The position numbers and the translations under genes were made by a program. Under the pieces are notes generated by a model, which was given only the letters and a program-made list of their open reading frames with translations, was not told the origin of the DNA and searched no databases. Positions 1 to 34,596 of a DNA stretch of 34,596 nt are shown one piece after another. How positions within the stretch are numbered: position 1 is the first letter of the stretch; each line of letters begins with the position of its first letter. The stretch comes from Sulfuritalea sp. (GTDB lineage: Bacteria; Pseudomonadota; Gammaproteobacteria; Burkholderiales; Rhodocyclaceae), in NCBI GenBank assembly GCA_030696505.1, contig JAUYSD010000268.1, forward strand, positions 1 to 34,596. The letters are read 5' to 3'.

Positions 1-1380
1 GCCGCAGCTCTCCAGCGCGCAGAACGCCATGGCGTAGCGCGCGAGCTGGGCCATGTCGGCGGTGTCGTCGTGCACCACGATGCCGCCGTGCCCGACCACG
101 CCACCGAAGGCGGCGTAGGTTTCGTAGTCGAGCGGTTCGTCCCAGCGCGATGCGGGCACGTAGGTCCCCAGCGGGCCGCCGACCTGAATCGCTTTCACCG
201 GTCGGCCGCTGCGCGTGCCACCGCCGAAGTCGAACACCAGCTCGCGCAGCGTGAGGCCAAAGGCTTTTTCGACCAGGCCACCGCGCAGGATGTTGCCCGC
301 CAGCTGAAAGGGCAGCGTGCCGCGCGAGCGCCCCATGCCGAAGTTTTTGTAGAAGTCCGCGCCACGCGCCAGGATCACCGGCACGCTGGCGAAGGTGATC
401 ACGTTGTTGATCACCGTCGGCCGCCCGAACAGACCGGAAACCGCCGGCAGCGGCGGCTTGGCGCGCACGATGCCGCGCCGGCCTTCGAGGCTTTCCAGCA
501 GCGCGGTTTCCTCGCCGCAGACATAGGAACCGGCGCCCTTGCGCACTTCGATCTTGAACTCGCCGAGAAAGTCCCCGGTCCCGGCCAGCGCGGCTTCGAG
601 CGCCGCGACCGCGTGCGGATATTCGGAGCGGACGTAGATGTAGCCCTGCGCGGCGCCGACCGCCAGGCCGGCGATGGCCATGCCTTCGAGCAGGCAGAAG
701 GGATCGCCCTCCATCAGCATGCGGTCGGAAAAGGTGCCGGAATCGCCCTCGTCGGCATTGCAGACGATGTATTTCTGCGCCGCGGCGGTGTCGAGCACGG
801 TGCGCCATTTGATGCCGGCCGGAAAGGCCGCGCCGCCGCGGCCGCGCAAGCCGGATTCGCTCACCGCAGCGACGATTGCGGCCGGTGCCATGGCCCGCGC
901 CCGACGCAGGCCCTCGCCGCCGCCGCAGGCGATGTAGTCCACCAGCGAACGCGGATCGACAACCCCGATGCGCCGGCAGGCCAGGCGCTGCTGGCGCGCC
1001 AGCCAGGGAATTTCGTCCGTCGCCCCAAGGCACAGCGCATGGGCACCGCCGGTCAGGAATCCCGCGGCAAAGAGTCCGGGCACGTCTTGCGCCGCGACCG
1101 GGCCATAGGCGATGCGACCTTGCGCCGTGGCCACCTCGACCAGCGGCTCCAGCCAGACCATGCCGCGTGTACCGTTGCGCACCAAGCGAATGGCGATGCC
1201 GCGCCGCGCCGCTTGCTGCGCGATAGCGACGGCCACGGCGTCGGCGCCCAAGGCCAGCGCCGCGGCGTCGGCCGGGACGAAGATCGTGGTTCTCGTGACC
1301 GCCTTGCCTGCCCCGCGCACCCGCGGCAGGGTCGAGGTCGACTCGCCCGCGGACTCCGCGGTGAGGGTTTCCACCTTCAC
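1..1380 (-). CDS. fdsB: NAD-dependent formate dehydrogenase beta subunit FdsB (3' part missing)
   Basis: This is a NuoF-like flavoprotein subunit that passes electrons from formate oxidation to NAD+ in the soluble molybdenum formate dehydrogenase FdsABG. The first 460 residues are present. The N-terminal ~120 residues resemble a thioredoxin-like domain, with RNGTRGMVWLEP where a 2Fe-2S domain would carry cysteines. The FMN/NADH domain follows, with GLRGRGGAAFPAG near residue 165 and YVCGEETALLESLEG near residue 285. The window ends in ALESCG, the first cysteine of the 4Fe-4S site. The start is a GTG that overlaps the fdsG stop (GTGA) and has GGAGG 7 nt upstream. The ORF track missed it because it runs off the edge. 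The order fdsG-fdsB points to FdsGBA rather than complex I. The catalytic subunit fdsA should lie just outside the window. Confidence 0.9.
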   Translation of the reverse strand, partial: MKVETLTAESAGESTSTLPRVRGAGKAVTRTTIFVPADAAALALGADAVAVAIAQQAARRGIAIRLVRNGTRGMVWLEPLVEVATAQGRIAYGPVAAQDVPGLFAAGFLTGGAHALCLGATDEIPWLARQQRLACRRIGVVDPRSLVDYIACGGGEGLRRARAMAPAAIVAAVSESGLRGRGGAAFPAGIKWRTVLDTAAAQKYIVCNADEGDSGTFSDRMLMEGDPFCLLEGMAIAGLAVGAAQGYIYVRSEYPHAVAALEAALAGTGDFLGEFKIEVRKGAGSYVCGEETALLESLEGRRGIVRAKPPLPAVSGLFGRPTVINNVITFASVPVILARGADFYKNFGMGRSRGTLPFQLAGNILRGGLVEKAFGLTLRELVFDFGGGTRSGRPVKAIQVGGPLGTYVPASRWDEPLDYETYAAFGGVVGHGGIVVHDDTADMAQLARYAMAFCALESCG

Positions 1381-1820
1381 GTTGCGGCCTCCAGCGCCTC
1401 GATCAGCGCGTCGAATTTTTCGGGCGTGACCTGCGCATGCAGCGTCGTCTCGTCGATCTGCAGCGAGGGACCGCAGGCGCAAAGCCCCAGGCAATACACG
1501 GGTTCCAGCGTCAGCCCGCTGCCGGCCAGCCGCGTCCGCGCATGCTCGGCCAGGGCCTGGCCGCCCACCGCCTGGCAGGCCTCGGCGCAGCAGACGCGGA
1601 CCACGTGACGACCCGGCGCAGTCTGGCGGAAGTGGGCGTAGTAGCTGATCACGCCATGAACTTCGGCGCGCGAGAGATTGAGCGCCCGCGCGATCAAGGG
1701 CACCGCCTCGGGCGGGATGAAGCCCAGCGCATCCTGGATCTCGTGCAGGATCGGCAGCAGCGCGCCGGGCCGCAGCCGGTGCGCCTCGATGATGGGTGCG
1801 ACGGTGGCAAGGCTTTCCAT
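1377..1820 (-). CDS. fdsG: NAD-dependent formate dehydrogenase gamma subunit FdsG (NuoE-like 2Fe-2S)
   Basis: This 147-aa protein has a NuoE/HoxE-type thioredoxin-like ferredoxin fold and supplies a 2Fe-2S cluster to the diaphorase part of formate dehydrogenase. An N-terminal helical segment (about 1-60) precedes the cluster ligands CCAEAC (C-x4-C, near residue 77) and YCLGLCACGPS (C-x3-C, near residue 113). The length fits FdsG. It is the first structural gene of the operon, lies 52 bp downstream of the co-directional LysR gene, and overlaps fdsB by 4 nt, implying translational coupling. A complex I NuoE is the alternative, but no nuo genes adjoin and a LysR gene does. Confidence 0.9.
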   Translation of the reverse strand: MESLATVAPIIEAHRLRPGALLPILHEIQDALGFIPPEAVPLIARALNLSRAEVHGVISYYAHFRQTAPGRHVVRVCCAEACQAVGGQALAEHARTRLAGSGLTLEPVYCLGLCACGPSLQIDETTLHAQVTPEKFDALIEALEAAT

Positions 1821-1872
1821 GCCGCTTTGTACTCCGCCCGCGGCGAAAGCGAAAGCGGGAAAAACCGAAGGC

Positions 1873-2775
1873 CTATGCGGGTTTTTCGAAGGCCTCGGCC
1901 AGCGCCCGCGCCTCGGCGATCAGCGTGGCCACCATGGGCGGCTGCGGTTCGCGCGCCAGCGTCACCAGCCCCGTCGCCCAATCGACCGCCGGCTCGACCA
2001 GCTCGATCGCGACCACCCCGGGCGGCGTGCCGACCTGCTCCAGCACGCTGCGCGGCACGATCGACGACCAGTGGCCGGAACCGACATGGGCCAGGATGCT
2101 GACGATGGAATTGGTCTCCAGCATCGGCGTGACGCCAGCGCCAACTCTTGCGAACACCGCGTCGATGGTCTTGCGGTTCTGCATGTCGGGCGTCAGCAGG
2201 CATAGCGGCACCGTCGCCGCCTCGGCCCAGCGCACCGCCTCGCGCCCGGCGAAGCGGCCGGCGGCGCCGGTCAGCAGCACGTGGCGCTCGCGCCAGATCG
2301 GCACGATGTCGAAACCGGGAACTTGCGCCGATTCGACATAGACGATGCCGGCGTCGAGTTCGAAGCGGCGCAGGCGGCCCAGGATTTCGTCGGTGGCGAG
2401 CGACAGCACCTCGGCCGTGACCCGCGCATGGCGCCGCGCGAAGGAGGCGGTCAGCGCCGCGACCACGGTCAGCGCGGTCGGTATCACGCCCAGCCGCAGG
2501 CGGCCGGTGAGGCCGTCGCGCAAGCTGGCCAGTTCCTGCTTGAGACCCTCGGCGCTGGCCGCCATGCGCTGCGCGTACTCGACCACGCTGCGCCCCTCCG
2601 GCGTCAGTCCGGCGAACTGCTGGCCGCGCTCGACCACGGCGACGCCGAGTTCGGTTTCGAGATCGCGGATCGCCGCCGAGAGCGTAGACGGCGAGACGTG
2701 GCAGGACGCCGCGGCGCGACCGAAATGCTTTTCGCGCGCCAGGGCGATCAGGTAGAGGTATTTGCGGGAAATCAT
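1873..2775 (-). CDS. LysR-family regulator, probable formate dehydrogenase regulator (FdsR type)
   Basis: This is a 300-aa LysR-type transcriptional regulator. The winged helix-turn-helix occupies about residues 1-60 (KHFGRAAASCHVSPSTLSAA is the recognition region), and the rest is the periplasmic-binding-protein-like effector domain. It lies directly upstream of fdsG in the same orientation, so it may be co-transcribed with the operon it probably controls. The family usually binds the intergenic region upstream of its own gene. Here that 118-bp gap is shared with the divergent flavoprotein/TPP unit, so one regulator could control both. The inducer is unknown; formate is the obvious guess from context. 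Confidence 0.85.
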   Translation of the reverse strand: MISRKYLYLIALAREKHFGRAAASCHVSPSTLSAAIRDLETELGVAVVERGQQFAGLTPEGRSVVEYAQRMAASAEGLKQELASLRDGLTGRLRLGVIPTALTVVAALTASFARRHARVTAEVLSLATDEILGRLRRFELDAGIVYVESAQVPGFDIVPIWRERHVLLTGAAGRFAGREAVRWAEAATVPLCLLTPDMQNRKTIDAVFARVGAGVTPMLETNSIVSILAHVGSGHWSSIVPRSVLEQVGTPPGVVAIELVEPAVDWATGLVTLAREPQPPMVATLIAEARALAEAFEKPA

Positions 2776-2893
2776 CGGGCCGCGCCATGTCCTTGGACGA
2801 TCGCCAATCTTCGCACTTTCGCCGGGTTCCTGGCAGAGGCCTGCCGCAAAGCCGGTTTCCGGCTACACTTCGGCAAAAAATCGGGAGGGCGAC
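2776..2893. promoter_or_regulatory. Divergent promoter region between the LysR gene and the flavoprotein gene
   Basis: This 118-bp gap serves two divergent units. It contains an inverted repeat GGCAG-aggc-CTGCC (2832-2845), a possible operator. A second small dyad GCCGG-ttt-CCGGC (2851-2863) is followed by TACACT (2864-2869), which could be a -10 for the rightward unit with CTGCCG 17 nt upstream. The match to sigma-70 consensus is only moderate. A ribosome-binding GGGAGG precedes the GTG at 2894. Confidence 0.4.
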
Positions 2894-4492
2894 GTGAGCG
2901 AGGTCATCGTCATCGGCGGCGGAATTGCGGGTATCTGCGCCGCGCTGGAACTGCTCGACGCCGGACGCCGGGTGCTGCTGCTGGAGCGCGACACGGCGGA
3001 CAACTTCGGCGGCCTGGCGAAGGAAAGCTTCGGCGGCATCTTCCTGGTCGGCACCCCGGAGCAGCGTCGCGCCGGCATCCGCGACACGCCCGAACTGGCC
3101 CTGGCCGACTGGCAGGCCTTCGGCGAACTCGATCCGCATGACCGCTGGCCCTGTGCCTGGGCCGAGGCCTATGTGCAGCGCTGCCACGACGAGGTCGGGG
3201 TCTGGCTGCGCGAGCGCGGCGTCGGCTTCCTGCCCGCGCCGCACTGGGTCGAGCGCGGTCTCTACACGCCGGGCAATTCCGTGCCGCGCTTCCATATCGT
3301 CTGGGGCACCGGACGCGAACTGGCGTTGCGCCTGATCGACACATTGGAGCAGCATCCGCGCCGTGCGAACCTGCAGATCCGTTTCGGCCAGCGCGTTGAG
3401 GCGCTATTGACCGCGAATGGCGCCGTGACCGGCTGCCGCGGCGTCGGCGAGCAAGACCAGAAGCCTTTCGAGTTCACCGCCGGCAGCGTGATCGTCGCCG
3501 CCGGCGGCTTCAACGGCAATATCGAACGCGTGCGCCAGCACTGGCACCGCGACTGGGGCACGCCGCCGCCGGTGATCCTCAACGGTTCGCACCGCTATGC
3601 CGACGGCCGGCTGCACGACGCGGTCGGCACGGTCGGCGGCCAGCTCACGCATCTCAACGCGATGTGGAACTATGCCGCCGGCGTGCATCATCCGCGACCG
3701 AGGAAGCCCGGCCACGGCCTCTCGCTGGTGCCGCCGCGCTCGGCACTGTGGCTGGACTGGCGCGGCGACCGCATCGGCCCGATGCCGCTGGTGACGGGCT
3801 TCGACACGCGCGACCTGGTGGCCCGGGTCTGCGCCCAGGAGCGGCAGTATTCCTGGCAATTGATGAACCGGCGCATCGCGCTGAAGGAACTCGCGGTATC
3901 CGGCGCCGAATACAACCCGTCGATCCGCGACAAGAAAAAGTTCGCCTTCCTGCGCGACCTGCTGTTCGGCAATCGATGGCTTTACGACGAGATGACCGGC
4001 AACTGCGAGGACTTCGTGGTCGCCCGCGACCTGCCGGAGCTGGTGGCGAAGATGAATGCGCTGCAAGGCGACGACGCGGTGAGCCTCGCCGCCGTGCATG
4101 CGGCCACCGCGGCCTACGACGCGCAGATCGACCGCGGCCAGGGCCTGCACAATGACGAGCAGCTGCGCCGCATCGCCTACCTGCGGCGCTGGAAGGGCGA
4201 CCGCATCCGTACCTGCAAGTTCCAGAAAATCCTCGACCCGCAGGCCGGACCACTGCTCGCGGTGCGCGAATTCATCATCAGCCGCAAGAGCCTGGGCGGC
4301 ATCCAGACCGATCTGCACAGCCGCGTGCTGGACCACGCCGGACAGCCGATACCCGGGCTGTATGCGGCGGGCGAGGCCGCCGGCTTCGGCGGCGGCGGCA
4401 TGCACGGCCTGCGCGCGCTGGAAGGCAGCTTCCTCGGCGGCTGCATCCTCAGCGGCCGCATCGCCGGCCAGGCCGCGGCGGCATGCACCTGA
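2894..4492 (+). CDS. FAD-binding dehydrogenase of the fumarate reductase/3-ketosteroid dehydrogenase superfamily
   Basis: The product is 532 aa. An N-terminal dinucleotide-binding fold is clear (VIVIGGGIAGICAALELL, then LLLERD), and the family signature GGLAKESFGGIFLVGTPEQRR follows. A second FAD contact GSVIVAAGGFNGN is near residue 200, and the C-terminal FAD site GLYAAGEAAGFGGGGMHG comes before residue 515. It resembles the standalone FAD-binding dehydrogenase family found in actinobacteria and proteobacteria, related to flavocytochrome c fumarate reductases and KstD. The substrate is not known. I chose GTG 2894 rather than the track's 2762 because it has GGGAGG 5 nt upstream, begins exactly at the Rossmann strand, and does not run into the LysR gene. 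The TPP enzyme gene follows after 22 bp, so the two are probably one operon. Confidence 0.82.
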   Translation: MSEVIVIGGGIAGICAALELLDAGRRVLLLERDTADNFGGLAKESFGGIFLVGTPEQRRAGIRDTPELALADWQAFGELDPHDRWPCAWAEAYVQRCHDEVGVWLRERGVGFLPAPHWVERGLYTPGNSVPRFHIVWGTGRELALRLIDTLEQHPRRANLQIRFGQRVEALLTANGAVTGCRGVGEQDQKPFEFTAGSVIVAAGGFNGNIERVRQHWHRDWGTPPPVILNGSHRYADGRLHDAVGTVGGQLTHLNAMWNYAAGVHHPRPRKPGHGLSLVPPRSALWLDWRGDRIGPMPLVTGFDTRDLVARVCAQERQYSWQLMNRRIALKELAVSGAEYNPSIRDKKKFAFLRDLLFGNRWLYDEMTGNCEDFVVARDLPELVAKMNALQGDDAVSLAAVHAATAAYDAQIDRGQGLHNDEQLRRIAYLRRWKGDRIRTCKFQKILDPQAGPLLAVREFIISRKSLGGIQTDLHSRVLDHAGQPIPGLYAAGEAAGFGGGGMHGLRALEGSFLGGCILSGRIAGQAAAACT

Positions 4493-4514
4493 ACACTGTC
4501 TGGGAGAAACCTGA

Positions 4515-6248
4515 ATGAAAAGAACCGGCGCCTGGATCGCGGTGCGAGCGCTCGAAGCCCTCGGCATCAAATACACCTTCGGCATACCCGGGGTGCACAA
4601 CACCGAGCTGTACGACGAGCTCAACAGTTCGGAACAGATCACGCCGGTGCTGGTGACCCACGAAGGCGGCGCATCCTTCATGGCCGACGGCATGAGTCGC
4701 ACCTCGAACCTGACCGGCACCCTGGTCATCGTTCCCGCCGCCGGTGCCACCCATGCCGCCAGCGGCATCGGCGAGGCCTTCCTCGACGGCATTCCGATGC
4801 TGGTGATCTGCGGCGGCATACGCACCGACCTCGACAAGTCCTATCAGTTGCACGAACTCGATCAGCACGCCTTCCTCAAGCCCCTGACCAAGGCCACCTT
4901 CCTCGTCACCACGCACGCCGAGATCGTGCCGACGCTGTTCCAGGCCTGGGAGATCGCCCACTCCGGCGAGCCGGGCCCGGTCTTCGTCGAAATCCCGGTG
5001 AACCTGCAGATGTTTCCCGGCGAGGTCGGCGAAATGCCCAGCCGGCCGGTGATCGCCGCGCGGCAGCGGGCGACGGCCAGCGACATCCGGCGCGCGGCGG
5101 AAATGCTGCTCGCCGCCGCGCATCCGGCCCTGTTCATCGGCTGGGGTGCGCGCGATGCCTGCGCGCAGACCCGTGCCATCGCCGAGTTCCTCCAGGCGCC
5201 GGTGGCGACCACGCTGCAGGGCCTGTCGGTATTCTCCGCCGCCCATCCGCTGCACACCGGTTTCGGTTTTGGCCTGGCAGCGGTGCCGGCGGCGCGCAAC
5301 GCCTTTGCCGACTGCGACTGCATGCTCGCGGTGGGCACCCGCTTTGCCGAAATCGCCACCGGCAGCTTCGGCGTCACGGTGCCGCAAAACCTGATCCACG
5401 CCGATATCAATCCCGCGGTATTCGGTGCCAACTATCCGGCTACGGTGGCCCTCGAAGGCGACGCGGCCGCGGTGCTCGACCTGCTGCTGGAGGAACTGCG
5501 GCAACTCGGTGCCGCGCGCCCGGCGAATGCCGAACTGCAGCAGCGCATCGCCCGCGACAAGCAGGCCTACAACGAGGAATGGCTGCGCCACGACAGCGGC
5601 GCCAAGGTCAACCCGGCCGTGTTCTTCAATGCGCTGCGCGCAGCAATGCCCGACGATGCGATCGCCGTGGTCGACGACGGCAACCACACCTACCTGACCG
5701 CCGAACTGTTCCCGGTGCGACAAAGCAAGGCGCTGATCGTGCCGACCGATTTCAACAGCATGGGCTACGCGGTGCCAGCCGCCATCGGCGCCAAACTGGC
5801 CAACCCCGAGCGCGAAGTGTTCGCCATTGTCGGCGACGGCGCCTTCACCATGACCTGCATGGAAATCGTCTCGGCGACACGGCTCGGCCTCGGCCTGGTG
5901 TACTACGTGTTCCACGACGGCGAGCTGTCGCAGATCGCCCAGGCGCAGCAGATTCCCTTCAATCGCAAGCCCTGCACGACTCTCGGCGCGATCGACTTCA
6001 GCGGCGTGGCCATCGCCACCGGCGCCGAATATATCCGCGTCGCCGCCAACGCGGAGGTAGCCGCGGCCATCGCGCGCGCCCGCGAATTCGCCGCTGCCGA
6101 CCGGCCGGTGATCGTCGACCTGATCATGGACTACTCGAAGCGCACGGCCTTCACCCAGGGCGCGGTGAAGACCAACTTCAAGCGCCTGCCGCTGGCCCAG
6201 CGCCTGCGCATGGTGGCCCGCGCGGTGAAGCGCAAGATCACCGGCTGA
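4515..6248 (+). CDS. Thiamine diphosphate-dependent enzyme, acetolactate synthase-like, substrate unknown
   Basis: This 577-aa protein has the three-domain ThDP layout. The PYR domain has the catalytic glutamate in THEGGASFMADG (~residue 51). A central FAD/nucleotide-type domain spans about 190-340, and the PP domain has GDGAFTMTCMEIVSATRLGL (~residue 440). The second half of the diphosphate motif reads FHDGELSQ where most relatives have NN or ND. It differs from the housekeeping IlvB elsewhere in this window, and no regulatory small subunit gene is nearby, so biosynthetic acetolactate synthase is unlikely. A carboligase, decarboxylase or lyase acting on a 2-oxo or 2-hydroxy compound fits. 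It lies 22 bp after the flavin dehydrogenase with GGGAGA as ribosome-binding site, and ends 7 bp from the convergent eamA-type gene. Confidence 0.8.
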   Translation: MKRTGAWIAVRALEALGIKYTFGIPGVHNTELYDELNSSEQITPVLVTHEGGASFMADGMSRTSNLTGTLVIVPAAGATHAASGIGEAFLDGIPMLVICGGIRTDLDKSYQLHELDQHAFLKPLTKATFLVTTHAEIVPTLFQAWEIAHSGEPGPVFVEIPVNLQMFPGEVGEMPSRPVIAARQRATASDIRRAAEMLLAAAHPALFIGWGARDACAQTRAIAEFLQAPVATTLQGLSVFSAAHPLHTGFGFGLAAVPAARNAFADCDCMLAVGTRFAEIATGSFGVTVPQNLIHADINPAVFGANYPATVALEGDAAAVLDLLLEELRQLGAARPANAELQQRIARDKQAYNEEWLRHDSGAKVNPAVFFNALRAAMPDDAIAVVDDGNHTYLTAELFPVRQSKALIVPTDFNSMGYAVPAAIGAKLANPEREVFAIVGDGAFTMTCMEIVSATRLGLGLVYYVFHDGELSQIAQAQQIPFNRKPCTTLGAIDFSGVAIATGAEYIRVAANAEVAAAIARAREFAAADRPVIVDLIMDYSKRTAFTQGAVKTNFKRLPLAQRLRMVARAVKRKITG

Positions 6249-6255
6249 CGCCGGT

Positions 6256-7119
6256 TCAGTCGGTGACGGCTGCGGTGTCGGTGCGCCGCGACAGCGCCGT
6301 GGCGAGGACGCCGCTGGCGACGATCAGGACCACGCCCAGCCAGCCCGACCAGGGCAGGGTTTCGCCCCACAGCAGCATGCCGAAGGCGCCGGAAAACACC
6401 ACCGTGCTGTAGGCCAGACTGGCCGAAACCAGCGTCTTGCCGCGTTTGTAGGCGGCGGTCATGCACAGTTGCGCCAGCACGCCGAAGCCGCCGACACCAA
6501 GCAGCAACAACCCGCCGCGCAGGTCGATGGCATGGAAGGGATTGGCCAGCAGCAGCCAGGGCAGACCGCCCAGCGCCGACAGGGCCGAAAAATAGAACAC
6601 CGTCCGCCATTCCGGTTCGCCCAGTTCGCCCAGGCGCCGCACGTTGAGATAGGCGATGCTGGAAATGATCCCGGAACCGAGACCGAAGGCCGCGCCCAGC
6701 CACTGGTCGCGAGCCAGCGTCGGCTGCAGCAGGAATACGACACCGACGAAACCCGCCGTCAGCACCGCGTAGAAGCCGCGCCGCACCGGTTCCTTGAGCC
6801 ACAGCACCAGCAGCAGGGCGAGGAACAGCGGCGAGGTGTAATTCAGCGTCACCGCCGCGGCCAGCGGGATCAGGCTGATCGCGTAGAAGTACATCACCAG
6901 CGAGACGAAGCCCGCCACGCCGCGCACGACATGGGTTCGCGCATGCGGCGTGGCCAGCGGCAGACGGCGCGCCAGGATGTAGCAACCGAGCAGCAGCGTG
7001 GCGATGAAGCCGCGCCAGAACACCAGTTCCGCGGCCGCGAACTGCGCCGCGCCGAGCTTGACGCAGACGCCCATGCAGGCGAACAGCAGGCTCGCGGCGA
7101 CCATCCAGAGTGACTGCAT
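6256..7119 (-). CDS. EamA/DMT-superfamily transporter, ten membrane segments
   Basis: The product is 287 aa and very hydrophobic, with two repeated EamA halves of about five helices each (about 1-135 and 145-280). Features include VKLGAAQFAAAELVFWRG in the first repeat and a short RRTDTAAVTD tail. The family exports or imports small metabolites at the inner membrane; this substrate cannot be told. The start at 7119 lies only 11 nt after a strong terminator-like hairpin and has no good ribosome-binding site, so expression probably depends on read-through from the Rieske gene or on an unseen promoter. The stop is 7 bp from the convergent TPP gene. Confidence 0.85.
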   Translation of the reverse strand: MQSLWMVAASLLFACMGVCVKLGAAQFAAAELVFWRGFIATLLLGCYILARRLPLATPHARTHVVRGVAGFVSLVMYFYAISLIPLAAAVTLNYTSPLFLALLLVLWLKEPVRRGFYAVLTAGFVGVVFLLQPTLARDQWLGAAFGLGSGIISSIAYLNVRRLGELGEPEWRTVFYFSALSALGGLPWLLLANPFHAIDLRGGLLLLGVGGFGVLAQLCMTAAYKRGKTLVSASLAYSTVVFSGAFGMLLWGETLPWSGWLGVVLIVASGVLATALSRRTDTAAVTD

Positions 7120-7130
7120 AAGGACAAAAT

Positions 7131-7165
7131 GAAACGGGCGCCGGCACTAGACCGGCGCCCGTTTC
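7131..7165 (-). terminator. Strong hairpin terminator after the Rieske oxygenase gene
   Basis: A perfect 14-bp stem GAAACGGGCGCCGG / CCGGCGCCCGTTTC encloses a 7-nt loop. Read on the minus strand it is followed by ATTTTG. It sits 12 nt after the Rieske stop and ends just before the EamA start, so it separates or attenuates the two genes. On the plus strand it lacks a T tract. Confidence 0.75.
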
Positions 7166-7177
7166 GGGTCTCCTCGA

Positions 7178-8278
7178 TCAGATGTGTTCGGCCAACACGC
7201 GCCGGTAAAACTCATGGAAGTGCTGCATGCCGTCTTCCATCGGCGACTGGTAGGGGCCGACTTCGTTGCGCCCCTGCTTGAGCAGGGCGCGGCGGCCGCG
7301 GTCCATGCGCTCGCCGATGTCGTCGTCCTCGATCGCCGTCTCCATGTAGGCGGCCTGCTCGGCCTTGATGAACTCGGGCTCGAACAGCGCGATGTCCTCG
7401 GGATAGTAGAACTCGACCACGTTCAGCGTGCGGTCCACGTCCTGCGGAATCAGGGTCGACACCACCAGCACGTGGGGATACCACTCGACCATGATGTTCG
7501 GATAATAGGTGAGCCAGATCGCGCCGTGCTTCGGCAATTCGCCGTTGTAGTAATCGAGCACCGCCTTGTGCCAGCGCTGATAGGTGGCCGAACCCGGTTT
7601 CGCCAGCGAGGTGACGCCAACCCGCTGCACCGAATACCAGTCACCGAACTGCCAGGTCAGGTCGTCGCAGGTAACGAAGCCGCCGAGTCCCGGGTGATAG
7701 GGCACGACGTGATAGTCCTCGAGATAGACCTCGATGAAGGTTTTCCAGTTGTAATTGCACTGGTGCAGTTCGACGTGATCGAGCTTGTAGCCGTCGAACT
7801 TGAGTTCGCTGCCGACCTTCATGCCGGCCAAGTCGGCGTTGGCCGAGCGCGGTCCCTTGAACAGCAGTCCCTGCCAGTTTTCCAGCTTCTGCTTGGCCAG
7901 GTTGAGACAGGGATTGGCCGGAAAATGCGGCGCACCGATCAGTTCGCCGCCGCTGTCGTAGGTCCAGCGATGGATCGGGCAGACGATGTTCTTCGCATTG
8001 CCTGTGCCTTGCAACATGATCGCCTGGCGATGGCGGCAGACATTGGACATTTCATAGCAGGCGTCGGACTGGCGCACCAGCAGGCGCGCATGATCGTGCC
8101 ATTCCTGCGAACGGTAGTCATGCACTGCGGGAATCATCAGTTCATGGCCGACATAGCCCGGGCCGGCGTCGAAGATCAGCTTTTTCTCCAGCTCGAAAAG
8201 CTTTTCGTCGAAATACCACGCAACCGGAAACTGCGATGCTCCCGGCGAGAGGAGCTTTCGCGAGCCAACTTCGGACAT
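7178..8278 (-). CDS. Rieske non-heme iron oxygenase, alpha-subunit type
   Basis: This 366-aa protein would hydroxylate or demethylate a small molecule using a separate reductase. The Rieske 2Fe-2S ligands are CRH (near residue 84) and CPIH 20 residues later. The mononuclear iron site is in NWKTFIEVYLEDYHVVPYH (near 200), with two histidines five apart and the bridging acidic residue before them. The C-terminal SRPBCC-type domain is intact. The start was moved from 8332 to ATG 8278 because it follows GGAGG by 9 nt and aligns with the normal N-terminus (SRKLLSPGASQFPVAWYF). No reductase or beta subunit gene is adjacent. I recall a Rieske gene beside xseB-ispA-dxs in other betaproteobacteria, which argues for a conserved, perhaps housekeeping role. 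The substrate is unknown. Confidence 0.85.
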   Translation of the reverse strand: MSEVGSRKLLSPGASQFPVAWYFDEKLFELEKKLIFDAGPGYVGHELMIPAVHDYRSQEWHDHARLLVRQSDACYEMSNVCRHRQAIMLQGTGNAKNIVCPIHRWTYDSGGELIGAPHFPANPCLNLAKQKLENWQGLLFKGPRSANADLAGMKVGSELKFDGYKLDHVELHQCNYNWKTFIEVYLEDYHVVPYHPGLGGFVTCDDLTWQFGDWYSVQRVGVTSLAKPGSATYQRWHKAVLDYYNGELPKHGAIWLTYYPNIMVEWYPHVLVVSTLIPQDVDRTLNVVEFYYPEDIALFEPEFIKAEQAAYMETAIEDDDIGERMDRGRRALLKQGRNEVGPYQSPMEDGMQHFHEFYRRVLAEHI

Positions 8279-8427
8279 GATTCCCAACCTCCAAGAGGGT
8301 TTACCCGGAAACCGGAAACGGACGGAAAACAAAGTTTCAGATCAGGCCGATGCCCACGTGGGCGGGCGTTACGCCGAAACTGAAGGACCGTCAGGAGAGA
8401 CAATCTGCGCTGAAAACCAGCCGCGCA

Positions 8428-8469
8428 ATTGTAGCCAATTTGACCAGAGGGCGCACCTTAGGCTATTTT
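8428..8469. promoter_or_regulatory. Overlapping divergent promoters for xseB (+) and the Rieske gene (-)
   Basis: Rightward: TTGACC at 8440-8445, a 17-18-nt spacer, then CTATTT/TATTTT at 8463-8469, about 50 bp before xseB. Leftward: TACAAT (ATTGTA on the plus strand, 8428-8433) would serve the Rieske gene, with no good -35. The two elements nearly touch, so the polymerases could compete. The 240-bp gap 8279-8518 holds no other gene that I can see. Confidence 0.5.
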
Positions 8470-8518
8470 TACGGTTTTCCCTTGCCGCTGGTCACCGTTT
8501 TCGGCCAAGGCTTCACTC

Positions 8519-8815
8519 ATGGCCACACTCCCGAACCCTGCTCCAGACACCGATTCAGCAAGCGCAAGCCCGTCGTTTGAAAGCGCCCTCAGCGAACTGG
8601 AGGGCATCGTCGCCGCGATGGAAGCCGGTCAAATGCCCTTGCAGGACGCGCTGGACGCCTACAAGCGCGGCGCGGCGCTGTTGCGCCAGTGTCAGGCCAC
8701 CCTGGCCGCGGCGGAGCAGCAGATACGCATCCTGGACGCCGATGGCTTGCGCGACTTCGATGCCGCTCAGCTAGCCCCGGGGGATGCCGGAACCGACGGC
8801 AAACAGGAAGGCTGA
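8519..8815 (+). CDS. xseB: Exodeoxyribonuclease VII small subunit
   Basis: This 98-aa protein is the small subunit that joins XseA to form the single-strand-specific exonuclease VII. The conserved core FESALSELEGIVAAMEAGQM, PLQDALDAYKRGAALLRQCQ and the coiled-coil end LAAAEQQIRIL cover residues 20-75. The N-terminal ~18 residues and acidic C-tail are variable extensions. It is the first gene of xseB-ispA-dxs, an arrangement widespread in proteobacteria. Confidence 0.95.
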   Translation: MATLPNPAPDTDSASASPSFESALSELEGIVAAMEAGQMPLQDALDAYKRGAALLRQCQATLAAAEQQIRILDADGLRDFDAAQLAPGDAGTDGKQEG

Positions 8816-8822
8816 AACGCTC

Positions 8823-9707
8823 ATGGATTTCTTGACCTGGATGGACACCATCCAGCAGCGCACCGAGTCGGCCCTGGAAGCCGCCCTGCCCGCGCCCGAC
8901 CTCGCGCCCGCTCGACTGCATGACGCCATGCGCTATGCGGTGCTGGGCGGCGGCAAGCGCGTGCGTCCCCTGCTGTGCCACGCGGCCGGCGCGATCTTCG
9001 ATGTCGACAGCAAGGTTCTGGACGCACCGGCGATCGCCGTCGAGCTGATCCACGCCTATTCGCTGGTGCATGACGACCTGCCCTGCATGGACGACGACGA
9101 CTTGCGCCGCGGCAAGCCCAGTTGCCATGTCCAGTTCGATGAAGCGACAGCCCTGTTGGTCGGCGACGCCTTGCAGACGCTGGCATTCCAGACGCTTTCG
9201 ACTCGCCTCGCCGGCATCGCCGCGGCGCGCCAGGTGGACATGCTGCATCTGCTCGCGCTCGCCTCCGGATCGCGCGGCATGGCCGGCGGCCAGGCCATTG
9301 ACCTCGCCGCGGTGGGCCAGCAGCTGACCATCGGCGAGCTGGAATACATGCATATTCACAAGACCGGCGCGCTGATCCGCGCTGCAGTATTGCTGGGCGC
9401 CCATTGCGGCGAAGCTGCGCCGGATGCCTTGGAGCACCTGCGGCATTTTGCCAACCGTATCGGACTGCTGTTTCAGGTGGTTGACGATATCCTCGACGCC
9501 GAAGCCAGCACCGCCACTCTGGGCAAGACCGCCGGCAAGGACGCCGCGCAGAACAAACCAACCTACGTCAATATCCTTGGCGCAAGAGAAGCGAAAACCA
9601 TGGCAAGCAAACTGAGACAGGACGCGCACGACGCACTGGCGCCGTTCGGCGACTCCGCCCGGCGCCTGCATGAACTTGCCGATTTCATCGTCGAGCGGAC
9701 TTTCTGA
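8823..9707 (+). CDS. ispA: Farnesyl diphosphate synthase (polyprenyl synthetase)
   Basis: The 294-aa enzyme condenses isopentenyl diphosphate with allylic diphosphates in the cytoplasm to make farnesyl diphosphate. The first aspartate-rich motif is [16 protein letters not shown] (near residue 84) and the second is VVDDILDAE (near 221). The [10 protein letters not shown] substrate site is near residue 42. The start was set at ATG 8823, which matches usual IspA N-termini; the track's 8784 would overlap xseB by 32 nt. The stop overlaps the dxs start by one base (TGATG), coupling it with dxs, which supplies the precursor. Confidence 0.95.
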
Positions 9708-11569
9708 TGAGCTATCCGCTGCTCGACTGCATCCAATCCCCTGCCGATCTGCGTGCACTGGAACGCGACCAGTTGCCCCAGGTCGCCGCCGAACTGCGGG
9801 CCTTCCTGCTCGAATCGGTGTCGAAGACCGGCGGGCACCTGTCTTCCAACCTCGGCACGGTAGAGCTGACCGTGGCGCTGCATTATGTGTTCGACACGCC
9901 CGAGGACAGGCTGGTGTGGGACGTCGGGCATCAAACCTATCCGCACAAGGCGCTGACCGGCCGCCGTGCCGGCATGGAACGCCTGCGCATGAAGGGCGGC
10001 GTGTCGGGCTTTCCGCGCCGCAGCGAGAGCGAATACGATACCTTCGGCGTCGGCCATTCGTCCACCTCGATCTCCGCCGCGCTGGGCATGGCCGTCGCGG
10101 CGCGCAACCGTGGCGAGGAACGGCGCGTCGCCGCCATCATCGGCGACGGTGCGATGTCGGCCGGCCAGGCCTTCGAGGCGCTCAACAACGCCGGCGTGAT
10201 CGATGCCAACCTGCTGGTCATCCTCAACGACAACGACATGTCGATCTCGCCGCCGGTGGGCGCGCTCAACAAGTATCTGGCGCGCCTGCTGTCGGGCGGC
10301 ACCTTCAATGCTGCGCGGCGCGCCGGAGAAAAGGTGCTGGCTTCGATGCCGAACGTCCTCGAATTCGCCAACCGCGTCGAGGAGCACGTCAAGGGCATGA
10401 TCTCGCCGGGTACCCTGTTCGAGGAATTCGGCTTCAACTACCTCGGACCGATCGATGGTCATGACCTCGATGCGCTGATCCCCACGCTGCAGAACCTGCG
10501 CAGACTTAAGGGTCCGCAGTTCCTCCACGTCATCACCCGCAAAGGCCAGGGCTACAAGCTCGCCGAAGCCGACCCGATCCTTTACCACGGGGTCGGCAAG
10601 TTCGATGCCGTGAATGGCATCGATGCGGGCAAGGCGTCCGGCCGACTGACCTATACCCAGGTGTTCGGCGACTGGCTGTGCGATCAGGCACAGGCCGATC
10701 CGCGCGTGATCGGGATTACACCGGCAATGCGGGAAGGCTCGGGCATGGTCCGCTTCGCCCATGAGTTTCCCCGGCGCTACTTCGATGTCGGCATTGCCGA
10801 ACAGCATGCGGTCACCTTTGCCGGCGGGCTCGCCTGTGAGGGCATGAGGCCGGTGGTCGCGATCTATTCGACCTTTCTCCAGCGCGCCTATGACCAGCTG
10901 ATTCACGACATCGCCCTGCAGAATCTTCCGGTGGTGTTCGCCATCGACCGCGGCGGGCTGGTCGGCGCCGATGGCGCCACGCATAACGGCGCCTTCGACT
11001 TGTCTTACCTCACCTGCATCCCCAATATGGTGGTGATGACGCCGAGCGATGAAAACGAATGCCGCAAGATGCTCTCCACCGCGCTGACCCTGAACGGACC
11101 GAGCGCGGTGCGCTATCCGCGCGGTAGCGGCCCTGGAGCCGCCATTGAGCCGGGGCTGACGACCCTGCCGACGGGCAAGGGCGAACTCCGGCGCCAGGGG
11201 CAGCGAGTCGCTCTGCTGGCCTTCGGCGCCATGCTCGCACCGGCGCTCAAGGCAGCCGCAACGCTCGACGCCACGGTCGCCAATATGCGCTTTGTCAAAC
11301 CATTGGACAGCAAGCTAGTCGAAGAACTTGCCGCAAACCACGAATTGCTGGTTACGATAGAAGAAAATGCCTTGATCGGTGGCGCCGGCGCCGAAGTGGC
11401 GCGCGCCCTGGAAAACTCGGGTCTGCGTACTCCCCTGTTGCGCCTGGGACTGCCGGACCATTTCATCGACCATGGCGATTCGGCCTTGCTGCTGGCGGAA
11501 ATCGGCCTCGACGAAGCGGGTATTGTGCGTAGCGTCGAAGCGCGACTGGCCGCCGAAATTAATAGTTGA
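9707..11569 (+). CDS. dxs: 1-deoxy-D-xylulose-5-phosphate synthase
   Basis: This 620-aa ThDP enzyme condenses pyruvate and glyceraldehyde 3-phosphate in the first step of the MEP isoprenoid pathway. Motifs visible are GGHLSSNLG (~43), [15 protein letters not shown] (~72), the ThDP/Mg site [18 protein letters not shown] ending in LNDNDMSI (~150-180), and the PYR-domain glutamate in [15 protein letters not shown] (~366). The length is standard and the order xseB-ispA-dxs is canonical. The isoprenoid precursors also feed quinone and undecaprenyl synthesis. Confidence 0.97.
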
Positions 11570-11595
11570 GTAAATTCGTCGGATAATGATATAGT
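11566..11595 (+). promoter_or_regulatory. Possible folE2 promoter
   Basis: TTGAGT (11566-11571, overlapping the dxs stop) is followed after 18 nt by TATAGT (11590-11595). An overlapping GATAAT (11582-11587) is an alternative -10. It lies about 54 bp before the folE2 start and would let folE2 be expressed apart from dxs. Confidence 0.5.
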
Positions 11596-11648
11596 CGTCA
11601 GCCCAACTCCGACAACCACCCCAAATCAGAATGAATTGCAGGAATCCC

Positions 11649-12455
11649 ATGGTCCCACCCGAAAAATCCGTCATTGCCGACGTTCAAAGCACCCCGGATT
11701 CGCGCCAGTTGCCGATCAACAAGGTCGGCATCAAGGACATACGCCATCCGTTCAAGGTATTGGACAAGAGCGGCGGCGTGCGTCATACCATCGCCAACTT
11801 CAACATGTATGTCGGGCTGCCGCATAATTTCAAGGGCACCCACATGTCGCGTTTCGTCGAGATTCTCAACTCGCACGAGGAAGAAATATCGGTCGAGAGC
11901 TTCGAGACCATGTTGCGCGAAATGGTCACCCGCCTGGAGGCGGCGACCGGGCATCTCGAAATGAGCTTCCCGTATTTCATCAACAAGGTGGCACCGGTAT
12001 CCGGCGTCAAGAGCCTGATGGATTACGACGTGACCTTCATCGGCGAAATCATCGAAGGCGGCCGCTACCGGCAGACCATCAAGGTCGTGGTCCCGGTCAC
12101 GAGCCTGTGCCCCTGCTCGAAGAAGATCTCCGAGCGAGGCGCGCACAACCAGCGTTCGCACGTCACCATCACCGCAACCACCAACCAGCTGGTGTGGATC
12201 GAGGACATTGTGCACATGGCCGAAACCCAAGCTTCGTGCGAGCTGTTCGGGCTGCTCAAGCGCCCCGACGAGAAGTTCGTCACGGAGCGGGCCTACGACA
12301 ATCCGAAATTCGTCGAGGATCTGGTGCGCGATGTTGCCGGCGCACTCAATGCCGACCCGCGCATCGATGCCTATGTGGTCGAAAGCGAAAACTTCGAATC
12401 GATCCATAACCATTCGGCCTATGCCCTGATCGAGTGGGACAAGAAGCGCTTCTGA
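11649..12455 (+). CDS. folE2: GTP cyclohydrolase FolE2 (type IB)
   Basis: This 268-aa enzyme converts GTP to 7,8-dihydroneopterin triphosphate for folate and other pterins. The family start [18 protein letters not shown] is at about 20-37. The conserved cysteine segment [19 protein letters not shown] is near residue 150, and a C-terminal [13 protein letters not shown]-like stretch (here [13 protein letters not shown]) closes the protein. I chose ATG 11649 over 11631 because AGGA lies 5 nt upstream of it. Type IB enzymes work with metals other than zinc and are often zinc-repressed, but I cannot confirm a Zur site. No folE1 is in the window. Confidence 0.93.
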
Positions 12456-12493
12456 TCCGACCCGACCGAGGCTTTGCTGATTGTTCCAAACGC

Positions 12494-12531
12494 AACGGGC
12501 CGCCCGGAGTATCCTCCGGGCGGCCCGTTTT
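12494..12531 (+). terminator. Rho-independent terminator after folE2
   Basis: A perfect 16-bp stem AACGGGCCGCCCGGAG / CTCCGGGCGGCCCGTT with a TATC loop is followed by TTTT. It lies between convergent folE2 and rplS. It may stop transcription from both sides, though the minus-strand T tract is poor. Confidence 0.88.
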
Positions 12532-12568
12532 GCCGTCTGCTGCCGAATCAGGTCCGGCGCGTGGGTTC

Positions 12569-12943
12569 TCAGGCGGCGGGAGTAACCCTACGGGTGAGCT
12601 TTTCCTTGATGCGCGCCGACTTGCCGGAGCGATCGCGCAGGTAGTACAGCTTGGCGCGACGCACGTCGCCGCGACGCTTGACCTCGATGCTGGCAATCAG
12701 CGGCGAATAGGTCTGGAAGGTGCGCTCGACGCCCTCGCCGGACGAAATCTTGCGCACGATGAAGTTCGAATTGAGACCGCGATTGCGCTTGGCAATGACG
12801 ACGCCTTCGAAAGCCTGGACACGCTTGCGATCGCCTTCGACCACATTCACGTTGACGATCACTGTGTCGCCCGGTGCGAACGCGGGGACGGTCTTGCCCA
12901 GGCGTTCGATTTCTTCGTTTTCGAGTTGCTGAAGCAGGTTCAT
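12569..12943 (-). CDS. rplS: 50S ribosomal protein L19
   Basis: This 124-aa protein is L19, at the 30S-50S interface. Conserved segments are [40 protein letters not shown] and [20 protein letters not shown]. It is the last gene of rpsP-rimM-trmD-rplS, with 87 bp separating it from trmD. The 16-bp hairpin about 40 bp past its stop is the likely transcript end. Confidence 0.97.
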
Positions 12944-13030
12944 GCTTTACTCCATCATTTATGGCTGCGGTTACTGCCCGCCAACCTTGCGCCCAGAGCA
13001 GGACCGACAAGGTCCTGATACGCGCCGTTT

Positions 13031-13798
13031 CTAATTGCCTTGCCGCTGGAATTCCGCCAGCAGTTCGGCCTCTTCACTACTCAACACCCTCGTCTCCAGG
13101 AGATCCGGGCGCCGTTGCCAAGTCCGTCCCAGCGCCTGCTTCAGGCGCCAGCGGCGGATTCTTTCGTGGTTGCCGGACAACAAGACATCCGGCACCGTCG
13201 ATCCTTCATACACTTCCGGCCGCGTGTAATGCGGACAGTCCAGCAAGCCGGCGGCAAATGAATCCTCCACCGCCGAAGCCTCGTCATTCAATGCACCCGG
13301 CAACTGCCTGATGCAGGCGTCCATCAAGGCCATCGCCGCCAGTTCGCCGCCGGAAAGCACAAAATCCCCCAGCGACAACTCCTCATCCACGCAGCGCTCG
13401 ATCAGCCGCTCGTCAATTCCCTCGTAGCGTCCGCAAAGCAGAATCGCCCCCGAGCTTGCCGCCAGTTCCACCACCCGCCGCTGGGCAATTGGCGCCCCTT
13501 GCGGCGATAGATAAATCACCTTCGGCGTAGTGCCAGCGGCAACTCCTGCGGCCGCTTTTACCGCCGCCTTGGCCGCACCGATCGCCTGTTCCAGCGGCGA
13601 GGCCATCATCACCATGCCGGGACCGCCGCCGTAGGGCCGGTCATCCACCGTGCGATGCAAATCCTGCGTCCATTGCCGCGGATTCCAGCACTCGAGTTGC
13701 CACAAGCCACGCTCCAACGCCCGCCGTGTTATTCCCGATGCCGTAAGTGCCGCAAACATCTCGGGGAACAGCGTGATGACGTCGAAACGCAAGCTCAC
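13031..13798 (-). CDS. trmD: tRNA (guanine-37-N1)-methyltransferase TrmD
   Basis: This SPOUT enzyme methylates G37 of tRNAs that read CNN and GGN codons, using S-adenosylmethionine. Visible motifs are [12 protein letters not shown] at the start, [13 protein letters not shown] (~50), the knot region [14 protein letters not shown] (~120) and [16 protein letters not shown] (~140). I chose GTG 13798, overlapping the rimM stop as GTGA, giving 255 aa; the track's TTG at 13813 would add MGRRL. The overlap suggests translational coupling with rimM. Confidence 0.95.
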
Positions 13799-14301
13799 CA
13801 GTCGCCGCCCCAATCGACGCGGATCAGGTCTCCCGCAACATCCACCGCCTTCACTACCTGTTCGACGAAGGGCAACAAACGTTCATGCTCGCCGTCAACC
13901 ACTACCAGCACCTGATTCGCGCCCGTCTCGATCAAAGACTTGACCCGGCCCAGGGGCTGGTCCTGCATATTCTTCACTCCCAGGCCGACCAGATCAGCCC
14001 AGTAGTATTCGTCCTGCGCCGGCGCCGGCAAAGCCTCGCGCGGCGCACCGAAATAACAGCTGCCCAGCGCCTCGGATGCATCGCGATCGTCGATGCCGAC
14101 CAACTTCGCCACGACGCCATCGCCGTGCCGCTTGACCGCTTCGATCGCGCGTGCCTGCCACTTTTCTGCCGGGGCATCGACATCCGCGGAAAACCACCAC
14201 TGCGGCATCGTCTTCCAGGCCTCGGGGTCATCGCCGAAGGGATGAACCCGCAGCCAGCCTTGCACCCCGAACGGGGCGACTATGCGCCCCAACACAATCA
14301 T
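13795..14301 (-). CDS. rimM: 16S rRNA processing protein RimM
   Basis: This 168-aa protein helps 30S maturation and binds S19. The N-terminal RimM barrel begins [19 protein letters not shown], and the PRC-like C-terminal barrel contains [21 protein letters not shown] and LLPFVEQVV. It lies 5 bp after rpsP and overlaps trmD by 4 nt. Confidence 0.95.
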
Positions 14302-14306
14302 GCGAT

Positions 14307-14561
14307 TCAGGCAGCCTTGGTCGCCGCGGCCTGCTTGACCAGACGCGCGGCAGTCGGCGACAGCTGGGCGCCATGCCCCTGCCAGAAAGCCAGGCGCTCG
14401 GTATTGATTACCAGCCCCTGCTCGTTGGCGGCGGCGACGGGATTGTAATAACCGATGCGTTCGATGAAGCGGCCATCGCGACGGTTGCGCGAATCAGCCA
14501 CCACCATATTGAAGAACGGGCGCTTCTTGGCACCGCTGCGGGCGAGACGAATAACAACCAT
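14307..14561 (-). CDS. rpsP: 30S ribosomal protein S16
   Basis: This 84-aa protein is S16, recognisable from [39 protein letters not shown] and the end [12 protein letters not shown]. The start was set at ATG 14561, the family N-terminus, preceded by AAGAGAA. The track's long upstream extension (to 14822) is out of keeping with S16 length. It is the first gene of the operon. Confidence 0.97.
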
Positions 14562-14946
14562 GGTGTTCTCTTGAAAAGCCGGAAAGCCGGCGATTTTATT
14601 GCAAAAACCCGGAGAAAACAAGGCGTAGCGTCGGCCATTTTGCCGGCCGTGGCGCGACCGGGCCACCCGCCATGCCGGCAGCCGTGCCTGGAAAGCGCCT
14701 CGCGGCCCGTCCGCGGTATGCGGCTCGCCACCTGGGACGACCACCAAATTCGCCGTCCCGCCAAGTTCGTTGGAGAAGGCACGAACAACATCGGCTTCCC
14801 GAAAAGCCTGGGCCACAATCACGCCACCATGAGGAATCGCCGGGCCTGGCCGGTTGCAAGCTACTCATCCCGGATTCCTTTCAACCTAAGATAAAATGTC
14901 CGGATTCCACTAGAATAATACTTCGATCCCGGCCGTTGAGATCATC
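14562..14946. other. 385-bp intergenic region between rpsP and the 504-aa protein gene
   Basis: The left ~60 bp hold the rpsP promoter and leader. The right ~60 bp are AT-richer, with TAAAAT (14892-14897) and TAGAAT (14911-14916) as possible -10 boxes for the rightward gene, neither with a good -35. The middle ~230 bp are GC-rich and open in several frames on both strands, but none gives a protein I recognise, and none has a convincing start. I see no RNA gene there. Confidence 0.6.
14593..14621 (-). promoter_or_regulatory. Sigma-70 promoter for the rpsP-rimM-trmD-rplS operon
   Basis: On the minus strand TTGTTT (14621-14616) is followed after exactly 17 nt by TAAAAT (14598-14593). It gives a leader of about 25 nt before rpsP. 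That leader contains a short GCCGG-cttt-CCGGC hairpin followed by TTTT. Confidence 0.65.
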
Positions 14947-16461
14947 ATGCGCCGCAAGAAGACCCCTACTCCACCGCCGATCCAGCTTCAGCAAGTGCTG
15001 GATTGGCTCGTCGAGCCAACGCAGGACGATCCCCTGCTTGACCTGGTCCCCGTGCGCAACCACATTGCGGCGATCGATGGGCTGGAACTTCCCGCCCTGC
15101 ATCGTCTCAAGATCTACGAACTGCTCCAGCAGCGTTCCGCGCGTATTGACGATGCGCTGATACCGATGTTGCTCGATGTCAAGCTACCCCTGCCGGTTCA
15201 CCTGGGAACCGTCGCCCAGGGCTTGATCAGCCTGCGCGCCGAACTGGGCGAAGCATGGTTGAAGCTCGCCGACGAGGCCGACCCGCAGGAACTTGCCCGC
15301 GTGCATCGCAGCAGTGCACAGATTTGCCTGCAGGGAATGCTAAATCTGTCGCGGCAATTCATTGCCGCCTTGCTGGTGGCGATTCCGATGCCTACGGGTT
15401 TCTGGCGCAATATCCAGGCTTTGTATCATTGCGCCCATAAGTCAGTCGACCCGACGGCGACCCTCCCCGTCGAAATCAGCGCGATCCATGCACGCTTCAG
15501 GGCCATGCTGGCGCTCACCGCGGCGCAACCCGAAGGGCTCACCCCGCGCGAAATCGTTTTCCTCGCGGAATATCTGGAGATACACGCAGCCCTTGCCAGG
15601 ATAGACATGATCTGTCCCGAGAGCGCCGGCGACTGGTTCTGGCTCGACGCCAATCTTGATCAGCCGCCGGTTGCGCTGGAACGCATGAGGCCGGCGGGCC
15701 AAAATTGTCTGTTCTTCCGCTTTGGCGAACTTGCCGAACAGGCGACGCGACATCTCGACCAACTTAACGACGGCGTACCGCCGGCATCGCTCGGACTGCC
15801 ACTGCAAGCCGCCGGTGCCGACTACCGCAACGCGCTGGAACGGGCTCGCAAATGCTGGGCAGCGCCGCGCCGACGTACTTTCAATCGCCGCGCCCAGTCG
15901 CTGCCCGTCGAGGTTTGCACCCAGCTCAGTTCCCTTTGGTCGTCGCTGGAAAGCGGTTCCCATCAGGAGGCGGATTCCTGCGCCTGCGAATTGACCTACA
16001 GCGACTGGACGATACTCAATGACGGTCCCTCGGGCTACGCGATCGTACATGTCGTCGGCGGGATCACCGGAATCGTGGCGGGCTGCGCCGTAGGTTTGCG
16101 CACCGGCAACGGCGCCGCCTGGCAGATTTGCCTGGTGCGCTGGGCGCGCAGCAAAAGCAGCAGCCAACTTGAGTTGGGGCTGGAGGTCCTTGCGCCGTCG
16201 GCCATACCGGTCAGGATACAGGCTCTCGGCAATCGCAATTCGGAACCGCCGGTACCCGCCTTGCTGCTTCCGCCGCTGCCAAGCCTCAACCGCAGCGAAG
16301 CGATCCTGGCTATGCGAGGCGACTACAACGCCCGGCCATTCACCTTGCTGCAGGAAAGTGCAGACAACCTGCTCGTCGCCGAATGCATGCCGCAGCGTAG
16401 CCTCATCGAAACCTCCAGCGTCGAAGTCTTTGAATTCACTCGCAACCTGGCGGCCAATTAG
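14947..16461 (+). CDS. Uncharacterised 504-aa protein, possible PilZ-like C-terminal barrel
   Basis: I do not recognise this protein with certainty. The basic, proline-rich start (RRKKTPTPPP) is followed by a mostly helical region to about residue 330 without membrane segments. Residues about 350-430 look like a beta-barrel: WTILNDGPSGYAIVHVVGG, GCAVGLRTG, AAWQICLVRWAR and QLELGLEVLAPSAIPVRIQ. That pattern (a 'note the gap/gain' strand, W-x-I-x-x-V-R-W, then a strand with LGLE-L) recalls PilZ-type cyclic-di-GMP receptors of proteobacteria, but I cannot see a clear RxxxR-D/NxSxxG pair. It is monocistronic, and its stop overlaps the convergent yihY stop by 4 nt. A cytoplasmic regulatory role is a guess. 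Confidence 0.7.
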   Translation: MRRKKTPTPPPIQLQQVLDWLVEPTQDDPLLDLVPVRNHIAAIDGLELPALHRLKIYELLQQRSARIDDALIPMLLDVKLPLPVHLGTVAQGLISLRAELGEAWLKLADEADPQELARVHRSSAQICLQGMLNLSRQFIAALLVAIPMPTGFWRNIQALYHCAHKSVDPTATLPVEISAIHARFRAMLALTAAQPEGLTPREIVFLAEYLEIHAALARIDMICPESAGDWFWLDANLDQPPVALERMRPAGQNCLFFRFGELAEQATRHLDQLNDGVPPASLGLPLQAAGADYRNALERARKCWAAPRRRTFNRRAQSLPVEVCTQLSSLWSSLESGSHQEADSCACELTYSDWTILNDGPSGYAIVHVVGGITGIVAGCAVGLRTGNGAAWQICLVRWARSKSSSQLELGLEVLAPSAIPVRIQALGNRNSEPPVPALLLPPLPSLNRSEAILAMRGDYNARPFTLLQESADNLLVAECMPQRSLIETSSVEVFEFTRNLAAN

Positions 16462-17279
16462 GCACGTGCGGCTTGCGGCAACTCGGCGACAATCAATGCG
16501 CCGATCAGGATCACGCTCCACGATGCATAGAGCCAGACCAGAAACACTGGAATTGCGGAGAAGGCGCCATAGACCACCGCATTCACCGTGAATCCGGTAG
16601 CGATATACAGCGTGAACAACTTCTGCAGACCGACAAAGCCCAGCGCAGCGGCCGCTCCGCCAAGACCCGCATGCCAGGCCACTACCCGCTTGTTCGGTAC
16701 GCCCCAATAGAGCAGGCCGAACAGGGCGGTCATGAACGCGTAAGGCAGGAGACCGCGAATGACGAAGGCATTCACCCAGCGCGGCTCGTCGACCAGGCCA
16801 AGCGATACCCCTGCTACGAACGATATCGCGGCGATGCTGGCACCGAACACCAGCGGTCCGAGCAACAGCGCCAGGCCGTGCATGGCCAAGCGTCGCAATA
16901 GCGGACGCCCGGACTTGACCCGCCAGATGTGGTTGAATGCCCGTTCTATGGTCAGCATCTGCATCAGCGCAGTAGCGCCAAGCACCACGATCCCAAGCAC
17001 AGTCACGCGGCCGGCACGAGACGCGAACTGCCCGATGTACTTGGCGATTATGGCGCCGGCCTTCTCAGGCAACAGATTGGCCAGCAAAAACTTCTCCAGC
17101 GCGGAACCAAGTCCAACCCCAACCGGGAACAAGGAGATCAGCGCAAACGCTGTTGCGATCATCGGCACCAGGCCAATCAGGGTGGCGAAGGAAAGTGCCG
17201 CCGCCGTCTGGACGCAATGCTCGTCGTGAAAACGACCTATTGTCCGCACGATCAGCCGGAAGGGTGCTAGGAGCCACAT
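16458..17279 (-). CDS. YihY/virulence factor BrkB family inner-membrane protein
   Basis: This is a 273-aa polytopic membrane protein with about six helices. The family start is present (residues 18-45: HDEHCVQTAAALSFATLIGL, then VPMIATAFALI), as are the middle IERAFNHIWRVKSGR and the late AVVYGAFSAIPVFLVWLYASW. Homologues were once called ribonuclease BN, but that enzyme is a different protein; the function is unknown. I used ATG 17279 (MWLLAPFRL) instead of the track's 17327, which would run into wrbA. It is divergent from wrbA with 28 bp between the two starts. Confidence 0.88.
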   Translation of the reverse strand: MWLLAPFRLIVRTIGRFHDEHCVQTAAALSFATLIGLVPMIATAFALISLFPVGVGLGSALEKFLLANLLPEKAGAIIAKYIGQFASRAGRVTVLGIVVLGATALMQMLTIERAFNHIWRVKSGRPLLRRLAMHGLALLLGPLVFGASIAAISFVAGVSLGLVDEPRWVNAFVIRGLLPYAFMTALFGLLYWGVPNKRVVAWHAGLGGAAAALGFVGLQKLFTLYIATGFTVNAVVYGAFSAIPVFLVWLYASWSVILIGALIVAELPQAARA

Positions 17280-17299
17280 ATAATCGGATTCTACTGGAG
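17279..17299 (+). promoter_or_regulatory. -10 box and ribosome-binding site for wrbA
   Basis: A perfect TATAAT (17279-17284) overlaps the yihY start codon and precedes GGAGG (about 17296-17299) and ATG 17308. The -35 position is a poor match, so an activator or another sigma factor could be involved. Confidence 0.45.
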
Positions 17300-17307
17300 G
17301 CCCGTAA

Positions 17308-18258
<951 letters not shown>

Positions 18259-18275
<17 letters not shown>

Positions 18276-19797
18276 GCTTTTCCTGCCCGGAACGCAGTTT
18301 ATTCAGGGCGTTGATATAGGCCTTGGCGGAAGCAACCACGATATCCGTGTCCGCGCCCTGACCATTCACAATTCGGCCGTCTTTCGACAGGCGAACCGTC
18401 ACCTCGCCCTGGGCATCCGTGCCGGTAGTGATGGCATTCACCGAGTAGAGCAGCAGTTCGGTACCGCTCGTTGCAATGGCCTCGATCGCCTTGAAAGTTG
18501 CATCGACGGGACCGCTGCCGCTGGCTTCGGCCTGCTGCTCGGCGCCGCCGGCAGAAAGCGTCAGCCGCGCCTGAGGCACCTCACCGGTTTCCGAGTGGAA
18601 CATCGAAGACACGAGTTTGTAGTGCTCGTCGTCGGTGAGGACCATTTCGTCGCTCATCAGCGCATGCAGATCCTCATCGAAAATCTCGTGCTTCTTGTCG
18701 GCCAGCTCCTTGAAATGGGTGAAGGCGGCGTTCAGAACCTGTTCGCTCTCTACCTCGATGCCGAGTTCCTTGAGGCGCGCCTTGAAGGCGGTGCGCCCGG
18801 AGTGCTTGCCGAGCACCAGCTTGTTGGCGTTCCAGCCCACATCTTCGGCACGCATGATCTCGTAGGTTTCACGGTGCTTGAGCACCCCGTCCTGGTGGAT
18901 GCCGGACTCATGGGCAAAGGCATTGGCACCGACGATCGCCTTGTTCGGCTGCACCGGAAATCCGGTGATGCTCGACACCATCTTGGATGCCGCAACAATT
19001 TGCGTCGTATCGATTCGGGTAATGCAGGGAAACACATCCTGCCGGGTATGCACCGCCATGACGATCTCTTCCAGCGCGGCATTGCCGGCTCGCTCGCCCA
19101 GGCCGTTGATCGTGCATTCGACCTGACGCGCACCCGCCATCACCGCGGCAAGACTGTTGGCAACCGCCAAACCGAGGTCGTTATGACAATGCACCGACCA
19201 GATGACCTTGTCCGAATTGGGAATGCGTTCGCGCAGCTGGCGAATACGTTCGGCATACTGATCCGGAACGTTGTAGCCGACGGTGTCCGGAATATTGATG
19301 GTGGACGCCCCTTCCTTGATCACCGCCTCAATGATGCGGCAGAGGAAATCCAGATCCGACCGCCCGGCATCCTCGCAGGAAAACTCCACGTCGTCGATCC
19401 CATTGCGGGCGAAGCGCACCGCATGCTGGGCAGCGACAAGCACGTCATCGGGCGACATGCGCAGCTTCTTTTCCATGTGGATCGGGCTGGTCGCGATGAA
19501 GGTATGGATGCGCCCCGATTTCGCCGGCTTGACCGCCTCGAGCGCGCGCGCAATGTCCTTGTCGAAAGCCCGACACAGACCTGCCACCGTCGAGTCCTTG
19601 ATGGTTTCGGCAACGGCCTTGACCGCTTCAAAATCACCGTTGGACGCAGCAGGAAACCCTGCCTCGATGATGTCCACGCGCATCCGTTCAAGTTGCCGGG
19701 CAATCCGCAGTTTTTCTTCCTTGGTCATTGAAGCGCCGGGACTCTGTTCGCCGTCGCGCAAGGTGGTGTCAAAAATGATCAACTGTTCCTTGGACAT
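18259..19797 (-). CDS. leuA: 2-isopropylmalate synthase
   Basis: This 512-aa enzyme condenses acetyl-CoA with 2-oxoisovalerate, the committed step to leucine. It has [19 protein letters not shown] at the start (metal aspartate), [17 protein letters not shown] (~203, HxH metal ligands), [15 protein letters not shown] (~230) and a C-terminal LeuA allosteric domain (~390-512) for leucine feedback inhibition. ATG 19797 is preceded by AGGAGA. The substrate 2-oxoisovalerate derives from the upstream ilvBNC products. A leucine-rich leader ORF precedes it. Confidence 0.97.
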
Positions 19798-19880
19798 GGT
19801 TTTCTCCTGGGAAAAATCAAGTTTCAGTCGAGGCTGACGCCGGCGTATTCGTATTAGGCGCAGCGACCGCAACTAAAACC

Positions 19881-19914
19881 AAAAAATGGCAAATCCCGCC
19901 CCTCGTGGCGCGGG
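19881..19914 (-). terminator. Hairpin with T tract in the leuA leader (possible attenuator)
   Basis: On the minus strand CCCGCGCCACGAGGGGCGGG folds as a 5-bp stem plus 2 bp beyond a G-G mismatch, with loop ACGA. Eight nucleotides later comes TTTTTT. It lies between the leader ORF stop (19949) and the leuA start (19797). The upstream GCGCG and CCTCCCCC could pair with the two arms, as an antiterminator requires. Folding software would be needed to rank these structures. Confidence 0.45.
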
Positions 19915-19948
19915 CACTGTCAACAACCGGATTGTGGGGGAGGTGTAT

Positions 19949-20059
19949 TTAGCGCGCGCGGCGCAGCAGCGGAAGCAGCTTGGCGCGCAGCGGCAGGCGT
20001 GCAAGCAGCACGCTGGAGAGGGCAAGAAACAGTATGGGAAAAGTCAGCATCTCAAACAT
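19949..20059 (-). CDS. Leucine-rich 36-codon leader ORF upstream of leuA
   Basis: The ORF encodes MFEMLTFPILFLALSSVL followed by a second leucine run KLLPLLRRAR. Twelve of 36 residues are leucine, and LLPLL lies five codons before the stop, as in attenuator leader peptides. No Shine-Dalgarno is visible. The predicted transcription start from the promoter at 20067-20095 falls at or next to the ATG, so it may be leaderless. Alternatives are a small hydrophobic membrane protein with a cationic tail, or chance. It is too short for the ORF track. Confidence 0.5.
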   Translation of the reverse strand: MFEMLTFPILFLALSSVLLARLPLRAKLLPLLRRAR

Positions 20060-20066
20060 AGCTACG

Positions 20067-20095
20067 ACTATAAAGATATTGTGCTGATCGCGCAA
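20067..20095 (-). promoter_or_regulatory. Promoter for the leuA leader transcript
   Basis: On the minus strand TTGCGC (20095-20090) and TATAGT (20072-20067) are exactly 17 nt apart. It lies after the pssA stop and starts a leader of about 260 nt ahead of leuA. The long leader fits regulation by attenuation. The remainder of the 343-bp gap 19798-20140 holds nothing else that I can see. Confidence 0.65.
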
Positions 20096-20140
20096 CAGAT
20101 TTTGTCAGGGCCACAGCGCGTAACAGCGGCAAATTCGATG

Positions 20141-20905
20141 TCAGCTTTCGCCGGCATTGTGCTTTCGCCGACTACGCTTCCACAGCGCCATAACGTAACC
20201 CGACAGGGCATAGGCAAGAAACAGGGCGAACAGAATTCCCGGCGGATACGACGACACGAGCCCATAACCGAGAACGATGGCGGGAAGGACAATGAATGGC
20301 ACGCTGCGGCGCAGATTGATATCCTTACCACTCCAGTAGGGCACGGTGCTGACCATGGTGATACCGGCAAACAGCGTCAAGGCAAACGCATACCAGCGTA
20401 CTTCTTCGCCGGGAATATTCAGGTCGTTGATGATCCATACGAAACCGGCCACTAGCGCGGCCGCTGCCGGGCTGGGCAATCCCTGGAAATAGCGCTTATC
20501 CACAATTCCAATATTGGTATTGAAGCGGGCCAGGCGCAATGCTGCGCCGGCACAATAGACAAACGCGGCGATCCAGCCCCACTTGCCCATGCCCTTCATC
20601 GCCCACTCAAAGGCAATCAGTGCCGGAGCCGCACCAAAGGACACCATGTCGGAAAGTGAATCGTATTCCGCGCCGAAAGCACTCTGCGTTCGCGTCATGC
20701 GCGCCACACGTCCATCCAGACCGTCGAATACCATGGCGATGAAAATTGCCACTGCCGCATGCTCGAAGCGTCCGGTCATTGCCTGGACTATGGCGTAAAA
20801 ACCGGAAAACAGAGCTGCCGTCGTCAGCAGGTTGGGCAGCAGATAAATGCCGCGCCGACGCAGTTCGGAATTCATCAGCGCCTTGCGAGGTGGAATTGCC
20901 GGCAT
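20141..20905 (-). CDS. pssA: CDP-diacylglycerol-serine O-phosphatidyltransferase
   Basis: This 254-aa inner-membrane CDP-alcohol phosphatidyltransferase makes phosphatidylserine, the precursor of phosphatidylethanolamine. The catalytic motif DGLDGRVARMTRTQSAFGAEYDSLSD, begins near residue 60 and carries all four aspartates. Hydrophobic segments surround it, and RRRGIYLLPNLLTT is the usual start. ATG 20905 is used, but MNSELRRRG (20875) is possible. It is preceded by its own promoter and separated from ilvC by a terminator. Confidence 0.93.
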   Translation of the reverse strand: MPAIPPRKALMNSELRRRGIYLLPNLLTTAALFSGFYAIVQAMTGRFEHAAVAIFIAMVFDGLDGRVARMTRTQSAFGAEYDSLSDMVSFGAAPALIAFEWAMKGMGKWGWIAAFVYCAGAALRLARFNTNIGIVDKRYFQGLPSPAAAALVAGFVWIINDLNIPGEEVRWYAFALTLFAGITMVSTVPYWSGKDINLRRSVPFIVLPAIVLGYGLVSSYPPGILFALFLAYALSGYVMALWKRSRRKHNAGES

Positions 20906-20933
20906 GGTTGAATTACAGAAGGGAACGTAGTCT

Positions 20934-20961
20934 ATTCTAACGGCTCATGCTGGTTCGGCAA
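20934..20961 (-). promoter_or_regulatory. Promoter for pssA
   Basis: On the minus strand TTGCCG (20961-20956) and TAGAAT (20939-20934) are 16 nt apart, about 28 bp before the pssA start. It is downstream of the ilvC terminator, consistent with a separate pssA transcript. Confidence 0.6.
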
Positions 20962-21036
20962 CCAACGCGCGTCTACTTGCTTGCACGTCGAGCCCGTTAC
21001 GAGACGCCCGCATAGCTCCGACCGCGGAAAACACAA

Positions 21037-21059
21037 AGGGCGCAGCACAGCTGCGCCCT
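21037..21059 (-). terminator. Rho-independent terminator after ilvC
   Basis: A perfect 10-bp stem AGGGCGCAGC / GCTGCGCCCT with a 3-nt loop is followed on the minus strand by TTTGTGTTTT. It lies 21 bp past the ilvC stop and ends the ilvBNC operon. Confidence 0.85.
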
Positions 21060-21079
21060 CTGCGATATGACGGAAGGAA

Positions 21080-22610
<1,531 letters not shown>

Positions 22611-22612
22611 GC

Positions 22613-24322
22613 TTACAGTTCCTCGGCCAGAATCATTTCCGACAAGCCTTTGCCGGCCGCCACCATCGGATAGACATTGGCCGTCTGATCGGTGAGGAAA
22701 TCCATGAACACAAGGTCGTTCTTGTGCTTGGTGAAAGCCTCACGCAGCGCCGGCTCCACGTCGGCCGGACGCTCTATCTTCATGCCGACGTGACCGTAGG
22801 ACTCTGCCAACTTGACGAAATCCGGAAGTGCATCGACGTAGGACTCGGCGTAGCGATTCCCGTGGAACATCTGTTGCCACTGGCGCACCATGCCCAAATA
22901 GCGATTGTTCAAATTGATAATCTTGATCGGCAGACGAAACTGCTTGGCTGTAGACAATTCCTGGATATTCATCTGAATCGAGGCTTCCCCGGTAATGCAC
23001 GCCACAGTCGCCTTCGGATTGGCGAAGCGTACGCCCATCGCATAAGGGAGGCCTACACCCATGGTGCCGAGGCCGCCGGAATTGATCCAGCGACGGGGTT
23101 TGTCGAACTTGTAGTACTGCGCCGCCCACATCTGGTGCTGCCCCACGTCCGAGGTAATGAAGGCCTCGCCGCCAGTCACTTCATAGAGCTTTTCCACCAC
23201 ATACTGGGGCATGATGATTTCCTTGCCCTGCTTGTACTTGAGCGACTTCTTGGCGCGCCACTCGTCGATCTGCTTCCACCAGGCGGCCAGCGCCTTCGCA
23301 TCAGGCACGCCGGCAGAAGCCTCGAGAAGCTTCTGTAACTCGTCAAGCACATCAGGCAGATTACCGACAATGGGTACGTCGACCTTGACCCGCTTCGAAA
23401 TCGAGGACGGATCGATGTCGATATGGATGATCTTGCGCGAAACCTCTGCAAAATGCGCCGGATTGCCAATCACGCGATCATCAAAGCGCGCACCGACGGC
23501 GATCAGCACATCGCAATTCTGCATGGCCATGTTGGCCTCGTAGGTGCCATGCATGCCCAGCATGCCGAGCCATTGCTTGTCGGTAGCCGGATATCCCCCC
23601 AATCCCATCAGGGTATTTGTCACCGGATACCCGAGAGTCCGGGCAAGCTTGACCAGCCTTTCAGCCGCATCCGAAAGAATAACGCCGCCACCGGCGTAAA
23701 TCATCGGCCGCTTGGCTTCCAGCAGCATCTGCACCGCCTTCTTGATCTGCCCGCTATGCCCCTTGACCACCGGGTTATAGGAACGCATGGCGATAGTCTT
23801 GGGGTATTCGAATTCGCACTTCTGGTTGGTGATGTCCTTCGGGATATCCACCAGGACCGGACCGGGGCGGCCCGTCTTGGCTATGTAGAACGCCTTCTTC
23901 AGGGTTATCGCCAGGTCCCTGACATCCTTGACCAGAAAGTTGTGCTTGACGCAGGGCCGGGTAATGCCGACTGTGTCGCATTCTTGGAAGGCATCCTGGC
24001 CGATGTAGGCCGTAGGTACCTGGCCGCTGATAATTACCATCGGCACCGAATCCATATGGGCCGTAGCGATCCCGGTTACCGCATTGGTCACGCCCGGCCC
24101 CGAGGTGACCATGCAGACGCCGATCTTGTTGGACGAGCGCGAATAGGCATCCGCCGCATGAACGGCCGCCTGCTCATGGCGAACCAGGACATGCTTGAAC
24201 TTGTCCTGTTTGAAGAGTTCGTCGTAGATATAAAGGACCGAGCCGCCGGGATAGCCGAACACGTACTCGACCTTTTCCTCCTGCAAGCACCTGATTACAA
24301 TTTCTGCGCCGGTTAGCTGCAT
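22613..24322 (-). CDS. ilvB: Acetolactate synthase large (catalytic) subunit
   Basis: This 569-aa ThDP/FAD enzyme makes acetolactate and acetohydroxybutyrate. The catalytic glutamate is in RHEQAAVHAADAYSRSS (~49). YAGGGV and IAVGARFDDRV mark the FAD domain, and the PP domain contains ITGEASIQMNIQELSTAKQF (~436) and LNNRYLGMVRQWQ (~463). The usual GDG(S) motif reads GEA(S) here. ATG 24322 is the first codon of the standard start QLTGAEIVIRCLQEE. It is the first gene of ilvBNC and is divergent from the sigma factor gene. Confidence 0.95.
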   Translation of the reverse strand: MQLTGAEIVIRCLQEEKVEYVFGYPGGSVLYIYDELFKQDKFKHVLVRHEQAAVHAADAYSRSSNKIGVCMVTSGPGVTNAVTGIATAHMDSVPMVIISGQVPTAYIGQDAFQECDTVGITRPCVKHNFLVKDVRDLAITLKKAFYIAKTGRPGPVLVDIPKDITNQKCEFEYPKTIAMRSYNPVVKGHSGQIKKAVQMLLEAKRPMIYAGGGVILSDAAERLVKLARTLGYPVTNTLMGLGGYPATDKQWLGMLGMHGTYEANMAMQNCDVLIAVGARFDDRVIGNPAHFAEVSRKIIHIDIDPSSISKRVKVDVPIVGNLPDVLDELQKLLEASAGVPDAKALAAWWKQIDEWRAKKSLKYKQGKEIIMPQYVVEKLYEVTGGEAFITSDVGQHQMWAAQYYKFDKPRRWINSGGLGTMGVGLPYAMGVRFANPKATVACITGEASIQMNIQELSTAKQFRLPIKIINLNNRYLGMVRQWQQMFHGNRYAESYVDALPDFVKLAESYGHVGMKIERPADVEPALREAFTKHKNDLVFMDFLTDQTANVYPMVAAGKGLSEMILAEEL

Positions 24323-24395
24323 TGATTACACCTGTTACACTTTTCGAGTGAAACGTATAACCTTACTGACTCGTCCGCGAATGGTCAAGATTTAT

Positions 24396-24419
24396 GTCTG
24401 CGGTGCTCGCACCGGAGAC
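24396..24419. promoter_or_regulatory. Dyad operator candidate between ilvB and the sigma factor gene
   Basis: GTCTgCGGTGctcgCACCGgAGAC is a near-perfect 24-nt inverted repeat with one symmetric G-G mismatch. It lies 74 bp upstream of ilvB, just beyond a TTGACC (24388-24383, minus strand) that may be the ilvB -35. On the other side it overlaps the expected -35 of the sigma gene's TATAGT. It has no T tract, so an operator fits better than a terminator. Confidence 0.5.
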
Positions 24420-24434
24420 GGTATCCCTTGCGGA

Positions 24435-24489
24435 TATAGTCGGCCTTTCGCAGTGAAAAACTGCTGAAAGGTGACAGGAGTCACTCCTG
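24435..24489 (+). promoter_or_regulatory. -10 box and structured leader with ribosome-binding switch for the sigma factor gene
   Basis: TATAGT (24435-24440) has a poor -35 occupied by the dyad. The leader holds a hairpin CTTTC-g-CAGT/ACTG-ct-GAAAG (24445-24470). Then two mutually exclusive small stems compete. GTGAC-AGGA-GTCAC (24471-24484) shows the ribosome-binding AGGA in its loop, while CAGGAG-TCA-CTCCTG (24475-24489) hides it and the CTG start in a stem. Confidence 0.45.
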
Positions 24490-25050
24490 AGTTCCCGAAC
24501 CGAACTATCCAATTTCCTTGCCAGCATAGAGCGACGCGCCTTCAAACAGGCCATGTTTGCCATCCGAAACGAGGAGACCGCACTGGACATTGTTCAGGAT
24601 GCGATGATGCGTCTCGCGGAAAAATACGGCAACCGCCCAGGCGCGGAATGGCCGATGCTGTTTCAGAGAATCCTGCAAAATGCCATTCGCGACTGTTACC
24701 GGCGATCCAAGGTAAGGTCCTTGTGGACTACGCTGCTGTCATCCCTGTCGCCAAATGAAGATGACGATACCGATCCGCTTGAAACCTTTGCCGGAGAGAA
24801 TGAGTCTGCCGCTCTGGCTCCGCCGCACCAACAGCTGGAGAGATCGCAACTCCTTGGTATTATTGAAAAAGAGATCGAAAAACTACCGCCGCGTCAACGT
24901 GAAGCCTTCCTGATGCGTTACTGGGAGGAAATGAACATTGCCGAGACCGCGGCGGTAATGGGTTGCACGGAAGGCAGCGTTAAGACACACTGTTCGCGCG
25001 CCACGCATACCCTGGCCGCAGCGCTCAGGGCAAAAGGCATAGAGCTATGA
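24487..25050 (+). CDS. ECF-like RNA polymerase sigma factor with probable CTG start
   Basis: Region 2 is ELSNFLASIERRAFKQAMFA and on to about residue 75 (DIVQDAMMRLAEKYG, then LFQRILQNAIRDCYRR). Region 4 is LPPRQREAFLMRYWEEMNIA plus GCTEGSVKTHCSRAT (~140-175). The reading frame is open from a TGA at 24472 and homologous sequence begins well before the track's ATG at 24553, which would cut region 2. The only candidate start between is CTG 24487, with AGGAG 6 nt upstream, giving 187 aa (SSRTELSNF). It overlaps the DUF3619 gene by 4 nt, so the two are coupled. The target promoters are unknown. Confidence 0.85.
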   Translation: MSSRTELSNFLASIERRAFKQAMFAIRNEETALDIVQDAMMRLAEKYGNRPGAEWPMLFQRILQNAIRDCYRRSKVRSLWTTLLSSLSPNEDDDTDPLETFAGENESAALAPPHQQLERSQLLGIIEKEIEKLPPRQREAFLMRYWEEMNIAETAAVMGCTEGSVKTHCSRATHTLAAALRAKGIEL

Positions 25051-25433
25051 ATGAAAATACGGAATTTGGCTACAAGACAAGGCAGATCCTGAACGAGGGG
25101 GTAGATATTCTCGACAAGAGGGTGACTGCTCGTCTTTATGAAGCCCGCCAAGCCGCCCTGAATGGGCAGCGCCCGACGGTAATGGGCTTGCGCATCGCAG
25201 GAATTGGACACAGCGTGGAGCTTGCAATTTTTCCGCAAGTGCGGAACCTGCTTGCTGTTGTGGCTTTGAGTGTCGGTGCCATAGGAACCTACTACTGGGA
25301 TGCCTATGAGCAGGCCCGTGAATTCGAGGAAATCGACAGCGCACTACTGGCCGACGAACTACCCCCTGCCGCCTATCTTGATCGAGGCTTCCACGCATGG
25401 CTCGAGTACGCTTCGGACTCATCCTCGCAGTAG
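25047..25433 (+). CDS. DUF3619 family single-span membrane protein
   Basis: This 128-aa protein has a ~60-residue cytoplasmic start (ILNEGVDILDKRVTARLYEA). One membrane helix follows at about 68-88 (NLLAVVALSVGAIGTYYW), then an acidic tail. The pattern matches DUF3619. An N-terminal soluble part, one span and a small outer part, translationally coupled to a sigma factor, is the layout of many anti-sigma factors, but the sequence has no zinc-binding anti-sigma motif (HxxxCxxC). Its start overlaps the sigma stop by 4 nt and its end overlaps the next gene by 37 nt. Confidence 0.85.
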   Translation: MNENTEFGYKTRQILNEGVDILDKRVTARLYEARQAALNGQRPTVMGLRIAGIGHSVELAIFPQVRNLLAVVALSVGAIGTYYWDAYEQAREFEEIDSALLADELPPAAYLDRGFHAWLEYASDSSSQ

Positions 25434-25930
25434 CGTTCTGGCTGGCCTTCCCGCCCAGTCATGCAGCCATAGTTCCTCCGCTTTCGCAGCCGTCCTGGTC
25501 CGAGTTGACTGCGGAGCAGAAGCGCGTTCTCGCTCCGCTTTCCAGCGAATGGGACAGCATGGAAGGCTTCCGACGAAAGAAGTGGCTGGGTATTGCTCAG
25601 CGCTACCAGTCCATGGCTCCCGGCGAACAGGCCCGCATGCAGCGACGCATGACCGATTGGGCCAAACTCACGCCCGACGAGCGCAAGCGGGCAAGAGACA
25701 AGTACAGATCGCTACAAAAAGCGCCCGCTGAAAAAAAGGAAGCGGTCAAGCTGAAGTGGCAGGAGTACAAGGAACTTCCGGAGAGCGAGAAAACCCGCCT
25801 CAAGACTGAGGCCGCGCGCAAGCCGACGCCGCGCCCTGCGCCCTCGAAGCCAGCCGTTGCGCCCAAACCATCGATCCCATCGGGCGGACCGCCGCCTGTC
25901 GCCCCGGTTGCTCCCGCGACCACACGTTAG
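25397..25930 (+). CDS. DUF3106 family exported helical protein
   Basis: The 177-aa product has a signal peptide (FGLILAVAFWLAFPPSHA, cut near residue 23). The helical domain (~35-125) contains LTAEQKRVLAPLSSEWDSM and KWLGIAQRYQSMAPGEQARM. LTPDERKRARDKY also lies there, recalling the L-T-x-x-Q repeats of CpxP/ZraP-like proteins. The C-terminal 50 residues are rich in proline and alanine, typical of an extended periplasmic or envelope tail. Start 25397 overlaps DUF3619 by 37 nt, which implies coupling; a later start would lose the signal peptide. The function is unknown. Confidence 0.85.
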   Translation: MARVRFGLILAVAFWLAFPPSHAAIVPPLSQPSWSELTAEQKRVLAPLSSEWDSMEGFRRKKWLGIAQRYQSMAPGEQARMQRRMTDWAKLTPDERKRARDKYRSLQKAPAEKKEAVKLKWQEYKELPESEKTRLKTEAARKPTPRPAPSKPAVAPKPSIPSGGPPPVAPVAPATTR

Positions 25931-25939
25931 TCGGCAACT

Positions 25940-26410
25940 ATGTCTGTCGCAGCGGCGCCCACCGCCGCCCAACTGCCGAGCCTGCGTCGCCGGGTTGCAA
26001 GCATGCTTTACGAGAGTCTGCTGCTGCTTGGGGTACTTTCCGTCAGTTTCATGCTGCCGCACCTTGCCCTGGGAATGGGATTCGACATCGTCTTACCGGG
26101 TTGGGTGCTGCTCGGCCACGTATTCATCGTGCTGGGCGCCTATTTTCTCTGGTACTGGATTCATGGTGGGCAGACCCTGGCGATGCAGACCTGGAATATC
26201 AGGCTGACCACGCCAAGTGGCGCTCAACCATCCCCGGCACGTCTCGCAGTGCGTTATGTTCTGGCCTGGCCCAGTCTCCTCTATTTTGGTGCCGGAGTGC
26301 TCTGGGCCCTTCTCGATCGCGATCGCCAATTCCTCCATGACCGCCTGGCGGGGACCCGATTGGTGTTCAAGCGAGAGCAGGGTTCCTCAGCGTCGATCAA
26401 CCCACCATAG
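25940..26410 (+). CDS. RDD family membrane protein
   Basis: This 156-aa protein carries the RDD family features: LRRRVASMLYESLLLLGVLS at the start, GGQTLAMQTWNIRL in the middle, and DRQFLHDRLAGTRLVF near the end. Three hydrophobic segments are visible. RDD proteins are small inner-membrane proteins of mostly unknown role; some are sodium/proton antiporters. It is the last gene of the sigma cluster, and its 3' end overlaps convergent lptG by 24 nt. Confidence 0.9.
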   Translation: MSVAAAPTAAQLPSLRRRVASMLYESLLLLGVLSVSFMLPHLALGMGFDIVLPGWVLLGHVFIVLGAYFLWYWIHGGQTLAMQTWNIRLTTPSGAQPSPARLAVRYVLAWPSLLYFGAGVLWALLDRDRQFLHDRLAGTRLVFKREQGSSASINPP

Positions 26411-27481
26411 CATTCCGGCGGCGGTCATCAAGAACAGCACGCTCGGCGTTATCGCGGAGTAGAAGGGTGGCCAGCTGTTGATTGCGCCGAGACTTGAAAA
26501 TAGACCATTCAACATGTGGAAACCGATGCCGAGCATGATGCCGGCAAATACGCGGATGGTCACCGCGCCCATTCGATCCTGCATATAGGCAAACGGCAGG
26601 GCCAAAGACATCATCACCAGCGCCGCCAAGGGGTAGAAGAGTTTCTTCCACATCGCTATTTCATAGCGGTCTGTTTTTTGCTGATTGCCGCTCAAGTGGC
26701 GGATAAACAGATATAGATTGACCAAGGACATGCGCTCCGGCACCACCAACAGCACGGACAACAGGTCCGGATTGAGCGCTGATTTCCAGCTCAGCTCGCG
26801 ATACCTTTCCACGTGCGCCATATCGCCGGAAAATACCGTGCGGACTACGCCATCGAGTGACCATGTATTTGCACCGAGATAGGCACCTCCGTCCGCTTGG
26901 GTGATCGAAAGCAGCTGAAACCGGTCATCGAATTCGAACACGCGCACGTTGCGCAAAGTCGCGTCCGGAAGCACCTCGCGAACATTCACGAACGAGCGCT
27001 CGTCCCGGACCCACAGGCCGGAACGAAACTCCTGCGCCACCAGGGAGCCCATCGCCTCGAGCCTCAGTTGCTGGGCAGCCCGTTCCGATGGCGGGGCCAC
27101 GAACTCGCCGACCAGCAGGGTCAATGCAGAGAACACCAGTCCAATCTTGGCCAAAGTGAACAGCAGATCCTTCGTCGAGAGGCCGGCGGCGCGCAATACG
27201 GTAATCTCGGAGTGGCGCGCCAGAACGGTGAGGGCATACAGCGTTCCGATCAAGACGCCGATCGGGAACAACTCATAGAGCCGGCCAGGCAAGGTCAGAA
27301 TCACATAGCCCAGCGCATGCTGAATCTGGTAACTGCCCTTGCCTATGCTTTCAAGTTGATGAATCAGATCAAAAAACGCAAAGAGCATCAGGAATGCGAG
27401 CAATACCAAGCCAGTGGACGCGTAGATCTCACGCGCCAGGTGGCGTTCGTAGAGTTTCAGCGCCACCGCAGCTTTCCCCAT
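26387..27481 (-). CDS. lptG: Lipopolysaccharide export permease LptG
   Basis: This 364-aa permease subunit of the LptB2FG ABC exporter extracts LPS from the inner membrane. Six membrane helices flank a periplasmic beta-jellyroll domain (~140-260), with SEITVLRAAGLSTKDLL as the coupling-type helix near residue 95. The C-terminal helices have FAYMQDRMGAVTIRVFAGI and end TAAGMLWWVDRR. Family-standard length. The start overlaps the lptF stop by 25 nt, which couples the two. Confidence 0.95.
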   Translation of the reverse strand: MGKAAVALKLYERHLAREIYASTGLVLLAFLMLFAFFDLIHQLESIGKGSYQIQHALGYVILTLPGRLYELFPIGVLIGTLYALTVLARHSEITVLRAAGLSTKDLLFTLAKIGLVFSALTLLVGEFVAPPSERAAQQLRLEAMGSLVAQEFRSGLWVRDERSFVNVREVLPDATLRNVRVFEFDDRFQLLSITQADGGAYLGANTWSLDGVVRTVFSGDMAHVERYRELSWKSALNPDLLSVLLVVPERMSLVNLYLFIRHLSGNQQKTDRYEIAMWKKLFYPLAALVMMSLALPFAYMQDRMGAVTIRVFAGIMLGIGFHMLNGLFSSLGAINSWPPFYSAITPSVLFLMTAAGMLWWVDRR

Positions 27482-28539
27482 GCCAAGGGATTCTGCCGTC
27501 GATAGAAAAGCACCACCAGCAGCACGAACATGCCGACGTGAACCGCCCAGACGCCAATTTCAAAACGCAGTTTGCCTTGCGCAACCCAAGCTTGACTGAC
27601 GCTGAGCAGATTGCTGTAGATCATGTAAGTAAGCAGTGCGAAAATCAGGTTGTTGGTCCGTCCGGCACGCGGATTGACGAATGCCAGCGGTATCGCCAGT
27701 ACGGCCAGATTCAATGCCGCAAGAGGCAAGCCGAGACGCCACAGAAGTTCTGCCAGATGGGCCGGCTGAGGATCTCGCACGAGTTCCCACACCGGCTTGG
27801 TGCGCGGCGAATCCTCAAAGCCGCGGGCCTCCTTGGTTTCGATGCGCAAGGCATAGCGATCAAACTCCATCACCCGGTACTCGGGTGTTCCCGCGGTGCC
27901 CTCGTAGCGCCGCCCATGATCCAGAACGAGAAAACGGTCACCGTTGGGAACGGTTTCGGTGTGGCCTTGGGCCGTCGCCATGACGCCCAACCGGCCCTGC
28001 TGGATCGAGCTGATGAATACGTTCTTTACCTTCCCATCCTCGCCGGCAACGCTTTCCACGAAAAATACGCGGTCGGCGCCACTCGACTCGTTGAATGCGC
28101 CCGGGGACACCCGTGCCACGTCGTCGCGCTGGTCCATGCTCTGGCGGTACGCCTCGCTCTTTTGCGTCGCCCATGGCGCCAGCAGCAGTGAAAGAACGGC
28201 TATCACGAGCACCGGCGGCCCAACGAACTTCAATACCGGCTTGACCCAGGCGGTGAGGGGAATCCCCGATGACAGCCAGACCACCATCTCCGAATCGCGG
28301 TACCAGCGCGACAGCGTCATCAGCACCGCGACGAAGAGGGTCAGCGAAAGCAGTACCGGCAGATAGCTGATTGCACGAAAACCCAGCAGAGCAATTACCG
28401 CCTCGGACGCCAGCTTTCCGCCCGCCGCGTCCCCCAGCAGACGAATCAACTGGGTGGTCATCAGAATCGCGAAGAGGGCGACAAATACCCCCACCGCCGT
28501 ATGGGTGAACTCCCTAATTGCGGCGCGCTGGAAAATCAT
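27457..28539 (-). CDS. lptF: Lipopolysaccharide export permease LptF
   Basis: This 360-aa partner permease of LptG has the same topology: helices at about 10-120, a periplasmic jellyroll region (~130-270), and C-terminal helices. IFQRAAIREFTHTAVGVFV starts the protein, and the coupling helix contains RWYRDSEMVVWLSSGIPLTAW (~85). ATG 28539 was preferred to the track's 28986 extension, which would cross into pepA. It is divergent from pepA, as in many proteobacteria. Confidence 0.94.
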   Translation of the reverse strand: MIFQRAAIREFTHTAVGVFVALFAILMTTQLIRLLGDAAGGKLASEAVIALLGFRAISYLPVLLSLTLFVAVLMTLSRWYRDSEMVVWLSSGIPLTAWVKPVLKFVGPPVLVIAVLSLLLAPWATQKSEAYRQSMDQRDDVARVSPGAFNESSGADRVFFVESVAGEDGKVKNVFISSIQQGRLGVMATAQGHTETVPNGDRFLVLDHGRRYEGTAGTPEYRVMEFDRYALRIETKEARGFEDSPRTKPVWELVRDPQPAHLAELLWRLGLPLAALNLAVLAIPLAFVNPRAGRTNNLIFALLTYMIYSNLLSVSQAWVAQGKLRFEIGVWAVHVGMFVLLVVLFYRRQNPLAWGKLRWR

Positions 28540-28547
28540 CGTGTAAC

Positions 28548-28576
28548 AGAATATCTGCTTTGACTTTTGGTGAAAA
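28548..28576 (-). promoter_or_regulatory. Promoter for lptF-lptG
   Basis: On the minus strand TTTTCA (28576-28571) and TATTCT (28553-28548) are 17 nt apart, just 9 bp before the lptF ATG. The transcript would have almost no leader. Confidence 0.5.
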
Positions 28577-28596
28577 CTTGGGGAATAATCGCGGTA

Positions 28597-28625
28597 TTGG
28601 CGGAAACCACTCGAAACAGAACAAT
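28597..28625 (+). promoter_or_regulatory. Promoter for pepA
   Basis: TTGGCG (28597-28602) and AACAAT (28620-28625) are 17 nt apart and about 35 bp before the pepA start. The match to sigma-70 is moderate. It is divergent from the lptF promoter within the same 121-bp gap. Confidence 0.45.
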
Positions 28626-28660
28626 TTCTCCGATTTTCCGCCACCTCCAAGGAGAGCATT

Positions 28661-30184
28661 TTGGAATTTAGCATAAAAAGCGGAAGCCCGGAAAAGCAAC
28701 GCAGCGCGTGCGTTGTAGTCGGCGTCTTCGAACCGAGGAAGCTTTCCGCAGCGGCGGAGGTCATCGATAATGCCGCCCACCAATTTCTCAGCGATATATT
28801 GCGCCGCGGCGACATGGAGGGAAAGAGCGGCAGTTGCCTGTTGCTCCATGGTGTTCCCGGCGTCGAGGCGGATCGTATCCTGCTGGTCGGACTTGGCAAG
28901 GAAAGGGAATTCCGCGAAAAGGAATACCGCACCGCCGTGGCCGCCGCGGTGCGACAGCTCAACGAAACCGGGGGCTTCGACGGCACGCTTTATCTGACCG
29001 AACTTGCGGTCAAGAAGCGCGATGTTGCCTGGAAAATTCGACAGGCCGCGCTAGTGGTGCAAGAAACGCTCTACCGCTTCGATCGCCTCAAATCAAAGAA
29101 AGAGGAAGTGCGTCGCCCACTGCGCAAACTGACCTTCTGCGTCACCCGTCGCAATGAACTTGCCACGGCCGAAAACGCGCTGGCGGAAGGGCTGGCGATT
29201 GCGGCCGGGATGGATCTGGCCAAGGATCTCGGCAATCTGCCGGGCAACATCTGCACTCCGAGCTATCTCGCCGACCAGGCCAGGCAGCTCGCAAAATCGC
29301 ACGCATTGGGCGTCGATATTCTCGATCGCGCAGATATGGAAAAGCTCGGCATGCACACCCTGCTTTCCGTCGCCCGCGGCTCGCATGAGCCGCCCAGGTT
29401 CATCGTCCTACGGCATTCCGGAGGCGCCTCCGGGGCCAAGCCGGTGGTTCTGGTGGGCAAGGGCATCACCTTTGATTCCGGTGGCATTTCGCTCAAACCC
29501 GGGGCGGAAATGGACGAGATGAAATATGACATGTGCGGTGCTGCCAGCGTACTCGGCACGCTCAAGGCGGCTGCCATGATGAAACTGCCGCTCAATGTCG
29601 TCGGCGTCATTCCATCCACGGAAAATATGCCCGGCGGCGCGGCGACCAAGCCGGGCGACGTGATTACCTCGATGTCGGGGCAGACCGTGGAAATACTCAA
29701 CACCGACGCCGAGGGCCGCCTGATCCTGTGCGACGCCCTCACCTACGTTGAGCGCTTCGATCCGGAATGCGTGGTCGATATCGCGACGCTGACGGGCGCC
29801 TGCGTGATTGCACTGGGGCATGTCGCCACCGGCCTGCTGGCCAATAACGAAGGCCTCGCCAGGGAACTGCTCGATGCGGGCCAGGACGCCTACGATCGCG
29901 CCTGGCAAATGCCCCTGTGGGACGATTACCAGGAGCAATTGAAGAGCAACTTCGCCGACATGGCGAATATCGGCGGCCGGCCGGCCGGCACCATCACCGC
30001 AGCCTGCTTCCTCGCGCGCTTCACCGACAAGTACCATTGGGCGCATCTCGACATTGCCGGCACCGCCTGGCGTTCCGGCAAGGACAAGGGCGCCACCGGA
30101 CGACCGGTGCCTTTGCTCAGCCATTTCCTGATGGATCGCGCCAAAAGCGCCCCGAAACCGGTAGCCAAGCGCAAGCGGGGATGA
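28661..30184 (+). CDS. pepA: Leucyl aminopeptidase (M17)
   Basis: This 507-aa dizinc cytosolic aminopeptidase removes N-terminal residues. The family signature [16 protein letters not shown] is near residue 347, and metal ligands occur in [23 protein letters not shown] (~264). [14 protein letters not shown] (~190) and the C-terminal HLDIAGTAW (~459) complete the active-site half. The start is TTG 28661 with AAGGAG 6 nt upstream. It overlaps holC by 4 nt. The pepA-holC pairing is typical. Confidence 0.96.
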
Positions 30185-30609
30185 CCAAAATCACCTTTCT
30201 TCATGGCGCACACGACCGGCTACAAGCGGTCGCCGCATGGCTGGAGCGCGCCAGCGGCGAAGGCCGACGAGTATTGGTGTACGTACCAGCCGGCGACCGC
30301 CGGGACCATCTCGACCGCCTGCTGTGGACTCAACCCGCTACCGGCTTCACGCCCCACTGCCGTGCCGAGAACGATCTGGCGGCAGAAACCTCTATCGTCT
30401 TCGCATCGGGGCTCGACAATCCGCTCCACGACGAATGCCTGCTGAATCTGTCGGACGAAGTCCCGTCGGGTTTCAGCCGCTTCGAGGAACTGGTCGAAAT
30501 CGTCAGCATCGAAGATGCCGACCGCTTGCCCGGTCGCGAACGCTTCCGCTTTTATCGCGAACGCGGTTACCCGTTGGAAAACTGCGACATCTCCGGAGGC
30601 TTCCGATAG
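30181..30609 (+). CDS. holC: DNA polymerase III chi subunit
   Basis: This 142-aa protein links the clamp loader psi subunit to single-strand-binding protein. The start [20 protein letters not shown] and the segments [25 protein letters not shown] and [19 protein letters not shown] match HolC. It begins at ATG 30181 overlapping the pepA stop; the track shows it inside a longer unrelated frame (29917). The stop abuts the next ATG. Confidence 0.92.
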
Positions 30610-30993
30610 ATGGCTGACGACGATACGGCTGATCTTCTGCGCCAGGCCGATGCGCTGATTCGACGCAACCGGACCTATGTTGCCGGCTCGGTCCCGGCGG
30701 CCCCTCAGGTCCCGCCACCCGACGACGATTTGCCTGTCCTTACCGACATCGTCACGGATCAGGAAGCCGCGCTGGCCACGGCCCCGCCACACATGCAGCA
30801 GCATCTCGACGCCTTGCGCGAGGAACTGTCGCGCTGGCTGGAGCAGGAATTGCCGCACGCCGTCCTGAAAGTCACGGATGGATTGGCGGATCAACTGATG
30901 GGAGAACTCACCCATCAAGCCGAAAAGAAGCTGCTGCCGCGCCTGATTGCGAGACTCGACGGCACTGCCGAGCAAAACCCGGCCGAAGAATAA
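30610..30993 (+). CDS. Small acidic helical protein downstream of holC
   Basis: I do not recognise this 127-aa protein. It starts immediately after the holC stop and is acidic. A helix at about 5-20 (DTADLLRQADALIRRNRTYV) is followed by a proline-rich linker (~25-45). A longer helix lies at about 60-120 (QHLDALREELSRWLEQELPH, ADQLMGELTHQAEKKLLPRL). Similar small genes follow holC in betaproteobacteria as far as I recall. No signal peptide or membrane segment is seen. Confidence 0.8.
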   Translation: MADDDTADLLRQADALIRRNRTYVAGSVPAAPQVPPPDDDLPVLTDIVTDQEAALATAPPHMQQHLDALREELSRWLEQELPHAVLKVTDGLADQLMGELTHQAEKKLLPRLIARLDGTAEQNPAEE

Positions 30994-31042
30994 ATCCAGG
31001 CAAGACGGACTTTCCCGGCAGTGCCCCGGGTCGAATCGGGAA

Positions 31043-31651
31043 TCAGCCCGGCGGTACGGTTTCCGCGAACGCGGGACGCTGCATCAGTTTTTCATACAGC
31101 AGCGACAGATTGGCATAATCCTCGCTCCACCGGATGTCGCCGAGACGGAAGGATACATAGCCCAGCGCACAGCCGACGGCAATGTCAGCCAGCGAGAGGC
31201 TGTTGCCATGGCACCAGGGCTGCTCACCCAGATCTTCCGACATGGCCTTCAGCGCTTGCGTGGTCTTGCCGCGCTGCCGTGCTATCCATGACGGACTACG
31301 CTCGCCGAGCGGACGCTGCGCCTCGAGAAACGCTGCCACGGCGGCATCCAGCACGCCGTCGGCAAGGGCCTCCCAACGCTTGACGCTGATGCGCTCGCGG
31401 CCGGAAGCCGGCAGCAGGCGACTGTTGGGTGCCACCATGTCCAGATACTCGGCGATGACCCGGGAATCGTAGAGCGTGCTGTTGTCGTCCAGCACCAGCA
31501 CGGGAACCTTGCCCAGCGGATTGAGCGCGGCGACCTGGTTGCCCTCCGCCCACGGCGAATCAATGACCAGATCGTAGTCGATCTTCTTTTCCGCCAGCAC
31601 GATGCGTATCTTGCGGACATAAGGGCTGGTAAGGGAACCGATCAGTTTCAT
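31043..31651 (-). CDS. Glutathione S-transferase family protein
   Basis: This 202-aa protein has a thioredoxin-like N-terminal domain (MKLIGSLTSPYVRKIRIVLA; GKVPVLVLDDNSTLYDSRVI, the glutathione-binding cis-proline and ES/DS site) and an all-helical C-terminal domain (~85-202) with NSLSLADIAVGCALGYVSFR. The S-P-Y sequence near residue 10 may supply the catalytic serine, as in zeta/beta-type classes. The substrate is not predictable. It stands alone, converging with the holC unit. Confidence 0.88.
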   Translation of the reverse strand: MKLIGSLTSPYVRKIRIVLAEKKIDYDLVIDSPWAEGNQVAALNPLGKVPVLVLDDNSTLYDSRVIAEYLDMVAPNSRLLPASGRERISVKRWEALADGVLDAAVAAFLEAQRPLGERSPSWIARQRGKTTQALKAMSEDLGEQPWCHGNSLSLADIAVGCALGYVSFRLGDIRWSEDYANLSLLYEKLMQRPAFAETVPPG

Positions 31652-31708
31652 TGGGGCAGATCATAGGATTTCGGGGCGTGGAAACTATAGCACGCCGCCC
31701 GTTTGTGA

Positions 31709-33169
<1,461 letters not shown>

Positions 33170-33170
33170 G

Positions 33171-33500
33171 ATGGCGTTTGCGGACAATCTCAAACAGCTG
33201 CCCCGCATCTCGCACCTTGCCGCGATCCAGTTGCTGGACAGCGAAGGTGCGGTTGCCGCGACCATAGAAAACAAGCCCGGGCAAACCGGATCGCTTTCCG
33301 TCTACAACCATCTCGGGCAGATATACGGCGCAATCACCGCCGAGGCTGCCAAAAAGGGGCTGGAACTGTATGCCGAGCATACCGACGACGCGCGGCAGAA
33401 TCCCGGCAAGCATCCAAACATCGACCGCCTGCTGGAACTGGCGAGCGACGGCAAGCATCTGCTGCGCGTCAAACACCTCTTCGCCACTGGAATCGACTAG
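33171..33500 (+). CDS. DUF2322 family protein
   Basis: This 109-aa soluble protein matches DUF2322, with FADNLKQLPRISHLAAIQLL at the start and KHPNIDRLLELASDGKHLL near residue 80. The function is unknown. It starts one base after purB and is probably in the same transcript, perhaps sharing a metabolic or housekeeping task. The 162-bp gap after it has small dyads (GGGGT-gat-ACCCC at 33522-33534) but no T tract. Confidence 0.85.
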   Translation: MAFADNLKQLPRISHLAAIQLLDSEGAVAATIENKPGQTGSLSVYNHLGQIYGAITAEAAKKGLELYAEHTDDARQNPGKHPNIDRLLELASDGKHLLRVKHLFATGID

Positions 33501-33662
33501 CCGGCGCCATTCTCGGTATTTGGGGTGATACCCCGTGAGCTCCTGCGTCTGTAACCCAGGTCACTTATCCGTTGACGGATGCATGGAATAATTTCCGGAC
33601 ACTGATCGTATACCGGATGCCGGTACCTGCTGGCCTTCCCCTCGACAGAAAAAGGAGTTCAA

Positions 33663-34133
33663 ATGAAATTCAACAAGATCGCCGTCGCAGCTCTCGCTAT
33701 TGGTCTCTCCGGAGCAACTCTGGCCCAAACGATCGGCAAGCCCGAAGACCAGATCCGCTGGCGCCAGTCGGTGATGCAGACTCTGGGCTGGAGCATGAGC
33801 CGCATCAAGGCCAACATCGAAGGCAGCTACAACAAGGATCAGGTGATCCAGGCCGCCAATACGATTCAGGCGCTGGCCAATTCAGGCTCAGGCGGGCTGT
33901 TCCAGCCGGGAACCGACACCGGCAAGGGCTGGCGCGAGACCAACGTGAAGCCTGAACTATTCACCAATTCCGTCAAACTGAAAGAAGTCGGCACTGCCTA
34001 CAACAAGGAGGCCAACGAAATGGCCAAGGTCGCCGCCGCCGGCGACGCCGCCGCGGTCAAGGCCCAGTTCGGCAATCTGGGCAAGGCCTGCAAGGGTTGC
34101 CACGACGAATTCCGCAAGGAGGAAAAGAAGTAA
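33663..34133 (+). CDS. Cytochrome c' (CycP type), periplasmic
   Basis: This 156-aa c-type cytochrome has a signal peptide (KFNKIAVAALAIGLSGATLA, cut near residue 21) and a four-helix bundle. One heme site CKGCH sits near the C-terminus, followed by DEFRKEEKK, as in cytochromes c'. The start DQIRWRQSVMQTLGWSMSRI is typical of the first helix. The family binds NO or CO in the periplasm. A strong ribosome-binding site (AAGGAG, 5 nt before ATG) precedes it. The adjacent convergent b-type cytochrome suggests a membrane electron partner. Confidence 0.9.
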   Translation: MKFNKIAVAALAIGLSGATLAQTIGKPEDQIRWRQSVMQTLGWSMSRIKANIEGSYNKDQVIQAANTIQALANSGSGGLFQPGTDTGKGWRETNVKPELFTNSVKLKEVGTAYNKEANEMAKVAAAGDAAAVKAQFGNLGKACKGCHDEFRKEEKK

Positions 34134-34166
34134 ATCGCCGGCAGCAATAAAAGCTTGGCACAAAGC

Positions 34167-34196
34167 AACGGCCACCTTCGGGTGGCCGTTTTCTTA
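34167..34196. terminator. Bidirectional terminator between cytochrome c' and the b-type cytochrome
   Basis: AACGGCCACC-TTCG-GGTGGCCGTT is a perfect 10-bp stem closing a TTCG tetraloop and is followed by TTCTT. It lies 33 bp after the cytochrome c' stop. On the minus strand the stem ends GTTGCTTTG, so termination there is weaker. The b-type gene stop (34194) touches its right edge. Confidence 0.85.
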
Positions 34197-34596
34197 CCAG
34201 TTCGGCGCCGCGGCAGGCGCCGCAGTGGATGGGGGCGACGCAATCCAGGCCCCGCTGGCGCCATAGGCGGCGCCCAGGGCAATCGCCAGCGCGAAGCAGA
34301 AAGCCAGCGCTCCGCCGCCCTGCGCCGTCTCGCCATCCGCTACGGCGAGGAGAGCGTTTCTTGCTCGACCGCCCTGTAGCGCAGGGGCTGTATCAGCACC
34401 ATCCCCGGGGATACCGCTTCGCATAACTTTCCAGCCCGTGATCATGGGCATGATCAGGGTTTCCTTCTTGAAGCTGACGTAATAGACGATGGCGCCCAGG
34501 TGCGCCAGCACCAAGAGGATGGTCAGCGGCTCGATCAGGCGATGGATGCCGGCCACCCGATCCGAAAACTCCTTGCCGACCAGGGCGTAGAGCGGT
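34194..34596 (-). CDS. Cytochrome b561-family membrane protein (5' end beyond the window)
   Basis: The last 133 codons are visible; the frame runs off the right edge, where PLYALVGKEFSDRVAGIHRL continues beyond the track's GTG at 34556. Membrane segments include EPLTILLVLAHLGAIVYYVSF (with a histidine that could ligate heme b) and a C-terminal FCFALAIALGAAYGASGAW. A soluble linker with DGADTAPALQGG and a proline-alanine tail separate and follow them. It resembles the di-heme b561/hydrogenase b-type cytochromes that often sit beside cytochrome c' genes. The ORF track start is inside the gene. Confidence 0.75.
   Translation of the reverse strand, partial: PLYALVGKEFSDRVAGIHRLIEPLTILLVLAHLGAIVYYVSFKKETLIMPMITGWKVMRSGIPGDGADTAPALQGGRARNALLAVADGETAQGGGALAFCFALAIALGAAYGASGAWIASPPSTAAPAAAPNW

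Follow-up and report, generated by a model that had tools for sequence, protein, structure and literature searches.

A leucine-rich leader element conserved upstream of leuA in betaproteobacteria and its probable function as a leaderless attenuator

Introduction

The leu attenuator of enterobacteria consists of the leader peptide leuL located before leuABCD. Another leader, tnaC, senses free tryptophan through arrest of the nascent chain. A 2004 survey of proteobacterial attenuators reportedly covered the gamma and alpha groups, and our literature search, which was not exhaustive, found no description of a betaproteobacterial leu attenuator.

In actinobacteria, leuA is preceded by the LEU element, that is, a leader peptide with a run of Leu, the codons of which pair with the leuA Shine-Dalgarno (SD) sequence at the base of a pseudoknot (PMC1262725). 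The mycobacterial cys operons are preceded by leader peptides without terminators (PMC1262725). Attenuator ORFs that are leaderless have been described in trpL of Sinorhizobium meliloti (PMC7298713) and in the ilvB leader of Corynebacterium diphtheriae (PMC5784534).

In this study we analyzed the region ahead of leuA in a 34,596-nucleotide stretch of Sulfuritalea sp. DNA (the window), for which a sequence-only reading had proposed a leucine attenuator with a terminator-like hairpin.

Materials and methods

We searched 81 related genomes at the DNA level and obtained leuA leaders from the genus and, beyond it, from further genera and families of the same order. The 74 loci retrieved were anchored on leuA. 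Because the comparison loci were found through leuA, no selection was made on the features of the leader itself. A strict pattern was also used, which consisted of TATANT, 4-9 nt, ATG, 42-72 nt and CTGCTGCGCNNNGCGCG. Since this pattern is strict, the counts obtained with it are lower bounds.

Results

The minus strand of the window carries ilvB (22613-24322), ilvH, ilvC, pssA (20141-20905) and leuA in this order. The gap between the end of pssA at 20141 and the leuA ATG at 19797 is 343 bp, and the leader of the leuA transcript is predicted to be about 262 nt. A promoter, a leader ORF and a hairpin with T6 had been claimed to lie in order in this gap, and all of them were found there, as TTGCGC-17-TATAGT, an ORF of 36 codons, a GC-rich hairpin and T6. 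The features are as follows.

20090 to 20095, minus strand: -35 element TTGCGC, read in the sequence; TTG is kept in the genus and in part of the outside leaders
20067 to 20072, minus strand: -10 element TATAGT, unchanged throughout the aligned genus leaders; almost every relative has TATAGT or TATATT
19949 to 20059, minus strand: predicted leaderless Leu leader ORF, 36 codons and stop, from the comparison and pN/pS
19949 to 19969, minus strand: end of the leader ORF, CTGCTGCGCCGCGCGCGCTAA, with Leu codons and the small GCGC..GCGC hairpin (P1), from the comparison
19929 to 19948, minus strand: C-rich, G-free tract directly 3' of the leader stop, from the base profile across leaders
19951 to 19962, minus strand: region 2, pairing partner of 19918-19907, from constrained folding
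19907 to 19918, minus strand: region 3, the 5' side of the hairpin and partner of region 2, from folding
19887 to 19922, minus strand: GC-rich terminator-like hairpin, from folding (dG -15.5 with the U-tail)
19881 to 19886, minus strand: T6 tract, read in the sequence; not general in relatives
19813 to 19880, minus strand: dispersed palindromic repeat between T6 and the leuA ribosome-binding site, from copies elsewhere and empty sites in relatives
19804 to 19808, minus strand: leuA SD sequence AGGAG, read in the sequence
18259 to 19797, minus strand: leuA (2-isopropylmalate synthase), anchor of the leader comparison

The leader ORF (MFEMLTFPILFLALSSVLLARLPLRAKLLPLLRRAR and stop, 20059-19949) contains 12 Leu among its 36 codons, including LLPLL near the stop, in agreement with the earlier description except for one detail; four codons (RRAR), not five, lie between LLPLL and the stop. 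That is, just upstream of leuA stands a short ORF with several successive codons for the amino acid that the pathway makes, as in attenuators. A search of Rfam 15 with the leader gave no match at the gathering score, nor at E values up to 1.

Within the genus, the leader ORF was kept in 29 of 31 genomes, and 27 of these 29 ORFs are exactly 36 codons long. The two exceptions are L009, in which a deletion breaks the frame, and one genome that yielded no leader locus. The L009 genome is incomplete, and its deletion may represent either a loss or an assembly error. Outside the genus, 26 of the 44 leuA leaders sampled had a short ORF whose C-terminal part carries a Leu run; in several of the leaders having no such ORF, pssA or another gene abuts leuA. 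The mean length of the ORF was 36 aa in the 29 genus leaders and 29 aa in the 26 outside leaders, and Leu accounted for about 27% of the residues of these ORFs. LL occurred within the last 12 residues in all 29 genus leaders and in 24 of the 26 outside leaders (53/55). The sequence-only reading had made its proposal depend on the leucine content of the ORF, and this content is conserved.

The pN/pS value of the leader ORF was 0.52 in frame 0, against 0.83 in frame 1 and 1.53 in frame 2. These values suggest coding with moderate strength, and the case for coding therefore rests mainly on the keeping of the frame and on the Leu run. We think that the Leu-rich leader ORF before leuA very probably serves to sense a shortage of leucine.

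The strict pattern matched 49 of 399 genomes of the order, and the reversed pattern matched none; all 30 of the strict-pattern loci retrieved lie just upstream of leuA. With the named genomes, at least 119 matches were obtained, and 110 of those listed lie just upstream of leuA. The listed matches include the genera Nitrosomonas, Nitrosospira, Nitrosovibrio, Nitrotoga, Gallionella, Aromatoleum, Azoarcus, Denitromonas and Sulfuritalea and other betaproteobacteria, and Nitrosomonas europaea, a culturable host, carries the element (L196). A few matches bear, as given in the records, the labels of Lysobacter, Sulfuricaulis and Bordetella MAGs. Among the remaining 9 of the 119 listed, two are leader-like (L152 and L181), with no leuA found on their contigs, and seven look like chance matches, six of them in other phyla. 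Judging from these comparisons, the same leader element occurs across many betaproteobacteria; it is conserved and no longer a mere candidate. The view that the ORF arose by chance within a constitutive leuA promoter region might draw on the folding energy of the whole leader, which was unremarkable (z -1.5), but it is contradicted by this order-wide conservation, and we consider its probability negligible.

The -35 and -10 elements (20095-20090 and 20072-20067) are separated by a 17-bp spacer, and the leader ATG (20059-20057) begins 7 nt after the -10 element. TTG at exactly this spacing was found in 29 of 29 genus leaders and in 16 of 26 outside leaders. A consensus promoter scan of the window did not list this promoter, because TTGCGC agrees with the -35 consensus at only three of six positions. 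Wherever a TATANT box was found, with 0-13 nt allowed, the leader ATG lay 6-9 nt after it. As exceptions, the TATANT box of L068 is about 34 nt upstream of the leader ATG, and L044 has no clear -10 box. An SD-like motif preceded the leader ATG in none of the 55 leaders (29 genus and 26 outside), and preceded leuA itself in 52 of them. The short distance to the -10 element and the SD count strongly support the claim of a leaderless leader ORF, which would start at the first base of the predicted message.

The last seven codons of the ORF showed no synonymous difference among 27 species of the genus; in contrast, pS reached 0.41 over leader codons 1-24, and in early leuA it was 0.51. This pattern indicates that a constraint acts on the end of the leader ORF at the level of RNA. 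The GCGC core is kept order-wide, nearly all of the 26 outside ORF-bearing leaders sharing it, and the GCGC pairing is preserved even in L061, in which the stop sits in front of GCGCGC. The N-terminal half of the ORF is unrelated between lineages and is hydrophobic within the genus. The hydrophobicity would suit a small functional membrane peptide, with its location before leuA being incidental. But outside the genus the conserved part is limited to the Leu run and the GCGC core of the RNA, the core survives when the stop moves, and leuA adjoins every leader-like match whose contig shows the next gene. We regard such a peptide as very improbable, and return to the leucine sensor.

At positions +2 to +15 after the leader stop, G made up 0% of the bases in the 29 genus leaders and 3% in the 26 outside leaders; further downstream the values were 34% and 27%, respectively. 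A C-rich, G-poor stretch near the leader stop, of the kind expected of a Rho-dependent tnaC-like leader, is therefore present, but it is short. A CAATTCG-like box was also observed after the stop in 97 of 174 leaders, its commonest distance being 9-16 nt. The box lies between the C-rich tract and the hairpin (L033, L039, L046, L075, L094, L100 and others, mostly at 5-16 nt), and it extends to GCAGTACCC in some clades.

In the window, the hairpin (19922-19887) runs straight into T6 (19886-19881). In constrained folding, a ribosome placed at the stop left this hairpin intact, and one placed at the KLL codons led 19962-19951 to pair with 19918-19907 instead. The two predicted foldings are mutually exclusive. 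The switch was partial when the ribosome stood at the last two Leu codons, and at the first Leu codon the hairpin remained.

The comparison of relatives gave a different distribution for these features. A U-tailed hairpin of dG -8 or better was present in 48% of genus leaders against 16% of shuffles, and in 12% of 145 non-genus leaders against 8% of shuffles. At the stricter cut of dG -12, the values outside the genus were 8% and 2%, so that a minority of these leaders may carry real terminators. A downstream hairpin is usual outside the genus and is somewhat stabler than in shuffles (mean z -1.3), with a variable sequence. The genus hairpin pairs were formed in 84% of cells, compared to 44-61% when slid. 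For pairing between the end of the ORF and the hairpin region, the mean z was -1.4 in the genus, where the sequences are related and non-independent, and -0.25, near background, outside it; in the non-genus leaders, neither core:downstream nor C-tract:downstream pairing was above shuffles. The competition for the hairpin on which the earlier proposal depended is accordingly found in the window and the genus and not beyond. The covariation that had been suggested as a check was weak for the genus hairpin (51-59 of 500 shuffles were as good), and P1 varied too little for a test.

Taken together, these comparisons indicate that the conservation of the element does not extend to the output step, because both the U-tailed hairpins and the competing pairing are near background outside the genus. 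The sensor part of the leucine-attenuator reading is well supported by the sequence comparison, and intrinsic termination is a plausible output in this genome. The reading as a leucine attenuator thus stands, and the terminator type is supported only locally, that is, in the window and in the enrichment of U-tailed hairpins in the genus. Apart from this, L072, a relative with a small genome (1.7 Mb), retains a leaderless Leu-rich ORF. The GCGC core is gone in L072 and a T-tailed hairpin precedes leuA, which possibly reflects a shift to a plain terminator type.

An imperfect palindrome of 62-68 bp (19813-19880), REP/MITE-like, lies between T6 and the leuA SD sequence. Related copies occur in 29 of the 31 genus genomes, and L015-L018 and L020-L030 have an empty site. 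A short motif of the palindrome matched this genome 19 times, compared to 5 times for the reversed motif; the copies number roughly 10-19, some in tandem at a distance of 63 bp. In L225 (1498-1560), a copy appears to form part of the reading frame of a possible secreted-protein gene, close to its start (ATGAGAACGAAG...), and may contribute coding sequence.

Discussion

The best explanation of these data, which we hold to be probable with some reserve, is a leucine-responsive leader-peptide attenuator whose leader ORF is leaderless. Transcription would begin at or beside the A of the leader ATG, and a ribosome would start on the bare 5' end. When leucyl-tRNA is ample, the ribosome would reach the stop and cover the end of the ORF, allowing the downstream hairpin to form; in this genome the hairpin runs into T6, and transcription would end before leuA. 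When leucyl-tRNA is scarce, the ribosome would wait at the leucine codons, region 2 would pair with region 3, the hairpin would not form, and leuA would be transcribed. The layout in the window is near-classical, and we favor this classical mechanism for this genome on the basis of the folding model.

The position of the ribosome on the leader might instead alter access to the leuA ribosome-binding site. Such control has a precedent in the actinobacterial LEU element (PMC1262725), and the hairpin ends close to the SD sequence in several species. Against this idea, the predicted pairing of the SD sequence differed with ribosome position by only 0.007 (SE 0.008) outside the genus and -0.012 (SE 0.015) within it, and the conserved CUG codons do not match GGAG. 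We judge translational control to be improbable. SD sequestration was rejected, the predicted access of the leuA SD sequence being independent of ribosome position.

Another explanation keeps the same Leu-sensing leader with an output that is Rho-dependent as in tnaC, the hairpin serving only to pause the polymerase or to protect the 3' end. Once the ribosome has left at the stop, Rho would load on the G-free, C-rich tract and the bare ORF, and a ribosome waiting at the Leu run would leave too little bare RNA for Rho. After the ORF itself, the tract is the feature found most generally, and a U-tailed hairpin is absent from most of the species outside the genus. A similar, weaker argument has been made for the mycobacterial cys leaders (PMC1262725). 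However, the tract is only about 20 nt, classical rut sites being longer than this, and the window itself has a U-tailed hairpin. We consider this explanation rather unlikely.

We therefore distinguish the leucine attenuator of this genome from the family. The family as a whole likely needs another output, for which Rho is our leading guess, suggested by the G-free tract after the stop. We tentatively speculate, as a possibility that we consider less likely than not, that this is an order-wide betaproteobacterial family in which the sensor (leaderless ORF, GCGC core and G-free tract) was kept and the terminator was not, because the ancestral output was Rho loading at the G-free tract, and that intrinsic hairpins were added in some genera, this one included.

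These findings would extend amino-acid leader attenuation to a further large group of bacteria, nitrifiers among them, with a leaderless start maintained as a feature of the family. The element also offers a natural case of a sensor far better conserved than the terminator, which makes intrinsic and Rho-dependent output comparable between relatives.

Compared with known systems, the element shares with the actinobacterial LEU element a leader peptide with a Leu run upstream of leuA; in contrast to that element, no SD effect is predicted here and pairing of the Leu run with the SD sequence was not found. Like S. meliloti trpL and the C. diphtheriae ilvB leader, the leader ORF is predicted to start at the 5' end of the transcript, although those leaders concern other amino acids and lineages, and the start site here is deduced from the promoter. 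With tnaC-type leaders it may share the logic that the position of the ribosome decides the loading of Rho beside the stop, but here codon starvation is the likely signal. The enterobacterial leuL-leuABCD system likewise has a short Leu-rich ORF ahead of leuA, and the window shares with it a hairpin with a U-tract and mutually exclusive foldings. The betaproteobacterial element differs from it in that the leader is leaderless, the terminator and antiterminator are not conserved across the family, the promoter is its own within an ilvBHC-pssA-leuA cluster, and a GCGC core and a G-free tract are conserved.

Follow-up and report, generated by a model that had tools for sequence, protein, structure and literature searches.

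We investigated the window, the whole stretch of 34,596 nucleotides analyzed here, which corresponds to contig C49 in an assembly of 398 contigs and 4.45 Mb. On its plus strand lie, in this order, the genes for a sigma factor, a DUF3619 protein, a DUF3106 protein, and an RDD protein, flanked by the divergent ilvB, where the branched-chain amino-acid genes lie, and the convergent lptG (Table 1). The sigma and DUF3619 genes overlap by ATGA (25047–25050), the DUF3619 and DUF3106 genes share 37 nt, and the 3′ ends of the RDD gene and lptG overlap by 24 nt. The preliminary description had called the first gene a sigma factor, with which the profile matches agreed (TIGR02937, 73.5 bits; Sigma70_r4_2, 63.4 bits; and NF006550), Sigma70_r2 matching weakly at 17 bits, below its cut-off; the set of regions, 2 and 4 and no region 3, is that of an ECF factor (sigma-70 group 4), and the nearest named relatives of the sigma sequence (88–90%) were Rhodocyclales and Sulfuritalea MAGs. 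Its naming of the DUF3619, DUF3106, and RDD proteins and of the convergent lptG was likewise borne out by the scores in Table 1, and the signal peptide, LTAEQ/LTPDE turns, and proline-rich tail that it had described in DUF3106 were all present. Its sigma boundary of 24435 was wrong, because the sigma frame is interrupted by two stops between 24421 and 24486.

Table 1. Coordinates of the sigma factor module and adjoining features in the window
Feature	Position	Strand	Remark
Probable sigma-70 promoter of divergent ilvB, TTGACC-N17-TAAGGT	24360–24388	−	Conserved −35/−10 letters
Shine-Dalgarno CAGGAG of the sigma gene	24475–24480	+	6 nt 5′ of the CTG start
ECF sigma factor gene, inferred CTG start, 187 codons + stop	24487–25050	+	NF006550/PRK09047, 265.7 bits
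DUF3619 protein, 128 aa, predicted anti-sigma factor	25047–25433	+	PF12279, 99.3 bits
DUF3106 protein, 177 aa, predicted periplasmic regulator of DUF3619	25397–25930	+	PF11304, 109.3 bits
RDD membrane protein, fourth gene, Burkholderiales version only	25940–26410	+	PF06271, 60 bits
lptG, convergent neighbor, outside the module	26387–27481	−	TIGR04408, 389.9 bits

Gene order, on which the preliminary description had made its reading depend, was conserved far beyond chance: the succession of sigma factor, one-span DUF3619 protein, and exported DUF3106 protein was kept in 192 of the 197 beta- and gammaproteobacterial loci, a set in which some loci were fetched via DUF3619 and a few came from the same genome (distinct set, 173). 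The ATGA overlap between the sigma and DUF3619 genes recurred in 170 of the 192 loci. DUF3619 was found in 215 of 300 Burkholderiales genomes, and DUF3106 in 51 of 61 relatives; more broadly, 78 of 276 genomes from the class and 34 of 299 from the phylum had it. In other orders, the one-span partner beside DUF3106 also belonged to the DUF3619 family, with 123 of 130 aligned members matching PF12279 at E values up to 0.1. The outer genes were more restricted: RDD followed the module in 92 of the 103 Burkholderiales loci with room for it and in 0 of 56 others, and lptG, convergent in all 68 Burkholderiales loci where it was seen, was never seen beside the module in other orders. A place for RDD and lptFG among the core parts was therefore not supported, and no link to LPS was found. 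Such clade-specific neighbors (RDD, ilvB, and lptG) might suggest that the operon is a chance neighborhood with no common function; however, the three-gene core recurs, ATGA coupling included, in many families and orders, which leaves this explanation a negligible probability. The three-gene operon is real and conserved. As a side observation, many gammaproteobacterial loci carried an extra small exported gene with the motif LEFLGxWE..DGEW.DP between the one-span protein and DUF3106 (seen in L038, L045, L046, L050, L126, L130, and other non-Burkholderiales loci).

The sigma gene appears to start with CTG, a codon that normally initiates very few genes. In the window, the stretch from the upstream in-frame stop to the conserved sigma N-terminus contains no ATG, GTG, or TTG; the first canonical start, ATG 24553, would drop 22 conserved residues, and gene finders restricted to ATG/GTG/TTG would truncate the front of the protein to that point. 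All 18 loci of the same genus had the CTG, shortly 3′ of GGAG. Among 160 distinct loci, the start column held NTG in 135 (CTG 93, ATG 26, TTG 14, GTG 2), whereas the leucine codon six positions after the start was CTC in 40, CTG in 37, CTT in 31, CTA in 20, and TTG in 16; because the two codon mixes differ, the start column is no ordinary leucine (p about 1e-31). Amino-acid conservation of the sigma factor also sets in at the CTG, with an entropy of about 3–4 bits before it and mostly 0–2 bits after it. In 52 of the 93 CTG loci there was no canonical start upstream, and an SD-like 4-mer preceded 64 of the 93 CTG starts as against 47 of 646 control windows. None of the 26 ATG starts was preceded by an SD-like sequence, this group being taxonomically clustered and subject to clade effects. 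A second collection gave CTG in 54 of 63 records inspected, its CTG isolates including Propionivibrio dicarboxylicus, Rhodocyclus tenuis, Azospira sp. I13, and Aromatoleum. Judging from these sequences, we infer that the sigma factor is translated from CTG 24487. The literature search gave no CTG-started sigma gene. A weak start kept by selection would suggest that the initiation of translation determines how much sigma factor is made. A further-reaching notion, which we hold to be rather doubtful, is that the CTG, with a good Shine-Dalgarno sequence before it, itself acts in regulation: the output of sigma factor would track how strictly ribosomes reject non-AUG starts, so that the state of initiation would feed into a response to envelope charge, with DUF3106 as a basic periplasmic sensor governing other basic exported proteins. 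Additionally, a 6-bp hairpin between the SD and the CTG (24475–24489), which the window shares with two close relatives, was rejected as neither conserved nor above shuffles.

The AF2 model of the DUF3619 protein (pLDDT 76) has cytoplasmic helices at residues 3–20 and 24–40, a low-confidence linker, a span from about residue 61, and a helix at 113–125 on the periplasmic end, the cytoplasmic part being short (about 45–60 aa). Hydropathy gave one span in 161 of 191 family members, and both results support the single span described earlier. Basic residues precede the span and acidic ones follow it in the family, an arrangement that puts the N-terminus on the cytoplasmic side. Both ends of the protein are conserved and the span is not. 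The inner consensus is f..kir..Ld......L...RL..AR..AL, and the outer consensus is D..LLaDdLPp.AYlD.GF..WL in betaproteobacteria and ELL...D.LElYE.LDFY.WL in gammaproteobacteria; in the window, the acidic tail bears D-x2-LL-x-D-x-LP-x2-AY-x-D-x-GF-x2-WL and has a charge of −9 (median: −6 in beta-, −10 in gammaproteobacteria). As the preliminary description had stated, there was no recognizable anti-sigma motif: no known anti-sigma family was matched by profile or fold, no class I (ASDI: RseA, ChrR, RsiW) Pfam family occurred among 130 members, and the family consensus had no His/Cys (zinc) motif. RseA-type kinship received an hhalign probability of 0.2% and was not supported. Foldseek of the model against the PDB gave nothing significant, and the weak PDB sequence matches, ribosomal L30 among them (E from 0.07 to 0.8), were attributed to chance. 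In the class II anti-sigma factor CnrY, the short cytoplasmic part consists of two helices (PMC7406223, PMC8103513), and the DUF3619 model has the same two short cytoplasmic helices and one span. By this analysis, DUF3619 is most likely a CnrY-like anti-sigma factor.

Its role could also be positive, not inhibitory. FecR can act as a co-activator, its N-terminus being needed for sigma activity (PMC7406223), and DUF3619 spans the membrane once and is conserved at its periplasmic end. However, the DUF3619 family and its neighborhood showed no FecR, STN, or TonB-receptor signature and the cytoplasmic part is short, so that a co-activator in place of a plain inhibitor seems improbable.

The DUF3106 protein comprises a basic helical domain followed by a proline-rich tail, and its AF2 model (pLDDT 88) has seven confident helices after the signal peptide. 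The mature protein has a net charge of +15 in the window (median: +10 in beta-, +19.5 in gammaproteobacteria). Across 192 members, mature DUF3106 had no Cys and 1.2% His, and the invariant columns were Trp; this composition gives no sign of a metal site, and conserved His/Met/Glu metal ligands of the CnrX type were not found in these members. Like the LTxxQ family (CpxP/Spy/ZraP), DUF3106 is small, exported, and helical, with LTxEQ-like turns, but the kinship to CpxP/ZraP suggested earlier was not supported: hhalign gave 2.3% to Spy and to CpxP, Foldseek of the model against the PDB gave nothing significant, and the LTXXQ profile matched 8 of 83 members, as weak Pfam cross-matches with a best E of 0.0035. 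We consider DUF3106 most likely to be a basic periplasmic partner of DUF3619.

Upstream of the sigma gene, TGTCAACC-N14-GCGTT, with slight variants, was found in 26 of 43 non-Burkholderiales loci; it reads as an ECF-type promoter motif, a candidate for autoregulation through an AAC-type −35. The most frequent gapped pair in this region occurred in 21 of 44 non-Burkholderiales loci, compared with a shuffle maximum of 6. The motif was absent 5′ of the sigma gene in Burkholderiales loci, including the window. The promoter assignment for betaproteobacteria consequently rests on gammaproteobacteria and the shared sigma sequence, and the betaproteobacterial operon is apparently transcribed from other promoters. 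A candidate for the sigma promoter in betaproteobacteria, GGTCAAG, occurred in 32 of 74 distinct betaproteobacterial upstream regions and was rejected, as it reads as the −35 of ilvB, which is transcribed divergently from the opposite strand; a conserved T and A lie at −10 spacing on the ilvB side. Positions 24360–24388 are thus probably the sigma-70 promoter of ilvB and no target site of the module sigma factor. This ilvB promoter is conserved in Rhodocyclales and relatives.

Genome-wide, GTCAACC-N14-GCGTT gave 103 matches in 50 non-Burkholderiales genomes, as against 22 for the reversed pattern and 15 at a spacing of 12. Beyond the sigma promoters, it lay 11–80 nt 5′ of DUF4382 lipoproteins (about 620–640 aa) in many of these genomes, and also 5′ of exported proteins with D-R-R-G-D-R repeats and of one LTxxQ-like protein. 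Some DUF4382 genes carried the sigma promoter without a single mismatch (L242–L248, L252, L255, L258, and L259), and in several genomes the DUF4382 gene was about 1 kb past DUF3106. Among betaproteobacteria, 57 genomes with the module gave only slightly more matches than the control (70 versus 53), and in 16 of 30 inspected loci the motif was 5′ of small exported Lys/Ala-rich proteins of the pattern MNKLLA.L.AGLFATTAFA...KKAKKAKK; these 16 loci represented seven genera, ten of them coming from the genus of the window. Both exact sites in the window's own genome (C23:17261 and C159:12296; loci L234 and L235) were 71–72 nt 5′ of exported K/A-rich genes. These predicted targets resemble the acid-shock protein Asr of Escherichia coli in being exported, repetitive, and Lys/Ala-rich. 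One scored 24 bits to NF033636 (Asr), and kinship with Asr is not established because this is below the curated cut-off of 50 bits and the similarity is of low complexity. The regulon is most likely an envelope-protection set.

We infer that the sigma factor uses these promoters, and that in betaproteobacteria, too, the module sigma factor is the reader of the motif. Another ECF sigma factor might read it there, with the module controlling something else, given that the betaproteobacterial sigma gene lacks the motif and that further sigma genes of the window's own genome, weak matches to the profile, could read the sites. We think this unlikely: the betaproteobacterial motif and its spacing are the same as those of the autoregulatory site of the orthologous gammaproteobacterial sigma factor, sigma region 4 (GCSEGSVKTHxSRA) is common to both groups, and none of 15 motif sites from 40 genomes without the module had a Lys/Ala-rich target.

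We also examined covariation between the proteins within clades, on small sets (Neff 68 and 48); a mixed beta- and gammaproteobacterial set was set aside, as it was dominated by the clade split. In gammaproteobacteria, the cytoplasmic part of DUF3619 was the partner in 11 of the top 20 pairs for the sigma factor and in 1 of 20 for DUF3106 (p 0.001); in betaproteobacteria, it was the partner in 9 and 3, respectively (p 0.08). DUF3106 covaried with the periplasmic part of DUF3619 in 18 of the top 20 pairs in gammaproteobacteria and 13 of 20 in betaproteobacteria. Charge complementarity and the within-clade covariation split agree with a sigma factor held on the inner side and DUF3106 bound on the outer side, although the samples are small. 

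The preliminary description had guessed at a sigma, anti-sigma, and sensor system with an envelope role. Gene order and its conservation, topology, the non-Burkholderiales ECF promoter, and the predicted regulon of exported proteins support both parts of this guess, and we regard it as probable that the three-gene core is an ECF sigma/anti-sigma/periplasmic-partner switch of the cell envelope. Alternatively, the sigma factor and DUF3619 would form a sigma/anti-sigma pair, and DUF3106 would be an envelope-protecting output of the operon and not a sensor. DUF3106 does resemble regulon members in being exported and strongly charged, it is under the sigma promoter in gammaproteobacteria, and the operon there carries a further small exported gene. 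Nevertheless, DUF3106 was apart from the sigma gene in just 5 of the 197 loci, the acidic tail of DUF3619 is conserved, and the covariation of DUF3106 points to the periplasmic side of DUF3619; we therefore rate an output role as possible and somewhat unlikely.

In the switch that we favor, the CTG start would keep the sigma factor scarce, and the two-helix cytoplasmic end of DUF3619 would hold it at the inner membrane. The basic DUF3106 would bind the acidic periplasmic tail of DUF3619 and report or tune the envelope state, in a role likened to that of RseB on RseA or CnrX on CnrY. An envelope change might then alter the contact between DUF3106 and DUF3619 and free the sigma factor by proteolysis or conformational change. 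Free sigma factor would read GTCAACC-N14-GCGTT promoters, yielding more charged exported proteins: in the window's bacterium, two small Lys/Ala-rich Asr-like exported proteins, and in gammaproteobacteria, its own operon, the DUF4382 lipoprotein, charged-repeat exported proteins, and the LTxxQ-like protein. DUF3106 itself would be a target in gammaproteobacteria, which would give negative feedback. What the computation establishes is the gene order, the topology, the conservation of the start codon and SD, and the promoter motif with the genes behind it; the binding, the direction of control, and the signal are presumed.

Modules of a sigma factor, an anti-sigma factor, and a periplasmic partner are already known as a kind, namely RpoE/RseA/RseB and CnrH/CnrY/CnrX. 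CnrX is a helical periplasmic partner, and the nickel-cobalt response system CnrH/CnrY/CnrX of Cupriavidus metallidurans is like the present module in its ECF sigma factor, one-span two-helix anti-sigma factor, and helical partner, a likeness of architecture. It differs from the module in gene order, and the latter has no evident metal site in DUF3106 and no efflux genes nearby. The envelope stress system RpoE/RseA/RseB of E. coli shares the architecture of sigma factor, one-span regulator, and periplasmic partner, as well as envelope-protein targets (predicted here). However, the module sigma factor matches RpoE at 27% over 88 residues, DUF3619 is unrelated to RseA, no RseB homolog is in the operon, and the sigma-E consensus promoter differs from GTCAACC-N14-GCGTT.

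The switch is widespread and apparently unstudied. No mention of DUF3619 or DUF3106 was found in the literature searched. Also apparently new are the conserved CTG start and the target set, although the sigma group may already be catalogued in the large ECF classification. If our reading is true, DUF3619 and DUF3106, two families of unknown function common to much of the beta- and gammaproteobacteria, can be assigned roles, the first as an anti-sigma factor and the second as its partner in the periplasm; a sigma factor not studied before can be given a promoter motif and a set of candidate targets, and a class of charged low-complexity exported proteins gains a regulator. SbrI/SbrR (PA2896/PA2895) of Pseudomonas aeruginosa is an ECF sigma/anti-sigma pair tied to cell-envelope stress (PMC10418997). 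We dropped it as a characterized ortholog and consider it probably another sigma group, as PA2896 is paired with Xanthomonas RpoE6, and RpoE2 has no listed P. aeruginosa homolog (PMC6085468). Among Xanthomonas ECF mutants, a virulence effect was reported for rpoE1 only, and RpoE2 (XC_3383) is 40.2% to Ralstonia RSc2078 (PMC6085468); RpoE2 and RSc2078 are a possible ortholog pair of the module sigma factor.
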